In this document: positions 1-64,000 of the stretch, piece after piece
Layout: each line of letters opens with the position of its first letter
Position numbering within the stretch: position 1 is the stretch's first letter
Assembly: GCF_002896875.1 (NCBI RefSeq)
Contig: NZ_CP023278.1
Location: 1,922,001 to 1,986,000, forward strand
Length of the DNA: 64,000 nucleotides
Origin: Nostoc sp. CENA543
GTDB taxonomy: Bacteria > Cyanobacteriota > Cyanobacteriia > Cyanobacteriales > Nostocaceae
Direction: 5' to 3'
Position numbers and translations under genes: made by a program
The notes under the pieces: model-generated
Databases searched by the model: none
Seen by the model: only the letters and a program-made list of their open reading frames with translations
What the model was told of the DNA's origin: nothing

Positions 1-55
1 ATTTTGAATTCTTTAGGCGCAAGCCTTTTCTTAGATTATTTTGCATTTTAATTTC

Positions 56-3000
56 ATGTCGTCAGGTTTTTCTCAACAATATTTAGCCCAACAACTCACC
101 CAGACCTTGGGTGAGTCGCTGTCAGAAAAGGAAATAACAGACTGCATCCAAAGATTAGAAATAATTGCACCGCCGATAGCTAAACAGTTTTGGCAAGCTG
201 GGACAGATGGGGCGGGAATATATATTATCCTTGGGGGAAAGGTGAGATTACTGGATAGTTCGTTGAACTTAATCACCACTCTCTCTACAGGCTCATCTTT
301 TGGTCAATTAACTTTATTTCCTGAACAAGAATTTAGTCCTTATGTGGCTAGGGCTTCTGTGAATTTAAAACTAGCTTACTTGCCACAATCAACTTTACAA
401 CCACTGATTAGTGAACATCTTAGCATTGGCGATCGCCTGAAAAAACAAGCCGAAACTTGGGATTTATTGGTTTTTTGTAGCCAAAATTCCCTATTACCAG
501 AAAACGGTTCTGTGGATGATGCTTTAAGAGCGTTATTTTTATTTGATCGTCATACTTTAGCTAGTGGTTCACTTCCTCCGTCACTTTTGCAAGATGTAAA
601 ACTATGGGTATTGCAGCGAGGAGAATTAACAGATGCACAAGGACACAAGTTTACCCCTGGAACAATTACCACATCTGGAAACGTAGGTAATTGGCAAGTT
701 ACACAATCAGCAGTTATCTATGCTCTCACAAATAACCATTGGCAAATAGCCCTAGAATATTGGCCGCAGTTAAGAGAATTTCCAGAATCTGGTGCTAGTA
801 TTGAAAGTAACCCCTCCCCATCCCCGGTTGTAGAAACGCGTTCTGTCGCGTCTCTACAACCCCCCCCTCAAAACAAACCCAAGTCCCGACGCACCTATTT
901 TCCCAGTCCCAAAGTGAAAGTCGGACATTGGTGGGGACGCATTACTCAACGCTATCCCTTATTTGAACAACAAAGTGCGGCGGACTGTGGCGCAGCCTGT
1001 TTAGTGATGATTAGCCGCTACTGGGGTAAAAATTTCAGTGTAAATCGCATCCGAGATTTAGCTAACGTCAGACGTAGCGGTGCATCCCTCAAAAGTTTAA
1101 CAGCCGCCGCCGAAGCCCTTGGTTTTACCACCCGTCCAGTCAAAGCTAGTTTGGATAAATTAGCACAACAAACCCTCCCTGCGATCGCCCACTGGGAAAA
1201 TAAGCACTACATCGTAGTTTACGCCATCACCAAAAAACACGTTATTGTCTGCGATCCCGCCATCGGACAACGCACCCTCAGCACTTCCGAATTCAAAACC
1301 GGTTGGACTGGTTACGCGTTGTTACTGCAACCTACTAGCCAACTCCAACAAGCGGAAGAAGCTAGTACCCCATTCTGGCAAATGTTTGAGTTAGTCAGAC
1401 CCCACTCACGGGTACTACTAGAGGTGTTTGCAGCTTCGGTGTTAATTCAGTTGTTGGGACTAATTACACCCTTATTTACCCAGTTATTGCTAGATAGAGT
1501 AATTGTCCAAGGTAGCACGCTCACATTAAACGCTGTCGGTTTAGGTTTGGTGATTTTTGGCTTATTTCGCGTCGTCGTCAATGGACTCAGACAATATTTA
1601 CTAGACCATACAGCCAACCGTATTAGTGTATCTCTACTGGTAGGTTTTATTAAACATACCTTCCGTTTACCGTTAGCGTTTTTTGAATCGCGTTATGTCG
1701 GCGATATCGTCTCCCGCGTCCAAGAAAACCAAAAAATCCAGCGTTTTTTGACTGGGGAAGCCCTATCAATCATCTTGGATTTACTGACGGTGTTTGTTTA
1801 CGTGGGGCTAATGTTTTGGTACAGTGCGGCAATGGCATTATTCAGTTTAGCCATTGTCCCACCATTCGTATTATTAGCAGTTGTCGCCACACCATTTTTG
1901 CGCCGCATCAGCCGAGAAGTTTTCAGTGCTACCGCCAACGAGAACAGTTACTTAATTCAATCCTTGACGGGGATTCGTTCAATTCGTTCAATGGCCATTG
2001 AACAGACGGTGCGCTGGCGTTGGGAAGAATTGCTCAATCATGTGATTAAAAAAACCTTTGCTGGGCAGATTATCAGTAATCAATTGCAGATTTTTAGTTC
2101 TGGGATTGAAACTGTCGTCACAACCGGCTTACTGTGGTTAGGGGCGTGGTTGGTAATTCAAAATCAACTGACCATCGGTCAGTTAGTAGCTTTTAATATG
2201 TTGTTGGGTAACATTATTCGACCCTTTCAACGCCTAGTAGTGTTGTGGAATCAGTTACAAGAAGTGACGATTTCCACCGAACGTATCAACGATGTTTTGC
2301 AAGCCGAACCCGAAGAAGATTTACACCACCATCCCCGGCAAATTTTACCCAGACTACGGGGTCATATCCGGTTTGAAAATGTCACATTTCGCTACCATCC
2401 AGAGAGCGATATTAATGTCTTAGAAAATCTCACCTTTGAAATCCAACCAGAACAAACCGTGGCCGTAGTCGGGCGCAGTGGTTCAGGGAAAACCACATTA
2501 TTTAAACTCTTATTGGGTCTATACCTACCGACAGATGGCAAAATTTTAATTGATGGCCACGATGTGACTAGTATAGCCCTGCGATCGCTCCGTTCTCAAA
2601 TCGGTGTAGTAGACCAAGACACCTTTTTATTTGGCGGTACAATCCGCGAAAATATCAGCGTTGCCCACCCTGAAGCCAGTTTAGAACAAGTGATGACGGC
2701 GGCGCGATTAGCTGGGGCTGACGATTTCATTCAAAGATTGCCAATGGGTTACGAAGCCGAAATTGGTGAAGGTGGCGGAATGTTATCTGGCGGACAACGC
2801 CAACGCCTAGCCATAGCCCGTGCTTTAGTAGGCGATCCTAGACTATTGCTGTTAGATGAAGCCACCAGCCATCTCGATTCCGAATCCGAACGCCTGATTC
2901 AAAACAACCTCAAAACCATTCTTCAAGGACGCACCAGCATCATTATTGCCCACCGCCTGTCCACCGTGCGTCACGCAGACTTAATTCTAGTTTTAGATCG

Positions 3001-3097
3001 TGGTTTACTAGTCGAAAGCGGTACTCACGATCAACTAATCACACGAAAAGGCCATTACTTTTACCTAAATCAACAACAACTGGCAACTAATTTGTAA
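56..3097 (+). CDS. C39 peptidase-ABC exporter with N-terminal cyclic-nucleotide-binding-like domain
   Basis: This is an inner-membrane exporter that would cleave a leader peptide and pump out a peptide or protein substrate (type I secretion or bacteriocin style). An N-terminal CNB-like beta-roll lies at about residues 20-135. A C39 peptidase domain follows at about 300-430, with catalytic candidates Cys311 (in DCGAAC), His384 and Asp400. The membrane domain spans about 450-735. The ATPase has Walker A Lys812 (GRSGSGKTT), the signature LSGGQRQ, Walker B LLLLDEATSHLD and an H-loop IIIAHRLST. All catalytic motifs are present. I chose ATG at 56; an in-frame TTG at 41 is possible. The length (1013 aa) and layout resemble the HetC-like exporters of heterocystous cyanobacteria, but the neighbours here are HlyD and a PPIase, so I do not call it hetC. 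A palindromic repeat is embedded in the linker at 828-859. Confidence 0.93.
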   Translation: MSSGFSQQYLAQQLTQTLGESLSEKEITDCIQRLEIIAPPIAKQFWQAGTDGAGIYIILGGKVRLLDSSLNLITTLSTGSSFGQLTLFPEQEFSPYVARASVNLKLAYLPQSTLQPLISEHLSIGDRLKKQAETWDLLVFCSQNSLLPENGSVDDALRALFLFDRHTLASGSLPPSLLQDVKLWVLQRGELTDAQGHKFTPGTITTSGNVGNWQVTQSAVIYALTNNHWQIALEYWPQLREFPESGASIESNPSPSPVVETRSVASLQPPPQNKPKSRRTYFPSPKVKVGHWWGRITQRYPLFEQQSAADCGAACLVMISRYWGKNFSVNRIRDLANVRRSGASLKSLTAAAEALGFTTRPVKASLDKLAQQTLPAIAHWENKHYIVVYAITKKHVIVCDPAIGQRTLSTSEFKTGWTGYALLLQPTSQLQQAEEASTPFWQMFELVRPHSRVLLEVFAASVLIQLLGLITPLFTQLLLDRVIVQGSTLTLNAVGLGLVIFGLFRVVVNGLRQYLLDHTANRISVSLLVGFIKHTFRLPLAFFESRYVGDIVSRVQENQKIQRFLTGEALSIILDLLTVFVYVGLMFWYSAAMALFSLAIVPPFVLLAVVATPFLRRISREVFSATANENSYLIQSLTGIRSIRSMAIEQTVRWRWEELLNHVIKKTFAGQIISNQLQIFSSGIETVVTTGLLWLGAWLVIQNQLTIGQLVAFNMLLGNIIRPFQRLVVLWNQLQEVTISTERINDVLQAEPEEDLHHHPRQILPRLRGHIRFENVTFRYHPESDINVLENLTFEIQPEQTVAVVGRSGSGKTTLFKLLLGLYLPTDGKILIDGHDVTSIALRSLRSQIGVVDQDTFLFGGTIRENISVAHPEASLEQVMTAARLAGADDFIQRLPMGYEAEIGEGGGMLSGGQRQRLAIARALVGDPRLLLLDEATSHLDSESERLIQNNLKTILQGRTSIIIAHRLSTVRHADLILVLDRGLLVESGTHDQLITRKGHYFYLNQQQLATNL
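828..859. repeat. palindromic repeat inside the exporter gene
   Basis: Two 13-base arms with one mismatch (starting TTGTAGAAACGCG) flank a six-base loop. The repeat is read through in frame in the low-complexity linker between the CNB-like and C39 domains. A related GACGCG hairpin is intergenic at 57700-57721. Confidence 0.7.
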
Positions 3098-3157
3098 CTA
3101 GTTAGTTGCCTTGGGTATCACTGGGAAATCTGCAAAAAATGGGCATCGGTTATTGGG

Positions 3158-3231
3158 TATGGGGCATGGGGCATGGGGCATCGGGAAAGATTTTTCCGAT
3201 TCCCAATTCCCGATTCCCAATTCCCAATTCT
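3158..3231. repeat. STRR-type heptanucleotide runs between exporter and HlyD genes
   Basis: Three tandem GGGGCAT units are followed, after a short hairpin, by repeated (A/G)ATTCCC units. The spacer before the HlyD gene consists largely of this material. Short spurious reading frames on both strands here come from the repeat. Confidence 0.8.
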
Positions 3232-3257
3232 CAGCCTCCACTCCCTCAAAGTAATTT

Positions 3258-4787
3258 ATGCCACACATATCCCACAACTCATCATCCGTAGTAGTCACAC
3301 CACAGGCGGATGAACTGCATTATGTCTTCAATGAGCAAACATCAGATATCAACGAGACTAATGATTGGTTTTACGGTACTGAGGAATTACTCGATGCTGT
3401 ACCCAAGCGTTGGACTCGTTCCATGCTGTATCTCTTAATTAGCTTTGCGGTGATTGTTCTACCTTGGGCTTCTCTGAGTAAAGTTGATGAAACCGGCACA
3501 GCCAGAGGACGTTTAGAACCCAAAGGCGCAACCCAAAAATTAGGTATCGTCGTCCCTGGGAGAGTGAAAACTGTCAATGTGGCAGAAGGGGCGACAGTAA
3601 AAGCTGGGCAAGTTTTATTAGAATTAGATGCTGATGTTTTACAAAAAGAACTTGAACAAGCTGAAACCCAATTAGAAGGATTCACTAATCGCCAAGCACA
3701 GCAGGAATTACTCAAAAATCAACTAATGCTAGCCATTAATATCCAAGAACAGCAAAATCAAGCCCAAGCTTTGGAGAAAATGGCACAGGTGAATCAAGCC
3801 CAACAGAATTTAGATGCTAAACAAAGTACCTATAATTTACAAAAACTGGAAAAACAAGCTCTAGTAGAACAAGCTAGACAAAGAATTCAATCCACTCAAA
3901 TTATTCAGCAGTTAGCACAAAGGCGTTTGCGGCGAGATTTAGGAGAAGTGGGACGCTATCGCCATTTGTTAAGCCAAGGTGCAATTCCCCAAATTAAAAT
4001 TGTGGAATTAGAAAACTCTGCTGAAGATAGTCAACGCTCTTTGCTGCAAGCTGATGCAGAGATAATGCAAGCACAGTTGCGTTTGAGAGAAGAACAGAGT
4101 CGTTATCAAGCCACCATTAGTCAAATTCAAGCCGAAATTGGCCAAGCACAACTGCGTCTGCAAGAACAACTCAGTAGTTATCAAAGCGTTGTCCAAGCTG
4201 GTAAATTAGCAGTATTAAAAAGCCAAGAACAGCTAAAAGATTTGCAAGGACAAATTACTAACTTGCAATCAGACATTGCCCAAAGTAAGAGTAAAATTGC
4301 ATCCTTAAAACTACAACTACAACAAAGAGTAGTGCGATCGCCCATTGATGGCACAATTTTTGACCTACCCATAGATAAACCAGGCCCCGTAGTTGAGTCA
4401 GGCCAGATAGTTGCCCAAATCGCACCCCAAAATACACCTTTAATCCTGAAAGCGCAAATGCCCAGTCAACAAAGCGGTTTCTTGAAGGTAGGAATGCCAG
4501 TTAAAATCAAGTTTGATGCCTATCCCTTCCAAGATTACGGCATCATTCAAGGGCGCGTCAGTTGGATTTCTCCCGACTCCAAAATTCAAACCACCAGCCA
4601 AGGTAATACAGAAACCTACGAAATGGATATCACCATCGACCAACCCTATATCCAAGCTGGTAACAAACGTATCTTCCTCACTCCAGGACAAACAGCCTCA
4701 GCCGAAGTCATTATCCGTCAACGTCGGGTAATAGATTTTGTCTTAGATCCTTTCAAGAAGTTGCAAAAAGGCGGTTTGGAACTTTAG
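3258..4787 (+). CDS. HlyD-family membrane fusion (adaptor) protein
   Basis: This is the periplasmic adaptor expected to link the upstream C39-ABC exporter to an outer-membrane channel. The 509-aa protein has a short cytoplasmic N-terminus, one membrane segment at about residues 54-74 (LYLLISFAVIVLPWASL), and a first half of a split lipoyl domain at about 90-120 (GRVKTVNVAEGATVKAGQ). A long Gln/Leu-rich coiled-coil hairpin covers about 125-370, the second lipoyl half follows (VRSPIDGTIFDLPID), and a beta-barrel region ends the protein. The order and length fit HlyD/EmrA-type adaptors. It lies 160 bp downstream of the exporter in the same direction, so co-transcription is likely. No TolC homologue is in the window. 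Confidence 0.93.
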   Translation: MPHISHNSSSVVVTPQADELHYVFNEQTSDINETNDWFYGTEELLDAVPKRWTRSMLYLLISFAVIVLPWASLSKVDETGTARGRLEPKGATQKLGIVVPGRVKTVNVAEGATVKAGQVLLELDADVLQKELEQAETQLEGFTNRQAQQELLKNQLMLAINIQEQQNQAQALEKMAQVNQAQQNLDAKQSTYNLQKLEKQALVEQARQRIQSTQIIQQLAQRRLRRDLGEVGRYRHLLSQGAIPQIKIVELENSAEDSQRSLLQADAEIMQAQLRLREEQSRYQATISQIQAEIGQAQLRLQEQLSSYQSVVQAGKLAVLKSQEQLKDLQGQITNLQSDIAQSKSKIASLKLQLQQRVVRSPIDGTIFDLPIDKPGPVVESGQIVAQIAPQNTPLILKAQMPSQQSGFLKVGMPVKIKFDAYPFQDYGIIQGRVSWISPDSKIQTTSQGNTETYEMDITIDQPYIQAGNKRIFLTPGQTASAEVIIRQRRVIDFVLDPFKKLQKGGLEL

Positions 4788-4925
4788 GGGATTGGGAATG
4801 GGGAATCGGGAATCGGGAATCGGGAATCGGGAATTGGGAATCGGGGACAAGGTGGACAAGGAAGACAAGGAATATTTTACCTCAATTCCCCATGCCCTAT
4901 GCCCCATGCCCCATGCCCCATTTCC
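4786..4925. repeat. STRR-type repeats between HlyD and PPIase genes
   Basis: Tandem GGGAATC/GGGAATT units are followed by ACAAGG(T/A)(G/A)G units and then CCCATGC(C) units. The run starts at the HlyD stop codon and ends about 45 bases before the PPIase start. The same unit families recur at 9364, 54690 and 60916. Confidence 0.8.
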
Positions 4926-4967
4926 CAATCAATAATCACCACCAATAATTATCAGGGAGAATGTATC

Positions 4968-5705
4968 ATGTCGAAGCTGATCAAGTTATCTGTTGCAGAT
5001 ATTGTTTATCATCTGAAATTATCTTGTCAAATTCCGAATTTTTTAGAAGCGATCGCTACTGCCAGAATTATTACGGAGGCTGCTGCCCAAGCGGGGATTG
5101 AAGTTTCTATAGAAGAGTTACAACAAGCTGCTGATGGTCTGCGTTTTACTTACCAATTATTCAAGGCAGAAGATACTTGGAATTGGCTGAATAAACATTA
5201 TCTTTCTTTAGATGACTTTGAAGATATGGCGAAAACTAATTTACTCTCTGCTAAATTAGCTAATCATTTATTTGCTGATAAGATTGAACCTTTTTTTTAT
5301 GCTCATAAAATTGATTATGCTGGGGCTGTAACTTATGAAGTTATCTTAGATGATGAAGATTTAGCTTTAGAGTTATTTTATGCTTTAAAAGAAGGTGAAA
5401 TTAGCTTTCAAGAAATTGCTCGTCAATACATCCAAAGCCCAGAGATTCGGCGTGCAGGTGGATATCAAGGAATTCGTTATCGGCGAGATTTTCGCCCAGA
5501 AATTGCGGCGGCGGTTTTTGCTGCTACTCCTCCCCAAGTTCTCAAACCCATCATTACACCCCAAGGTGTACATATCATTGCTGTCGAGGAAATTATTACT
5601 CCCACATTAGATGAACAGCGACGGTTGCAAATTACTAGAGAGTTATTCTCAGTTTGGTTAGCAGAGCAAATCAATAGCGTCGAAGTTGTCGCTGAATTGA
5701 ACTGA
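4968..5705 (+). CDS. PpiC/parvulin-type peptidylprolyl isomerase
   Basis: This protein is predicted to catalyse cis-trans isomerisation of prolyl bonds. A helical SurA-like N-terminal region (about residues 1-115) precedes a parvulin domain at about 120-230, with EISFQEIARQYIQSP, an AGGYQGIRYRRDF segment and a TPQGVHIIAVEEI end. I chose ATG at 4968 because AGGGAGA lies eight bases upstream. A longer in-frame version from 4899 would translate repeat DNA. There is no signal peptide, so it should act in the cytosol, unlike SurA or PrsA. As third gene of the operon it may hold the exporter's substrate or help it fold before export; this role is inferred from position only. Confidence 0.87.
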   Translation: MSKLIKLSVADIVYHLKLSCQIPNFLEAIATARIITEAAAQAGIEVSIEELQQAADGLRFTYQLFKAEDTWNWLNKHYLSLDDFEDMAKTNLLSAKLANHLFADKIEPFFYAHKIDYAGAVTYEVILDDEDLALELFYALKEGEISFQEIARQYIQSPEIRRAGGYQGIRYRRDFRPEIAAAVFAATPPQVLKPIITPQGVHIIAVEEIITPTLDEQRRLQITRELFSVWLAEQINSVEVVAELN

Positions 5706-6199
5706 AGGATTGAAGTTCAATGAGTAGGGGCTGGTTGATCAAGATCCTCATTAATAAGTAGTCGGACAAAATTAAATTCACTCGTTGAGAGAGGGAACAG
5801 GGAACAGAAAAATCAGTTGTGTAATTAATTCTGTCTCATTACTTATATTGATAATGTTTGTAAACCCGCAAGGGTTAACTTTTGGTCGTTTCCGTAGGTT
5901 AGGGACTTCCAGAAAATAAATTATCCAATTTCCGAGAGAGAATATTTTTATTTTCCCCCTGCTCCCTGCTCCCTGCCCCCCTGCTCCCTGCCCCCCTGCT
6001 CACCACAGTAATTGTATATTTTTTTATTTGGAAGTCCCTTAAAGCTTGGTTATCACTCATTTTTGCTGATGACATAACAGATTTGCTCAAAATCGTCATC
6101 ACTACTAAGTTATATTTTCCATTGTGATCTGTAATCAAAGAAACAAGTGTGAGTGAATGTGGGAACACTAAATAAAAGTGTTTAATATACTCTGCAATT
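5706..6199. other. intergenic spacer with CCCTGCTC repeats
   Basis: No gene is seen in these 494 bases. Positions 5953-6000 hold a CCCTGCTC/CCCTGCCC tandem run. The rest is AT-rich and presumably contains the promoter of the downstream kinase, but no convincing -35/-10 pair could be singled out. Confidence 0.6.
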
Positions 6200-9100
6200 A
6201 TGACCATCAACGATTATGAAACTGACCACCAATCAAACCAGCAAGACTGTTGTCAACAGTTAGAGCTAGTAACGCAGTACCAGAAAATTCTGGCGAGAAT
6301 TTTAGCAAAAATTCGGGCATCTGTGGGCTTAGAATCTCTCTGTTCGACTTCTTGTCAAGATATTGGTCGGCAATTGAAAATTGAGCGCATCGCCATCTAT
6401 CGCTTTAATGCTGATTGGAGTGGTAGTTTCATCAATCGTTTTGGTTTTGCAGAATCTCCGTGGAATACAATGACTGCTTTTGGCCAGGACTTAGTTTGGC
6501 AAGATTCCCATCTGCAAGAAACTCAAGGGGGACGCTATCGGAAGAATGAACCATTTGCTGTGGCTGATATTTACAGTGCAGGTCACGCCCGTTGTCATAT
6601 TGAAGTATTAGAACAGTTTCAGATTCGAGCATATGCGATCGCACCGATTTTTGTGGGTGCTAAACTTTGGGGTTTACTCGCTGCCTATCAACATTCTGCC
6701 TCTAGACAATGGTATCCCCATGAAGTGGAATTCTTAGCGCAGGCGGCCAGTCATTTGGGTGTGGGGATGCAGCAAGCAGAAATACTGGAAGAAACCAAAC
6801 AACGCACCACTGAATTACAAAATGCGATCGCCCGTCAACGGACTTTAGCAGAAGTTGTTAGCAATATTCGCTCCTCTGTAGATACGGGAATTATTCTCAA
6901 CACGGCTTGTCAAGAACTGTGTAAACTACTGAAGCTAGAACGAGCCGCAGTCTATCGTTTTCATCCCGACTGGAGTGGTGAATTTGTCAGTCAATTTGGG
7001 ATAGTAGAACCCCTATGGGACAGAATCCAACCCTTTGGCAAAAATATGGTTTGGGAAGATAGCCATCTCAAAGAAACCCAAGGGGGACGCTACCGCAATA
7101 ACGAAAGTTTTGCTGTCAATGATATTTATCAAGCTGGACATTCGCGCTGTCACATTGACATTCTAGAGCAATTTAAAATTCGGGCTTATGTCTTAGCACC
7201 CATCTTCACCGGCGCAAAACTCTGGGGATTAATCGCCGCCTATCAACATTCTGGCCCCCGCCAATGGGCAAATTACGAAATTGAGTTTTTAGGACAGGTA
7301 GGGGCGCAATTAGGCGTGGCGATTCAGCAAGCCGAGAACTTTGCACAGTCCAAACAACAAGCGATCGCCCTCCAAGATGCGATCGCTCGTCAACGCGCCC
7401 TGACGGAAGTAGTGGGCAAAATCCGCTCTTCCCTAGATATTGATTTGATTTTGAAAACCACTTGTCAAGAAGTCTGTAAACTACTAAAAGTTGAGCGTGT
7501 CGCCGTTTATCGCTTTAATCCCGACTGGAGTGGCGAATTTGTCAGTAATTTTGGCATGGTAGAAGCCCAGTGGGATAGTATCAATCCCTTTGGTAAAAAT
7601 CTAGTTTGGGAAGACACCCACCTACAAGAAACTAAAGGCGGACGTTACCGCAACAATGAAAATTTCGCAGTTAACGACATCTACCAAGTCGGACACTCGC
7701 GTTGTCACCTAGATATCTTAGAACAGTTCAAGATTCGCGCCTATGTATTAAATCCGATTTTCGTCGGTCGTCATCTCTGGGGATTGCTAGCTGTCTATCA
7801 ACATTCTGCCCCCCGTCAGTGGGATCATGTGGAAGTGGAATTTTTAGGACAGGTGGCTAGTCAACTAGGAGTAGCACTGCAAAGTTCCCAAATGGTGACG
7901 CAAATTCAAACTCGTGTGGATGAACTGCATCAATCAGCAGAACAACGCCGCATTTTATTTGATTTAGTCGTCAAAATCCGCGAATCTTTGGATTTAGACA
8001 CCATCTTCAAAAGCATGGTTCAAGAAATTAGGCGATCGCTGGCAGCAGATCGAGTGGGAATCTTCCGTTTTGATCCCCATGTCGGTTTTTGCAGTGGTGA
8101 ATTCATCGCCGAAGATGTAGTACCTAAGTTTAATTCTGCCCTTGCAGTCAAGGTGCAAGACTACTGTTTTGGCGATCAGTTCGCACCCCAATATCGTCAA
8201 GGGGAAGTGCAAGTGATCTCTGATGTCAACAGTGTCGGGACAAAAGTACCCCATTTAGATATCATTGAAAAATTCCAAGTCAAAGCCCAGATTGTCGTCC
8301 CCTTAAAAGAAGGTGATGAACTTTGGGGATTGTTGTGTATTCATCAATGCACCCATGCCCGTCAGTGGGACGATAGTGAATTAGAATTTGTCACCCAAGT
8401 AGCGGCTCAAATGAGCGTTGCATTGCGTCAAGCTAACTTGTTTCAACAATCTAGTTTACTCGGTCAAACCCGTGAAGAAGCCAATCAACTAGCGCAGACT
8501 TTAAAAGAACTACGCAAAGCTCAAATGCAAATTGTTCATGCTGAAAAAATGGCTAGCTTGGGACAACTAGTAGCTGGAGTGGCTCATGAAATTAATAATC
8601 CCATCAATTTTATCCACGGTAACTTAGAACACGCCAACCAATACACCCAAGATTTACTGCACTGTGTAGAACTTTATCAACGTTATCACCCCCATGCTGC
8701 ACCAGAGATTCTAGAGTTTCTCAAGCAAGCCGAAATAGAGTTTTTATTTGACGACTTACCAAAATTATTCCAGTCAATGAAGGTAGGTACTGAGCGAGTT
8801 TGTGAAATTGTCACCTCATTGCGAAACTTTTCCCGCCTAGATGAAGCTGACTTTAAAGTCGCCAATATTCACGAAGGCATTGATAGCACATTAATGATTT
8901 TGCAACACCGTTTAAAGTCCTCATCCGATAATCTTGTAATTCATGTCATCAAAGATTATGACAATCTGCCCCAGATAGAATGCTATCCTGGTCAGCTCAA
9001 CCAAGTGTTTATGAATCTTTTATCTAATGCCATTGATGCCCTAGAAGAACGTCATACCCAAGGAAAACCAGAAGCGATCGCAGCTTATCCCAGCGAAATC

Positions 9101-9364
9101 CGTATTTCTACTTCCCGCGTCAATCAAGACTGGATCAGTATTCGGATTGCAGATAATGGACACGGCATGGATGAAAAGGTGCTGTCTCGCTTGTTCGATC
9201 CATTTTTTACTACTAAAGTCGTCGGTAAAGGTACAGGATTAGGACTCTCTATCAGCTATCAAATTGTCACAGATAAACACAAAGGCAAGATATACTGTCA
9301 ATCTGAACTAGGTAAAGGTACAGAATTTGTTGTTGAGTTACCAATTCATCAGGTAGCAGCTTAG
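6200..9364 (+). CDS. multi-GAF histidine kinase with three cyanobacteriochrome-like GAF domains
   Basis: This is a soluble sensor histidine kinase of 1054 aa with no membrane segments. Four GAF domains precede a HisKA dimerisation helix (phospho-acceptor His796 in AHEINNP) and an HATPase domain (N box NLLSNAIDAL, DNGHGM, GKGTGLGLSI). GAF1-3 carry a Cys-His pair at Cys132, Cys317 and Cys502, each within a (R/S)RCH..LEQF.IRAY-like segment, followed by LWGL(L/I)A(A/V)YQ. This matches the bilin-anchoring pattern of red/green-type cyanobacteriochromes. GAF4 has Pro684 in place of the cysteine. The cysteines lie exactly 185 residues apart, so the module was tandemly duplicated. Light sensing is an inference; no receiver-domain partner is adjacent. 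Confidence 0.92.
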   Translation: MTINDYETDHQSNQQDCCQQLELVTQYQKILARILAKIRASVGLESLCSTSCQDIGRQLKIERIAIYRFNADWSGSFINRFGFAESPWNTMTAFGQDLVWQDSHLQETQGGRYRKNEPFAVADIYSAGHARCHIEVLEQFQIRAYAIAPIFVGAKLWGLLAAYQHSASRQWYPHEVEFLAQAASHLGVGMQQAEILEETKQRTTELQNAIARQRTLAEVVSNIRSSVDTGIILNTACQELCKLLKLERAAVYRFHPDWSGEFVSQFGIVEPLWDRIQPFGKNMVWEDSHLKETQGGRYRNNESFAVNDIYQAGHSRCHIDILEQFKIRAYVLAPIFTGAKLWGLIAAYQHSGPRQWANYEIEFLGQVGAQLGVAIQQAENFAQSKQQAIALQDAIARQRALTEVVGKIRSSLDIDLILKTTCQEVCKLLKVERVAVYRFNPDWSGEFVSNFGMVEAQWDSINPFGKNLVWEDTHLQETKGGRYRNNENFAVNDIYQVGHSRCHLDILEQFKIRAYVLNPIFVGRHLWGLLAVYQHSAPRQWDHVEVEFLGQVASQLGVALQSSQMVTQIQTRVDELHQSAEQRRILFDLVVKIRESLDLDTIFKSMVQEIRRSLAADRVGIFRFDPHVGFCSGEFIAEDVVPKFNSALAVKVQDYCFGDQFAPQYRQGEVQVISDVNSVGTKVPHLDIIEKFQVKAQIVVPLKEGDELWGLLCIHQCTHARQWDDSELEFVTQVAAQMSVALRQANLFQQSSLLGQTREEANQLAQTLKELRKAQMQIVHAEKMASLGQLVAGVAHEINNPINFIHGNLEHANQYTQDLLHCVELYQRYHPHAAPEILEFLKQAEIEFLFDDLPKLFQSMKVGTERVCEIVTSLRNFSRLDEADFKVANIHEGIDSTLMILQHRLKSSSDNLVIHVIKDYDNLPQIECYPGQLNQVFMNLLSNAIDALEERHTQGKPEAIAAYPSEIRISTSRVNQDWISIRIADNGHGMDEKVLSRLFDPFFTTKVVGKGTGLGLSISYQIVTDKHKGKIYCQSELGKGTEFVVELPIHQVAA

Positions 9365-9478
9365 GATTGGGGATTGGGGACTGGGAATTGGGAATTGGGA
9401 ATCGGGAATTGGGAATGGGAGACAAGGTAGATTTTACTTTAATGCCCCATGCCCCATTCCCTATGCCCCATTCCCATA
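9364..9478. repeat. STRR-type repeats between kinase and RNase Z genes
   Basis: GGGATTG/GGGAATT units (9364-9420) are followed by CCCCATGC/CCCATTCC units (9440-9478). The run fills the space between the two convergent genes and is the same family as at 4786. Confidence 0.75.
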
Positions 9479-9481
9479 TCT

Positions 9482-10432
9482 TTAATTATTTAAAGCCAGT
9501 TCTCGCCGCCTCGGAACATCATAAGTCATGAAATCATAAGCCATTTCTGTCTTTGGAAAAATAGCACGGGCTTCTTTGAGTAAATCTTTTAACTCCACGA
9601 CATTACCAGGGGCGTAGCGTGGACTGAAGTGAGTCATGATCAATTTACGCACACCCGCAGTTAATGCTGTTTGTGCTGCCATTGTGGTTGTTGAGTGTAG
9701 TCTCTGAAAAGCCATATCTGCGTCTTGATGAGCAAAAGTAGCTTCATGAATTAATACATCAGCATCCTGTGCCAATTCCACTGCACCATCACAATAAATC
9801 GTATCTGTACAGTAAGCAATTTTACGCCCTATTTCCGTAGGGCCACATAATTCCGTACCGTGGATGACTCGCCCATCTTCTAAGGTGACAGTCTCACCCC
9901 GTTTGAGTTGACCATAAATTCTTCCTGGGGGGATTTGCAAGCTTTTAGCTTTCTCTACATCAAAACGTCCGGCGCGGTCTTTTTCGGCTACCCGATAGCC
10001 AAAAGCTGTGATCCGGTGATGTAAAAGACCACAAGTCACAGTAAATTCTTCATCTTCATAGATGACACCAGGACGGACAGTATGAACTTTAATCGGGTAG
10101 GAAAAATGTGTATGGGAGTAACGAGAAGCTGCTTGGAGATAGTCATTTAGTCCGGGTGGCCCGTATATATCAACTCTTTCCACATTTCCCGCCAAACCGC
10201 AACTAGCCAAAAGTCCCGTCAACCCAAAAATGTGGTCGCCGTGCATATGGGTGACAAAAATGCGAGAGATTTGGCTAGTTTTCAGTTCACTCCGCAAAAG
10301 TTGGTGTTGAGTACCTTCACCACAGTCGAATAGCCAAAATTCTGCCCTCTGCGGTAATCTGAGGGCGACACTAGAAACATTACGTGATTTTGTAGGTACA
10401 CCGGAACTTGTCCCCAAAAATGTGATCTGCAC
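9482..10432 (-). CDS. rnz: ribonuclease Z (tRNA 3' endonuclease)
   Basis: This enzyme removes the 3' trailer from precursor tRNAs. The 316-aa metallo-beta-lactamase fold protein has FLGTSSGVPTKSRN at the N-terminus and the zinc motif HMHGDH (His62, His64, Asp66, His67). It also has the internal GLLHHRITAFGYR segment, a CTDT metal-ligand region, an HEATF motif and a C-terminal MTHFSPRY histidine motif. Length and motif order match the short-form RNase Z of bacteria. The start is 15 bases downstream of the small exported-protein gene on the same strand, so the two are probably co-transcribed. Confidence 0.97.
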   Translation of the reverse strand: MQITFLGTSSGVPTKSRNVSSVALRLPQRAEFWLFDCGEGTQHQLLRSELKTSQISRIFVTHMHGDHIFGLTGLLASCGLAGNVERVDIYGPPGLNDYLQAASRYSHTHFSYPIKVHTVRPGVIYEDEEFTVTCGLLHHRITAFGYRVAEKDRAGRFDVEKAKSLQIPPGRIYGQLKRGETVTLEDGRVIHGTELCGPTEIGRKIAYCTDTIYCDGAVELAQDADVLIHEATFAHQDADMAFQRLHSTTTMAAQTALTAGVRKLIMTHFSPRYAPGNVVELKDLLKEARAIFPKTEMAYDFMTYDVPRRRELALNN

Positions 10433-10447
10433 AGCGTTTTCTAGCCT

Positions 10448-10717
10448 TTACTTTGCTGAATTTAAAGCTCTGTCTTCTATAGTGGCATGATTATTCAGCA
10501 AATTTACAACTGGTTTAGGGGTTTGGCGGTGTAAGGGAAACTTATCTATGTTTTGATTAATTAACGGCTTGAGTTTTAAAGCATCAGAGGAATCTTTTGG
10601 CGGTTTTTGATCATCGGGTGGCTGATAAGTTGCGAATGCTACCTGAAGGGGATTGATAAACATACTGAGAATGCAAATGAGCAAAAGTTTGTGCAAAGGA
10701 CATTTCCTGTCAGTCAT
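10448..10717 (-). CDS. small exported protein of unknown function
   Basis: The 89-aa product begins with a basic N-terminus and a hydrophobic stretch (LLLICILSMFINPL) ending near an AFA cleavage-like site, so it is probably exported or lipid-anchored. The mature part is short, Pro/Lys-rich and has no recognised domain. A purine-rich GGGGGAAAA ribosome site precedes the ATG at 10717. It lies directly upstream of rnz and likely shares its promoter. I do not recognise a family. Confidence 0.6.
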   Translation of the reverse strand: MTDRKCPLHKLLLICILSMFINPLQVAFATYQPPDDQKPPKDSSDALKLKPLINQNIDKFPLHRQTPKPVVNLLNNHATIEDRALNSAK

Positions 10718-10910
10718 AATTTTCCCCCTTGCGGTATGGCACTGCTCAAAGATTCGGAAAATTTTAGGTTGATACTTACCAGTTATATTTCTGGAGAGAT
10801 CAAAAATTGCTTCTAAAATTGCGTGAAAACATTCTGAAATTTAGCAATTACCAAATTTCATGGGGAATGAGGAATGGGTAACAGGAAAGCAAGAAACAAG
10901 AGGTGTTGAA

Positions 10911-11597
10911 TTATTTGGGAGAAAACAGTAATTGCATGGTTTGTTCCAGCACCTTTAATCCTTGCAAAGAACCTCGAATGAGGCGATTTGCTGCTATGGG
11001 TTGACGAATAAATTTCCATGCTAGAGATAAAGGATTTAAAGAACCATCAGAATTGATTGCTGTTGAGATGTCGGGGATATCATAATTGCAATCATCGCTC
11101 ACTACTCTTAAGATTGCCACTTCTACACCAATGTGATGAAAAAAATCCAGAACAGCGAAGCCTTCCATATCCACCACATCAACCCCCATTGTTTCCCCAA
11201 GATAGCGTTTTTCGGTAGCAGAACAAATCACGCGATCGCTTGTTAATGATTTAACTATATTGACTATTGACTGTTGACTATTGACTATTGACTGGATATG
11301 TAAATTAACTATATGACTACATTCCAGTGTTTGTTGTTGATAAAGACAATTTTGATACAGCACAACATCCCCGACTTTGTACTGTTGAGTTAAACTACCA
11401 CATAAACCGACAACTAATATTCCGGCTTTGACTTGATTTTCAAAGTCTTTGGTTTGTGACCATTGTTGTAAATATTCTCCGACAGCCTGAACACCTACTG
11501 GTATAAATTTAACAATTGGCTGATCACCAGTCACGCGCTTTAAACCGCGACAAACCGCCCCATATTCTGCACCCTGCGGAACTAAAACCGTTAGCAT
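10911..11597 (-). CDS. nucleoside phosphorylase/nucleosidase-family protein (possible HpnG)
   Basis: The 228-aa protein has the purine nucleoside phosphorylase / MTA-SAH nucleosidase fold signature. There is a glycine-rich GILVVGLCGSL strand, GDVVLYQNC, a DMEG substrate-binding motif (VDVVDMEGFAVLDFF) and RVVSDD with the expected acidic residue. Residues about 102-116 (SIVNSQQSIVNIV) are encoded by a tandem heptanucleotide, which looks like an in-frame expansion of a surface loop. Its divergent position beside the RND-hpnA-hpnH block suggests it could be the hopanoid phosphorylase HpnG, which acts on adenosylhopane. That is an inference from context; a methylthioadenosine nucleosidase is the alternative. 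Confidence 0.8.
   Translation of the reverse strand: MLTVLVPQGAEYGAVCRGLKRVTGDQPIVKFIPVGVQAVGEYLQQWSQTKDFENQVKAGILVVGLCGSLTQQYKVGDVVLYQNCLYQQQTLECSHIVNLHIQSIVNSQQSIVNIVKSLTSDRVICSATEKRYLGETMGVDVVDMEGFAVLDFFHHIGVEVAILRVVSDDCNYDIPDISTAINSDGSLNPLSLAWKFIRQPIAANRLIRGSLQGLKVLEQTMQLLFSPK
11256..11295. repeat. STRR heptanucleotide within the phosphorylase gene
   Basis: Tandem TTGACTA units lie in frame in the phosphorylase-family gene. The same unit is repeated in the intergenic DNA at 19727-19765. Confidence 0.8.
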
Positions 11598-11607
11598 TGT
11601 TTTTCTT

Positions 11608-11648
11608 TCACCCCTACACCCCTACACCCCCAAACCCCTACACCCCTA
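11608..11648. repeat. CCCCTACA tandem repeat between divergent genes
   Basis: Five or so (A)CCCCTACA-like units, one interrupted by CAAA, lie upstream of the phosphorylase gene and about 80 bases before the RND gene start. Confidence 0.65.
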
Positions 11649-11726
11649 AAAATATCTCACGAACAACAACCAATTATTGTAGTAGCATGGCAAATAATTA
11701 TGTCTTCCGCGTGATGATTTCCCAAG

Positions 11727-14426
11727 ATGGCAAAGCTTAATGGCTCAAAATCTGCACGAGAGCGTTTTAATATTTCGCGATTAGCCATTGAGTATTCATG
11801 GCTAACGGTAAGTTTCTGGATAGCGGTGGCTGTAGCTGGGTTTCTGGCGTTCAGTTCTCTCAAGTATGCTTTATTTCCAGATATTACATTCCCAGTAGTA
11901 GTAGTAAATGCTACTGCTCCCCTGCAAACGGCTATTGATACTGAAAAAAAGCTGGCCATCCCCATAGAAGAAAAGCTGAGTTCTCTAAAAGCAGAAGGAT
12001 TAGAGGATATTCGCTCATCTAGTTATCCAGGACAAGCGGCTGTCAGTTTATCTTTTGCTGTAGGAACGAATCTAGAAACATCTACTCGCAATGTCGAAAC
12101 TGCACTCAAGCAGCTGACTTTACCCCAGGAAGCGAATTATAAAATTATTCCCCTGAATTTAAATGAATCGGCTGCTGTGAGTTATGCTCTGGAAAGCTCC
12201 ACAAAAAACCTCAATGATTTAACGAAACTGGCAAACGATAAAATTATCCCAGTGATCGCTAAATTACCAGGAGTTTTAAAAGTCTCACTGTTGGGTGTTC
12301 CTAACACAGCGTCCCCTCCCAACCCCACCAATAACACGGCGGCTTTACCCCAAGGGGGAGCGACTTTAGTCAGATTTAATGGTCAAGAAGCATTAGCATT
12401 TCAAGTCATCAAGCGTGGCGATGCTAACACTTTAGAAGTAGTCAGTCGAGTTGAAAAGGAAGTTCAAAAACTCCGCACAGACTTTAAAGATATTAAATTC
12501 ACCCTAGCGTCTACCCAAGCGGAATATATCCGCCATGCTACCCAGTCAACTATAGATGCGTTAATAGAAGCGATTGTGTTAGCGATCGTCGTCATTTTCC
12601 CATTTTTATGGAATTGGCGCGCCACCTTGATTTCTGCTTTGGCAATTCCTACGTCATTACTGGCGACGATGATTGTTATGGCGATATTTGGCTTTAACTT
12701 AGAGACAATTACGCTGTTAGCTTTAGCGTTAATTATCGGTAGCGTTGTAGATGATGCCATCATCGATGTAGAAAACATCCTCCGTCACATCCAAGAAGGT
12801 GAAACTCCCCGCCAAGCCGCACACTCAGCCACAGACGAAATCGGGTTAACAGTCGTCGCCACTACCGCCACTGCGATCGCAGTTTTCCTTCCTATTGGTT
12901 TAATGGGTGGAGTAGTGGGACAATTTTTCAAGCCCTTCGGGATTACAGTGTCCGCCGCTTACATTGCTTCTACCTTAGTAGCACGGACTTTATCACCAGT
13001 TTTATCTATTTACTGGCTAAAACCACCAAAAACAGCTTCTCGACGTAGAGAAATCGACATTGGGGTATATTTTACCGAAGCTTATCGCAATTTACTAGCT
13101 TGGTCGTTAAACCATCGCACCATAGTTATCGGTTTAGCCGTACTCAGTTTTGCTGGCGGAATGGCGATCGTTCCTTTCATTCCTAAAGGATTTATCCCCA
13201 AATTAGATCGCGGTGAATTTAATATTACCTACACCGCACCCCTGCCGAAAATCCCTGATTTAGCAGCTTTGCAGCAGTTAGCACAGCAACAAAGCAGAGG
13301 CGCAGTTTCACCCAATCCCCAATCCCCAATCCCCATACCCAACCCCCTCAACGACTCTCTAGAAGTAGCGAAGAAACTAGAAGCAGTGGTGAGAAAATAC
13401 CCAGATGTGGAGACAGTATTTACTACCGTCGGTTCACGGGAGGGCGAACCCAATAAGGGAACACTCTATGTCAAACTCAAAGAAGACCGCAAAATAAAAA
13501 CCGCAGAACTACAAGACGAATTACGGCAAAATCTGCCTAAACTTCCTGGCGTAACTACCAGCGTCGAGGATATTCAATTTGTAGATACCGGCGGACAAAA
13601 ACCCTTACAGTTAGCACTGCGCGGTAATGATCTCCAGACTTTGAACCAAGCAGCGAAAAAGTTGAAAGACCGAATTACCAAACTCCCCGGATTTGCAGAT
13701 GTTACAGTGACAGGCGAAACCAATGATGCAGGACAAGTGTTCAACATTGAACGCTTGAACAGCCAACGGGTAGCCTATATTAGTGCCAACTTAGGTCAGG
13801 ATTTAAGTTTGGGTGATGCAACAGATAAAATTCTGGCGGAAGCCAAAACAGTGTTACCAAATGATGTCACTCCCGACTTAGGGGGAGATTCTGCCCGTCA
13901 AAATGAAGTTTTTGGTAGTTTTGCCACGACTTTGATTTTATCGACCTTGTGTATCATCGTTGTGTTGATTTTACTGTTCAAAAGCTGGATAGATCCTGTA
14001 GTCATCGGCGTTTCTCTACCTTTAGCTGTGGTGGGAGCGATGCTAGCATTACTGTTTACCAAGAGTGACTTCGGGATGATTTCCCTAATTGGTTTCGTCT
14101 TCTTGCTAGGACAGGCGAACAAAAACGCCATTTTGTTAGTAGATTTCATTAATCAGCTACGCCAAGCCGGTTTAGCACGTACAGAAGCCATTTTGAAAGC
14201 AGGGCCAATCAGACTGAGACCGATTATGATTACCACTGTTTCTACTATTGTCGGGATGCTACCCATTGCCTTGGGCTTTGGTGCTGGTTCAGAATTGCGA
14301 TCGCCTATGGCTGTAGCCATTGCTGGTGGTTTGGTCACATCTACCATTCTCAGCTTGATTGTCGTCCCCGTAATCTACGCCGTCTTAGACGATTGGTTTC
14401 CTCGATTTCAGCAGGTGAAAGACTAA
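11727..14426 (+). CDS. RND-family efflux permease (HAE1-like)
   Basis: This is an inner-membrane proton-driven transporter of the AcrB/HAE1 type. The 899-aa protein has a first membrane helix at about residues 25-48, a periplasmic region, helices 2-6 at about 275-430, a second periplasmic region, and helices 8-12 at about 725-885. The proton-relay aspartate pair is present (GSVVDDAIIDVENI). It is about 140 residues shorter than AcrB-type proteins, with shortened periplasmic loops. A stretch at about 528-541 (NPQSPIPIPNPLN) is encoded by tandem CCCAATC repeats. The stop overlaps the hpnA start (TAATG), so the two are translationally coupled, which suggests a link to hopanoid or lipid handling. 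No adaptor or TolC gene is adjacent. Confidence 0.9.
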   Translation: MAKLNGSKSARERFNISRLAIEYSWLTVSFWIAVAVAGFLAFSSLKYALFPDITFPVVVVNATAPLQTAIDTEKKLAIPIEEKLSSLKAEGLEDIRSSSYPGQAAVSLSFAVGTNLETSTRNVETALKQLTLPQEANYKIIPLNLNESAAVSYALESSTKNLNDLTKLANDKIIPVIAKLPGVLKVSLLGVPNTASPPNPTNNTAALPQGGATLVRFNGQEALAFQVIKRGDANTLEVVSRVEKEVQKLRTDFKDIKFTLASTQAEYIRHATQSTIDALIEAIVLAIVVIFPFLWNWRATLISALAIPTSLLATMIVMAIFGFNLETITLLALALIIGSVVDDAIIDVENILRHIQEGETPRQAAHSATDEIGLTVVATTATAIAVFLPIGLMGGVVGQFFKPFGITVSAAYIASTLVARTLSPVLSIYWLKPPKTASRRREIDIGVYFTEAYRNLLAWSLNHRTIVIGLAVLSFAGGMAIVPFIPKGFIPKLDRGEFNITYTAPLPKIPDLAALQQLAQQQSRGAVSPNPQSPIPIPNPLNDSLEVAKKLEAVVRKYPDVETVFTTVGSREGEPNKGTLYVKLKEDRKIKTAELQDELRQNLPKLPGVTTSVEDIQFVDTGGQKPLQLALRGNDLQTLNQAAKKLKDRITKLPGFADVTVTGETNDAGQVFNIERLNSQRVAYISANLGQDLSLGDATDKILAEAKTVLPNDVTPDLGGDSARQNEVFGSFATTLILSTLCIIVVLILLFKSWIDPVVIGVSLPLAVVGAMLALLFTKSDFGMISLIGFVFLLGQANKNAILLVDFINQLRQAGLARTEAILKAGPIRLRPIMITTVSTIVGMLPIALGFGAGSELRSPMAVAIAGGLVTSTILSLIVVPVIYAVLDDWFPRFQQVKD
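13311..13346. repeat. STRR heptanucleotide within the RND gene
   Basis: Tandem CCCAATC(C) units are translated in frame as a Pro/Asn/Ile/Ser-rich insert in the second periplasmic loop of the RND permease. The same family fills intergenic spacers at 3196-3231 and, as its complement, 9364-9420. Confidence 0.75.
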
Positions 14427-15421
14427 TGCAAGTATTTGTCACAGGGGGAACTGGTTTTATTGGCTCTCATGTGGTGCGCCTATTGTTACAGCAGGGATAC
14501 CAAGTCACAGCACTGGTACGCCCGAATAGTAACTTGGGCAATCTGCAAGGGTTAGACGTGGAAATTGTCAAGGGTGATCTTAATCATCCAGAATTATGGC
14601 AACAGATGCTTGGTTGCAAGTATCTCTTTCACGTCGCCGCCCATTATTCCCTGTGGCAAAAAGACCGGGATTTACTCTACCGTGACAACGTCGAGGGAAC
14701 AGCCAATGTGTTAAATGCTGCCCAAAAAGCAGGCATTGAACGCACTGTATATACAAGTTCTGTCGCCGCCATTGGTGTGGGTGCAGCCGGTGAAATTGTT
14801 GATGAAACCCACCAAAGCCCCGTAGAAAAATTGGTAGGAGATTACAAAAAATCCAAATACCTTGCTGAACAAGTCGCCGTCAAAGCCGTAGCTAATGGTC
14901 AAGATGTCGTCATTGTCAACCCTAGCAGCCCCATTGGAGCATTAGATATCAAACCCACACCCACAGGTGAAATTATCTTGCGGTTTTTGCGGCGACAAAT
15001 GCCAGCCTACGTCAACACAGGACTCAACTTTATTGATGTGCGCGATGTCGCCTGGGGACATTTATTAGCATTGCAAAAGGGGAGAAAAGGCGATCGCTAT
15101 ATTCTAGGCCATCAAAACCTCACCCTCAAGCAACTACTAGAACAACTCGCAGACATCACAAACATTCCCGCACCCCAACACACAGTCCCCAACTGGCTAC
15201 CTCTAACCGTCGCTTGGGTTGACGAAAAAATCCTTGCACCTCTGGGCAAAACCCCCTCCGTTCCCCTAGATGGTGTGCGAATGTCACAGCAGACAATGTA
15301 TTACAATCCTGACAAAGCCGTTAGAGAATTAGGATTACCCCAATCCCCCATCAATATCGCCCTCAAAGACGCTGTAGATTGGTTTATAGCCAGTGGCTAC
15401 GTCAAAATTTTGGTACCATAA
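14426..15421 (+). CDS. hpnA: hopanoid-associated sugar epimerase HpnA
   Basis: This is an NAD(P)-binding extended short-chain dehydrogenase associated with hopanoid lipid biosynthesis. The N-terminal Rossmann motif is GGTGFIG (residues 7-13). The catalytic pair is Tyr140/Lys144 in DYKKSK, with the serine in TSSVAAIG. The 331-aa length fits the HpnA family. The start is the ATG at 14426, which overlaps the RND stop by one base. Beginning at an earlier in-frame GTG would place the start inside the RND gene and add a non-family N-terminus. A diverged copy of its 3' end lies at 16670-16765. Confidence 0.88.
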   Translation: MQVFVTGGTGFIGSHVVRLLLQQGYQVTALVRPNSNLGNLQGLDVEIVKGDLNHPELWQQMLGCKYLFHVAAHYSLWQKDRDLLYRDNVEGTANVLNAAQKAGIERTVYTSSVAAIGVGAAGEIVDETHQSPVEKLVGDYKKSKYLAEQVAVKAVANGQDVVIVNPSSPIGALDIKPTPTGEIILRFLRRQMPAYVNTGLNFIDVRDVAWGHLLALQKGRKGDRYILGHQNLTLKQLLEQLADITNIPAPQHTVPNWLPLTVAWVDEKILAPLGKTPSVPLDGVRMSQQTMYYNPDKAVRELGLPQSPINIALKDAVDWFIASGYVKILVP

Positions 15422-15498
15422 TTTAGCGATCGCTCTTCCTATCTCTTGTGAAGCAATCCACGCTTGTCCATTCCGTTATTGTAGTGGCTCGCAGCCCA

Positions 15499-16482
15499 TT
15501 ACGAATTACTAGAATTAACCTTTTCTAAAATAATCCTAATAGCATTTAAGATTAACTCAGGCTGATCAATCCAAACAAAATGACTACTTTTATGAGCATC
15601 AATTTGTATAAAATCTGTGGATAAATTGTTTATTCTCTTGTGCATTTGTTCTCGTAACTGATTAGCTGATTTTATCGGTAAAAGCAGAGTCCAAAGGGAG
15701 GTTTGAAAAAAAGTATAGGCTTGAATACTAACTATAGGTAAGGCTTTTAACTGAGTAGTTAACTGAAGTTGGCGACTGCTATTATCCAGACTTAAGAGTT
15801 CTCGACTCATGGTAATCCAGTGTTTAGGGCGGCAGAAAGAACGCTTAATTGGGTTTAGATCTGCTTGAGGAAATTTAGTTAATTCTGGCTTAATAATCTC
15901 AAAAGTACCAATCAATTTGAGTAATCTGATAATGCCCAATATTGAACCTAAAATTGACATAAAGAAACCAGAAACAAAAAATAGTTTCAAAGCTTGTAAA
16001 TAGATGGACATTTTTAGCATTCCTGTTTCATGGAGTCCATCAGTAAGTACGATCCCGATTACTTTTTCGGGAAAATAATGGGCATATAACCGGACGTTAT
16101 AACTACCAAAGGAATTACCTACAAGAATATAAGGTGGCTCAATTCCTGCTTGTGTGAGAAGAGAATCTAATTCTGTAACAATTTGCCGACTGGTGCGTGG
16201 ATGCGGACTATGATCACTCCAACCATACCCAGCACGATCATATATAAAAACTCGTGATAGCTTGGCTATTTCTTGCACAAGCAAATAACCTTCAATTCCG
16301 CCTAAACTATGTTCTAAGACCACGGTGGGGCTAGACTTGCCCGCAGTGTAGTAGTGTAAGCGATATCCACCCACATCAATTAATTGTCCTGGCGGCGGTT
16401 GTCGATTTTCTATTGAGCAAGCGATCGCCTGATACAACGTTGTAGCTAATATTACGATAGTTCCAATAGGGAATGACATCAT
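15499..16482 (-). CDS. alpha/beta-hydrolase-fold protein
   Basis: The 327-aa protein has a hydrophobic N-terminus (SFPIGTIVILATTLYQAI), probably a membrane anchor. A hydrolase core follows with an HSLGG oxyanion region (HSLGGIEGY), YDRAGYGWS, the nucleophile elbow VGNSFGS (Ser124) and a C-terminal histidine in SSHFVWIDQPE. The substrate is unknown. It is oriented against hpnA and hpnH and is flanked by the real hpnA 3' end on one side and a decayed copy of it on the other, which suggests it was inserted between hpnA and hpnH. Confidence 0.83.
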   Translation of the reverse strand: MMSFPIGTIVILATTLYQAIACSIENRQPPPGQLIDVGGYRLHYYTAGKSSPTVVLEHSLGGIEGYLLVQEIAKLSRVFIYDRAGYGWSDHSPHPRTSRQIVTELDSLLTQAGIEPPYILVGNSFGSYNVRLYAHYFPEKVIGIVLTDGLHETGMLKMSIYLQALKLFFVSGFFMSILGSILGIIRLLKLIGTFEIIKPELTKFPQADLNPIKRSFCRPKHWITMSRELLSLDNSSRQLQLTTQLKALPIVSIQAYTFFQTSLWTLLLPIKSANQLREQMHKRINNLSTDFIQIDAHKSSHFVWIDQPELILNAIRIILEKVNSSNS

Positions 16483-16669
16483 AATTCCTTAATATATCCT
16501 GAATTTATGACCAAAAGTGTTTAATTCAGCTTTATATAAACTACATTACAAGTTAGTCAGCCTCATCTTAAGTGTTTTGTCTCTTTGTTACGAAACAGTT
16601 GAGTCATAGATAGACTGGGGGCAGAATCAAAAAATCACTCATCGAAATAATTTATTTTCTGCAAGTCCT

Positions 16670-16765
16670 TGGGCAAAACTTTCTCTGTTCCCGCAGATGG
16701 CGTGCGAATGTCATAGCAGACAATGTATTACAATCCTGACAAAGCCGTTAAAGAATTAGGACTTT
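16670..16765 (+). pseudogene. remnant of an hpnA 3' segment
   Basis: About 95 bases align with 15243-15337 in hpnA with roughly 11 differences and no gaps. The reading frame is broken by a TAG, so it cannot encode a product. It sits just upstream of hpnH, where the hpnA tail would lie if the hydrolase gene were absent. The remaining bases of the 16483-16851 gap show no gene. Confidence 0.85.
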
Positions 16766-16851
16766 TAAATATTTGATGATTTCTGCCTACAGCAAATTTT
16801 TTATGTTCCTAATAGTGCTTTGATCTATATAGAGAGGAGTGAATAACAAAA

Positions 16852-17868
16852 ATGGCGATTAATCTACAACAAGCTATAGACATTGGTAAGTATCTAGTAA
16901 CTCAACGCCTTCTAGGACGGAAAAAGTTTCCTTTGGTATTAATGCTAGAACCACTGTTTCGCTGTAATTTGGCGTGTTCTGGTTGCGGTAAAATTCAACA
17001 TCCTACAGAAATACTCAAGCAAAACTTGACTCCAGAACAGTGCTTTGCTGCCGTGGAAGAATGCGGCGCACCAGTAGTATCTATCCCTGGTGGCGAACCC
17101 CTGCTACACCCACAAATTGACGAAATTGTCAAGGGTTTAGTAGAACGCAAAAAGTATGTTTATTTATGTACCAACGGCTTGTTATTAGAAAAAAGCCTCG
17201 ATAAGTTTCAGCCTTCTCAATATTTAACTTTCAGCGTCCATTTAGATGGATTGAGAGAATGGCATGATCAATGTGTAGACCGTAAAGGCGTATTTGATAT
17301 TGCCGTTAAAGCCATCAAAGCCGCTAAAGCCAGAGGATTTCGCGTCACCACCAACACCACAATTTTTGAAGGTTGTGACCCCAAACAAATGCAGGAGTTT
17401 TTTGATTTCCTAGAAACCCTCAATACTGATGGGATGATGATTTCTCCTGGTTACAGCTACGAATGGGCCCCAGATCAAGACCATTTCCTCAAACGCGAAC
17501 AAACCCGCGCCTTATTTAGAGAAATTCTCGCGCCTTATAAATCTGGTCAGAAAAACTGGAATTTCAACCACAACCCCCTATTCCTAGATTTTCTCATCGG
17601 TGAAAAAGATTACGAATGCACACCTTGGGGAAGTCCTAGTTACAGCGTTTTAGGTTGGCAAAAGCCTTGTTATTTATTAAATGAAGGATATTACAGCACC
17701 TTCAAAGAATTACTCGAATCAACCGACTGGAGTAAATATGGCCGCGCCAGTGGTAATCCTAAATGTGCTGATTGTATGGTTCACTGTGGCTATGAACCAA
17801 CAGCCGCAATGGATGCTATGCAGCCACAAAACATCGCCCGTTCTCTAGGGACAGTATTTGGGAAGTAG
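16852..17868 (+). CDS. hpnH: adenosyl-hopene transferase HpnH (radical SAM)
   Basis: This radical SAM enzyme joins the 5'-deoxyadenosyl group to diploptene, the first step toward extended hopanoids. The 338-aa protein has the CX3CX2C cluster motif at Cys38, Cys42 and Cys45 ([12 protein letters not shown]). It also has a GGEPLLH SAM-binding segment, TFSVHLDG, and a C-terminal cysteine-containing region ([14 protein letters not shown]). A GAGAGGAG ribosome site precedes the ATG. Length and motifs match HpnH closely. It follows hpnA on the same strand, separated by the oppositely oriented hydrolase. Confidence 0.95.
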
Positions 17869-17899
17869 TAATTTGTTAAACAAATTCTGAGAGGTCATA

Positions 17900-17930
17900 G
17901 ATACCCGACTTTTTCAAACAGTCGGGTATC
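17900..17930 (+). terminator. hairpin downstream of hpnH
   Basis: A perfect 11-bp stem (GATACCCGACT paired with AGTCGGGTATC) closes a 9-base loop 31 bases after the hpnH stop. No T-run follows, so termination may be weak or the hairpin may stabilise the 3' end. Confidence 0.5.
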
Positions 17931-17947
17931 TGAATAACAGCAATCTG

Positions 17948-18070
17948 TCAAATAGACCAAGGATTAAAGATTACAACCCCTGTTGCGGCAAAAACATTTT
18001 CGTTGCGACTGACTAATGTTAGAGAACGTTGCAGGGCGATCGCAGCAGTTAAAGAATCGATAACCTTATT
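17948..18070 (-). pseudogene. C-terminal remnant of a VapC-type PIN toxin
   Basis: Read on the minus strand, about 40 codons give the pattern IDSLTAAIALQRSLTLVSRN followed by a GVVIFNPW end and a stop at 17948. This matches the last part of VapC/FitB PIN domains, including the acidic residue before the AA-hAL helix. An in-frame stop lies directly upstream and no N-terminal half or antitoxin is seen, so it is a relic. Confidence 0.65.
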
Positions 18071-18622
18071 TTAACGTAAGTATTATTTCGGTTTTTCGTC
18101 TAGGAATTGCCTCGTAACTCTAGGTTAAAACTTCTGATCTCCCTAGTTTCACTTTGTTGCTTTCGCCCTTCCCGCAAGTTTGCCTCCGTTGGAGACTCAT
18201 GTTCAAGAAGCAACTATAATCTTGGGCAATAATTCTGGCAAAATCCCGTATTTTTACGGAAGCAATTTTCAGAATTAGCCTGAAATGAAGTAATTATAAA
18301 AATTTTAAGTATTAATACTGATATACAGTAAGTTAAATTCTGTTAATTTTGCATTATTATTTCAGTGGTTATGAATTAAAAGTTACTCATGAAGTATATA
18401 GCTCTTGGGAAGCTTTACTTTTTTTGACTGAATTTGACTCATTGACTATTAATTTCTGTACAATTGGCTGCATTCACAATAGCTTACACATGGTTTTCAT
18501 CAAGTTTAGCCACAAATCTTGGGTTCAAAAATTTGTATTTAAAATTACAAACAACTATTAAATGATCCTTGCTAGGAATTGTGGTAAAACTGCTAAACAC
18601 ATTTAGCTAAGATCAAGGCAAA
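18071..18622. other. intergenic spacer upstream of the chemotaxis operon
   Basis: These bases are AT-rich. A TTG-initiated 70-codon frame at 18349-18561 has no ribosome site and no recognisable family, so I do not call it. The promoter of the five-gene operon should lie here. Confidence 0.5.
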
Positions 18623-19672
18623 ATGAACACAACTCCTATAAGTAACTACAGATTAATCCAGAAGCTACATCCTATATCTTTATTAGCACAGCTAACCAGT
18701 CGCCATGCTACTGGATGCTTACGTATATTTTCTGAAACAGCTTTTTGGACAATTAATCTAGAGCAAGGTAAACTCACTTATGCTTCATACTCAGATAAAC
18801 TATTTGAGCGTCTAGATAGTCATTTGCGGAGATTGAGCCAACGAGTTCCTAATCTTAACAGTGCGACGCGAGTGCAGATGCGCTTGATGTTTGAACCCCA
18901 AGATGAAAGTCAATCTTTGGACTATGCTGATTACCAAGCGATTTGTTGGTTAGTAAATCAAAATTATATTACCGCTAAACAAGCAGCCATCTTGATAGAA
19001 GAATTAGCAAAAGAAGTGCTGGAATCATTTCTAGGATTAAAAGAAGGCAGCTATGAATTTTATCCTGAACAAGCTTGGGAAGAATTACCAAAGTTTTGTT
19101 ATCTAGATTTACGGTTATTAGTTGAACATTGTCAAAAACAGTTACGCACCCGTCAACGCATTCCATCTACACCCAATAGTGCAGGTAGTCCTTCTATTGC
19201 CACTCCCAATAATCCACCAAAGGCTCAACCACAACCAGAGAATCAGCAACCTTTGACGCAAGGAAATATTGTAGAACCAGTGCAGAGTCCTCGATTAGTC
19301 AGAAGAAGTTTATATACTATTGCTTGTATAGATGATAGTCAAACAGTCTTGAATTCTATCAAAAGTTTTTTAGATGAAAATGTTTTTGCAGTTGTTACTA
19401 TTAATGATCCTGTTAAAGCTTTAATGCAAATTCTTCGTAGTAAACCAGACTTAATTCTTTTAGATGTAGAAATGCCTAATTTAGATGGTTATGAATTATG
19501 TTCTTTACTGCGGAGACATTCAGCTTTCAAAAATACGCCAATTATTATGGTGACAGGAAGAACAGGATTTATTGACAGAGCAAAAGCCAAAATGGTGAGA
19601 GCTTCAGGTTATTTAACCAAGCCATTTAATCAGTCAGATTTATTAAAAATGGTATTTAAGCATTTGGGGTAG
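18623..19672 (+). CDS. PatA/PilG/HmpA-type response regulator
   Basis: The 349-aa protein has an N-terminal PatA-type domain (about residues 10-160), a Pro/Gln-rich linker (about 175-215) and a C-terminal receiver domain with phospho-acceptor Asp281 in LLDVEMPNLDG and Lys in the LTKPFN motif. This is the first gene of a chemotaxis-like operon in the order patA-like, cheY, cheW, mcp, cheA. In Nostoc and Synechocystis such operons control type IV pilus motility (Hmp, Pil, Pix). The MCP here lacks photoreceptor GAF domains, so Hmp/Pil is more likely than Pix/Ptx. The function is inferred from family and order. Confidence 0.88.
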   Translation: MNTTPISNYRLIQKLHPISLLAQLTSRHATGCLRIFSETAFWTINLEQGKLTYASYSDKLFERLDSHLRRLSQRVPNLNSATRVQMRLMFEPQDESQSLDYADYQAICWLVNQNYITAKQAAILIEELAKEVLESFLGLKEGSYEFYPEQAWEELPKFCYLDLRLLVEHCQKQLRTRQRIPSTPNSAGSPSIATPNNPPKAQPQPENQQPLTQGNIVEPVQSPRLVRRSLYTIACIDDSQTVLNSIKSFLDENVFAVVTINDPVKALMQILRSKPDLILLDVEMPNLDGYELCSLLRRHSAFKNTPIIMVTGRTGFIDRAKAKMVRASGYLTKPFNQSDLLKMVFKHLG

Positions 19673-19691
19673 GTTTTGAGATGAGGGAGAG

Positions 19692-19765
19692 AAGTAATGA
19701 GTAATGAGTAATGAGTAATGAGTAATGACTATTGACTATTGACTATTGACTATTGACTATTGACT
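19692..19765. repeat. STRR heptanucleotide runs in the chemotaxis operon
   Basis: Four AGTAATG units are followed by five or so CTATTGA units. The run ends six bases before the ribosome site of the CheY-like gene. Confidence 0.85.
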
Positions 19766-19782
19766 AAACGGGAGACATAACT

Positions 19783-20160
19783 GTGAACTTGACTTTAGTA
19801 GGGACAATTTTAATTGTGGAAGATTCGCCTAGTGAATTAGAACTGATGAGCCATTATCTTCAAGAGAGTGGTTATAACGTGATTAAATCTGCTAGTGCAA
19901 AAGAGGCTATAGAAAAGGCTTCATTATATCAGCCAGATGTCATTGTTAGTGATGTAGTTATGCCCGAAATGAGTGGTTTTGAATTATGTCGCTCTTTAAA
20001 GAAAAATCCTGTAACAGCGAAAGTGCCTATAATTATTTGCAGTTCTAAAAATCAACCAATTGATCGTTTATGGGCGATGAGACAAGGTGCTAATGCCTAT
20101 ATAACTAAACCATATACTCGTGAACATCTGCTGCGTACTATTAAATCAGTTGTGAATTAA
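19783..20160 (+). CDS. CheY/PilH/HmpB-type response regulator
   Basis: This is a single receiver domain of 125 aa. The acidic pocket is VEDSP, the phospho-acceptor is Asp57 in VSDVVMPEMSG, and the conserved Thr/Lys are in ICSSKNQ and ITKPYTREH. There is no output domain, so it acts by protein contact, probably as the CheY-like output of the downstream CheA. The start is GTG with GGAG nine to twelve bases upstream. Confidence 0.92.
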   Translation: MNLTLVGTILIVEDSPSELELMSHYLQESGYNVIKSASAKEAIEKASLYQPDVIVSDVVMPEMSGFELCRSLKKNPVTAKVPIIICSSKNQPIDRLWAMRQGANAYITKPYTREHLLRTIKSVVN

Positions 20161-20164
20161 ATAA

Positions 20165-20665
20165 ATGAATAATAATCATAAATCTATTTTGACCATAAAT
20201 AATCATCAAAATAAAGTCGGAGATACTTATCTCAAGTTTCAGCTAAATCAACAATCTGCTGCTATTTTATCCATGAATTTCACACAAGAGGCAGTGGTTT
20301 TACCTGTGGATGCGATTACTCCTATGCCTAATATGCCTGCCTGTATTTTAGGTTTAATGAATTGGCGTAGCCGCATTATATGGACGATTGATTTACCAAG
20401 AATGCTAAATTTAGAATCCTTAGACAATAGATGGCGGCAATACAATATTATTGTGATTAAAGTGGAATCCCTAATTTTAGGGTTAGTAGTGCAGGAAATC
20501 AAAGGTATAGCTAAATTTATGCCTGATGAAATTCGTTCTCCTATAGGACAAGTGGCATCTAGTTTAGTACCATATTTGCAAGGTTGTATTGCCCAACCAG
20601 AAGAAGTGTTTTTAGTGTTAGATGCAAAAGCGATTATAAAATCATCAGTTCTATATAGTAATTAG
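20165..20665 (+). CDS. CheW-like scaffold protein (PilI/HmpC type)
   Basis: The 166-aa CheW domain couples the MCP to the CheA kinase. Typical features are AVVLPVDAITPMPNMP followed by ILGLMNWRSRIIWTIDLPRML and a C-terminal LDAKAII strand. The gene begins four bases after the CheY-like gene stop and is 58 bases before the MCP gene, so it sits inside the operon. Confidence 0.9.
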   Translation: MNNNHKSILTINNHQNKVGDTYLKFQLNQQSAAILSMNFTQEAVVLPVDAITPMPNMPACILGLMNWRSRIIWTIDLPRMLNLESLDNRWRQYNIIVIKVESLILGLVVQEIKGIAKFMPDEIRSPIGQVASSLVPYLQGCIAQPEEVFLVLDAKAIIKSSVLYSN

Positions 20666-20723
20666 TGACTGCAATTAGAAAAATTGTTTTGTGTTCTCTG
20701 TACTTATTTAGGAAAATTACGTT

Positions 20724-22970
20724 ATGTTTCATAAAACTAACATGGCTGAGAGTGGAGATTCAGAAAATGAACAATCATTTATTGTGAATCCCCAAAATAC
20801 AACTAGTATAGTTAAACTACCTAGTGTGTCTCAGAATCAGAAAAATAGTCGTAATGTTGTCAATAATTTAGTGAATTATGTGCAGCGATTGAGTTTAAAA
20901 ACCAAAGCTGTAATTTTAGCGATCGCTATCGGCACAATACCTATAGTTACTATCGGTGCGATCGCCTATAATTTGCTCAATAAATCTATCACGCAGCAAG
21001 TCACCAAGACGCAACAAGACGAGGCCGCATCTGTAGCCAACACAGTTAATCGATACATTCTAGAACGTTATCAAGATATTCAAACTCTAGCCAATTTACC
21101 CTTCTTAACGAATGTTCAAGTAAGAAACGTTACCACGGATGCCCAAAAGCAAGCACTCCTCAATCAAATTCTCCAAGTTAATCCTAACTATGACAGCATT
21201 GCTGTATTTGATACAGAAGGTAGAGTCATTGTTCAGTCTACCGGCGAACCATTAGATACAGAAAAATATCAGACTTATTTTCAAACAACAATCCAAAAAA
21301 ATACACCTGTTATTAGTCAACCAGACACAAAAAATCTTTACCTAGCTGCACCAGTAAAAGATGCAGTCACCGATGAAACTATTGCTGTGGTGAGAGCGCG
21401 TTTGCCTATCAAATCTCTCGAAACGGCGATGAAAAATTATGTCGCTAATGGTTACACCTACAGTTTACTAGACTCATCAGGCAAAGTTTTTCTGAGTACA
21501 GATCAAAAATTATTAGGCAACTCAGCCAAAACTGCCAAGCCTGAATTAGCCTCACTTTTAACTCGTCAAAAAGCTGATAGTCTGATTAACAATGGTAAAC
21601 TTTATAGTTTTGTCCCATCACCATTACTAGAAGGTTTACCTAACCTAAATTGGCAAGTTTTATTAACTACAGATGCCACAGTTGTGTGGCAACCCCAAAG
21701 ACAATTACTCTGGATTATAGTAATTGGTGCAGTAATTACCGATGCTGTAGTAGGTGCGATCGCAGCTTGGTTAGCCAAACGTAGTTTAGAACATCTTAAT
21801 ACAGCTAACGCCGCCTTAACTAAGCTCAGTGGCGGGGAATTTGACACCCGCGTAGAAGTCAAAACCACAGATGAATTAGGAGTTTTAGCGGCTAACATCA
21901 ACCAAGTCGGCACACATTTGCAGATTTTAGCCAAACAAAGAACTATTATCACCCACGACTTGAGCAGCGAAGGACAAGCAGCACTACAAATGCAACTGTT
22001 AGAACTCCTCAGTAACGTCGAAGGCGCAGCTAGAGGTGATTTAACAGTCCGCGCCGACGTAACAACCGGAGAAATCGGTACTGTCGCCGACTTTTTCAAC
22101 TCCATTGTCGAAAGTCTCCGCGATATCGTTACCCAAGTCAAGCAAGCTGCAAATCAATTAAATACAGCCATTGGTTCTAATGAAGGCGCAATTCGCCAAC
22201 TTGCAGAAGCATCTCTCATCCAAGCGGCGGAAATCAACCGCACTCTAGATGCAGTAGATAACATGACTCATTCCATGCAGGCTGTAGCCAATAGCGCGCA
22301 GCAAGCCGCCGTTGTCGCCACCCATGCAGCCAACACCGCCATGAAAAGCGGGCAAGCAATGGATTTAACCGTGCAGAATATTCTATCTTTACGAGAAACC
22401 GTCGGTGAAACCTCCAGAAAAGTCCGACGCTTAGGGGAAGCTTCACAACAGATTTCCCGCGTAGTCTCCATCATTAACCAAATTGCCACCCAAACCAACC
22501 TCCTAGCCATTAACGCCAGTATTGAAGCCGCACGCGCCGGAGAAGAAGGACAAGGTTTTGCCGTAGTTGCCGAAGAAATCGGCGAATTAGCCGCCAGAAG
22601 TGCATCAGCTACCCAAGAAATTGAATATATAGTAGAAAACATTCAAAGAGAAACCAGCGAAGTAGTACAATCCATTGAAATTGGTACTACCCAAGTAGTG
22701 GCAGGTACGCAAATCGTTGAAGAAGCCAAGCAAAGCCTCAGTCAGATTTTAGAAGTATCACAGCAAATCGACTCACTAATTCAGTCAATTTCCTCCGCCA
22801 CAGTTTCCCAAGTAGAAACCTCACAAACCGTCAACAAACTCATGCAAGACATCGCCAAGTTGTCAAAACGCACCAGTGACTCCTCCCACCTAGTCGCCCA
22901 ATCTCTGCAACAAACTGTAACAATTTCCCATCAGTTACAGGAAACTGTGGGGACGTTTAAGGTGAGTTAG
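20724..22970 (+). CDS. methyl-accepting chemotaxis protein (PilJ/HmpD type)
   Basis: This is a membrane receptor of 748 aa. After a cytoplasmic start, a first membrane helix lies at about residues 63-86 and an extracytoplasmic dCache-like sensor at about 90-320. A second helix at about 328-350 is followed by a HAMP domain (about 350-405), a second HAMP-like segment (about 430-480) and an MCP signalling domain. The MCP hairpin tip is intact ([20 protein letters not shown]). It has no bilin-binding GAF domains, so it should sense a small molecule or surface cue and not light directly. It would feed the CheA encoded next. Confidence 0.92.
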
Positions 22971-22976
22971 GGGAGT

Positions 22977-23156
22977 GCTGAGTGGTGAGTGGTGAGTGGT
23001 GAGTGCTGAGTGAGGAGTGAGGAGTGGGAGACAAGGTAGACAAGGTAGACAAGGTAGACAAGGTAGACAAGGTAGATTTTATTCTAATGACTAATGACTA
23101 ATGACTGTTGACTAATGACTAATGACTAATGACTAATGACTAATGACTATTAACTA
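22977..23156. repeat. three tandem repeat families upstream of cheA
   Basis: GTGAGTG units, then AGACAAGGT nonanucleotides (about five), then TAATGAC heptanucleotides fill almost the whole spacer between the MCP and CheA genes and end a few bases before the CheA ATG, leaving no clear ribosome site. Confidence 0.88.
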
Positions 23157-23162
23157 ACTACT

Positions 23163-26093
23163 ATGTCCAAAAATAAAGAATTAGAAATCCAGATGCAATT
23201 TCTGGAAGAAGCCACAGATTATATTAATACCCTGGAAGGGGTGTTATTAGAAATTGATACTAGTCACCGCATTGATGCTGAGAAAATTAATGGTGCTTTG
23301 AGGGCAGCTCACTCGATTAAAGGGGGGGCAGCTATGATGGGTTTTAAAACTTTGAGTGATTTAGCCCATCGTTTAGAAGACTCTTTTAAGGTTTTAAAAA
23401 CTAGTAAAAAATCTTTAGTAATTGATACGCAATTGCAAAATTCTCTGCTCGCTGCTGTGGATTGGTTGCGGCAAATTGTGACTTTACTAGGAGAAGGAAA
23501 CGCCATTGAAGAGCAATGGTTAGCAACTTTTTGTTATCCGGTTTTTGATGAATTACATAGTCGTCTCGGCGATCCCACTCCAGAAGATGCAGCGACTATT
23601 TTATCTACAGATGAGGGGCAAGATATTGTTCCCTTGCTGTTTGAAACAGAAGTAAATGAATGTTTAGAGCGTTTAGAATCTTTGTTAGCAGCACCAGACG
23701 AACTAGATTTACAAACAGAAGTTGCTACTCTGGCGGCGGAATTGGGCGGTTTAGGGGAAATGTTGCAACTGACGGCTTTTACTCAACTATGTGAATCGAT
23801 TAGATTGCATATAGAAAATGCAGCAGGCGATCGCATTCCCCAAATTGCCAATTTAGCATTAAAATCATGGCGGCGATCGCAAGCTTTAGTATTAACTAAT
23901 CAACGGGATAATTTACCAAATACACTGGCTCTCGATGATTTAGCGACTCTCTCTCAAGCACCGGAAATTCAGCCTGTCATCTCTTCTGAGCCTGTCGAAT
24001 TACCTAATTTTGATGACCCGGATACAGAGTTAGTTACAGCCGATTTAGTTTACCAAAATGACCATATCAATCATGAATTAGCCGCCGTTGATTTTGCTAG
24101 TATTAATACTTTATTCGCCGAAGAAACCACACCAGAAACTTCTAGCATAGAGGCAAAGAATGAGCCTGCAATTGTGAATAAAGATAGGGAATATCAACAA
24201 GAAAATTCCGTGAGAATTCCTACCAAACAATTAGAGCAAATTAACGATTTATTTGGCGAATTAATTGTGCAGCGCAATGGCGTGAATTCACAATTAGAAA
24301 GACTACGCAAATTAGTGCGGAATTTAAATCAGCGTGTGCGGACATTAGAGCGAGAAAACCAAGAATTGCGGACAGCCTATCAGCAAATGTCTGCAAGGAA
24401 TTTTATCTCGGCAAGCCAGTCCTCAACCCAAAATGGAGAACACCCCCATTCTGAGTTACACTTGCGATCGCAATCTGTGATGGAAACCATTGTCCAAGTC
24501 CAAGAAGTCTCCACTGACATACAACTGAGTGTAGACGACACCGACCAGATTGCACGCAAACTCAATAAAACATCCAAACAACTCCAAACTAAACTCAACC
24601 ATATCCGAATGCGTCCCATTTCGGATTTAGTCGAGCGTTTTCCCAGAGCTATCCGCGATTTAAATGTCGAATACGGCAAAAATGTCCAGTTACAAGTCAA
24701 AGGTGGCGATACTCTCATCGAACGCAGCATCTTAGAAGCATTAAATGACCCACTCATGCACCTATTGCGAAACGCCTTCGATCATGGTATCGAAGAACCA
24801 GCCACCCGTCGCTCCCTCGGTAAACCAGAACAAGGTTTAATTGAAATTATTGCCACTCACCAAAATAATCGTACCCTCATTACTATGCGTGATGATGGTC
24901 GGGGTATTCCCATAGACAAAATTCGCTCCCGTGCAATGACTATGGGGATAGACGAAGCCTTACTCACTCAAGCCACCGACGAGGAACTATTATCACTCAT
25001 CTTTGAACCAGGGTTCAGCACCTCCGAGCAAGTCACCGCCTTATCTGGCCGTGGTGTGGGGATGGATGTCGTGCGTAATAACCTGAAACTCGTGCGTGGC
25101 GACATTAAAGTTGATACTAAACCAGGTGTGGGAACGACCTTTACCCTATCCGTACCGTTTACTTTATCTATGGCGCGAGTCTTGTTAGTAGAAAGCAACA
25201 AGATGCTGTTAGCCTTCCCCACGGATGTCGTCGCAGAACTATTTTTACTCCAACCGGAACACATTATCTCTACTTCTGGTAGTGAAGTGATTAACTGGCA
25301 AGGTGCTACACTACCATTAATTCGTCTCGGTAATTACCTACAGTTTAACTGTCCGCGCTACGATAGCCCAGAACTAGAAACTCCCCCCGCCATCAATGCT
25401 ACTAGCGTATTGATTATCCCTGGAAATCAACCAGTCGCCATTCAAGTAGACCGATGCTGGGGTGAGCAAGAAGTAGCCATTCGCCAAGTCGAAGGTAATA
25501 TTCCCCTACCCCCAGGTTTTAGTAACTGCACCATTTTAGGAGATGGGCGGGTAGTATCTTTAGTCAATACCAACGAATTGTTATATTGGATTGCTAATCA
25601 TCAATCTACCTCCAGAAACCATTCATTACCATCAACAAGATTAAAAACACCGTTCCTATTTTTCCATAGCAGTCAACCACCAGCACCCGATAGAGAATCG
25701 AAAGGGACAATTTTAATCATTGATGACTCAATGAATGTACGGCGTTTCTTAGCTCTCACTCTAGAAAAAGGTGGGTATCAAGTAGAACAGGCCAAAGACG
25801 GTCAAGACGCTTGGGAAAAGTTAAGTAATGGCTTACAGGTAGAAGGTATAATTTGTGATATTGAAATGCCTCGTCTTGATGGTTACGGCTTCCTAGATAA
25901 AGTAAATTCCAATAGCACAACTAAGAATATACCCGTGGTTATGCTGACATCTAGGAGTAGCAATAAGCATAAGCAAATGGCCATGCAACTAGGAGCGCGT
26001 GCTTATTTTTCCAAACCTTATAACGAGCAAGAACTACTCCGCACCTTAGAGGAAATTATTAGTAACGTCCCAACAACTGCTAAGTCTCATTAA
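23163..26093 (+). CDS. CheA hybrid histidine kinase (PilL/HmpE type)
   Basis: The 976-aa protein contains an HPt domain with phospho-acceptor His50 (AAHSIKGGAAMMGF) and a second helical HPt-like segment at about 155-245. A dimerisation helix pair follows (about 355-480), then an HATPase with N box LLRNAFDHGIE and G box GRGVGMDVV. A CheW-like domain lies at about 680-815 and a C-terminal receiver has Asp899 in ICDIEMPRLDG. This is the kinase of the upstream MCP-CheW pair. The order and the hybrid receiver match HmpE and PilL. Confidence 0.93.
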   Translation: MSKNKELEIQMQFLEEATDYINTLEGVLLEIDTSHRIDAEKINGALRAAHSIKGGAAMMGFKTLSDLAHRLEDSFKVLKTSKKSLVIDTQLQNSLLAAVDWLRQIVTLLGEGNAIEEQWLATFCYPVFDELHSRLGDPTPEDAATILSTDEGQDIVPLLFETEVNECLERLESLLAAPDELDLQTEVATLAAELGGLGEMLQLTAFTQLCESIRLHIENAAGDRIPQIANLALKSWRRSQALVLTNQRDNLPNTLALDDLATLSQAPEIQPVISSEPVELPNFDDPDTELVTADLVYQNDHINHELAAVDFASINTLFAEETTPETSSIEAKNEPAIVNKDREYQQENSVRIPTKQLEQINDLFGELIVQRNGVNSQLERLRKLVRNLNQRVRTLERENQELRTAYQQMSARNFISASQSSTQNGEHPHSELHLRSQSVMETIVQVQEVSTDIQLSVDDTDQIARKLNKTSKQLQTKLNHIRMRPISDLVERFPRAIRDLNVEYGKNVQLQVKGGDTLIERSILEALNDPLMHLLRNAFDHGIEEPATRRSLGKPEQGLIEIIATHQNNRTLITMRDDGRGIPIDKIRSRAMTMGIDEALLTQATDEELLSLIFEPGFSTSEQVTALSGRGVGMDVVRNNLKLVRGDIKVDTKPGVGTTFTLSVPFTLSMARVLLVESNKMLLAFPTDVVAELFLLQPEHIISTSGSEVINWQGATLPLIRLGNYLQFNCPRYDSPELETPPAINATSVLIIPGNQPVAIQVDRCWGEQEVAIRQVEGNIPLPPGFSNCTILGDGRVVSLVNTNELLYWIANHQSTSRNHSLPSTRLKTPFLFFHSSQPPAPDRESKGTILIIDDSMNVRRFLALTLEKGGYQVEQAKDGQDAWEKLSNGLQVEGIICDIEMPRLDGYGFLDKVNSNSTTKNIPVVMLTSRSSNKHKQMAMQLGARAYFSKPYNEQELLRTLEEIISNVPTTAKSH

Positions 26094-26562
26094 AATTAAC
26101 CCCCTCAGCAAATATAGGACTATATTTGATTCCTGAAAAAAACTCAGTACACCTCTGTTACTTCTTTTTCCGTTCCCTGTTCCCTACCTACGCAAATAAT
26201 TTCAATAATCAAGTCGGATTCCTATATCAAGATACTTAGCATCTTTCTTGGGGGAAATTTGTGCTGAGAAAAAATTAATGAATTTTATGAAGAAACAATG
26301 GTCTATTTTTTGTCCCTTTTCATGTCACTATACCTAAATCAATATTTAGTTGCAAAATGTATATATATTGCTAAATATTGAATAATTTTGTTAGTCTATT
26401 TTTTATATCAACCCAGTTGACGATAATTTTAGAGACCTTCCCAGTCTCAGATTTTTGGCTGTACACTTATCAAATATCTTACGCCTTGTTATATCAACAA
26501 TTACAGATGAATAAAATCATTCATCTGCTAATCATTTTTAAACTCAACAGGTATAAATAAAA
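26094..26562. other. AT-rich spacer after the chemotaxis operon
   Basis: A small inverted repeat (CAAATATA / TATATTTG) at 26109-26128 is 16 bases past the cheA stop and could be a terminator stem. The remainder is AT-rich with no supported gene. Confidence 0.5.
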
Positions 26563-26832
26563 ATGGCAGAGCAATCTGATTTTACCGCTAACCTCTCAAG
26601 TTTCTTATATCCCCGCAGTCGTTATTACGGTCAATTTAAGCCAGAGTATTTAGTTTTCAATGCCAATCTTCAGGAATTTGCTCAAAGGGTAAGTTACATC
26701 AGCAATTTACAAACTAATGGTAAATTATCGCCCCAAGAAGCTTACCAGGAAATTAAGGTTCTTTGGAAACAGTTAAAAGCTGCAAAAAAACAACTAGGGA
26801 TTACCTCAGTAGATGATGTATCTAGTTTATAG
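26563..26832 (+). CDS. small conserved cyanobacterial protein (DUF7219-like)
   Basis: The 89-aa soluble protein has a FLYPRSRYYGQF segment at about residues 12-23, an amphipathic helical middle and a Lys-rich helix (VLWKQLKAAKKQLGI). I recall this pattern as a short protein family common in cyanobacteria (DUF7219) with no assigned function. It stands alone between two spacers and uses ATG. Confidence 0.72.
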   Translation: MAEQSDFTANLSSFLYPRSRYYGQFKPEYLVFNANLQEFAQRVSYISNLQTNGKLSPQEAYQEIKVLWKQLKAAKKQLGITSVDDVSSL

Positions 26833-27284
26833 TCAAGAAATTTGATTAAGCGTAAAAATAAAAACTGTATAGCCTTCACAGAGACTTACCCAGCATTTGT
26901 AAAACCTTGTTGGGTTAATCTCCAAGAAGGCTTGAGCCTGGAAACCTAAATCCAGAGTTCGTAGGGGCGGATTGAGTGAAATCTTCGTAATGATCCGAGT
27001 ATATCTGTGAACCCGCCCCTACTGTTTGTGAGAAATGCGGGTTGAGTCTATGCTGTTGTTTGATAACCTCATACAATTTTGGATTTTGGATTGATTCATA
27101 ACATCGACTTACCCAGAAAAAATCTCTGTGTAACTCTGCGTTAACCTCCGCTTACCTTTGCGTTAAAAAAGCGAAGATTTGACACAGTTTCACACAGAAA
27201 TAGTATGAGAGGACAAAACTACAAAAAACTTAAAGTCCTACCTCTACATTTTTATTTCATCCTCAATCAAAATATTTCCGCAAC
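26833..27284. other. spacer with long inverted repeat
   Basis: No gene is seen. Positions 26961-27022 hold a 62-base inverted repeat with 13-base arms (GTAGGGGCGGATT / AACCCGCCCCTAC, one mismatch), typical of dispersed Nostoc palindromes. Around 27120-27170 is a CTCTGCGTTAACCTCCGC-like dispersed sequence. Confidence 0.65.
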
Positions 27285-27632
27285 TTACCACCAAATCCGC
27301 TCACCATTTTCGTCTACTCTAGCTTGGCGAATCACATCAGAAATTTCTTCTGCATCTTTAACATGATGGAGTGCTTTTTTTTCACCATCAGGATATTCGA
27401 CTACAAAATAAGTCGGAACTGTAATTTGATCCCCTGTGATATCGGGAACATCCACAGCGACTTGCTTGGCTTTCTCTTCAATTGATTCTGGTTCTTCAGA
27501 AATTCTATCTCCTGGATTAGCTGTGAGATTTCTTTCTTTGACATTTGGTTCTTCACGGGAATGCCAATCTTCACTAACAGGTTGTCTAATTTCTGATGAC
27601 TGATGATTTTGATTTTCTGATTCTTTAGTCAT
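27285..27632 (-). CDS. hypothetical acidic protein
   Basis: The 115-aa protein has a disordered, charged N-terminal half rich in Glu, Ser and Asn and a compact C-terminal half (TYFVVEYPDGEKKALHHV to the final GERIWW). No membrane segment, signal peptide or known motif is visible. The ATG at 27632 lacks a strong ribosome site. I do not recognise the family. Confidence 0.6.
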   Translation of the reverse strand: MTKESENQNHQSSEIRQPVSEDWHSREEPNVKERNLTANPGDRISEEPESIEEKAKQVAVDVPDITGDQITVPTYFVVEYPDGEKKALHHVKDAEEISDVIRQARVDENGERIWW

Positions 27633-27855
27633 GGTGCTGATAAAAATTATTGTTTTATATTGACCATTACAATTTAAAAAATAAATTTGCTAATTGTGTC
27701 TTTCTCTAGAAAGAATTAGTTATCACAATTAGGGAATAGGAAATCTTTTAAGGGAGGGTTTTTAGAAAAGGGTAGAAGGTAGAATAAAACATCGTGACAT
27801 AAAAACCTGCCCTGTGCCAATTGGCGTAATCCGCACTCAGCCATTTTGAAAGCCC

Positions 27856-29100
27856 ATGAACATCATTATTCCTCCTATGACTAATCCTCAAAATCGCCCA
27901 TCCAAGGTTCTCATTGGTGTCGGTGGTGGTATTGCAGCTTACAAGGTTTGTGAGGTGGTTTCGACGCTGTTTAAAGCCGGAATAGAAGTGCGCGTTATCC
28001 TCACCAATTCTGCACAGGAATTTATTACACCTCTAACCCTATCCACACTTTCCCGCCATCGTGCATACACAGATAGTGATTTTTGGCAAGCAACTCACGC
28101 CCGTCCACTGCATATTGAGTTGGGAGAGTGGGCTGATTTATTGCTGATTGCGCCACTCACAGCTAACACATTAGCGAAATTAACCTATGGAATGGCAGAT
28201 AATTTATTGACTAATACCGTATTAGCTTCCACCTGTCCCGTATTGTTAGCACCTGCAATGAATACTGATATGTGGGAACAACTAACAGTACAGCGTAATT
28301 GGCAACAGTTATTAGGAGATAGTAGATATCACGGTATGAGTACCGCATCGGGATTATTGGCCTGCGATCGCGTCGGTGCTGGTAGAATGGCAGAACCCCC
28401 CGAAATTGTGACTTACATTCATTCTCTACTCCATACCCAAGGCCAACGCGATTTAGTCGGGAAGCAAGTTTTAATTAGTGCTGGCGGTACGCGAGAATAT
28501 CTAGACCCCGTCAGATTTATCGGCAACCCCTCGACAGGGAAAATGGGACTAGCATTAGCCCAAGCCGCCTTACATCGAGGCGCAAAGGTGACTTTAGTAC
28601 ATGGCGCAGCTGATTGGGATGTACCTTTAGGAGTACAAGCCATTCCCGTCATTAGTGCAGAAGAAATGCAGCAAGTAATGTTAGAGTATTTACCCACCGC
28701 AGATTTAATTGTCATGTCTGCGGCTGTCGCTGATGTCAAGCCCAAAGATTATAGCCCAGAAAAACTACCCAAGCGATCGCTCCCCCAAAGCCTACCTTTA
28801 GCACCCGTCCCTGATATTGTCGCCCAGTTAGCCCAACTCAAACAGTCCCATCAGCGTTTAATTGGTTTCGCTGCTCAAACTGGCGATATCATTACCCCCG
28901 CAATGGAAAAATTACAGCGTAAACAATTAGATGCAATTGTCGCTAATCCTATTGATCAACCTGATAGTGGTTTTGGGAGTAATAACAACCAAGCAATATT
29001 TTTAAATAGTCAAGGGCAGCAAATAAAAATTGCACCCTGTTCTAAATTAAAAATGGCACATTATTTATTTGATTTTCTCCGTGACTTGGATAAAGAATAG
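27856..29100 (+). CDS. coaBC: bifunctional phosphopantothenoylcysteine decarboxylase / phosphopantothenate-cysteine ligase
   Basis: This enzyme performs two successive coenzyme A steps: ligation of cysteine to 4'-phosphopantothenate, then decarboxylation. The 414-aa protein has an N-terminal flavoprotein domain ([13 protein letters not shown], a HIELGEWAD active-site His region, and PAMNTDMWE, the CoaC signature). The C-terminal CoaB domain has [25 protein letters not shown] and the AAVADVKP substrate loop. All key motifs are present and the length is normal. It is monocistronic as far as visible. Confidence 0.96.
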
Positions 29101-29582
29101 ATTGGGTTTTGATTCACCCTCCAGTCCCAAAGCAAAAGAGTTTGAAAGTTCAAATCAATCACTGCATCTGATAATAGTGCAGTAAAGAAATTTGAGTTTA
29201 TATACCTTGAGCCATAATTAGTAATTATTCCATTGGCAAGAAGTAATAACTATATCAAGAATTTAGATTTAACAAAGATAGAAAGATAAATCTCTTGTTC
29301 AAAAAGATAGGGATTTATTAATTTTGAATTTTGTAGGCGTAATACCAATTCTCCCAAATTAGGCAACAGATGCAAAGCTTGAAACTCAGATGGTATCTAA
29401 CTTTCTGAATTGCGTAAAGCCTGCGGCATAGTTGCGCTTAGAGCAAAGCGGGACGCTAGTCCATTGCGAATTGGTACAAAGCCTTCTGTGCGAGATGCTA
29501 CGCGTAGCTTGCTTCTGTGCAGGATTACCCGTAGAGCATTTTGAATTTTGAATTTTGAATTTTGAATTCGGAGCGAAGCGAC
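29101..29582. other. spacer with dispersed repeat modules before the transketolase gene
   Basis: Positions 29345-29388 hold a 44-base element also found at 33660-33703. Positions 29495-29523 hold a GCTACGCGTAGC palindrome module present in reverse orientation at about 33737-33767. Positions 29540-29570 hold tandem TTTTGAA units running up to the ribosome site. No gene is seen. Confidence 0.65.
29345..29388. repeat. dispersed repeat, copy 1
   Basis: The sequence CCAATTCTCCCAAATTAGGC and its continuation recur at 33660-33703 with only a few changes. Confidence 0.75.
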
Positions 29583-31490
29583 GTGACTACACAGGAGCAA
29601 CTACACCAATGGCATGAACTAGCGCAACAATTGCGAATAGATAGTATTCGCGCCACAACCGTCGCTGGTTCAGGCCATCCTACTTCTTCCATGTCGCCAG
29701 CAGATATCATGGCGGTCTTGTTATCTAATTATCTCCACTACGATTTTGACAATCCCCACAACCCGAATAACGATCGCTTGATTTTCTCGAAGGGACACGC
29801 TGCACCGTTGCTTTATTCCATGTATAAGGCTGCGGGAGTCATCACCGATGCAGAATTACTATCGTTACGAAAATTAGGAAGTCGCCTAGAAGGTCATCCC
29901 ACACCGATTTTGCCTTGGGTGGATGTCGCCACAGGTTCATTAGGTCAAGGATTACCCATCGGTGTAGGGTTAGCATTAGCAGGAAAGTATTTAGACCAGC
30001 TACCTTATAATGTCTGGGTGTTGCTGGGTGATAGTGAAACGGCGGAAGGCTCTATCTGGGAAGCTTTTGACCATGCGGCTCACTATACTTTAGATAACCT
30101 CATTGCCATTATCGATGTCAATCGTCTTGGTCAACGGGGTCAGACAGAATTAGGCTGGAACACCCAAGCCTACGCTAACCGCGCTAGAGCCTTTGGTTGG
30201 CAAGCAATTGAGATAGATGGTCATGATTTGACAGCGATTTATCAAGCTTTGAGTGCGGCTGTGAGTATTAACGATCGCCCGACTGTCATTATTGCCCGCA
30301 CAAAGAAGGGTAGAGGTGTCACTTCTTTGGAAAATTTAGGCGGTTGGCATGGTAAAACCTTAAAACCTGATGCCGAAAAACAAGCGATCGCTGAATTAGG
30401 TGGTGAACGCCATATTACTATTCATGTCAGCAACCCAGAATCACAAGCACAGCCCGTCACCATTGCTACACCCCAACCCTTACACCTACCAACCTACGAA
30501 AAAGGTGCAAAAGTCGCCACTCGCCGCGCCTATGGTGATGCGTTGACAGCCTTGGGCGCAGCACAACCGCAGGTAGTTGCCCTTGATGCCGAAGTCAGCA
30601 ATTCTACTTACGCTGAAGATTTCGCAGAAGCCTTCCCAGAACGCTACTTTGAGATGTACATTGCCGAACAGCAAATGGTAGCGGCGGCTGTGGGTTTGCA
30701 GGTAAGAAATTACAAGCCCTTTGCTTCTAGTTTTGCAGCTTTTTTAACTCGTGCCTATGATTTTGTGCGGATGGCGGCCGTCTCCCGTGCCAATATCAAA
30801 TTAGTCGGTTCTCATGCAGGTGTGTCTATTGGTCAAGATGGGGCTTCCCAGATGGGATTAGAAGATTTAGCGGCTTTTCGGGCTGTTTGTGGTAGCACGG
30901 TACTCTATCCCAGCGATGCCAATCAGACTGCAAAATTAGTAGAACAAATGAGCGATCGCAATGGTATAGTTTACCTCCGCACCACACGAGAAAGTACACC
31001 AGTTATTTACAGTGCCGAGGAAGAATTCCCCATTGGTGGCAGTAAAGTTATTCGTAGTTCCGACCAAGACCAAGCAACAGTAATTGGTGCGGGAATTACC
31101 CTCCACGAAGCCCTCAAAGCTTATGATCGTCTCAAAACCGAAGGGATCACAGTCCGCATCATCGATGCTTACTCCGTCAAACCAATTGATGTCCCAACCC
31201 TACATCAAGCCGCCCACGATACCGAAGGTAATTTAATAGTTGTGGAAGACCATTGGAGTGAAGGCGGATTAGGTGCAGCTGTGTTGGATGCTTTTGTAGG
31301 GAGTAGTAATATTTCCAGCTATGACGGGCCACAACTGCAAGTAATTAAGCTAGCAGTCTATGATCTGCCCACTTCCGGCACTCCCGCCGAATTACTCCAC
31401 GCCGCCAAAATAGATGCTGATGCCATTATCCAAGCAGTCAAAGCCCAAATCAGACAACCTATTGGAATCGCTTCTTCTGTCAGTTCGTAG
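29583..31490 (+). CDS. tkt: transketolase, short type
   Basis: This thiamine-diphosphate enzyme transfers two-carbon ketol units in the pentose phosphate and Calvin cycles. From GTG at 29583 the protein has 635 aa. It has a catalytic His in GSGHPTSSMSP, SKGHAAPLLY, the ThDP motif GDSETAEG...IIDVN, a Pyr domain with the acidic IAEQQMV and a C-terminal domain. I chose GTG because GGAG ends nine bases upstream; an in-frame TTG at 29562 lies in repeat DNA. The IRATTVAGSGHPTSS and SKGHAAP segments look closer to animal-type transketolases than to the about 670-aa plant/bacterial type, so this may be a second transketolase. Confidence 0.88.
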   Translation: MTTQEQLHQWHELAQQLRIDSIRATTVAGSGHPTSSMSPADIMAVLLSNYLHYDFDNPHNPNNDRLIFSKGHAAPLLYSMYKAAGVITDAELLSLRKLGSRLEGHPTPILPWVDVATGSLGQGLPIGVGLALAGKYLDQLPYNVWVLLGDSETAEGSIWEAFDHAAHYTLDNLIAIIDVNRLGQRGQTELGWNTQAYANRARAFGWQAIEIDGHDLTAIYQALSAAVSINDRPTVIIARTKKGRGVTSLENLGGWHGKTLKPDAEKQAIAELGGERHITIHVSNPESQAQPVTIATPQPLHLPTYEKGAKVATRRAYGDALTALGAAQPQVVALDAEVSNSTYAEDFAEAFPERYFEMYIAEQQMVAAAVGLQVRNYKPFASSFAAFLTRAYDFVRMAAVSRANIKLVGSHAGVSIGQDGASQMGLEDLAAFRAVCGSTVLYPSDANQTAKLVEQMSDRNGIVYLRTTRESTPVIYSAEEEFPIGGSKVIRSSDQDQATVIGAGITLHEALKAYDRLKTEGITVRIIDAYSVKPIDVPTLHQAAHDTEGNLIVVEDHWSEGGLGAAVLDAFVGSSNISSYDGPQLQVIKLAVYDLPTSGTPAELLHAAKIDADAIIQAVKAQIRQPIGIASSVSS

Positions 31491-31491
31491 T

Positions 31492-31548
31492 GAGTGGTGA
31501 GTGCTGTTAGCGGAAGCGGGGCGTTTAGCCCGTGCTGAGTGCTGAGTC
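31492..31548. repeat. 57-base dispersed repeat, copy 1
   Basis: The sequence around GCGGAAGCGGGGCGTTTAGC occurs again in inverted orientation at 54817-54872 with a single visible change. It starts at the transketolase stop codon. Confidence 0.85.
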
Positions 31549-31549
31549 A

Positions 31550-31640
31550 TAATGACTAATGACTAATGACTAATGACTAATGACTAATGACTAATGACTA
31601 ATGACTAATGACTAATGACCATTGACTAATGACCATTGAC
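31550..31640. repeat. STRR heptanucleotide run
   Basis: About a dozen tandem TAATGAC units, with some ATTGACC variants at the right end. It is the same unit as at 23090-23156. Confidence 0.9.
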
Positions 31641-31706
31641 TAAGACTTGGTCTTACGAACATTTTGTTGTATCTTTGGCAAAAGACTTTAGTAGCATGAT
31701 GTATCA

Positions 31707-33542
31707 ATGCCCCCAACATTTACAGTATCAGGGTTGACTCTAAGTATCTTGCCGTTACTTAGCGGTATGGATTTACCTGTGATGAAGGCGCAAGCTGTTG
31801 AAAATGCACCATCAGCTACCATTCTCCAAAATCATCAGGGAAACAATCTACCCTTGGGAGTTCCGCAATCTTTGAGTTATCCGGTTGGGGATGAGTTACT
31901 TTTGTCACAGCAATTACCACCACCACAGGATGTTCAACCACCTCTGTATCCTAATTTACCTCCTACCCAACCCATACAGCCTTTACCATCACCCGATCAA
32001 CTACTCCAACCTACCCCAGACACTCAACCGCAGCAACCCCCACCAGTAAATACTGTGCAAACTATTACAGTAGAAAGGTTTGAGGTGGTCGGTAGCACTG
32101 TGTTTAGTGCAGAAGAGTTAGCCAAGGTGACGGCTGAATTTACCAACAGACCTATTACTTTAGCCGAACTGTTTCAGGCGCGAACGAAAATCACGGAATT
32201 ATATGTCAACAAAGGTTACATTACCTCTGGTGCTTACATCCCACCCCAAGCCATTAAATCTGGCGTGATTAAAATTCAGGTGGTGGAAGGCAGATTAGAA
32301 GATATTCAAGTGACTGGAACCAGGCGACTCAATCCTAATTATGTCCGCAGTCGGTTAGCGATCGCCACTCAACCCCCCCTCAATCGAGACAAGTTGCTGG
32401 AAGCACTGCAACTGTTACAACTCAATCCCTTAATTGCCAATTTGTCGGCGGATTTGTCGGCTGGGGCGCGTCCAGGAACAAGTTTATTACAAGTGCAAAT
32501 CAAGGAAGCCAGAACTTTTAATACTCAACTCGCCCTAGATAACGGTCGTTCCCCTAGTGTGGGTAGTTTTCGCCGTCGCTTACAAGTCAACGAAGCCAAT
32601 CTATTAGGTTTAGGAGATGGTTTAAGTTTAGCTTATGCCAATACCGATGGTAGTAACACTTTTGATTTCAACTACACTTTACCAATCAATCCCCGCAACG
32701 GCACCATCAGTTTCAGTGTGGGGACTTCCGCTAGTAATGTAATTGAAGAACCTTTCAATATTCTTGATATTGAATCCGCTTCTCGTTACTATGAATTGAC
32801 ATTCCGCCAACCCCTAATACAAACTCCTACCCAAGAATTAGCTGTGGGACTGACAGCTTCACGCCGGGAAAGTGAAGCTACTTATATAGATGGTGCTAGA
32901 ATACCCTTCCCTTCCTTGGGTGCCGATGATAACGGCAGTACGCGCATATCTGCGTTACGCTTTTTCCAAGAATGGACGACTCGCAATAATCGCCAAGTCA
33001 TTGCTTTGCGATCGCAATTTAATCTTGGTATAGGTGCATTTAATGCCACCGTTAATCAAGATGCCCCTGATAGTCGGTTTTTCTCTTGGCAGGGACAAGC
33101 ACAATGGGCAAGGTTACTAGCACCAGATACCTTATTAATAGTACGTGCCAATACCCAATTAGCATCTCGCACCTTGTTACCCTTAGAACAGTTTGGTGTC
33201 GGTGGACTTGACAGTGTGCGCGGTTATCGTCAAGATTTTCTGCTGTCTGATAATGGTGCTTTTGCCTCCGCAGAAGTGCAAATACCTATTTTACGTCTCT
33301 CTCAATCCCGTGGTGGGTTGCAAATCGTACCTTTTGCTGATTTGGGGGTAGCCTGGAATAATTCCCGCAGCAATCCTGACCCTAATACCTTAGCATCAGT
33401 TGGGTTGGGCTTGCGTTGGTTTCAAGGCGATCGCTTCACTGCACGTCTAGACTGGGGCATCCCTCTTGTATCCGTTGACTCTCAAACCAACACTTGGCAA
33501 GAAAATGGGTTATATTTTTCTGTCCTTTATAATCCTTTTTAA
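31707..33542 (+). CDS. TpsB/ShlB-type outer-membrane transporter (POTRA + beta-barrel)
   Basis: This is the transporter half of a two-partner secretion system, exporting a large TpsA passenger or related protein across the outer membrane. The 611-aa protein has a weak N-terminal signal sequence, a Pro/Gln-rich segment at about residues 75-115, a POTRA domain at about 118-195 (FEVVGSTVFSAEEL), and a second region LEDIQVTGTRRLNPNYV. A 16-strand-type barrel follows to the C-terminus, including the conserved VRGY motif (GGLDSVRGY) and a terminal aromatic (LYNPF). No filamentous-haemagglutinin-like passenger is adjacent, so the substrate is elsewhere or the protein is orphan. Confidence 0.9.
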   Translation: MPPTFTVSGLTLSILPLLSGMDLPVMKAQAVENAPSATILQNHQGNNLPLGVPQSLSYPVGDELLLSQQLPPPQDVQPPLYPNLPPTQPIQPLPSPDQLLQPTPDTQPQQPPPVNTVQTITVERFEVVGSTVFSAEELAKVTAEFTNRPITLAELFQARTKITELYVNKGYITSGAYIPPQAIKSGVIKIQVVEGRLEDIQVTGTRRLNPNYVRSRLAIATQPPLNRDKLLEALQLLQLNPLIANLSADLSAGARPGTSLLQVQIKEARTFNTQLALDNGRSPSVGSFRRRLQVNEANLLGLGDGLSLAYANTDGSNTFDFNYTLPINPRNGTISFSVGTSASNVIEEPFNILDIESASRYYELTFRQPLIQTPTQELAVGLTASRRESEATYIDGARIPFPSLGADDNGSTRISALRFFQEWTTRNNRQVIALRSQFNLGIGAFNATVNQDAPDSRFFSWQGQAQWARLLAPDTLLIVRANTQLASRTLLPLEQFGVGGLDSVRGYRQDFLLSDNGAFASAEVQIPILRLSQSRGGLQIVPFADLGVAWNNSRSNPDPNTLASVGLGLRWFQGDRFTARLDWGIPLVSVDSQTNTWQENGLYFSVLYNPF

Positions 33543-33659
33543 TCTTTAAGAAAACTGTACCTACGTACCTACTTACTAATCGCAATTGCAGGATTGTTTG
33601 CTGCATTAATCCTTCATGAACTTCTCCAGAAATTTTGCAGTTTTCGCGTTTAAATTAGA

Positions 33660-33703
33660 CCAATTCTCCAAAATTAGGCAACAGATGCAAAGCTGGAAAC
33701 TTA
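33660..33703. repeat. dispersed repeat, copy 2
   Basis: This is the second copy of the 44-base element at 29345-29388 (CAATTCTCCAAAATTAGGCA and onward), in the same orientation. Confidence 0.75.
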
Positions 33704-34555
33704 GCGTACCACTTTGCTACGCAACGCTACAGCGAAGGTGGAAGCAAGCTACGCGTAGCGTCTCGTAGAGAAGACAGTCAATCTAAAATTGATTGACCGC
33801 TCATTTTTTATGTTTAATAGTTAACAGTCAATATCATAAATACTAAATTTATAGTTTCCACAGGTTGACAGCATTTCTACTGCTGCCAGTAATTGCGGTT
33901 ATTCACTTCTTCAAGGTTAATTGTACTCGTGATCAAAGGAGAAGGTTGCAGTTTGAATAGTATGAATACGGTTGAAGTGAGATTAATTACAAATAAACTT
34001 CACATTGCAGCTAAAATTAAGGACAAACTACTTAAGTGATAAATTAGTCTAATTGCATTTATCTAAAATGATATTAATCTGTATAATCATCTTTTTTTAT
34101 CTTCTAAAATCTATCTTCAGCAGTATTTACAATAGCGATATTTTATTGATTGTATAGTTGCTATTTAGAGACAATTTTATCCTCGTAAAGAGCAGTAGTG
34201 AATTATGAAACATTACCAAACAATAAAATTCCGTAAAGTTACCATGTATAATTTCAATCTTTTATTTTTATAGTGTATAATCAGGCAAGAATCAAAAAAA
34301 TAAAAATTATTCAACTGCTAAAGGTAGAGAATTGGTTTGTTCAAAGGGAAAAGATTGACAAAACTAATTTATGATAAAACTAGCTAGCCAATGAGCAAAT
34401 TACTGACACATAATGTCCCCTTAGTAAAAACAACAGTTTCCTCACAGACTGTTGTGATTTCAGGCTGATAGCTTGTCCGGTAAGTTTCAGCTAAACACCG
34501 ATTGAAATATATATCAGTAATCTATAGAGTTCATTTAATTGTTGAACAAAACTCC

Positions 34556-34569
34556 GTACTGTTCCCTAC
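34556..34569 (+). promoter_or_regulatory. possible NtcA box (GTA-N8-TAC)
   Basis: A GTA-N8-TAC match lies about 90 bases before the GGDEF/EAL gene start. A TAAATA-like hexamer follows at the right distance (about 22 bases) but does not fully match TAN3T. A chance match is quite possible. Confidence 0.27.
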
Positions 34570-34657
34570 TAAAGTCAGTATATTCAGTAATTAAATAAAA
34601 TTTATATATAGTTTTGTAATTTTAAAATTTAAAGACATGAGCGTGTGAGGCAGGGTG

Positions 34658-37297
34658 ATGTCTGGTAACGAGAGAGAAAAAATACGTCATCTATTAGTTG
34701 TTCAAGACTTACAAGGGCAACGTACCATTATCCTGCACGAAGCTACATACTCTATAGGAAGGCACAGCAGTAACGCCATTATCCTTTACTCTCGTTCAGT
34801 TTCCAGGCAACATGCGATTTTACTGCGCGTCACCGTACCAGGAACTGAACAATACGGTTTCCGAATTATTGATGGTAACTTCAAAGGACAAGGCAGCACC
34901 AATGGTTTAATCGTCAATGGGGAAAGATGCGTCTCTCATAATCTCAGACACGGAGACATTATTCACTTTGGCAGTAATCAAGCTCAAGCTAAGTATTATG
35001 CGATTTCTAATCTTTCCGAAGAAGCCTTAAATGAATCAGTTAATGCAGACAATTTATCTGATTTCCTCACCGAACAGTCCCAACCTGTCACACCATTTCA
35101 CACCCTAGTAGTAGATCCGAACTTTGAAGGGGCGAGTGATGCAGCATTGGCGCGTTTGGCTTCTTTTCCAGAGATGATTCCCAATCCCATTATTGAAACC
35201 GATTTAGAAGGAAACTTAACTTATCTGAATCCGGCGGCGACAGTCAAATTTCCACGACTCAGGGAGATGGGAAAGGAACACCCCATTCTGGAAGGGATAT
35301 TAACGGAAGTACAAAACCGCAAAGTTAACTCCTTTGTGCGGGAAGTGCAATTTGGACAGGAAGTGTTTGAACAATCAGTACATTTTTTGGCGGAAAGTGA
35401 TTTAATTAGAACTTACATTATCAGAGATATTACAGAGCAGAAACAAGCCGAACTGGAACTTTACCAACGCGATCGCTTGTTAGAAGCTGTAGCTAGGGCA
35501 GCTAATTACTTACTGGGAGAAATGGACTATGAAACTGGAGTAGACAAAGCTTTAGCTGTCTTAGGTGAAGCAGCAAAAGTAGATCGGGCTTATCTGTTTA
35601 AAAACCATTTTCATCCCCTCACTGGCGAGATAGCTGTCAGTCTGCAATGTGAATGGACGCGTTTTCCTCTGCCGACTTCGCGACACCACTGGCAAAATCA
35701 ACTTTATGAGTTACCAGCCCTATCTCGTTGGTATACAGTTCTATCTAACGGACAATTGATTAACGGGATTACCAAAGACTTTCCCGCTAACGAACAGGGA
35801 ATACTTCTGCGAGACGGAATTCAATCCTTATTGTTAGTACCCCTGCGCCTAGATGAGCAGTTTTGTGGTTTCTTGGGATTAGCAGATTGTACCCAAGAAA
35901 GAATTTGGTCTCAACATGAAGAATCTGCACTGTTAACAATGGCAGCTAGTATTAGCGGTGCATGGCAACGTCAGCAGGTAGAAGAAAAAATCCGCTATCA
36001 AGCCCTCCATGACTTATTGACTGGATTACCCAACCGCTTGCTATTTGATGAACTACTAGGGAAAGCCCTCGCCAATGCCACACGCTCTAACGAAAGTTTA
36101 GCCGTAATTTTCTTAGACTTAGACCGCTTTAAAATTATTAATGATACTTTAGGACATACTTTAGGCGATCGCTTGCTGCAAAGTGTCGCCCAAAGATTAC
36201 AAACCTCCCTCAGAAGTGGCGATACTGTTGCCCGTTGGGGAGGAGATGAATTTACGATTCTGCTACCGCGAATTCACTTTTTAGAAGAAGTCACCCAGGT
36301 AGCCTGGAGAATTTTAAAAGCTTTTGAGAATGTATTTTATTTAGAAGGCCATGAACTTTACGTCAGTGCTAGCTTGGGGATTGCTTTATTAGATGAACAC
36401 AGCCCCGATGCAGAAACCTTAATTCAGCACGCCGATACTGCCTTATATCATGCCAAAGACGAAGGGCGCAATAACTATCAGTTTTACACCACATCATTAA
36501 GTGCCAAAACTCCCGATATTTTAAATCTGGATAAAAATTTACGCTATGCCCTAGAACGAGGAGAATTCACAGTTTACTATCAACCCCAAATTAATCTTTA
36601 CAGCGAACAAATTACTGGTATGGAAGCATTGTTACGCTGGCAACATTCAGAAATGGGCATAGTAGCACCCAGTGTTTTTATTCCCCTAGCAGAAGAAAGC
36701 GGATTAATTGTCACGATTGGGGAATGGGTACTGAGAACAGCTTGCCAACAAAATCGGGCTTGGCAAGATGCTGGCTTTAATCCTTTAATTATTGCTGTGA
36801 ACCTATCGCCTAAACAGTTTCGCCAACCCAACTTAGTGGAAACAGTCGCCCAAATCCTAGCAGAAACAGGACTAGAACCACAATATCTAGAGTTAGAAAT
36901 CACCGAATCAACCGCAATTGAGGATATAGAATTTACCAAAAAGGTACTCTACGATTTAGAAGCAATGGGAGTACATCTATCAATTGATGACTTTGGCACT
37001 GGTCATTCTTCCCTCTCCAGATTACAACTATTACCACTGCATAACCTCAAAATTGACAGTTCTTTTATTCGTGAGTTAACAACAGATACTAGAGTTGCCC
37101 ATATTGTCAAAGCTATTGTTACGTTGGGGAGAAGTTTGGGTTTAAAACTCACCGCCGAAGGAGTAGAAAAACAAGAGGAAATAGACTTCTTAAAATCTAT
37201 TCATTGTGAAGATGTCCAAGGCTTCTATTTTCATCGGCCACTATCTGCGGAGAAAGCCACAGAAGTTCTCCAGCGTAAAAGCGGAAGGAGTCAATAA
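34658..37297 (+). CDS. FHA-PAS-GAF-GGDEF-EAL cyclic-di-GMP protein
   Basis: This cytoplasmic signalling protein combines phosphothreonine recognition with cyclic-di-GMP turnover. The FHA domain lies at about residues 15-105 (GRHSSNAII...SRSVSRQHA, with the conserved Arg/Ser/His). A PAS-like domain spans about 165-265 and a GAF domain about 275-440. The diguanylate cyclase motif GGDEF is intact at 528-532, and the phosphodiesterase EAL motif at 656-658 is followed by an acidic ITES segment and IDDFGTGHSS. Both catalytic signatures look intact, so the protein could both make and degrade the second messenger. I chose ATG at 34658, with GAGG seven bases upstream. Confidence 0.93.
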   Translation: MSGNEREKIRHLLVVQDLQGQRTIILHEATYSIGRHSSNAIILYSRSVSRQHAILLRVTVPGTEQYGFRIIDGNFKGQGSTNGLIVNGERCVSHNLRHGDIIHFGSNQAQAKYYAISNLSEEALNESVNADNLSDFLTEQSQPVTPFHTLVVDPNFEGASDAALARLASFPEMIPNPIIETDLEGNLTYLNPAATVKFPRLREMGKEHPILEGILTEVQNRKVNSFVREVQFGQEVFEQSVHFLAESDLIRTYIIRDITEQKQAELELYQRDRLLEAVARAANYLLGEMDYETGVDKALAVLGEAAKVDRAYLFKNHFHPLTGEIAVSLQCEWTRFPLPTSRHHWQNQLYELPALSRWYTVLSNGQLINGITKDFPANEQGILLRDGIQSLLLVPLRLDEQFCGFLGLADCTQERIWSQHEESALLTMAASISGAWQRQQVEEKIRYQALHDLLTGLPNRLLFDELLGKALANATRSNESLAVIFLDLDRFKIINDTLGHTLGDRLLQSVAQRLQTSLRSGDTVARWGGDEFTILLPRIHFLEEVTQVAWRILKAFENVFYLEGHELYVSASLGIALLDEHSPDAETLIQHADTALYHAKDEGRNNYQFYTTSLSAKTPDILNLDKNLRYALERGEFTVYYQPQINLYSEQITGMEALLRWQHSEMGIVAPSVFIPLAEESGLIVTIGEWVLRTACQQNRAWQDAGFNPLIIAVNLSPKQFRQPNLVETVAQILAETGLEPQYLELEITESTAIEDIEFTKKVLYDLEAMGVHLSIDDFGTGHSSLSRLQLLPLHNLKIDSSFIRELTTDTRVAHIVKAIVTLGRSLGLKLTAEGVEKQEEIDFLKSIHCEDVQGFYFHRPLSAEKATEVLQRKSGRSQ

Positions 37298-37464
37298 AGG
37301 ACTTTCAACTGAGAAAATATTCTCTTGCTGTGTAGGTAAGGGAGGAGGGGGAGAAACAGTTGTGTGAAGTCGAGAAATAGGGATAATTTATTTTTTGGAT
37401 TTTCCTAATTTGTTGACTGATAAAGTATTGAAGTTAGTCCACTCTACCCCCTGCTCCCTGCTCT

Positions 37465-38019
37465 CTACCTATTCTTCCGTCCTCTTCCTACCTCCTGTTT
37501 TACCGTCGGTAAAATTTCAAATTCAAAATTACCCACAAGACGGTTATCAACATATACGTGAATTGTATGTTTACCTGGGGGATCTCCAGGTGCGATCGTC
37601 CAAAAATTCTCAATCACTCCGTTTTTGGCTAACTGGGTGCGATGGGAAATCGCCTCAGTACCATCAGGTGATAATTTAAAGTTTTCACCGTTATCTGTAG
37701 CCCAAGTTTCTGGCGGTTTGGGTAGTCGGATAACTTCTCGCCATGTGACTTCACCCTGAACATTTTGCAGTTGAATTCGCCAGCCATATCTACTACCTTC
37801 CTCTAGCACCACTTTGGTGGTAGGAGTAAAGTGAAATGTGCCTTGAGAGTCAATTTTGGCAACACCAAATTCAGCTTTACTAACTTCAATCTGTGGGATT
37901 TTGTTTAACTGAGACTGAGAGGGTGTTTTGGTGTTATTGGCGAAAACTGAGGGATGATCAACTATCCCAGATATCAGCAAAGAAGAAGTAAGTACAAATG
38001 TTGCAGCCCAAATTCTCAT
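37465..38019 (-). CDS. exported protein, DUF3859-like
   Basis: From ATG at 38019 the product has 184 aa. A signal peptide (IWAATFVLTSSLLISGI, likely cut near VFA) is followed by a beta-rich domain with EVSKAEFG, TTKVVLEEGSRYGWRIQ and a C-terminal GKHTIHVYVDNRLVGNFEFEI segment, resembling DUF3859. The C-terminal tail is basic (VGRGRKNR). The function is unknown. A TTG two codons earlier is an alternative start. Confidence 0.7.
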   Translation of the reverse strand: MRIWAATFVLTSSLLISGIVDHPSVFANNTKTPSQSQLNKIPQIEVSKAEFGVAKIDSQGTFHFTPTTKVVLEEGSRYGWRIQLQNVQGEVTWREVIRLPKPPETWATDNGENFKLSPDGTEAISHRTQLAKNGVIENFWTIAPGDPPGKHTIHVYVDNRLVGNFEFEILPTVKQEVGRGRKNR

Positions 38020-38174
38020 GAGCAAAATTTTTTTTGGTGAGTTACTGGTACTTATTCAACTACTTTTTGTCCCCTTCCGGTAGGGCGTTTATTGATTTTG
38101 ATCATTCTTGTCCCATCCGAAAATCAAGTGAGTGTGCTTGATGTTAATAGATAATACTTACGTGGTTGAATTAT

Positions 38175-39155
38175 ATGAGTCAACGCATAGCCTTAATTGT
38201 GGCGATCGCTACTTTAGTGATTTTAGGATTACTGTCATTATTTCCTTACATTGCCTGGTCTTGGCCGCTAGAGTTAATTAGCCATTTTCGCTACCAATAT
38301 TTTATTTTATCATTGTTAGCCACTATCATTTTATTTATTTTATGGCGAATTAGATATCTGAAGCACAAAATATTATTTCTCACTGCTATATTATTACTGG
38401 GCATTAATTTAGTTGAAGTATTGCCTTGGTATTTACCCCACAATCAACAAATCACTACTCATGCAGCTAAACCATTACGGGTTTTATCTTTTAATTTAAA
38501 TATTCAAAATCATGACCAGGATAAAATCGTCGATTTAGTTACAGATAGCCAAGCTGACATAGCCTTATTGTTAGAAATTGATCAACAAGCTTTTAGTATA
38601 ATTCAGCCCCAGTTAAAACCCAGTTTTCCCTATACTTTTAGAAGTCCAGGTGGCGGGTTAGCTCTTTTTAGTAAGTTTCCTATCCAAGATGCTAGGGCTG
38701 ATAACTTCAATAAAAAAGCTAAACATAATTTAGTAGCCAACTTAGCAATAGATAACCAATCAATTACATTTATTGGTACTCATCCATTAGTGCCAGTCAA
38801 ACCAGCAAATTTTCATAGTCGCAATCTCCAGTTAGCTGCTATTGCTGAATATATTCAAAATATAAATCAGCCGTTGATTTTAGCAGGAGATTTTAATTTA
38901 ACACCTTGGTCGCCTTATTACCGTAGATTTGTCAATAAAACTAAGTTACATAACACTCGCTTAGGTTTTGGTATTTTACCTAGCTGGCCAAGACCTGCAA
39001 ATCATGTTAATTTCCCCCATTGGTTAATTCCCATAATCAATATTCCAATTGACCACTGCTTTGTAAGTAAACACTTGCAAGTGGCAAGAACATATACAGG
39101 AGGCAATGCCAATTCTGATCATGCAGCTTTGATTACAGAATTAGTTTTACCTTAG
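38175..39155 (+). CDS. endonuclease/exonuclease/phosphatase-family membrane protein
   Basis: The 326-aa protein has three N-terminal membrane helices (about residues 5-28, 40-60, 68-88). An EEP-fold catalytic domain follows with VLSFNLNIQNHDQDKI, LLLEID, GTHPLVP, AGDFNLTPWSPYY and the final SDHAALITEL. The Asp/Asn and His residues typical of the fold are present, so a phosphoesterase activity is likely; the substrate could be a nucleic acid, a phosphoinositide or sphingomyelin-like lipid. I used the ATG at 38175; a TTG three codons earlier also fits. Confidence 0.85.
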   Translation: MSQRIALIVAIATLVILGLLSLFPYIAWSWPLELISHFRYQYFILSLLATIILFILWRIRYLKHKILFLTAILLLGINLVEVLPWYLPHNQQITTHAAKPLRVLSFNLNIQNHDQDKIVDLVTDSQADIALLLEIDQQAFSIIQPQLKPSFPYTFRSPGGGLALFSKFPIQDARADNFNKKAKHNLVANLAIDNQSITFIGTHPLVPVKPANFHSRNLQLAAIAEYIQNINQPLILAGDFNLTPWSPYYRRFVNKTKLHNTRLGFGILPSWPRPANHVNFPHWLIPIINIPIDHCFVSKHLQVARTYTGGNANSDHAALITELVLP

Positions 39156-39309
39156 AAAATGCTGAGATATTTGCTTGATAATTTTCAGGAAAATAACATT
39201 CAGTTGAGTTAAGTTAATAATGGAGAATATCACAAATATTTCTGTTATAACTAGACTGAATCAAAGTTAGAAATTCGGGTTTTGTAATTTTTGGTAGCTG
39301 AGGTTATTT

Positions 39310-39690
39310 ATGAAATACTTTTATATCAGCTTAGTCTGTCTTGTGAGTGCGATCGCAGTTAGCCCAAGTGCCTATGCTAACGAAGAAAATCCCCAGGAAA
39401 TGGTGAGTGAACGTCATGAAGCCGCGACTTTGTTAACAGAACCAGTCAGCATCAATAGTCAGTGGCATCATGGCAATAACCTGCAAAATACTGCCACTTC
39501 CATTTCAGTCGCACAAGATCCACAATGTCAATCCTTAAACCCCTTAGAATTTCTCGAAAATCCTGATGCTATTGTGAAAAAATGCCAAGAGTTACGCAAT
39601 AATCAAATCATACAACGAACGGAACCCGTTGAGTATCTCAAGGTTCCTCGTCTAGATTCTGGCTTAAAGCTAACTGTGACTAAATTTTAA
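39310..39690 (+). CDS. small exported protein whose 3' end lies in the element attachment repeat
   Basis: The 126-aa product has a clear signal peptide (YFYISLVCLVSAIAVSPSAYA, cut likely after AYA) and a mature part with two cysteines (DPQCQSL, KKCQEL) and no recognised domain. A GAGG ribosome site precedes the ATG. Its last eight codons and stop lie in the 130-bp repeat at 39667-39796. The same codons recur at the right end of the element, so excision or insertion leaves this gene unchanged. Before insertion its 3' end would have overlapped that of the YdcF gene tail-to-tail by 11 bases. Confidence 0.72.
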   Translation: MKYFYISLVCLVSAIAVSPSAYANEENPQEMVSERHEAATLLTEPVSINSQWHHGNNLQNTATSISVAQDPQCQSLNPLEFLENPDAIVKKCQELRNNQIIQRTEPVEYLKVPRLDSGLKLTVTKF

Positions 39691-39796
39691 ATATCAGGTA
39701 GACAAAATAAAAATAAGTTTCACGCATTAAAAAAGGTATTTGACTTTGTAAACTACGATAACGGGTAGTAGGTGTAGGTGATGGATAAGCATCTAT
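39667..39796. repeat. attL: 130-bp direct repeat at the left end of the integrated element
   Basis: It is identical base for base with 50229-50358. It contains the last eight codons of the small exported protein and, on the minus strand, a copy of the last 39 codons of the YdcF gene. Upstream of that copy, in the element, the YdcF frame hits a stop, so the left copy is a silent 3' fragment. Confidence 0.93.
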
Positions 39797-39883
39797 CTAC
39801 TCGGTTACTCCCGTAACTGAGAGAGTAACAAAACGGTTGTGTAGACTTAGATAAGGGTGGTGGCTACTCATTTGGCTACCACT

Positions 39884-41026
39884 ATGAAACAAAGAAACAA
39901 ACGCGGTACAGTAGGAATTGAAACCAAACAAGGTAAGTTGCGTTTAAGACTACCTAGAACAATTTGTAACGTAAATTGTCGATACATCTCTACGGGTTTA
40001 GACGATACACCAGATAACCGTCGGAAGGTACAAGTCACAGCTTGGCAGATAGAAGAAGATATCCAAAACGGGAAGCTTGACCCAACATTATCACGGTATA
40101 AGTTTAACCAACCTAGTGTCATCATTACACGTATAAAAGATGAGCCAGACTTGCAACAGCTTTGGGCAGCTTATTGTGAATATAGACAACCATTAGTAGC
40201 GTATACTACCTACAAACAAAAATACTTAACCCACTACGCCAACCATATACAACGCTTACCATCACATAAGCTTACCGACTCTAAAAATATCAGACATTAC
40301 CTTGTCACTACGTATTCTCAAGACATAGCCAAACGGGTTTTAATTCAGTTAAACGCTTGCTGTAAATGGGCATTAGCTGAGGGTTTAATAGATAACAACC
40401 CGTTTGTCGGTATGGCTAATGAGTTGTCATATAAGTGGTCATCAGATGCAATAGACCCGTTTACGTTCTCAGAGCGTGACGCTATTCTCAACGCTTACCG
40501 AGAACACCATACATACAGTCATTACTACAACTTCATCTGTTTTCTTTTCTACACTGGTTGCCGACCAGGTGAAGCCTGTGCATTAAAGTGGCGATACATC
40601 AGTGATAAATATATTCTGTTTGCGGAAACTTGGAACGCTCGTTATCAACTCACAAAACAAACAAAGACAGGTAAAAGCAGACGCTTTCCTATTAACGAGC
40701 AACTACGAGCGTTGCTCGACAGTGTAAAGCTAACGTCAAGCTATTCACCTGACTCATACTTATTTACAACCCATTATCACCACAAACCTATAAGTAATGA
40801 ACGAATAACCTATCTGCTGGGTTGGCGCGAGATAGTTAACGGTTTGGTAGATGTTGGTTTAGTTGCTAGATACCGTCCGGTTTACAACACTCGTTCTACA
40901 TTTATTAGCCTCACTTTAGAAGCTGGGTTAACGGTTTCACAGGTTGCCTCCCTAGTTGGGAATACTCCACAGGTCTTACTCCGCCATTACGCATCATCTC
41001 AAGTGAAAGATGTACCTGTGTTTTAA
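39884..41026 (+). CDS. tyrosine recombinase / integrase with Arm DNA-binding domain
   Basis: The gene lies 87 bases inside attL, the usual position of the integrase. The 380-aa protein has an N-terminal Arm-type domain (RGTVGIETKQGKLRLRLPR), a core-binding domain and a catalytic domain. It has Arg227 in CRPGEAC, Arg337 in YNTRSTF and the nucleophile Tyr369 in LLRHYAS. In box II the usual first His is Asn (NTR) and the later His/Trp position is Asn in LVGNTPQ, as in some phage-type integrases. I chose ATG at 39884; GTG at 39857 is an alternative. It is the best candidate for site-specific integration at the YdcF 3' end. Confidence 0.87.
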   Translation: MKQRNKRGTVGIETKQGKLRLRLPRTICNVNCRYISTGLDDTPDNRRKVQVTAWQIEEDIQNGKLDPTLSRYKFNQPSVIITRIKDEPDLQQLWAAYCEYRQPLVAYTTYKQKYLTHYANHIQRLPSHKLTDSKNIRHYLVTTYSQDIAKRVLIQLNACCKWALAEGLIDNNPFVGMANELSYKWSSDAIDPFTFSERDAILNAYREHHTYSHYYNFICFLFYTGCRPGEACALKWRYISDKYILFAETWNARYQLTKQTKTGKSRRFPINEQLRALLDSVKLTSSYSPDSYLFTTHYHHKPISNERITYLLGWREIVNGLVDVGLVARYRPVYNTRSTFISLTLEAGLTVSQVASLVGNTPQVLLRHYASSQVKDVPVF

Positions 41027-41173
41027 CCATTCAACTTTTAGCGTTATCAACAAATAACCATAGACCCTCATCTATGAGAAACGCTGTAATGACAGTTTAT
41101 CGTTAGTGAATTGTAAAGCTGTCGTGTCGAGTTGGGGTTACTCACACATTAGTAAACGTTAATAGGAGTGACC

Positions 41174-41374
41174 ATGCTGGTTAACCCACAACAAAAGACA
41201 ACTGTATGTGACATCGTTGTTTCCGTCCGTCTTCCCAAGACCGATGCAGAGTTATTAGAAACTTTGGTTGCTAATGCTAAGGCTCAAGGTTTGGTTAATA
41301 GTAAAGCTTCATTTATTCGATATGTCTTGAATGACTATGTGAACCGTCATGCTGATGTTTTGGAGGTGGCATAA
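41174..41374 (+). CDS. small ribbon-helix-helix-like protein
   Basis: The 66-aa protein has a beta strand (VCDIVVSVRLPK) followed by two helices (ELLETLVANAKAQG and ASFIRYVLNDYVNRH), the layout of ribbon-helix-helix DNA-binding proteins. AGGAG lies five bases before the ATG at 41174; a GTG two codons earlier overlaps that site. The stop directly abuts the next ATG, so it is in an operon with the HNH and primase genes. It may repress them or act as a copy-control or excision factor; that is inference. Confidence 0.68.
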   Translation: MLVNPQQKTTVCDIVVSVRLPKTDAELLETLVANAKAQGLVNSKASFIRYVLNDYVNRHADVLEVA

Positions 41375-41851
41375 ATGAACCCCCAACAAAGCATTGTTGA
41401 AACCGACGAAACTATCCAGGTTAATAACCGTGATGCTGAAGTTTGGCGACCAATACCAGGATATGAAGGGCAATATGAAGTCTCAAATATGGGTCGGGTA
41501 GCTTCACTCAACTACTCACGCCAAAAGAAACGACAGGTTTTAAAACCACGACCAGAACGCGGTTATCTAAAGGTCACTTTATACAACAAACACCACTCTA
41601 AACAGTGGAAGGTTCATCAACTTGTATTACTAGCCTTTGTTGGTGAACGCCCAAAACAATTAGTCACCGACCATATTAACCGAGTCAAGACTGATAACCG
41701 ACTGGCTAACCTGCGTTACGTCAGCCGTTCTGAGAACGCACGTAACACTGACCGCTATCTATACAAACAAATAACCCACAAGAAGCAGCTAACTTCTTAT
41801 GGGTTAACAACAACAGAAACAACAACAACAACACCCAACGCTATAAATTGA
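41375..41851 (+). CDS. NUMOD4-HNH endonuclease
   Basis: The 158-aa protein carries a NUMOD4 DNA-binding motif (EVWRPIPGYEGQYEVSNMGR) and an HNH nuclease domain (VHQLVLLAFVG, TDHINRVKTDNRLANLRYV), the layout of phage and plasmid homing-type HNH enzymes. Conserved His and Asn residues of the nuclease are present. It is a free-standing gene directly between the RHH gene and the primase, not inside an intron that I can see. It could nick at the origin, or be a homing nuclease riding on the element. Confidence 0.88.
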   Translation: MNPQQSIVETDETIQVNNRDAEVWRPIPGYEGQYEVSNMGRVASLNYSRQKKRQVLKPRPERGYLKVTLYNKHHSKQWKVHQLVLLAFVGERPKQLVTDHINRVKTDNRLANLRYVSRSENARNTDRYLYKQITHKKQLTSYGLTTTETTTTTPNAIN

Positions 41852-41860
41852 AAACATAGG

Positions 41861-43957
41861 ATGTATATGTTGCACAACAATTCTACATTAACACAGTCTT
41901 GTGAAACTGCCAACAGCTTTTTAAAACTGCTAGGTGAAACGCCTTACTTGTTCCAAACATTTGATGACAACAGTAAACGAAAAGATAAGAGTTTAACCCG
42001 CCAATTCTATGGCTCACTTGATGAACATTGGGATGAGTTATTAGCGTTAAATAACAAAGGTGCAGGTATCTTTGTAACGGTTAACGTAACCGACGGAAAC
42101 AACCGTAAGGCTGAGAATATAACAGCCGTCCGAGCGTTGTTTATCGACTGTGATAACGGGCTACCTGACGAATTTCACCTAACCCCAACGATGGTTATTC
42201 ATAGCAGTAAACCCGACAAAGGTCACGCCTATTGGGTGTTAAATGAACCATCGAATGATGTTGATAAATTCCCTCAAAAACAACAGCAACTTATCAAGCA
42301 TTACGGTAGTGATAAGAGCGTTCATGATAGGTCAAGAGTGATGAGGTTGCCAGGGTTTCTACACATAAAGGGTGAACCAACATTGGTGACATTTCAACAC
42401 ATTGGTAAACACTATGAGTCGATGGGTGAAGTCACATCAGCATTACCAAAACAACCAGCTAAGACAACATCATCAACTCATAAACCAATTACACATATAA
42501 CACCACCAACGCCTGCCACATCACCTGAATTTCAAGCATTATTAGCCTCGTTACTGACGGCTGGAGAGGGCGAACGGAACAACACATTAAACCGTGTGGC
42601 ATTCGAGGCGGGTAAGCTTGTGCAGTCAGGGAAGATAACAGCCGATGTTGCTCGTCAACAACTAACCAGCGTTGCTCTTATGATAGGTTTGGGTGAGGCT
42701 GAGATAGATGCCACACTAACCAGTGGGTTAACTGCTGGTATAAATAAACAAACGAATGTCAACACTAACAACAAAAGTAAAGTGAATATAGTAGTTGATG
42801 TTGTTAACGCCGAAAAAAGTCATCTGTCGTGGGATGTTTACAAAGGTATTCCACTATATGACGGTAAACATATTGACTTACGCGAGTTACGGCTTGACCT
42901 ATGTGTTAAGTATGAAGTTGACCTTAACCGTGATGACTTTAAAGACGCGGTAGAGGTGGTTGCCAAACGCAATTCATACAACCCAGTAGAGACTTATTTA
43001 ACCAGTCTCGACACTACCACCCCAACAACTGGATACATTCAACAACTTAGTGAGATGTTAGGGTTAGAAACTGACATCGAACGTGTTTATCTCCGTAAGT
43101 TTTTGATGGCTTCCGTCGCGCGTGGTTTAAAACACGGGTGTAAATTCGATAACGTCGTCATCTTCCAGGGTAAACAGGGTGTTGGTAAGACTACGTTTTT
43201 TGAGGTGTTGTTTGGTGAGGAGTTATTTGCAACCGCACCGAATGACGGCAACGAACGTGATATTTTAGCTGTATGCCATAGCCACTGGTGTATTGAGTTT
43301 GGCGAGTGGGAGCGTTTCAATACAAAACGTGAGCAGTCGGAAATAAAGAATTTCATCACTAAACAACGTGATGATATGCGTCTACTTCACACTGACTACA
43401 ACACAGAACGAAAGCGAAAGTTTGTCATTGTGGGTACAACTAATAAAGACCAGTTCCTAGTCGATGAAACCGGAAGCCGTAGGTATTGGGTATGCCGTAT
43501 AAGAACACCACGAATAGATATGACGTGGCTTGCAAAACATCGTGATGCTATATGGGGTGAGGCTTATAACGCATACCTAGCCGATGAACCTTGGTGGTTA
43601 GATGAATTAAATGAAACACTACAACACCGACATAACCAACAGTTTAATGAGTCGTCATCGTTAGACGAGGCTATTGTTGAGTGGTTAGCTGGTCGATACA
43701 CTGCTGATGGTGGTGTTAGTTTTAAACCGTCGATGAATGGTAAGCTTTCAACACGATACATACTAACCAATGTCATCGGCTCAAAACTGTCTGATGGTGG
43801 TTTAGCTACAAAGGAACGAGATGTAAAGAAAGCGTTGGCTCGGTTAGGTTTCGTCTCAAAACAGCGTAGGTGTAACGGTGTTAAGGGTTACTATTGGGAA
43901 CACCCAGACATCAGCCAACTCGTAGCGGTGAGTGACGAAACTGAGGCGTTATTCTAA
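41861..43957 (+). CDS. RepB-type primase fused to VirE-like helicase (replication protein)
   Basis: The 698-aa protein probably initiates replication of the element. The N-terminal part (about residues 1-190) resembles RepB-type primases, with ALFIDCDNG as the likely metal-binding acidic motif, IHSSKPDKGHAYW and DRSRVMRLPGFLH. A linker follows, then a VirE/D5-like superfamily 3 type ATPase with Walker A Lys443 (FQGKQGVGKTT), WCIEFGEWERF and VGTTNKDQFLVDETGSRRYW. A C-terminal winged-helix-like region ends the protein. Such primase-helicases drive replication of satellites and cryptic plasmids. An inverted repeat terminator follows at 43993. Confidence 0.87.
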   Translation: MYMLHNNSTLTQSCETANSFLKLLGETPYLFQTFDDNSKRKDKSLTRQFYGSLDEHWDELLALNNKGAGIFVTVNVTDGNNRKAENITAVRALFIDCDNGLPDEFHLTPTMVIHSSKPDKGHAYWVLNEPSNDVDKFPQKQQQLIKHYGSDKSVHDRSRVMRLPGFLHIKGEPTLVTFQHIGKHYESMGEVTSALPKQPAKTTSSTHKPITHITPPTPATSPEFQALLASLLTAGEGERNNTLNRVAFEAGKLVQSGKITADVARQQLTSVALMIGLGEAEIDATLTSGLTAGINKQTNVNTNNKSKVNIVVDVVNAEKSHLSWDVYKGIPLYDGKHIDLRELRLDLCVKYEVDLNRDDFKDAVEVVAKRNSYNPVETYLTSLDTTTPTTGYIQQLSEMLGLETDIERVYLRKFLMASVARGLKHGCKFDNVVIFQGKQGVGKTTFFEVLFGEELFATAPNDGNERDILAVCHSHWCIEFGEWERFNTKREQSEIKNFITKQRDDMRLLHTDYNTERKRKFVIVGTTNKDQFLVDETGSRRYWVCRIRTPRIDMTWLAKHRDAIWGEAYNAYLADEPWWLDELNETLQHRHNQQFNESSSLDEAIVEWLAGRYTADGGVSFKPSMNGKLSTRYILTNVIGSKLSDGGLATKERDVKKALARLGFVSKQRRCNGVKGYYWEHPDISQLVAVSDETEALF

Positions 43958-43992
43958 ACCCAGATAACCCATACTCTTTATATTTAACATAC

Positions 43993-44025
43993 AAACCCCT
44001 ATGACTAACGTTGTTGTAGGGGTTT
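43993..44025 (+). terminator. probable terminator after the primase-helicase gene
   Basis: An 8-bp perfect stem (AAACCCCT / AGGGGTTT) closes a 17-base loop 36 bases after the primase stop. Only a short AT-rich tail follows. Confidence 0.5.
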
Positions 44026-44111
44026 ATTAATGTGAGTCTACGTAACATCACTTATGCTTGTGTAGTTTAACGTCGTTTACGTATGCTATGTTTACATCTG
44101 TCTGGCTCACC

Positions 44112-44530
44112 ACAGGACACGCTTAGAACAGACTGGGTTTTGGCTATACTGAGATGTGCGCCTATATGATGTCGTCCGAATTTTGTACACATGACAGGAC
44201 AGACAAGACAGAAGCTGTATGTGTTACACAGCAAGGGTTATAGTTATTAACACTATTGTGACTTGTCTACGTATGTCTTGCCACTACCATGCTACAGGAC
44301 ACCTCTAAAACTATTGCTGTGTATGGTTTTGATATATGTGCCGTCCTGTGTCCTGTCACTTTTTTTAATTTTAGTATATAGAACAGTAACAGTAGTATGT
44401 ATATAAAGCTGAAATTTTGACAGGACAGACAAGACAGCAGGCGCAAACGCTTAACTGGTAAGGGTTAGAGGGTGTCCTGTCACTCACAAAACCTACAGGA
44501 CACAACAAGACACAGGACAGGACACAACAT
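44112..44530. other. AGGACA-rich repeat region, candidate replication origin
   Basis: The 576-base gap between the replication gene and the minus-strand trio contains at least ten AGGACA/TGTCCT motifs. The 19-base sequence GACAGGACAGACAAGACAG occurs exactly twice (44193-44211 and 44419-44437). Other copies include 44112-44120, 44294-44301, inverted copies in 44343-44360 and 44472-44484, and a cluster at 44493-44525. Direct and inverted copies beside a replication gene look like iterons. No protein gene is seen here. Confidence 0.6.
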
Positions 44531-44533
44531 CAT

Positions 44534-44737
44534 CTACGTATGTGGTTGGTCTGGTTGTCTGATGCGTTCATACTCACTGTTTTCTTTGTAATGGTCTGTA
44601 TGCTGGTAGTAGCGTAGTGACTCTGTGGCGTGTTGTAGAGCATAGATGACCGCTAGGTATTCAACACTGTCAGGGTCGAGTGTAGACTTGTAATACATTA
44701 GCCGGTCTATGTAGTATCCTATGTGTAGGTGAAGCAT
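44534..44737 (-). CDS. small element protein, paralogue A
   Basis: The 67-aa product shares a pattern with the protein at 44943-45146: YK-(A/S)-TL-(D/E)-P-(D/E)-S, a central helix, then H-(K/T)-E..(S/T)-(E/D)-YERLR or YERIR. The shared pattern on the same strand implies an ancient duplication. No known family, no signal peptide. The charged, helical composition suggests a small DNA- or protein-binding factor. Confidence 0.58.
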   Translation of the reverse strand: MLHLHIGYYIDRLMYYKSTLDPDSVEYLAVIYALQHATESLRYYQHTDHYKENSEYERIRQPDQPHT

Positions 44738-44751
44738 AAGTAATTTTTGTG

Positions 44752-44934
44752 TTAGTCATCATAACGTAGAGAATACAACGCAATTGCATTCAGGTAGTCT
44801 TTGTATGCGTTCGCGTATTCTAAACCTGCCTTACCCATTAAACTATAAGCTTCACGTTTACCATCACTATGTTCCACTAAAATTACACCAATTGATGGTA
44901 AATGCCGTATTACTTTTGGTAGTGGTTTACTCAT
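44752..44934 (-). CDS. small element protein between two paralogues
   Basis: The 60-aa product (LPKVIRHLPSIGVILVEHSDG, then a Tyr/Ala-rich helix) is not recognised. It is spaced 8 bases from the upstream and 14 bases from the downstream paralogue, so the three minus-strand genes are likely one transcript starting near 45146. Confidence 0.5.
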   Translation of the reverse strand: MSKPLPKVIRHLPSIGVILVEHSDGKREAYSLMGKAGLEYANAYKDYLNAIALYSLRYDD

Positions 44935-44942
44935 GAGGTTTA

Positions 44943-45146
44943 TCAGCTTTTAATATTCCTATACCTGAGACGTTCATAGTCAGTACACTCAGTGTGATGT
45001 CGTGTTAGGGTGTAAACAGTCATACTGCGTTTGGCATGACGAATAGCACCGCGTACTATTAACCACTCCTGTGACTCTGGTTCGAGTGTTGCCTTGTATT
45101 GTTCCAATGAGTCAACGAGTTGCTTGTATTGGTCAACAATGCTCAT
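44943..45146 (-). CDS. small element protein, paralogue B
   Basis: The 67-aa product is paralogous to the 44534-44737 product (YKATLEPESQEW, a helix, HHTECTDYERLRYR). It is the first gene of the minus-strand trio. A 12-bp hairpin and two GTATAAC motifs lie upstream of it. Function unknown; position beside the iteron-like region suggests replication or copy control. Confidence 0.58.
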   Translation of the reverse strand: MSIVDQYKQLVDSLEQYKATLEPESQEWLIVRGAIRHAKRSMTVYTLTRHHTECTDYERLRYRNIKS

Positions 45147-45841
45147 AATGTGTTGTTGAGTATTTATAACAACACTACTTTATAACCAACCCAACAAACA
45201 ACAACGACGCTGAGGTAAATACCATGCCCCTCAACGTCGTCGCTGGTGTGTATATAATGTATCGTGGTGTGCGTCCAAGACTATAGGGACGTTTTGTTAT
45301 GCTTGTATAACAGTATAACAACTATAGTTTAATAATGCAACTCTATGTGACACCTTACCCACTGTCACACTAAGCTATACCGACCATATACCAACCATAG
45401 TTAGCTGTTGGTTGGTAAACCAGTCACAATACTTGCTGCGTCTAATTCTGTCTGACCTTGTGGTGTTGCTCAATTGGTAGTAGTGATAGGTAACACCGTG
45501 GTTATATAACCCTTGTGTTTACGTTGACCGTCGCCTGTAACCGTTGGTATAACGCTAACAAACTCAACACCTGAAACCCTCTCTGTGTCTAGTGTTTACT
45601 GTGGAATTTGTTGTGCGTTCTTTCGATGAGTTTCATATAAAAATACGCGCCGTATTCCCCCTCTAACCCACCACCACGCACCATGAGCAAGCAACAGAGA
45701 GGTATCTGTAGTGATGCACAGTAGGTAGGGTTAACTGATAGTAGCTGGGTGTTTACCATGTCTAAATAATTTGCTGTAATAGTTGCATCGAAGGGCAGAG
45801 ACAACCACGCCACAACATACTGCCTCACAGGAATTGCAACT
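45147..45841. promoter_or_regulatory. divergent regulatory region with hairpins and GTATAAC repeats
   Basis: This 695-base gap separates the minus-strand trio from plus-strand genes. Positions 45204-45215 and 45229-45240 form a 12-bp stem (one G-U pair). GTATAAC occurs at 45305-45311, 45313-45319 and 45547-45553, the complement of the GTTATAC repeats at 47559-47590. A possible 56-codon minus-strand frame at 45589-45759 lacks a ribosome site and is not called. Confidence 0.5.
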
Positions 45842-46258
45842 ATGACTACTATCAAAGACCTCAAGACACAAGCTTCAGACCTCGGTTTATCCAACGAATA
45901 CGTCAAGAATTTTGGTAAGCTATCCGCCAAGGCAACGTGGCAGTTAGCTATTGACTCTCATCTGGCAACCACATCATCACAGCCAGTAGTCGATGAGCCA
46001 CCTAGCGTTGAACCTAACCAACCATCACCAGCATTAACCACACCACAACCAACGTCACACCAAACAAGCGAACACGCCCAACCTATGCTGTTGTTCCTGG
46101 TTTTGGTAGTAGTGATAACGACGCAGTTGATAACGACCGTCTTACCTATAGTCACCTACCTATACACGTCAGCAACCAACCACGTTAAACACCAGCGTGA
46201 GATACGCCGTAGACGTTCGCAGTGGTACGCGGAATTACGTCAACTCATGACCACATAA
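45842..46258 (+). CDS. SAP/Rho-N-like single-pass membrane protein
   Basis: The 138-aa protein begins with a helical segment like SAP or Rho N-terminal DNA/RNA-binding motifs (TIKDLKTQASDLGLS...FGKLSAKATW). A Pro/Thr/Gln-rich linker follows, then a hydrophobic membrane stretch at about residues 82-108, and a basic cytoplasmic tail (IRRRRSQWYAEL). AGGAA lies eight bases before the ATG. It may tether the element DNA or a complex to the membrane. No known full-length family is recognised. Confidence 0.62.
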   Translation: MTTIKDLKTQASDLGLSNEYVKNFGKLSAKATWQLAIDSHLATTSSQPVVDEPPSVEPNQPSPALTTPQPTSHQTSEHAQPMLLFLVLVVVITTQLITTVLPIVTYLYTSATNHVKHQREIRRRRSQWYAELRQLMTT

Positions 46259-46303
46259 AGCTAGCCCACAACTATTAGGGTAGCGAATAGGTATCAAGAC
46301 GTG

Positions 46304-47359
46304 ATGACAACATCGATACCCTACCCAATAACCACTGACGGTAGCCAACCATCATTACGGGTTGGCTCTCTACAACAGCCTACACATCACAAAACAGTAG
46401 TTTCGAGACAGGTACACAAAGTCATGACAACCACCCTCGCAGTCTATGAACCACAAGTAGTTATACCTACTAACCTGATACCCTTCCCTTCTACAGAACC
46501 AACGACAACCGAACGCGTCATTGAGTTGTGGTTAGTCGGGTTAAGTAATACCACGCGTGAACAATACAGCCGCGACATCCGACAGTTTCGAGCGTTCGCC
46601 AAGCTAACCGACTTTCGTAGCATCTCACCATTAACCTTCATTGCCTACGCTCAACACCTTGAGCAGACTTACGCTGTCGCTACTATTCGCCGTAAGCTGG
46701 CATCGCTCTCTAGCTTCTGTGCGTTTGCTGTCCGTCTGGGTTTCCTGACTGCTAACCCTATGGCGGCTGTCCGTAAACCGAAAGCATCGACCACGTTAGC
46801 GGGTAAGACACTAACCCAGCAACAAGTGTTCAGGATGTTGGACAGAACAGACGACCATCGAAACAGGTGTTTGCTTAAGGTGTTGTACAGTCTAGGTTTA
46901 CGCGTCAGTGAGGCTATCGGTTTACGTTGGTCTGACTTCACTGAGGTTAACCCTACTAAGACAACGGTCAGCGTGTTAGGCAAAGGTAGTAAGTATAGAA
47001 CGCTGGTTGTACCTCAGTCAGTCTGGTCTGAGTTGTTGGAGTTGCGAACAACTCAACAATATAACGGGGTTAATGACTACGTGTTTCAGTCGTACAGCAA
47101 CCGTTACCGAAAGCAGTCAGGTAAACAGCTAGACCGTTGTAACGCATCAAAGATAGTGAAAGCCTGTGCTGTTGCTGTTGGTTTACCTGAGTCAGTCTCG
47201 GCTCACTTTCTACGTCATGCCTGTGCATCCCATAGCCTAGCCAATGGTGCATCTATTCAACTGGTTAAAGAAACGCTAGGTCATGCCAACATCTCAACAA
47301 CTAACTGGTATCTAGAGGCTAACCCAGATGACTGCGCCTCACTGTACCTCAACGTTTAA
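46304..47359 (+). CDS. XerC/D-like tyrosine recombinase
   Basis: This is the second tyrosine recombinase of the element. The 351-aa protein has a SAM-like core-binding domain (EQYSRDIRQFRAFAKL) and a complete catalytic set: Arg in GLRVSEAIGL, a Lys in the VLGKGSKYR hairpin, His-x-x-Arg in SAHFLRHACASH, His in LGHANIST and the Tyr in NWYLE. Its N-terminal 45 residues are low-complexity. It could resolve multimers of the excised circle or be the actual integrase; the gene at 39884 is closer to the attachment site. Its stop overlaps that of the convergent small gene by four bases. Confidence 0.9.
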   Translation: MTTSIPYPITTDGSQPSLRVGSLQQPTHHKTVVSRQVHKVMTTTLAVYEPQVVIPTNLIPFPSTEPTTTERVIELWLVGLSNTTREQYSRDIRQFRAFAKLTDFRSISPLTFIAYAQHLEQTYAVATIRRKLASLSSFCAFAVRLGFLTANPMAAVRKPKASTTLAGKTLTQQQVFRMLDRTDDHRNRCLLKVLYSLGLRVSEAIGLRWSDFTEVNPTKTTVSVLGKGSKYRTLVVPQSVWSELLELRTTQQYNGVNDYVFQSYSNRYRKQSGKQLDRCNASKIVKACAVAVGLPESVSAHFLRHACASHSLANGASIQLVKETLGHANISTTNWYLEANPDDCASLYLNV

Positions 47360-47556
47360 GTATCATCATCTTTGGTGTTTATATCATCCATCGTGACTTG
47401 TGTTGTCGCATTACGTTCTAGCCATTCACTACATATCATCTCTAGTAGTTGAGCCATCGTTAGCCGTCGGTTCATTGCCTCAACTCTAAGTCTGATACGT
47501 AATGACTCTGGAAAATGTCTCACTACTAATTGTTCGGGTTTGTTAGCCACGTTCAC
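47356..47556 (-). CDS. Arc-like ribbon-helix-helix repressor candidate
   Basis: The 66-aa product has a beta strand (EQLVVRHFPESL) and two helices (RIRLRVEAMNRRL and MAQLLEMICSEWLERN) as in Arc/CopG repressors. It starts with GTG at 47556, only two bases from a cluster of four GTTATAY repeats (47559-47590), and is divergent from the 47636 gene. An autoregulated repressor controlling the coupled module is the natural inference. Confidence 0.62.
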   Translation of the reverse strand: MNVANKPEQLVVRHFPESLRIRLRVEAMNRRLTMAQLLEMICSEWLERNATTQVTMDDINTKDDDT

Positions 47557-47558
47557 CT

Positions 47559-47590
47559 GTTATACAGTTATATAAGTTATACTGTTATAC
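47559..47590. promoter_or_regulatory. four GTTATAY repeats, operator candidate
   Basis: GTTATAC, GTTATAT, GTTATAC and GTTATAC start at 47559, 47567, 47576 and 47584, i.e. at 8- to 9-base intervals, between the divergent RHH gene and the 47636 gene. The reverse complement GTATAAC recurs at 45305, 45313 and 45547. Confidence 0.6.
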
Positions 47591-47635
47591 AAAGGCATTA
47601 GATATGCCTCATTAACCTAGCCTAACAGTATAGAT

Positions 47636-47941
47636 ATGCCATCAGAAACCGATAGCAGTAGCGTTGTTAAGTCTCAGCAAAGTAAGACACAGGCTAAACG
47701 TCGTCATCGTCAACTAGTTGCACCACCGTCAAGTAACGGTGACGGACGCAAGACAGTTAACCTGAGTGTTTCAGTATCTCCCAACACTCAGACCGTTACA
47801 TCCATGCCTCTCTATTCAGTGTTCGCAACATCTCCAATTGCTGATGAATTGTTCATGAAAGTCAGTAAGTCAGTATGTATCAGCCTGACCACTAGACAAG
47901 CCTATAACACTAACATCAACGGTTATCTGTGCAGCTTATGA
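47636..47941 (+). CDS. hypothetical protein, first gene of the coupled module
   Basis: The 101-aa product has a basic, Ser/Gln-rich first half (KTQAKRRHRQL) and a structured second half (PLYSVFATSPIADELFMKV and onward). No known family is recognised. It overlaps the next start by an ATGA arrangement, so it heads the translationally coupled module ending with the ATPase. Confidence 0.52.
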   Translation: MPSETDSSSVVKSQQSKTQAKRRHRQLVAPPSSNGDGRKTVNLSVSVSPNTQTVTSMPLYSVFATSPIADELFMKVSKSVCISLTTRQAYNTNINGYLCSL

Positions 47942-48120
47942 ATAACCCTAATAACACTCCTAATACTGTCGTCTACCGTGATGACATGATGATAGATGAC
48001 CAGACTGTGACACTGACTGATACAAAGACAGATGTATCAGGTGATACTACAACCATCATCTATCAAGCCCCAACTACCGACTATGCAAACTACCTAGATA
48101 AACAGGTTGGTAAGCAATGA
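47938..48120 (+). CDS. small acidic protein of the coupled module
   Basis: The 60-aa product is rich in Asp and Thr (VVYRDDMMIDDQTVTLTDTK) and lacks a membrane segment. The ATG at 47938 overlaps the previous stop and its own stop overlaps the next start, both in ATGA. The family is not recognised. Confidence 0.5.
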   Translation: MNNPNNTPNTVVYRDDMMIDDQTVTLTDTKTDVSGDTTTIIYQAPTTDYANYLDKQVGKQ

Positions 48121-48263
48121 AAAGTGATGGAAATACCCTACTAGTTTTGATAGCTGTTGGTGTTGTTGGTTGGTTGTACCTGAGTGACCAGCGTTTAGAA
48201 TGCCAACGTGTTGAGGCGGAATACAAAGCCTATCAGAACGCTATCAAGGATGCACGACCATGA
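48117..48263 (+). CDS. 48-aa single-pass membrane protein of the coupled module
   Basis: The short product consists of one membrane helix (LLVLIAVGVVGWLYL) and a charged helical tail (RVEAEYKAYQNAIK). Its start overlaps the previous stop in ATGA and its own stop overlaps the next start in ATGA. The architecture resembles small phage or plasmid membrane accessory proteins. The family is not recognised. Confidence 0.55.
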   Translation: MKSDGNTLLVLIAVGVVGWLYLSDQRLECQRVEAEYKAYQNAIKDARP

Positions 48264-48559
48264 CAGACAAGCCCGAAATTGTTATTGACTTACCAACTGA
48301 AACTTATCAGCGACCAGTTGAACCGAAAGTCAGTGATAAACGGTGGTTATCTTTGTTGTTCAACTCTCTAATTACCTGCTATTCAACGGCTCTCTGTGTA
48401 CAGGTGTTGACGTTCATACCGCTAACACTTCCAGCATTGACTCAACTACCCAAGATAGCAGCCGTCATCATCATGGGCGTTGGTGCATGGTTGGCTTATC
48501 GCCGTCAACTCCCAGCGTTAACACTTTCCTTTGCTATCGGTTTACTCGTTGGTTTATGA
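48260..48559 (+). CDS. small membrane protein of the coupled module
   Basis: The 99-aa product has an acidic N-terminus and two to three membrane helices (LLFNSLITCYSTALCVQVL, LPKIAAVIIMGVGAWLAY, ALTLSFAIGLLVGL). ATGA overlaps tie it to the genes on both sides. It precedes the membrane ATPase and may be its partner. The family is not recognised. Confidence 0.6.
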   Translation: MTDKPEIVIDLPTETYQRPVEPKVSDKRWLSLLFNSLITCYSTALCVQVLTFIPLTLPALTQLPKIAAVIIMGVGAWLAYRRQLPALTLSFAIGLLVGL

Positions 48560-49815
48560 CACAACCACAATACCCAACCTCTCACATACGTTTACTACAC
48601 CGACTGTTGTTAACCACGGGTTTCTGTGCCACGTTAACGGCAGTCGTTTCTCTAGTTGGTGTGCCTCACGCTCTCACACAACAACGTGGTCTAAGTAAGG
48701 CTGTGTTATTAGCTTCTGGGTTATGTATCACAGTAGCGAGTAAGCGTCTAACATCGACATGGTTAGAGTTGGCTGACGTAACGGCTGACCTAGACCTACT
48801 TGACAGACGGGAGAACATAGCATGGTATCAGCGTGTTATCAGTGAGGTTAAAAACGTCACGGTCAAGTATAGCCAGCGTTGGCTAGATGACAACATCATT
48901 ACTGACCCTGTGACTTATTGGCTTAACACGGGCAAGAATGGTTTACCGTTGAAACACCTGCTCATCGTTGGTGGAACAGGTGATGGTAAGTCAACACTCA
49001 TTCAGGCGTTCGCATCACGGCTGATAGGTTGGCAGTTTCAAGTCTATGATGTTGACGGTACAGTTGATGACTGGCTGTTTGTTGAACAACAGCAACGGGT
49101 CTATGACTTAACAGCTATTGAGTCAGCTATGACCGATGACCTAGAGTTATTGGAACAACGAATACTACAACGCCGTGAGGTTGGTAAACGATGGACAGAT
49201 ACACCACGGCTCACCATAGCTGAGGAGTTACCAGCGTTGGTGTCATCGTCTGACACGGCTGCTAACTGGGTTGTTAGTCATGCCAAACGTGGACGTAAAC
49301 CACTATGCTTTATAGCAGCCATCGCACAGAACGACACCGTTAAGAACCTTGGGTTAGAGGGTGATGCTGACCTACGCGACAGTTGTTTTACGAGGGTATA
49401 CCTTGGCAGTAAAGCAAGAGAACGAGCAAGGAAACTAGGTAATGACGTGTTGTTAGCATGGTTAGAAGCATTTCCGCACGGTCGTTTTATTGTGGATGAT
49501 AAGCCGTGTGAGTGGGTTGTTAACAACTCCCAAGCATTGATAGACACTTCCCAAACTGGCACACTACCACCGTCATTACTTCCGCAAAGTTTACCAACAC
49601 AACACGATACCAACACGCCGAAAACCTCGGAAGCCTTGCAGGAAATAGGCGGAAATGGTTTTGCATCGTTGGTCAAGGATGCCAAAAACGCGGTACAGGA
49701 AGCCCGTGAGCGTGGTTGTAGCGATACGTACATCATTACTGAGGTTCTAGGGTTTAGCGGTCGGCGTTACGGCGAGGGTAAACGACTACTGGCGATGCTG
49801 GAAACCACCGAGTAA
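48556..49815 (+). CDS. membrane-anchored HerA/FtsK/TraD-type ATPase
   Basis: The 419-aa protein has two N-terminal membrane helices (about residues 14-36 and 48-68) and a cytoplasmic P-loop domain. Walker A is VGGTGDGKSTL with Lys145, Walker B is LTIAEELPAL, and FIAAIAQNDT resembles sensor motifs of HerA/FtsK-superfamily DNA pumps. The start is the ATG at 48556, in ATGA overlap with the preceding gene; the long frame upstream is only an open shadow. It could drive DNA transfer, partition or packaging of the element. No relaxase was found, so autonomous conjugation is not supported. Confidence 0.8.
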   Translation: MTQPQYPTSHIRLLHRLLLTTGFCATLTAVVSLVGVPHALTQQRGLSKAVLLASGLCITVASKRLTSTWLELADVTADLDLLDRRENIAWYQRVISEVKNVTVKYSQRWLDDNIITDPVTYWLNTGKNGLPLKHLLIVGGTGDGKSTLIQAFASRLIGWQFQVYDVDGTVDDWLFVEQQQRVYDLTAIESAMTDDLELLEQRILQRREVGKRWTDTPRLTIAEELPALVSSSDTAANWVVSHAKRGRKPLCFIAAIAQNDTVKNLGLEGDADLRDSCFTRVYLGSKARERARKLGNDVLLAWLEAFPHGRFIVDDKPCEWVVNNSQALIDTSQTGTLPPSLLPQSLPTQHDTNTPKTSEALQEIGGNGFASLVKDAKNAVQEARERGCSDTYIITEVLGFSGRRYGEGKRLLAMLETTE

Positions 49816-49863
49816 CTGTGCTATGATATGCTGTAACAGCAATTCAAAAGAGGGGTGAAGCCT

Positions 49864-50148
49864 ATGTCTAGAGGTGGTCACAGACTAGGAGCAGGACGCA
49901 AGAAGGGTACACCAGCCAGTAACCGAAAGTATGCTGATGTAGCGGACACTAGGTTGGTACGTGTGCCTGTTGGCTTCGATGAGGTAGCAGCAGTTAACAA
50001 CCTTGAGCAATTGCGCGTGCTGGTCGAGACGTGGCAGGCACAAGCGGATGAAGCTGCACGGGTCAGCAAGACTGGTACAACGCCACGCACGTATGACAAG
50101 GCGTTGCTATTGTTGGAAGAATTGAAACAAATGTTGCCACAACAGTAG
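49864..50148 (+). CDS. small GRKKG-motif DNA-binding-like protein
   Basis: The 94-aa product begins SRGGHRLGAGRKKG, a motif seen in small phage and plasmid DNA-binding proteins and at the start of some terminase small subunits. A helical C-terminal half follows (VETWQAQADEAARVS, ALLLLEELKQML). An AGGGG site lies about nine bases before ATG 49864. It is the last gene before attR. A role in DNA recognition or excision is inferred. A palindrome (ACTCTTATTTAAGAGT) lies at 50187-50202. Confidence 0.6.
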   Translation: MSRGGHRLGAGRKKGTPASNRKYADVADTRLVRVPVGFDEVAAVNNLEQLRVLVETWQAQADEAARVSKTGTTPRTYDKALLLLEELKQMLPQQ

Positions 50149-50228
50149 ACAATAGCTTTTGGCTACTGTTAGGCTACTCGTAAACCACTCTTATTTAAGA
50201 GTTGCACAACCAAAGGTCAGAATTACCT

Positions 50229-50358
50229 AAGCTAACTGTGACTAAATTTTAAATATCAGGTAGACAAAATAAAAATAAGTTTCACGCATTAAAAAAGGTA
50301 TTTGACTTTGTAAACTACGATAACGGGTAGTAGGTGTAGGTGATGGATAAGCATCTAT
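50229..50358. repeat. attR: 130-bp direct repeat at the right end of the element
   Basis: It is identical to 39667-39796. This copy supplies the real 3' end of the YdcF gene (last 39 codons). It also carries a displaced copy of the last eight codons of the small exported protein gene. Confidence 0.93.
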
Positions 50359-50832
50359 ACCTAAATCTCTAGCCATTAAGACAGCTCGCTTGAGATGTAA
50401 AGGATCACTCACAATGAGACACTTAGTAAATTGATGATGGGAAACTATTTCTCCCGCATTTTTAAGATTTTGGTAAGTTGTGCGTGAGAGTGTTTCTGTG
50501 AAAATATCTTCTGTTTTTACACCTTGTTCAACAGCGTAGTTTTTACCAACTACCGCTTCAGGAAGTTCATTTTTATCTCCTACTCCACCCGTGAAAATAA
50601 TCTTACTAACATCGCCTTTTTTATATAAATTAGTGGCGTGATGAATGCGTTCTCGAAACACTGGTGAAGGTGCTGTTTTCCAAACCGCCGCACCCAAGAC
50701 AATTGCTGCATCTGCCTTCAGATTTGGAGTATGATTGCCATACAAATAAATACTCACAGCAGTAGATGCGATCGCCACCAATAACGCAGACATCAAAGAT
50801 AGTAAAATAAAAATAAACTTTCTTTTCGTCAT
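50242..50832 (-). CDS. YdcF/SanA-type DUF218 membrane protein, target gene of the element
   Basis: The 196-aa protein has one N-terminal membrane helix (FIFILLSLMSALLVAIAST) and a DUF218 domain with ADAAIVLGAAVW, ERIHHATNLYKKGD, IIFTGGVGDKNELPEA, a SRTTYQN motif and VSDPLHLKRA. DUF218 proteins act in envelope or polysaccharide metabolism in a poorly defined way. The last 39 codons lie in the attachment repeat, and the gene is complete, so integration has not disrupted it. A separate copy of these 39 codons remains at attL. Confidence 0.9.
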   Translation of the reverse strand: MTKRKFIFILLSLMSALLVAIASTAVSIYLYGNHTPNLKADAAIVLGAAVWKTAPSPVFRERIHHATNLYKKGDVSKIIFTGGVGDKNELPEAVVGKNYAVEQGVKTEDIFTETLSRTTYQNLKNAGEIVSHHQFTKCLIVSDPLHLKRAVLMARDLGIDAYPSPTPTTRYRSLQSQIPFLMRETYFYFVYLIFKI

Positions 50833-50851
50833 TGGTTAATTGTTGACTATT

Positions 50852-51880
50852 TTAGCCTTCCACTAAATTCCAAAAATAACCATCGGGCGCGACAAAGGAA
50901 AAACTTTTCTCCCTAAACTCATTTTCCACAATACTAGTAAATTTTGGCACAGGACTAGCTTTGATGCGATCGCAATATGTTTCAATTCCACGCACCCGAT
51001 AAGTATAGAGTGACATCCCCAAACTACCAGGCTGTGCAGCTTCAAAGCGTGATTCTAAATTCATGGCATTGGGAAATCGAATCACATATAACCTGCCACT
51101 CCGCGCCGCCATTAAGTCAGATTTAGAGGAACGAGGATCATCAAAGGCGGTGACAATAAACTTTTCCCCTGGCTGTAAATCAAAAAGATCCCTCCCAGCT
51201 AAAGAAGATTCATAGCTAGTTTCCACATCATCACGCACCCGCAGTAACCCCAAAACATCTTCGTAAAATTTCAGGCTTTCCTTGCTGTCATCTTGAATAA
51301 TCATCCCCATGTGGGTAAACTGGCTAGTCTGAAAAGCACAAGCGGGGTGAATTGTGCCGTAATTGGGTACGTTGTAACCAAACCTTTGAAACAAAACCTG
51401 TCTTGTCAATGGTTGCAATAACAACATTTCTCGCACCCCAACCGCAGGATCAAGAAAAGGACGGCTTTTTCTCTCTTTCTGGTAAATTACTTCCCAGTAT
51501 GGAGGAGTGTAGCGGATAGCCCGACCTGCGGCTTTGGCTTCCTCGGCATGATTTAAAATAGTTAAGACATCAGCCGTTAAACTAGTAGCCCAACGATTCC
51601 CTTTAATTTTCATTGAGGCTAACCCCAACCCTGGATTTGTGGGATTTTGCCACACCATCAAGCGAATCAAACCATGATCTGCATTCTGATGGTACAGGCG
51701 AATTGAGCGTAAAGCCGAATTTACCCCATATAATTGATACGCTGCACCAGGGGATAGTTCACCCATTTGCCCAATGCGATAGCCAAACTGTTCCCAGTAT
51801 TGAATAGCAAAAATCGCATCGGGAACGCCAATACAGACTTCATAGATTCCTTCAATCGCAGTTGTTTGCCCCTGAATCAT
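50852..51880 (-). CDS. double VOC (glyoxalase-fold) domain protein
   Basis: The 342-aa protein has two VOC-type domains (about residues 8-155 and 185-340). The first begins IEGIYEVCIGVPD and the second FTHMGMIIQDDSKESLKFYEDVLG, with a His in HMG as a possible metal ligand. The layout fits ring-cleaving dioxygenases, glyoxalases or related lyases, but the metal set cannot be assigned with confidence. It starts 20 bases from the YdcF gene on the same strand, so the two may be co-transcribed. No substrate is suggested by context. Confidence 0.8.
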   Translation of the reverse strand: MIQGQTTAIEGIYEVCIGVPDAIFAIQYWEQFGYRIGQMGELSPGAAYQLYGVNSALRSIRLYHQNADHGLIRLMVWQNPTNPGLGLASMKIKGNRWATSLTADVLTILNHAEEAKAAGRAIRYTPPYWEVIYQKERKSRPFLDPAVGVREMLLLQPLTRQVLFQRFGYNVPNYGTIHPACAFQTSQFTHMGMIIQDDSKESLKFYEDVLGLLRVRDDVETSYESSLAGRDLFDLQPGEKFIVTAFDDPRSSKSDLMAARSGRLYVIRFPNAMNLESRFEAAQPGSLGMSLYTYRVRGIETYCDRIKASPVPKFTSIVENEFREKSFSFVAPDGYFWNLVEG

Positions 51881-52347
51881 GCCAAAATTTGAGTTGTAAC
51901 TGACATATTTTAGAATATTTCCCAGAGATTTTTTTTCGTTCTTTATAGACCAATACAGTTCAGTTAAGAAAACAGTTTGTAGAGAGGACTTTAGTCCTCA
52001 TCTAAGGACTGAAGTCCTTACTACGAACTTTTCCTTACTTCACAAACACCAAATTTTAGGTTTAACTGAACCGTATTGCTTTATAGACTAGCTTTATTAG
52101 CAGTTTTTGTGGTGTTTGAAGATTATCTGCTGTAATTGAGCCAGATTCTATGAAGAAAATATGGCTGAAACCATCAGGTATTTCTGTAATTTTTGAACTA
52201 TTGATAAATTTGTATTTAGTATCTACCTTGAGTCGAAACTATTGTTGTGTGAAGTGGCATTAAATGTACAATTTTTTCCCCGCCAAGGTATACGCAGAGA
52301 TTTTTCTCGGATAATTTGCTATGTCCGAAAAATAATTAGGCTCATTT
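51881..52347. other. spacer with two AGGACTNNAGTCCT hairpins
   Basis: AGGACTTTAGTCCT at 51985-51998 and AAGGACTGAAGTCCTT at 52004-52019 form back-to-back palindromes; a near copy is at 63571-63586. The rest contains no supported gene. The hairpins lie between two divergently spaced minus-strand genes. Confidence 0.65.
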
Positions 52348-54591
52348 TTAGTGGGAATATGCCGAGGTGGAGATTAAATTAGTAATGTGATTTAAATCTT
52401 GGAGAACAGCATGGGCTGATTGATAGCGATCGCCAAAGTGATAACACACCATTTTATCTAAAATTGCTGCTAATTCTGCACTCACTTGTGCGGACTCTCG
52501 CCACATCACATTACCTGTATCGGGGTCTAATTGCAGTTCTTGGGGAGATATCCCTGTTAAAGCTTGAATCCCCATCATTCCCACAGCATAGATATCACTA
52601 GCTAAACGGGGATGTCCGGCCAATTGTTCTGGTGGTGCATATCCCTTAGTCCCGATGGCGACTGTCGCTAATTCTGTTTCTTCACTGCTTGGTGGCTGCA
52701 TTAATTTCACCGCACCAAAATCAATTAACACCAATCTACTATCCTTGGTGGATCTAATAATATTGGCTGGTTTAATATCTCGATGAATTACCCGATGCTC
52801 ATGTACAAAAGCTAAAACTTCTAAAACTTCTTTGAGCATTGATATCACAAATGATTCACTTTTGAGATTCTCTATGGGTGGTAATTCTTCATGTAAAGTA
52901 TGCCCAGGAATATATTCTTCAATTAAATAGAATTCCTCATCTGTTTCAAAGTAAGCAAACAATGTGGGAATTTGTTGATGTTTACCCAACACTTCTAAAA
53001 TTTCCGCTTCCGTATTAAATAAGCGACGCGCAACTTGTAAAAATTTAGTGTCTCGACGGGCGGGCATTAATTTTTTCACAACACAACTAGGGTTTCCTGG
53101 TCTTTGAGTATCTTGGGCTAAATAAGTTCGCCCAAATCCACCCGCCGCAATTACGGAAGTAATTTGATAGCGACCACCTAATAAAAAATCACCAGTATTT
53201 TTTTCGGCATTACTAATAATAGAATTACTATGAGAATGGAGGTCATAAAGGGCTGTGGTTGCTGTAGTTGCTTGGGTTTCTTGCAATAAAACATTTAATT
53301 GTTCAATGGCTTCCTGTTGTTTTTCTACTTGCAGCATCATTACTTTAGTTTGCTGCTGTGTTTTGTAGGTTGTGTAAGCCATGACACTCACACTACTCAT
53401 AATTAAAGCTAAAGCCGGAGGAATTAAAGGCAGCCATCCAGCTTGGAGAAACAACCCCGCACATATTCCTACTAAACCCGCTAAGGTCGCACCACCTACA
53501 ACTAATAACAATAAAGGATGTCGCAACCGCCAGCCTAAAACACTCCCGACACCTGACCAAGTAGCAATCCAAATTAATTCCACCCAGTCAGGCCAATACC
53601 AAATTAATGGTCTTTTATCTAAGACTGTGCTGAGGAGTTGACTAGCTATTTGTGCATGGATAAAAACAGCAGGCGTTCTAGTAGGTTGTTGTGAAGCCGC
53701 ACTGTAGGGTGTATATAATCCAGGGTGAACACTGCTAGCTGTTGTCCCAATAATTACTAGTTTATCTTTGACCCAATTGGGGTTAACTTGATTTTTCAGG
53801 ACTTGTGTTAAGGTGACAGTCTGCGCTAAGTGGTCGGGGTGGCGGTAATTTAGTAAAATTTGATACCCACGAGCATTAATATCTTGGTAACTACCAGCAT
53901 TGGCGGAGAGAATAGGGAAGATAGTTTTGCCGAGATGAAAGTTGTGTTTGGCAAAATCGACTTGAATATCCGCTTGTTCGAGATAGTTAATTGCGACTAA
54001 AGCAGCAAAGGAATAAGGTGTGGCACATTTTTGGTCTGTTGGTTCAGCAAATACCAACGCCCGACGAATAATTTGATCTGCTTCACTGTCGGGAACTAAA
54101 TCACTGTAACCAATATTTTCTGGTGGAAAGTTGGGAGGAGGTGGAATTTCTGACCTTCCCATACTGCTTAATACACAAGTGCTAATAATATTAGAGGGAT
54201 TTTCTAGCCCTTGACCTAAATTTTTCTGTTGTGGTCGGTAAATATTTAGACCAATGACACGGGGTTGATAGGTTTCTAATTTAGCTAAGAGTTGGTTAAT
54301 GGTGGTATCAGGAAGCGGCCATTTTGTTTGGGCTAAGTCTTCCTCAGTAATTGTTACTACTAAAATGCGGGGATCTGGTGATTCTATAGGACGCGATCGC
54401 AACATCTGATCATAGGCTTTTAACTCCCAAGATTGCAACCATTTCAACTCCCGACTACCCCAAACTACAGCCGTTACCCCCAAACTTGTCACTAAAATTA
54501 TCCGCCACCAGTGCTGACGAAAACTGGTGTCTCGGTAACTTCTATCCTTAATCAAGACACTTTGGAGTCTGTTAAAAATGCGACTAATCAC
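52348..54591 (-). CDS. CHASE2-domain serine/threonine protein kinase
   Basis: The protein (747 aa from GTG at 54591) has an N-terminal membrane helix and an extracellular CHASE2 sensor (about residues 45-325, including DPRILVVTITEEDL and FIHAQIASQLL). Three membrane helices follow at about 330-435, then a short coiled coil. A cytoplasmic kinase domain spans about 480-745 with VIAAGGFGRTYLAQD, HRDIKPANI and LIDFGAVKL. An in-frame ATG at 54642 would add a repeat-encoded leader (PYALCPIPNS), so I prefer the GTG. It resembles the many cyanobacterial Pkn2-type kinases; the signal is unknown. Confidence 0.88.
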   Translation of the reverse strand: MISRIFNRLQSVLIKDRSYRDTSFRQHWWRIILVTSLGVTAVVWGSRELKWLQSWELKAYDQMLRSRPIESPDPRILVVTITEEDLAQTKWPLPDTTINQLLAKLETYQPRVIGLNIYRPQQKNLGQGLENPSNIISTCVLSSMGRSEIPPPPNFPPENIGYSDLVPDSEADQIIRRALVFAEPTDQKCATPYSFAALVAINYLEQADIQVDFAKHNFHLGKTIFPILSANAGSYQDINARGYQILLNYRHPDHLAQTVTLTQVLKNQVNPNWVKDKLVIIGTTASSVHPGLYTPYSAASQQPTRTPAVFIHAQIASQLLSTVLDKRPLIWYWPDWVELIWIATWSGVGSVLGWRLRHPLLLLVVGGATLAGLVGICAGLFLQAGWLPLIPPALALIMSSVSVMAYTTYKTQQQTKVMMLQVEKQQEAIEQLNVLLQETQATTATTALYDLHSHSNSIISNAEKNTGDFLLGGRYQITSVIAAGGFGRTYLAQDTQRPGNPSCVVKKLMPARRDTKFLQVARRLFNTEAEILEVLGKHQQIPTLFAYFETDEEFYLIEEYIPGHTLHEELPPIENLKSESFVISMLKEVLEVLAFVHEHRVIHRDIKPANIIRSTKDSRLVLIDFGAVKLMQPPSSEETELATVAIGTKGYAPPEQLAGHPRLASDIYAVGMMGIQALTGISPQELQLDPDTGNVMWRESAQVSAELAAILDKMVCYHFGDRYQSAHAVLQDLNHITNLISTSAYSH

Positions 54592-54689
54592 AGCGTTGGA
54601 AAAGTAGCCTGAATTGGGAATTGGGCATAGGGCATAGGGCATAGGGTATGAATTTCTTGCCTATGCTAGCTGTATTTAATTTAGCAATT

Positions 54690-54778
54690 TATGGGACATG
54701 AGGGATTGGGGATTGGGGACTGGGGACTGGGGACTGGGGACAAAGTAGACAAGGTAGACAAAGTAGACAAGGTAGAGT
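54690..54778. repeat. STRR-type repeats upstream of the CHASE2 kinase gene
   Basis: GGGATTG/GGGACTG units are followed by AGACAAGGT/AGACAAAGT nonanucleotides, as at 22977-23156. They precede the inverted copy of the 31492 repeat. Confidence 0.8.
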
Positions 54779-54816
54779 TTATTTCTCAACCCACCACTGA
54801 CTACTCATTACTCATT

Positions 54817-54872
54817 ACTCAGCACTCACCACGGGCTAAACGCCCCGCTTCCGCTAACAGCACTCACCACTC
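54817..54872. repeat. 57-base dispersed repeat, copy 2 (inverted)
   Basis: It is the reverse complement of 31492-31548 with one visible change. It contains the stop codon and last five codons of the minus-strand gene at 54854-55126. Confidence 0.85.
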
Positions 54873-55126
54873 TTCTCTTGTTGAGAATCTTTCACCTGAT
54901 TGACTACCGTAGGAGGAAGTTCACTAGAAGGTGTAAATGAGTCTATCTGAGACTGTTCACCACCATCACTAAAATAAGTACCAATCATCTTGTCGTAGTT
55001 GGACGCAACCGCAAGGAAAGCCCCACCCAATATATAAATAGGCAAGGGGAAAGAAAATCCCTTTAACCAGTCAAACAATTCTGCTAGGGCGAACAACACC
55101 AAAAAGCAAGCTAACCAAACCCTCAT
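54854..55126 (-). CDS. small two-helix membrane protein
   Basis: The 90-aa product has two N-terminal membrane helices (WLACFLVLFALAELFDWL, LPIYILGGAFLAVAS), then a Ser/Glu-rich tail. A GAGGGGAT ribosome site precedes the ATG at 55126. The tail ends SGECC, coded by the dispersed repeat at 54817-54872, so the native C-terminus was probably different. No known function. Confidence 0.68.
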   Translation of the reverse strand: MRVWLACFLVLFALAELFDWLKGFSFPLPIYILGGAFLAVASNYDKMIGTYFSDGGEQSQIDSFTPSSELPPTVVNQVKDSQQEKSGECC

Positions 55127-56294
55127 ATTTTTATCCCCTCTGTTTTCGTCACTTCATTTCTAGGGTAAACAGCTTGCATAATACCTGATGTATAGTCTAA
55201 CTACAATTTAGACATTAAGTATTAGTCAACAATTCCACTAAAGTTATTCTCTTCGAGCCTGTTCTCTCAAAAACGATCAACTGACTCTAGTAATCCCAAA
55301 ACCTTACCCCTTCTTACATTTGTTTTCTAAATTATTCACGGTACTGGAGCTACAAGCAACCGGGTAAGTCATTAATTTCAAGTAAATATTCGCAATTATG
55401 ACTATGATGATGTATATTTGTTTAATGTAATAGCTTTTCCTTCTGGAAAGCAAACCGCCGATTTAATTCATCGGTATTGGTCGCTGGTCATCTTATGAAA
55501 CACGACCGTGCAATTTTTATATCATCAGGCGCATCTGACGTATTCGACACACCATTTGCTATTTTAATCATCAAGGACAAGAATAATATCTTGTCCTTTA
55601 TTTTTGATGGTGGCTTTTCGTCATCAACAGGAGCTTTTTGGTAATTTTACTCACTGATGCTGGTTGAGGTTTTGTTGTTAGATATTCCGATAATACACTA
55701 TTTTTGTCGATTTAGTGTATTATTAATTTATGTCTGCCTCTTAAACTGTAGTTATTATAGAATTAATCATCTAAATTAATTACTCACGATTCAAGACATA
55801 TTGAGCAAGTAGACACTAAATAAACTATAGGAATCATATGTGATTTCTGAAATATACGTAGTGGTATGGCAAGGCTAAAATAGTGTATTAGATGTAGGTT
55901 GGGTTGACGTAAGGAAACCCAACATAGATATCAGTGTTGGGTTTCGCTTTGCTCAATCCAACCTACATTTTTTTTGCAACATTTAAGTCTTGCTACGCCA
56001 CTACACATAATAAAATATGTGCTTTCGTAATACAGATACTTGAGTTAGTAATTTCCTGTCTTTTGCTGTTTATATAATTAAATAATTTATGGCAAGTCAA
56101 GAGGATTGCTATATTAATGCTATAAAGACAATAGTAAAGTAGTTATACAAACAATGACTTTCTTTTTTTGTATTCTGTTTAGCAAAATTAATGCTATTTT
56201 GGTAACATTCTTGCTGCACAATAAATTAACCAAATATTAAAAACTTTTGTAATTATGATCACAATTTGTAGAAAAAGTTCATCATTATTTCTTT
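55127..56294. other. 1.2-kb AT-rich spacer containing a MITE-like element
   Basis: No supported gene is seen. The only clear structure is the 147-base inverted-repeat element at 55858-56004. AT-rich, promoter-like DNA continues on both sides. Confidence 0.6.
55858..56004. mobile_element. MITE-like inverted-repeat element
   Basis: The ends GTAGTGG / CCACTAC begin arms of about 30 imperfectly matched bases, and an inner, nearly palindromic core (55894-55966, GTAGGTTGGGTTGACGT and complement) fills the middle. There is no coding capacity. It looks like a miniature transposable element mobilised by an enzyme encoded elsewhere. Confidence 0.7.
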
Positions 56295-56522
56295 ATGGAG
56301 ATTATACCTATGTTCTTTGGGCAAATTGAAAGAGAAATGTTGTCAGCAGAAATCTATTCCCTGTGGCAGAATCAGCAATTATCAGATAACTTAAATTTAC
56401 ACGCCAATCAAGAACTAGGAAAGCAAGATATCTGGGAATTACATACCCCTGATAGTCAAGTCACACCAGAGTCACAAAAAAAATTAACAATCGCTAAAAG
56501 AAATTCAGGTGTAGGGTTTTAA
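56295..56522 (+). CDS. small hypothetical protein
   Basis: The frame gives 75 aa, or 70 aa from a second ATG at 56310 that has GGAG nine bases upstream. The product is polar, with a helical FGQIEREMLSAEIYSLWQN segment, and has no known family. It precedes the Old Yellow Enzyme gene by 92 bases on the same strand. Confidence 0.5.
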   Translation: MEIIPMFFGQIEREMLSAEIYSLWQNQQLSDNLNLHANQELGKQDIWELHTPDSQVTPESQKKLTIAKRNSGVGF

Positions 56523-56614
56523 GTTATTAATCTCCTGCACTCCTCATCTTTAGTGTTTCTTAACGCCAATTCCATTCCTAATTTTTTACCAAACCAGAGA
56601 AGGAATTAGTATTA

Positions 56615-57682
56615 ATGGCACACCTATTTGAACCGTTCAAGCTTCGTGAAGTCACCTTTCGTAACCGTATTGCCATGTCGCCCATGTGTCAATATTCCAG
56701 TACCAATGGATTTGCTAACGACTGGCACTTGGTTCATTTAGCCTCCCGTGCAGTAGGTGGTGCAGGTTTAATTATTACAGAAGCGGCGGCTGTTGAACCT
56801 CGCGGCCGAATTACCCCCCAAGATTTGGGAATATGGTCAGATGACCACATTGAATATTTAGCAAAAATTGTGGGATTAATACATAACTTTGGGGCTGTAG
56901 CGGGGATTCAATTAGCCCACGCAGGTAGAAAAGCTAGCACAGCTAAACCTAGTCGTGGTGGTAAGGTATTAGATGAATCTCAAGAAGGTTGGCGGCCGAT
57001 TGTTTCGAGTAGTGCGATCGCCTTTAGTAAAGATAGTCCCATACCAGAAGCCCTCAGTCTAGCAGGCATTCAACAAGTTATTCAAGCTTTTGTCGAAGCC
57101 ACGCAACGTTCCCTACAAGCAGGCTTTAAAGTTATAGAAATTCACGCAGCCCACGGCTATTTATTACATCAGTTCCTTTCACCCCTAGTCAACCAACGCC
57201 AAGATAATTACGGCGGTAGTTTTGAAAATCGGACTCGTCTCCTGCGTGAAGTCGTCACCGCCGTGCGAGAAGTATGGCCGCAGACACATCCCCTATTTGT
57301 TCGCATTTCCGCTACAGACTGGATAGATAAAGGCTGGGATATTGAACAGAGTGTTGTTTTGAGTCGAGAATTAAAATCTTTGGGTGTGGATTTAATAGAT
57401 TGTTCCTCTGGTGCAATTATCCCTGGGATTAATATTCCCGTTAAACCTGGATATCAAACCCAATTTGCTCAACGCATTCGTCAAGACAGCGATATCGCCA
57501 CGGGTGCAGTCGGCTTAATTACTTCCCCCGAACAAGCAGATAAAATCATTCGCAATGGTGTAGCAGACATAGTGCTTTTAGGAAGGGAACTCCTCCGCAA
57601 TCCCTACTGGCCTCATGTAGCCGCCAAACAGCTAGGCTATGAGAAACATTGGCCAGTGCAGTATGACCGAGCCTGGTTATGA
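56615..57682 (+). CDS. NADH:flavin oxidoreductase, YqjM-type Old Yellow Enzyme
   Basis: This FMN-dependent ene-reductase would reduce alkenes conjugated to carbonyls or other activated double bonds using NAD(P)H. The 355-aa TIM barrel has RNRIAMSPMCQYSS (the YqjM-type active-site Cys), GGAGLIITEAAAV, LAHAGRKAST, the His pair in IHAAHGYLLHQFLSP, and YGGSFENRTRL. These are hallmarks of the thermophilic-like subgroup. Length is typical. The physiological substrate is unknown. Confidence 0.93.
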   Translation: MAHLFEPFKLREVTFRNRIAMSPMCQYSSTNGFANDWHLVHLASRAVGGAGLIITEAAAVEPRGRITPQDLGIWSDDHIEYLAKIVGLIHNFGAVAGIQLAHAGRKASTAKPSRGGKVLDESQEGWRPIVSSSAIAFSKDSPIPEALSLAGIQQVIQAFVEATQRSLQAGFKVIEIHAAHGYLLHQFLSPLVNQRQDNYGGSFENRTRLLREVVTAVREVWPQTHPLFVRISATDWIDKGWDIEQSVVLSRELKSLGVDLIDCSSGAIIPGINIPVKPGYQTQFAQRIRQDSDIATGAVGLITSPEQADKIIRNGVADIVLLGRELLRNPYWPHVAAKQLGYEKHWPVQYDRAWL

Positions 57683-57699
57683 TTTTCTACCGACTTTTA

Positions 57700-57721
57700 G
57701 AGACGCGATTTATCGCGTCTC
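57700..57721. repeat. GACGCG hairpin after the Old Yellow Enzyme gene
   Basis: A perfect 10-bp palindrome (GAGACGCGAT / ATCGCGTCTC, two-base loop) starts 18 bases after the stop. It has no T-tail. It is of the same family as the repeat within the exporter gene at 828. Confidence 0.6.
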
Positions 57722-57790
57722 CCAGAGCAAGTGTTGCGGCAATTAGCTAGATGTTAGGATAAGAGAAAACATTGTAGATATCTCAATAGT

Positions 57791-58027
57791 ATGGATAATG
57801 CACTTTTACAACGTATTACTCTGAATCCTTATATCTGTCATGGAAAACCCTGCATTAGAGGACTGCGTTATCCAGTTGAGTTTATTTTAGAATTGCTCAG
57901 TTCTGGTATGACTACAGAGCAAATATTAGCAGATTATGATGATTTAGAATCTGAAGATATACTAGCTGTTTTGTTATTTGCAGCTCGACTTAGTCAAGTC
58001 AAAAGTATTCATAAAATCGCCTCATGA
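57791..58027 (+). CDS. DUF433 protein, antitoxin candidate
   Basis: The 78-aa protein shows the DUF433 pattern: ITLNPYICHGKPCIRGLRYPV followed by a helix-turn-helix-like MTTEQILADYDDLESEDILAVL. It overlaps the DUF5615 gene in ATGA. In cyanobacteria these two families are regularly paired and are regarded as putative toxin-antitoxin modules; the activity is inferred. Confidence 0.88.
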   Translation: MDNALLQRITLNPYICHGKPCIRGLRYPVEFILELLSSGMTTEQILADYDDLESEDILAVLLFAARLSQVKSIHKIAS

Positions 58028-58377
58028 AATTTCTTGTTGATGCTCAATTACCAGTGCGGCTGGCAAATTTTCTTAAATCATTAAATTACGACACCATTCA
58101 TACCAGAGACTTACCAGAGCAAAATGCTACATCAGATATTGAAATTAATGCTATATCAATACAGCAAAAGAGAATTTTAATTATCAAAGATTATGATTTT
58201 GTTAATTCCTTTTTAACAATTCAGCAACCATATAAATTATTGTTAATCACAACAGGTAATATCAATAACTCGGAACTAGAAAACCTGTTTACAAGTAATA
58301 TTTCCTCTATAGTTGAACTATTTCAACAGCATTATTACATTGAAATGAGCCGAGAGGCTGTAATTGTGTATCAGTAA
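58024..58377 (+). CDS. DUF5615 PIN-like protein, toxin candidate
   Basis: The 117-aa protein begins MKFLVDAQLPVRLANFL, the PIN-like DUF5615 signature with an early Asp. It continues with HTRDL and IIKDYDF (acidic nuclease-like residues) and LLITTGNINN. Its start overlaps the DUF433 gene by ATGA. A metal-dependent RNase-type toxin is plausible but not shown. Confidence 0.88.
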   Translation: MKFLVDAQLPVRLANFLKSLNYDTIHTRDLPEQNATSDIEINAISIQQKRILIIKDYDFVNSFLTIQQPYKLLLITTGNINNSELENLFTSNISSIVELFQQHYYIEMSREAVIVYQ

Positions 58378-58693
58378 ATATGAGTTAGCAGATAGAGCGA
58401 TCGCCTACACTGAAGTATCATCGCACGCCAGTAGTTTAGTAGGGTGCGTCAGTATGAATAATTTTTCAAGGGCTAAACTACAGGGGATGCGATCGCACAC
58501 AACACAAGAAACACAGACAGGTATGGCTAATTGCGATCGTACTAAAACTCCAGCGTTGCTGAATCAAAGTATGAAATGCAAAAATTACCCTTGTTTTTCT
58601 TTGCACCTTTGCGTCTTTGCGCCTACCCTTCGGGTTCTGCGAAGCAGTATGCGTGAGACAATTCATATTCTCAATCAGCAACGCCAAAATTCC
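58378..58693. other. spacer with CTTTGCG dispersed repeat
   Basis: No supported gene is seen. Positions about 58600-58645 contain CTTTGCG(T/C)-type and CCCTTCGGGTT-type dispersed sequence, related to that at about 61092-61120. Two HIP1 octamers occur. Short frames on either strand run into the next gene and are not credible. Confidence 0.55.
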
Positions 58694-60859
58694 TTACGGG
58701 GAAACAAGCACGACACGAAAACCAACATAGTTGCTAAATCTGACGGTTGCGTAAGCGTAACTGTGACGAAACGCACTGCGACAGTTTCCTGAGTAGTCCA
58801 GCCAAGAACCACCACGCAGTAGTTTATTATTCTTACCATTACCAAGCCATGCACTACCATCATTCGGAGCGTTTAAATAATCATCATGCCACTCATCCTG
58901 ACACCATTCCCATACATTGCCACACATATCAAATAAACCGAAAGGATTAGCAGGAAATTTCCCCACATCAGTTGTTTGTTGGTAATTGCGATTGTAATTC
59001 GCCAAACCCTCAGTAATTAATTCACCAAAGTAAAATGGGGTAGTCGTCCCTGCGCGACAAGCATATTCCCATTCCGCTTCACTGGGTAAACGGTAAATTT
59101 TCCCAGTCTTCTGAGATAATCTAGCGCAAAACTCCACAGCATCATTCCAAGAAACCTGTTCTACAGGACGATTAGCACCTTTAAAATGTGATGGCTCAGG
59201 ATTTAAATTAATATTCACCTTCGCAAAACCAGCAACAGCTTTCCATTGAGCCTGGGTGACGGGAAATTTACCTATGAAGAAGGGTTTAACGGTAACATTA
59301 TGCTGTGGACTTTCAGACTTAGAGCGTTCTGGCTCATCTTCTGGCGAACCCATCAAGAACTTACCGCCAGGAATCGCCACCATATCTAAAACGACACCAT
59401 TAACTAAGGTTTCTCTATAGAACTTGTTCTGTTTTCTAATACGTTGAATTTCATGTTTTTTTGTTCTTGAACCTAAGAATCCTATCGATTTTAAGGTAAC
59501 GATAGCGGTGTCAAATTCAAAAGTCTGAGTTGGAATACCAGGGTTAGATTTAACCTGAGACGCTTCGTGTTGCTTTTGTTGCTGTTGTTGTTGACGTAAT
59601 CTTTCCGCTTCTCGTTGCTGACGCTGTAATTCGGCTTGTCGTTGTTGTTCCTGACGTAACCTTTCCGCTTCCTGCTGCTGACGCTGTAATTCTGATTGCT
59701 GAGGCGGAAACACCCGTGCTTCTATCGCTGCAATATCCTCATCCTTGAGTCCCAAATATTGTTTATAGTCTTGTAAATCCTTTTGCGTTCCCTGACTAAA
59801 AGGATATTGTTGTTTTACCGCATCAATTAAAGCTTGTTCATACTCTTGTAACTTCCGTTCATATTCCCGATAGGGTTGCAGAACTTGTGCTTGAATTTCT
59901 CTCGCTTCTTCCTCCGATAACCCCAACTCAACGCGCCTTGATTCTAATATTCTCAAAGCAAACACAGAAAAATTACCTTGACTTTGCTGGGCGCGACTCC
60001 TAGCTTCTTGCAGATATAATTCCTTATTAACCTCAGATACAACCGTCTGTGGTAATGGTGTTGAGATTGAGATTAAAGCTTGCAGTGCTTCTGTAGCGTT
60101 AGCGTAACGCATACTGAAGTGATGACGTACCATTTTAGTTAACACCTCAGCCAAATGATTGCTCACCTGGACTCGATTTTGCCAGATAATCTCACCCGTT
60201 TGGCTATCTTCTTCTAATTCTGAAGGTAAAACACCTGTTAAAGCCTGAATAGCCGTCATCCCTAACGCGTAAATATCACTACCAAAACAAGGCTTACCCC
60301 GATATTGTTCATAGGACATATAACCAGGTGTGCCAATCACCACGCTAGAATTGACCTCACCTTGACTATTCACCATTAACGTTCCCAGTTCTTTAACTGC
60401 ACCAAAGTCAATCAAGATAATCTTGCCATCTTGTTGGCGCATTAAGTTTTGGGGTTTGATATCCCGATGAATTACTCCTTGTTGATGAACAAAAGACAAG
60501 ACTTCTAAAGCATCCTGCAAAAGTTTAGTCACATAACTTTCACTCAGTCGCTTACCAGGGACGATTTCTCGACTCAAATCTTGTCCTTCGACAAACTCCT
60601 GCACTATATATAAATTTTGGTCTTGGTTAAAGTGCGCCAGGAGTTGGGGAATTTGAGGATGTTTTCCCAACCTTTCGAGGATAGCGGCTTCTTTCTCAAA
60701 AAATTCTATAACACGAGTTGCAGTTTGGTTAGGACGTAGTTGTTTAACAACACACAAAGGTTTGCTGGGTTGAAAATTATCCCTAGCCAGATATGTGACG
60801 GCGAAACCACCACCGCCCAATAACCTAATGATTTCGTAGCGTCCCGCCAGTGTGTTCAA
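58694..60859 (-). CDS. serine/threonine kinase fused to a formylglycine-generating-enzyme-type domain
   Basis: The 721-aa cytoplasmic protein has an N-terminal Pkn-type kinase (about residues 5-270: LGGGGFAVTYLARD, HRDIKPQNLM, LIDFGAVKE). A helical linker and a Gln/Glu/Arg-rich coiled coil follow (about 385-440). A C-terminal FGE-sulfatase / SUMF1 domain spans about 490-721 (MVAIPGGKFLMGSPEDE, FPVTQAQWKAV, RLPSEAEWEYACRAG, GNVWEWCQDEW, RGGSWLDYS). Kinase-FGE fusions are known in cyanobacteria. The start is TTG at 60859; no ATG lies between it and the preceding in-frame stop. Whether the C-terminal domain is catalytic or only a binding module is unknown. Confidence 0.92.
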   Translation of the reverse strand: MNTLAGRYEIIRLLGGGGFAVTYLARDNFQPSKPLCVVKQLRPNQTATRVIEFFEKEAAILERLGKHPQIPQLLAHFNQDQNLYIVQEFVEGQDLSREIVPGKRLSESYVTKLLQDALEVLSFVHQQGVIHRDIKPQNLMRQQDGKIILIDFGAVKELGTLMVNSQGEVNSSVVIGTPGYMSYEQYRGKPCFGSDIYALGMTAIQALTGVLPSELEEDSQTGEIIWQNRVQVSNHLAEVLTKMVRHHFSMRYANATEALQALISISTPLPQTVVSEVNKELYLQEARSRAQQSQGNFSVFALRILESRRVELGLSEEEAREIQAQVLQPYREYERKLQEYEQALIDAVKQQYPFSQGTQKDLQDYKQYLGLKDEDIAAIEARVFPPQQSELQRQQQEAERLRQEQQRQAELQRQQREAERLRQQQQQQKQHEASQVKSNPGIPTQTFEFDTAIVTLKSIGFLGSRTKKHEIQRIRKQNKFYRETLVNGVVLDMVAIPGGKFLMGSPEDEPERSKSESPQHNVTVKPFFIGKFPVTQAQWKAVAGFAKVNINLNPEPSHFKGANRPVEQVSWNDAVEFCARLSQKTGKIYRLPSEAEWEYACRAGTTTPFYFGELITEGLANYNRNYQQTTDVGKFPANPFGLFDMCGNVWEWCQDEWHDDYLNAPNDGSAWLGNGKNNKLLRGGSWLDYSGNCRSAFRHSYAYATVRFSNYVGFRVVLVSP

Positions 60860-61186
60860 GATGAGTATAAACCCTGAGAAGCTGAATAAAGTTTAGTGTA
60901 ATTGTTTAGGGTTAAATCTGGCAATATGGGAATGGGGCATTGGGCATTGGGAATAGGGCATTGGAGGTTAGGAAAAACTCTACCTTGTCCCCCAGGGCTA
61001 AAGTTGCAAGATTCAAAGAGGTAAAAATTGAGGGTAAGCGCGCACAACTTTAGTCAAAAATCTTTGCGCCTTCAACCCAAAATATGTGATTTTTCTTTGC
61101 GTCTTTGCGCCTTTGCGTGAGATTTCCTCTTGAAAAATCTGCGACACCAGCGAATGAAACAGCCATACCTTGTCCCCTTCCCTAAA
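60860..61186. other. spacer with GGGCATT and CTTTGCG repeats
   Basis: Positions 60916-60966 hold GGGCATT/GGGAATG units, and about 61092-61120 hold a CTTTGCG-type dispersed run. No gene is seen. Confidence 0.6.
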
Positions 61187-63310
61187 TTAAATTCCTGAAC
61201 TCAAACCCACCCGAAAAGTAAACCCAGGGCTATAAATGCGGTTCACCCGTTCGTATTGTTCGCCGAGTAAATTTTCTAAATAAAATGTCAGTCCTAAACC
61301 TTGAGTTAAAGGGATGCGTCCACTTAAATCAAAGTTGACGTAAGAAGGCGAAAAATCTGTATTCTTATCACCTGGATTATTAAACAAAGCCCGGCGAGAA
61401 CCACTATTATAATTAGCGTATAAATTGGCTTGCCAACCATTCTTTTGATAGCCAATGCCAGCTTGCAAATTAGAATAGGGAATCAAACCTAACTGTAAAC
61501 CCCTCTCTGTTCCCGTTTTAATTTGGGCATCGGTGTAAGTATAGTTAAAAAACGTTGACCAATTTTTAGTCATCCGCCAACGCAACGCCGCTTCAAACCC
61601 ATTAGTGTCAACTAAACCAATATTTTGCCACTGTCCTTGAATAATTCCCAGACGATTATCTAAACTGCTACCAAAGTAGGTAAATTGTCCGCTTAAATCT
61701 TCAGAAAAATTCACATCTACACCCGCAGTCCAAGATGATCCTGTTTCTGGTTCTAAGTCTGGATTAGATAACCAGCCATGCACTGTATCATATAAATAAA
61801 GTTGGTCTAATCCTGGGTTACGTTGTCCCCCCGTCCAGCTACCACGTAAAGCTAAATTCGGAGACATCGCATAACGCATACCCACACTGGGATTGAGATA
61901 ATTACCAAATTGGGAATCAAAGCTTTGTCTTAAACCTAAATCAACTTGAAAACTATTGGTGATATCCCAAGTGTTGACTGCAAATAAAGCTGTATTTAAA
62001 ACACTGCGGTTTTCTACTTCATTCAAGGCGATACGGTTGGGACTGGTACTATTGGTAATCCCTTCTAAATCAGTGTTCTTTAAATCTAAACCCCAGCGTA
62101 GCCGATTATTAGCTGTTAATTGCCATTCATGATCTACTCTGGCGGTGAGGTTTTGTGTGTCTAACGTACCGGTGCGGTAGAATGTGTTGCCTTGAAAGGC
62201 TGTAGGCCCGTAGGTATTAAAATAGTCTTGGTTATAACCCAGTGTAGTAGTCAGTTTAGAACCTTGGGCAAGTTGCGATCGCCAAGATAAACCAATATTT
62301 AATCCATCATGGTCTAGCCTATCTCTTTGCAAAGGAAAACCAAAATAAATCAATCCCCGCCGACTACTTAATTTCTTAATATCTAAACTCAAAGTATTCT
62401 GCGGATTGAAGTCTACAGCCAAGCTACCAAAATAAGTGCTAGTCGCCGTATCTGCATTGAATAGATTACCGCTAGCATCACGGTTTGCTGCACCTTGCGG
62501 AACTTTATAGCGGTTATCAATAAACAGTCTTTCAAAGCTCAAATTATATCTGACATTATCAAACCCACCGCTAAAACTGGTTTGTTGATTATTTAAACTT
62601 AAAGAACCAAATTCAGCTGAAGCATTAAACTTTGGTGTGACACTACCTTGTTTAGTGATAATATTCACCACTCCACCAAAAGCTGAAGAACCATATAAAG
62701 CCGTAGATGCACCACTAGACAACTCGATTCTTTCAATCGATTCCACTGGAATACTATTTAAATCTGTCGCCCCATGATAAGTATTGACATCATTATTAAT
62801 CGGTCTACCATTAATCAAAAATACCGACTGATTGATTGAATGTCCCCGATAATATGTCCCTGTATGAATATCTGCACCATGTCCGACATCATTGATAGCA
62901 AATCCTGGCATTCTTTTTAAAACATCAGCAACACTAGTTGCACCTTGTTTTTCAATCTCTTCTTTTTCAATAATGTAAGTTGGTGTAGATTGAGGTAAGG
63001 AATTTTGCTCCCCGACTACTTCTAAATTAATATCAGATTCCTGTTCGGAAATATTATTATCATCAGCCTCATCTTCTACTGGAATATCTGTTTGGGCAAT
63101 TTCTTTTATATTTAAAGACTGGATTTCTAATGGCTGAGTTAATAATTTAGCTTCCGTTAAAGGTGTAGTTATTTCACTTAATTGCAGAATATTTGTATTT
63201 AAATTTGAGTTAATATCTGATTCATTAACAGTAATTTCTGATGCTAAGACACGCGAACCTAAGAATGCACCCAATAAACTAAAAGGTAGCACCCATAACT
63301 CATACTTCAT
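61187..63310 (-). CDS. TonB-dependent outer-membrane receptor
   Basis: This outer-membrane receptor imports a scarce ligand, probably a siderophore, cobalamin or haem, using TonB energy. From ATG at 63310 it has 707 aa, with a signal peptide (WVLPFSLLGAFLGSRVLA) and a plug domain (SVADVLKRMPGFAIND, RGHSINQSVFLINGRPINN, LSSGASTALYGSSAFGGVVNIIT). A 22-strand-type barrel follows. A GGAG site lies about eight bases upstream of the ATG. An in-frame extension to 63358 has no support. No biosynthesis or ABC import genes are adjacent. The C-terminus ends LSSGI, not the usual aromatic. Confidence 0.92.
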   Translation of the reverse strand: MKYELWVLPFSLLGAFLGSRVLASEITVNESDINSNLNTNILQLSEITTPLTEAKLLTQPLEIQSLNIKEIAQTDIPVEDEADDNNISEQESDINLEVVGEQNSLPQSTPTYIIEKEEIEKQGATSVADVLKRMPGFAINDVGHGADIHTGTYYRGHSINQSVFLINGRPINNDVNTYHGATDLNSIPVESIERIELSSGASTALYGSSAFGGVVNIITKQGSVTPKFNASAEFGSLSLNNQQTSFSGGFDNVRYNLSFERLFIDNRYKVPQGAANRDASGNLFNADTATSTYFGSLAVDFNPQNTLSLDIKKLSSRRGLIYFGFPLQRDRLDHDGLNIGLSWRSQLAQGSKLTTTLGYNQDYFNTYGPTAFQGNTFYRTGTLDTQNLTARVDHEWQLTANNRLRWGLDLKNTDLEGITNSTSPNRIALNEVENRSVLNTALFAVNTWDITNSFQVDLGLRQSFDSQFGNYLNPSVGMRYAMSPNLALRGSWTGGQRNPGLDQLYLYDTVHGWLSNPDLEPETGSSWTAGVDVNFSEDLSGQFTYFGSSLDNRLGIIQGQWQNIGLVDTNGFEAALRWRMTKNWSTFFNYTYTDAQIKTGTERGLQLGLIPYSNLQAGIGYQKNGWQANLYANYNSGSRRALFNNPGDKNTDFSPSYVNFDLSGRIPLTQGLGLTFYLENLLGEQYERVNRIYSPGFTFRVGLSSGI

Positions 63311-63364
63311 TGAGTTACTCCAAAAATTAAAATGATTATTTGTATTTTTTATTCTCAAGAAAAC

Positions 63365-63392
63365 ACTATCGATAAAGTCGAATATATGTCAA
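63365..63392 (-). promoter_or_regulatory. possible sigma70-type promoter of the TonB-receptor gene
   Basis: On the minus strand TTGACA (63387-63392) is followed after 16 bases by GATAGT (63365-63370), a 4-of-6 match to the -10 box, about 55 bases before the ATG. No clear Fur box was found. Confidence 0.35.
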
Positions 63393-63570
63393 GTATTTTT
63401 ATCTGATTTTTGATTTTAGATATGAATATCTTCGCGTATATTTATTTTTTAAAAGTTTGACATCTTGTCATATATAAATATCCTGACAAATCAAGTTTAC
63501 TTGAACTTGATATTATTCAGCCAACTGCAAATTAAGTAAGTTATAAAAGCATTAAAATTCAGTTCGTAGT

Positions 63571-63660
63571 CAGGACTTTAGTCCTGATCAAGTCTCTTCC
63601 AAAGGACTGTTCGCGGAGCGTTCCCGTTCGCGTTAGCGTCTCCAAAGGAGAAGGGTAGTC
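63571..63660. repeat. palindromic repeats in the TonB-receptor/desB spacer
   Basis: CAGGACTTTAGTCCTG at 63571-63586 repeats the hairpin family of 51985-52019. It is followed by a TTCGCGGAGCG-type palindromic run. No gene is seen in 63311-63758. Confidence 0.6.
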
Positions 63661-63690
63661 CTTACTACTAACCATAGAGGCTACAAACAT

Positions 63691-63720
63691 AAAAAAGTCC
63701 GCGTATATAACTACGCGAAC
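63691..63720 (-). terminator. intrinsic terminator of the desaturase gene
   Basis: Read on the minus strand, a 9-bp stem (GTTCGCGTA / TACGCGGAC, one G-U pair) closes a six-base loop and is followed by six T. It lies 38 bases past the desB stop codon. Confidence 0.78.
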
Positions 63721-63758
63721 CTTTTACTGTTTCAACCTTCTAATTTAAGAAAAGCTAC

Positions 63759-64000
63759 TTATTTATGGTAAGAGGTGTAATAAACTTTACCACCTGCATC
63801 CGGTACAAAGTGACAGCTAACGCAAGAACGCCATAAAGCTTTCCAAATGGGTTCTTCAGACTTACGGTAGTATTCACCCATTACAGGTTTAATCGCCTCA
63901 GTGGCCTTGATTAAATTGTAGTGAGGGATATTCAAGAAAATGTGGTGAGCCACATGAGTACCGATATCGTGATGAATGTGGTTGAACAAACCATAATTGC
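63759..64000 (-). CDS. desB: acyl-lipid omega-3 desaturase, C-terminal part (truncated by window end)
   Basis: Only the last 80 codons are in the window; the frame remains open at the right edge. The visible part contains a histidine box (HIHHDIGTHVAHHIF, HxxHH type) and the C-terminal sequence EEPIWKALWRS followed by CHFVPDAGGKVYY. This fits DesB-type omega-3 (delta-15) desaturases of cyanobacteria, which introduce the third double bond into membrane lipids and are often cold-induced. DesA or DesC are less likely because of the THVAHHIF box. A good intrinsic terminator follows the stop. Confidence 0.82.
   Translation of the reverse strand, partial: NYGLFNHIHHDIGTHVAHHIFLNIPHYNLIKATEAIKPVMGEYYRKSEEPIWKALWRSCVSCHFVPDAGGKVYYTSYHK

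What the first reader, a model, noticed from the sequence alone, without database searches (positions are those of the whole stretch)
39667..50358. 10.6-kb plasmid-like integrated element with perfect 130-bp ends
Seen: identical 130-bp direct repeats at 39667-39796 and 50229-50358 enclose genes for two tyrosine recombinases, a RepB-type primase-VirE helicase, an HNH nuclease, small regulators and a HerA/FtsK-type ATPase, and no recognisable capsid, terminase or relaxase. Perfect identity of the ends implies recent or actively maintained integration. Inference: an integrative, excisable replicon (or satellite), with several uncharacterised small genes.
Basis: partly seen in the sequence, partly recalled or inferred. 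Interest (0 to 1): 0.85.

Follow-up and report, generated by a model that had tools for sequence, protein, structure and literature searches.

The report
Integrated cyanobacterial plasmid with DNA pump
A 10.4-kb mobile element sits in the chromosome of a cyanobacterium and carries its own predicted replication origin plus a set of genes that look like a membrane DNA pump, a set found here only in hosts that carry a marker of filament-forming cyanobacteria, which suggests that it moves DNA from cell to cell along filaments.

Summary
In detail: 130-bp repeats, 100% identical, the only two copies in the genome, flank 10,432 bp. Four same-genus genomes carry one repeat copy at this site and no element there, so it is a recent insertion at the 3' ends of two convergent genes, which both keep a stop codon. 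A RepB-primase/VapE protein is followed by nine ACAGGACA iterons around an A+T-rich stretch; 24 of 30 VapE genes tested (this one included) have their own 8-mer array at the 3' end. New is a translationally coupled five-gene operon (47636-49815) ending in an FtsK/TcpA-fold ATPase, found on integrated elements and on plasmids such as pDU1. ATPase matches fell only in genomes with HetR, a marker of filamentous cyanobacteria: 15 of 15 (386 phylum genomes), 22 of 22 (166 order genomes); 24 of 40 VapE genomes lack HetR. Best reading: an integrative replicon with a relaxase-free DNA pump, working like Streptomyces AICEs without belonging to them. Integration and replication are well supported; transfer is inferred.

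The parts
39310..39690 (+). host gene ORF39310 (126 aa), left of the element; its last 24 bp lie in the repeat
   Evidence: no Pfam match
39667..39796 (.). left end repeat (attL side), 130 bp
39857..41026 (+). Int1: tyrosine recombinase with Arm DNA-binding domain, likely integrase (start codon uncertain; an ATG lies at 39884)
   Evidence: PF00589 E 8e-11, PF12167 E 1e-5; homologues near an end repeat in L046, L047, L048, L086
41168..41374 (+). 68-aa protein, possibly a small regulator or directionality factor (inference)
   Evidence: no family, weak match to an unknown PHROG
41375..41851 (+). NUMOD4 + HNH nuclease, homing-endonuclease type
41861..43957 (+). RepB-type primase + VapE-like helicase, replication protein
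   Evidence: PF05272 E 4e-61, PF16793 E 5e-9
44112..44524 (.). iteron array: nine ACAGGACA in both orientations, none elsewhere in the 64-kb window; predicted replication origin
44360..44419 (.). A+T-rich stretch inside the iteron array (80% A+T in 44360-44399), predicted unwinding region
44534..45146 (-). three small ORFs (44534-44737, 44752-44934, 44943-45146), no family
45842..46258 (+). 138-aa protein; its N-terminal part recurs next to Xer2 homologues in L046, L047, L079, L084
46301..47359 (+). Xer2: XerC/D-like tyrosine recombinase, likely multimer resolution (inference)
47359..47556 (-). 66-aa protein, divergent from the ATPase operon; weak ribbon-helix-helix match
   Evidence: RHH_10 E 0.022, under cut-off; similar ORFs in L045, L046, L047, L048, L080, L084
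47559..47592 (.). GTTATAC-type repeats between the divergent genes, candidate operator; partly repeated, inverted, at 45303-45335
47636..47941 (+). operon gene A (101 aa, basic N-terminus), uncharacterised family
   Evidence: homologue upstream of 39 of 45 distinct ATPase ORFs in the loci held; no Pfam match in 19 of 19 members
47938..48120 (+). operon gene B (60 aa)
   Evidence: ATGA overlap with A (read)
48117..48263 (+). operon gene C (48 aa, one predicted membrane helix)
48260..48559 (+). operon gene D (99 aa, hydrophobic; one helix passed the hydropathy cut-off in this copy, three in the copy of L054)
48556..49815 (+). operon gene E: ATPase of 419 aa with N-terminal helical hairpin (one predicted membrane helix), FtsK/TcpA-like motor, C-terminal helical domain
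49855..50148 (+). 97-aa protein, no Pfam family (89% identical over 80 aa in remnant L080)
50229..50358 (.). right end repeat (attR side), 130 bp
50242..50832 (-). host gene, DUF218/SanA-like, whose 3' end is the integration site
   Evidence: PF02698 E 2e-29

Best explanation
A 10.4-kb integrative, self-replicating element of a filamentous cyanobacterium. Int1 integrates it by site-specific recombination at the 3' end of the SanA-like gene; the element carries a copy of that end, so both flanking genes keep their stop codons. After excision to a circle, the RepB-primase/VapE helicase starts replication at the iteron array just downstream of its own gene, and Xer2 probably resolves multimers. 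The five-gene operon A-B-C-D-ATPase encodes a membrane-bound, FtsK/TcpA-fold DNA translocase that, without a relaxase or type IV secretion system, most likely pumps the circular DNA between cells, working like TraB with its Spd proteins in mycelial Streptomyces, and chiefly along or between filaments. Shown: insertion, empty site, array, operon conservation, predicted ATPase fold, distribution. Inferred: excision, initiation at the array, membrane location, dsDNA pumping, cell-to-cell transfer.
Against: No excision, circle, replication or transfer was observed; the assembly shows only the integrated form. The window's ATPase scores under Pfam's cut-off for FtsK_SpoIIIE (17.5 against 24 bits), and no TraB structure was among the rows shown. 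The genomes are not phylogenetically independent, so the p-values overstate; HetR is a proxy (a unicellular organism with HetR, Synechococcus PCC 7335, is named in PMC2821919; that it is unicellular is recalled). The genome search scored at most 4 or 10 first-look candidates per genome, so weak homologues can be missed, and the profile was built from Nostocales-like sequences only. Some distribution hits are partial matches to longer ATPases. An FtsK-type motor beside a Xer recombinase could also serve segregation. The 8-bp repeats could in principle be a transfer locus rather than an origin, although such arrays follow VapE, also in an element where no ATPase match was found (L083).
Confidence: 0.5

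Rival explanations
1. The ATPase operon serves stable inheritance, not transfer: an element-borne FtsK-like motor that drives Xer2 recombination or clears element DNA from closing septa in filaments.
For: FtsK is tied with TcpA as closest fold; the element encodes a XerC/D-like recombinase, and the annotated plasmids pDU1, Tolypothrix 7601 and Calothrix 336/3 carry a short site-specific integrase. It would also fit the restriction to filamentous hosts.
Against: Four small co-translated genes beside the motor are not needed for FtsK-Xer action as known, and unicellular cyanobacteria also have septa and plasmids (both recalled).
Confidence: 0.22
2. A mobilizable element whose TcpA-like coupling protein hijacks the type IV secretion system of another element, with an unrecognised relaxase.
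For: Best fold match is a conjugation coupling protein; integrative mobilizable elements are a large known class (abstract starts of PMC5704250 and PMC5357655 in listings).
Against: No relaxase recognised in the element and 7 of 7 plasmid records with the ATPase typed non-mobilizable. Type IV conjugative systems occur in cyanobacteria such as Cyanothece and Acaryochloris (PMC3158045 passages), so such an element should not be confined to HetR-positive hosts.
Confidence: 0.15
3. A phage satellite: integrase, primase-helicase and iteron origin as in staphylococcal islands, with the ATPase packaging DNA into a helper's particles.
Against: No relative of the ATPase in 50,697 phage records and none confirmed in viral contigs; no capsid, terminase or portal family at cut-off; B204 ranks below TcpA, FtsK and HerA.
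Confidence: 0.08
4. A developmentally excised interruption element like the nifD element of heterocystous cyanobacteria.
For: Heterocystous kin; tyrosine recombinase; an ATPase of unclear function was reported as found only in interruption elements (PMC4874684), not compared here.
Against: It interrupts no coding gene: both neighbours end in the repeat with a stop codon; relatives sit at tRNA-Cys.
Confidence: 0.03

Closest known systems
Actinomycete integrative and conjugative elements (AICEs, e.g. pSAM2) and Streptomyces plasmid pIJ101
   Same: Integrase, own replication, FtsK-type motor, no relaxase or type IV secretion system recognised; multicellular hosts (PMC3218068 and PMC3158045 passages). 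In pIJ101 a 1,947-bp gene, presumably tra (recalled), lies next to spdA and spdB and opposite a GntR regulator.
   Different: Other phylum; primase-VapE/iteron replication instead of the RepSA, RepAM or Prim-Pol types; motor under the cut-off of the FtsK_SpoIIIE model; transfer not tested; no sequence comparison with TraB was made
Nostoc PCC 7524 plasmid pDU1
   Same: Homologous ATPase (37% over 306 aa), gene A and gene C homologues in the same order before it
   Different: Free 6.4-kb plasmid; no VapE or Int1 match by tblastn in its G009 copy, L062
Elements at tRNA-Cys in Westiellopsis prolifica IICB1 (L047/L094) and in G016 (L046)
   Same: Int1, VapE, array, Xer2, the 66-aa protein, A, C, D and ATPase, and the N-terminus of the 138-aa protein
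   Different: tRNA-Cys site, 13.6 and 13.9 kb between repeat starts, rearranged gene order with Int1 on the other strand, other iteron sequence
TcpA of Clostridium plasmid pCW3
   Different: TcpA works with a type IV-like secretion system (PMC5365140 passage); 16% sequence identity
TdtA of Thermus thermophilus
   Same: HerA/FtsK-type ATPase on an integrated element, needed for DNA donation (PMC5365140 passages)
   Different: Operon with a NurA nuclease and a restriction enzyme; no DNA-binding domain detected; recipient uses competence machinery; sequences not compared here

Membership tests
AICE | tyrosine or serine integrase with flanking att repeats | tested here: met
   criteria from PMC3218068 passages
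AICE | RepSA, RepAM (PF12307) or Prim-Pol (PF09250) replication protein | tested here: not met
   RepB_primase and VapE-like domain instead; RepSA was not tested with a model of its own
AICE | FtsK/SpoIIIE-domain Tra protein (PF01580) | tested here: inconclusive
   17.5 bits, under the cut-off of 24; fold tied between TcpA and FtsK
AICE | double-stranded DNA transfer between cells | not testable with these tools
   needs mating and intrafilament spread assays
Relaxase/type IV ICE or mobilizable element | relaxase | tested here: not met
   none at curated cut-off in the 16 element genes scanned; 7 of 7 ATPase plasmid records typed non-mobilizable
Phage satellite (PICI/P4-like) | integrase, primase-helicase and origin | tested here: met
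   (origin predicted)
Phage satellite (PICI/P4-like) | packaging or capsid-interference genes | tested here: not met
   none at cut-off in Pfam, none at E<=0.01 in PHROGs; weaker listings are given under the observation check
Heterocyst interruption element | interrupts a coding gene | tested here: not met
Iteron replicon | short repeats next to the initiator gene with A+T-rich region | tested here: met
Iteron replicon | initiator binds the repeats | not testable with these tools
   needs binding assay

The most novel reading that the evidence does not exclude
Filamentous cyanobacteria host their own relaxase-free, FtsK-type DNA-transfer system, a five-gene membrane pump carried by integrated elements and, in part or whole, by small plasmids including pDU1, that moves circular double-stranded DNA from cell to cell along and between filaments: a second, separate instance of what is known from mycelial actinomycetes, with transfer machinery linked to multicellular growth.
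Probability: 0.38. Interest if true: 0.85.

Novelty: new variant of a known kind. Interest (0 to 1): 0.64.

Why it matters
How relaxase-less plasmids and islands of filamentous cyanobacteria spread, and how a plasmid reaches every polyploid cell of a filament, appears open (recalled). A conserved operon with a DNA-motor fold, seen only in HetR-positive genomes in the two samples here, gives a testable candidate. A version sits on pDU1, whose origin is used in cyanobacterial vectors (PMC4379921 passage). If it pumps DNA between cells, transfer by FtsK-type motors would be tied to multicellularity in two phyla. The predicted origin at the 3' end of VapE genes is a second result that can be tested at once in vectors.

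Tried and rejected
tRNA or known RNA in the window: none found. Defence system: PADLOC gave only a weak match (mad8, E 2e-4) for the ATPase and a homing endonuclease for the HNH gene; five proteins were scanned. Viral relatives of the ATPase: none. PDB sequence search with the ATPase profile: P-loop matches, midasin first, HerA-type proteins weaker; not decisive. Repeats as a TraB-type transfer locus: not favoured, because arrays follow VapE, also where no ATPase match was found (L083); pDU1, without a VapE match, has its own cluster, TATAGACA seven times at 5873-6343, unexplained. Exchange point inside the repeat: not resolved. Misses in the VapE array test: L130, L131, L133, L139, L142, L143, of which L133, L139 and L143 had too little downstream sequence to score; the downstream hits of L122 and L136 are GCGATCGC-like, the common cyanobacterial HIP1 word (recalled), so those loci count by their in-frame arrays. 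ATPase ORFs without gene A: L099, L101, L114 (1,340 bp or less upstream), L048, L107, L115. The profiles of A, C and D were built from the same loci that they were then counted in. Structure of gene A: not obtained. HetR status in the VapE control assumes that the three phylum calls drew the same 386 genomes; the handles agree where shown, but not all rows were printed. Literature searches listed no paper on this operon by title or abstract start; the library holds open-licence papers only. Papers seen: PMC4874684 abstract, one section and passages; PMC4379921, PMC3218068, PMC5365140, PMC3158045, PMC2821919, PMC12756182, PMC7431656 passages; PMC5704250, PMC5357655 and others in listings only.
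Full report
Observation. The two 130-bp repeats are real, identical and the only copies in the genome. The window is bases 1,922,001-1,986,000 of contig C1 (6,990,729 bp) of a 7.2-Mb genome; Nostoc sp. PCC 7524 is probably G009 in the same genus, judged by its 6,361-bp contig of the length of pDU1 with the same ATPase match. In G012 the flanks, 94% and 97% identical, meet with a single repeat copy of 96% identity; G010, G001 and G009 show the same at greater distance. The two copies in the window do not differ from each other, while G012's copy differs at 5 of 130 positions (96.15%), so the insertion is recent and the element last carried this species' own version of the site (inference).

Site. 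The repeat holds the last 117 bp of a DUF218/SanA-like gene on the minus strand and the last 24 bp of ORF39310 on the plus strand. The empty site in the four relatives aligns with both sides. The element thus separates two convergent gene ends without removing either stop codon. Relatives of the element (L046, L047) lie between 59- and 54-bp repeats that hold tRNA-Cys sequence (tRNA identity read by eye), with the Int1 homologue next to one repeat; a second element in the host's own genome, L086, lies between 46-bp repeats of the same kind.

Replication. The RepB-primase/VapE protein is followed by nine ACAGGACA in both orientations at 44112-44524, with an 80% A+T segment in between; none occurs elsewhere in the window. 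Related elements have arrays of other sequence at the same place, such as AGGTTAGG in L046 and L047, ACGGCATA in L085 and AGACTATC in L083. A test on 30 VapE loci, the ones returned out of 59 matches listed, against dinucleotide shuffles found a significant array (p<=0.005, the floor of 200 shuffles) just behind the stop in the six closest (L116-L121, the window's own included) and in the last 700 bp of the reading frame in 18 of the other 24; none of 28 scored upstream regions reached that level. Protein conserved, repeat sequence variable, position fixed: this is what an initiator with its own origin would leave. It resembles the origin of staphylococcal islands (recalled).

The operon. Genes 47636 (A), 47938 (B), 48117 (C), 48260 (D) and 48556 (ATPase) are joined by four ATGA overlaps. 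The ATPase reading frame opens at 48343, but the overlap and the relatives place its start at 48556. Profiles built here find A on the same strand, within 3 kb upstream, of 39 of 45 distinct ATPase ORFs in the loci held, D of 30, C of 14, at least one of them of 43 (ORFs with the same last 300 bases were merged; pieces of a broken copy counted singly; one contig, L051, counted across its ends). A has no Pfam match in 19 of 19 members. Homologues lie on integrated elements and on plasmids of Nostoc, Calothrix and Tolypothrix, not always with all five genes, and the ATPase tree of 23 rows mixes both kinds. Between the relatives L046 and L047 dN/dS is 0.06-0.38 in the seven genes tested, highest in the 57-codon gene C.

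Distribution. The ATPase profile hit 15 of 386 genomes drawn across the phylum (E<=1e-10); all 15 are among the 79 with HetR (PF18460; checked by script). Outside the host's own family 7 of 7 are positive, with 37 of 344 positive (p 1e-7). In a draw of 166 genomes of the order (6 of the positives shared with the first draw), 22 of 22 at E<=1e-5 are among 95 HetR-positive ones. At 60 bits or more the counts are 12 of 12 and 11 of 11. The same phylum draw carries VapE in 40 genomes, of which 24 are not in the HetR list, so mobile elements as such are not confined to HetR-positive hosts. Limits: at most 4 or 10 candidates per genome were scored, several hits are partial, and relatedness was not modelled. 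The 23 named loci from genome contigs, a capped list, all carry names of filamentous genera or orders such as Nostoc, Calothrix, Tolypothrix, Fischerella, Plectonema and Okeania (morphology recalled). HetR is said to be coextensive with PatX in filamentous cyanobacteria (PMC12756182 passage), with at least one exception outside them (PMC2821919 passage).

Reading. FtsK-based systems such as pSAM2 are described as moving double-stranded DNA between cells within mycelia, without relaxase or type IV secretion (PMC3158045 passages), and loss of replication abolishes transfer of pSAM2 (PMC3218068 passages). The present element has the same division of labour with unrelated parts: integrase, replicon, motor with small co-translated genes, divergent small regulator. 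Hence 'works like an AICE', but it fails the replication-protein criterion and stays under the FtsK model cut-off, so it is not filed as one. Segregation and hijacking of a type IV system remain open rivals. Transfer is the inferred step and needs the assays listed.

Noticed in passing
L086:10572-19210 (own genome, C1 near 3,321,600-3,330,200): Second integrated element, about 8.6 kb between 46-bp repeats with tRNA-Cys sequence, with an Int1-like integrase (43%) and two further 8-mer clusters (AGGTAACT x12, ATGGTATC x8); no VapE or ATPase match.
   Followed up: partly
L122-L145: In more distant VapE proteins of the same family of hosts the array lies inside the 3' end of the reading frame, not behind it: 18 of 24 loci.
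   Followed up: partly
G000 contigs C2, C4, C6; G001 contigs C5, C7, C9, C10, C11: ATPases of about 600 aa match the ATPase profile weakly around the P-loop; possibly another plasmid motor family.
   Followed up: no
L079 and L080 (G072): Nearest relative by Int1 (66%), Xer2 (90%) and a short HNH stretch (86%), split over two contigs, with only partial VapE and ATPase matches: probably a decayed remnant.
   Followed up: partly
G152:C41 (L051): 14,094-bp contig whose operon seems to run across the contig ends, so probably a circular plasmid.
   Followed up: partly
L075:5873-6343 (pDU1): Cluster of TATAGACA, seven copies, near the pDU1 integrase gene; role unknown.
   Followed up: no
nifD elements of other genomes: An ATPase reported as found only in interruption elements (PMC4874684) might belong to this family; not compared.
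   Followed up: no
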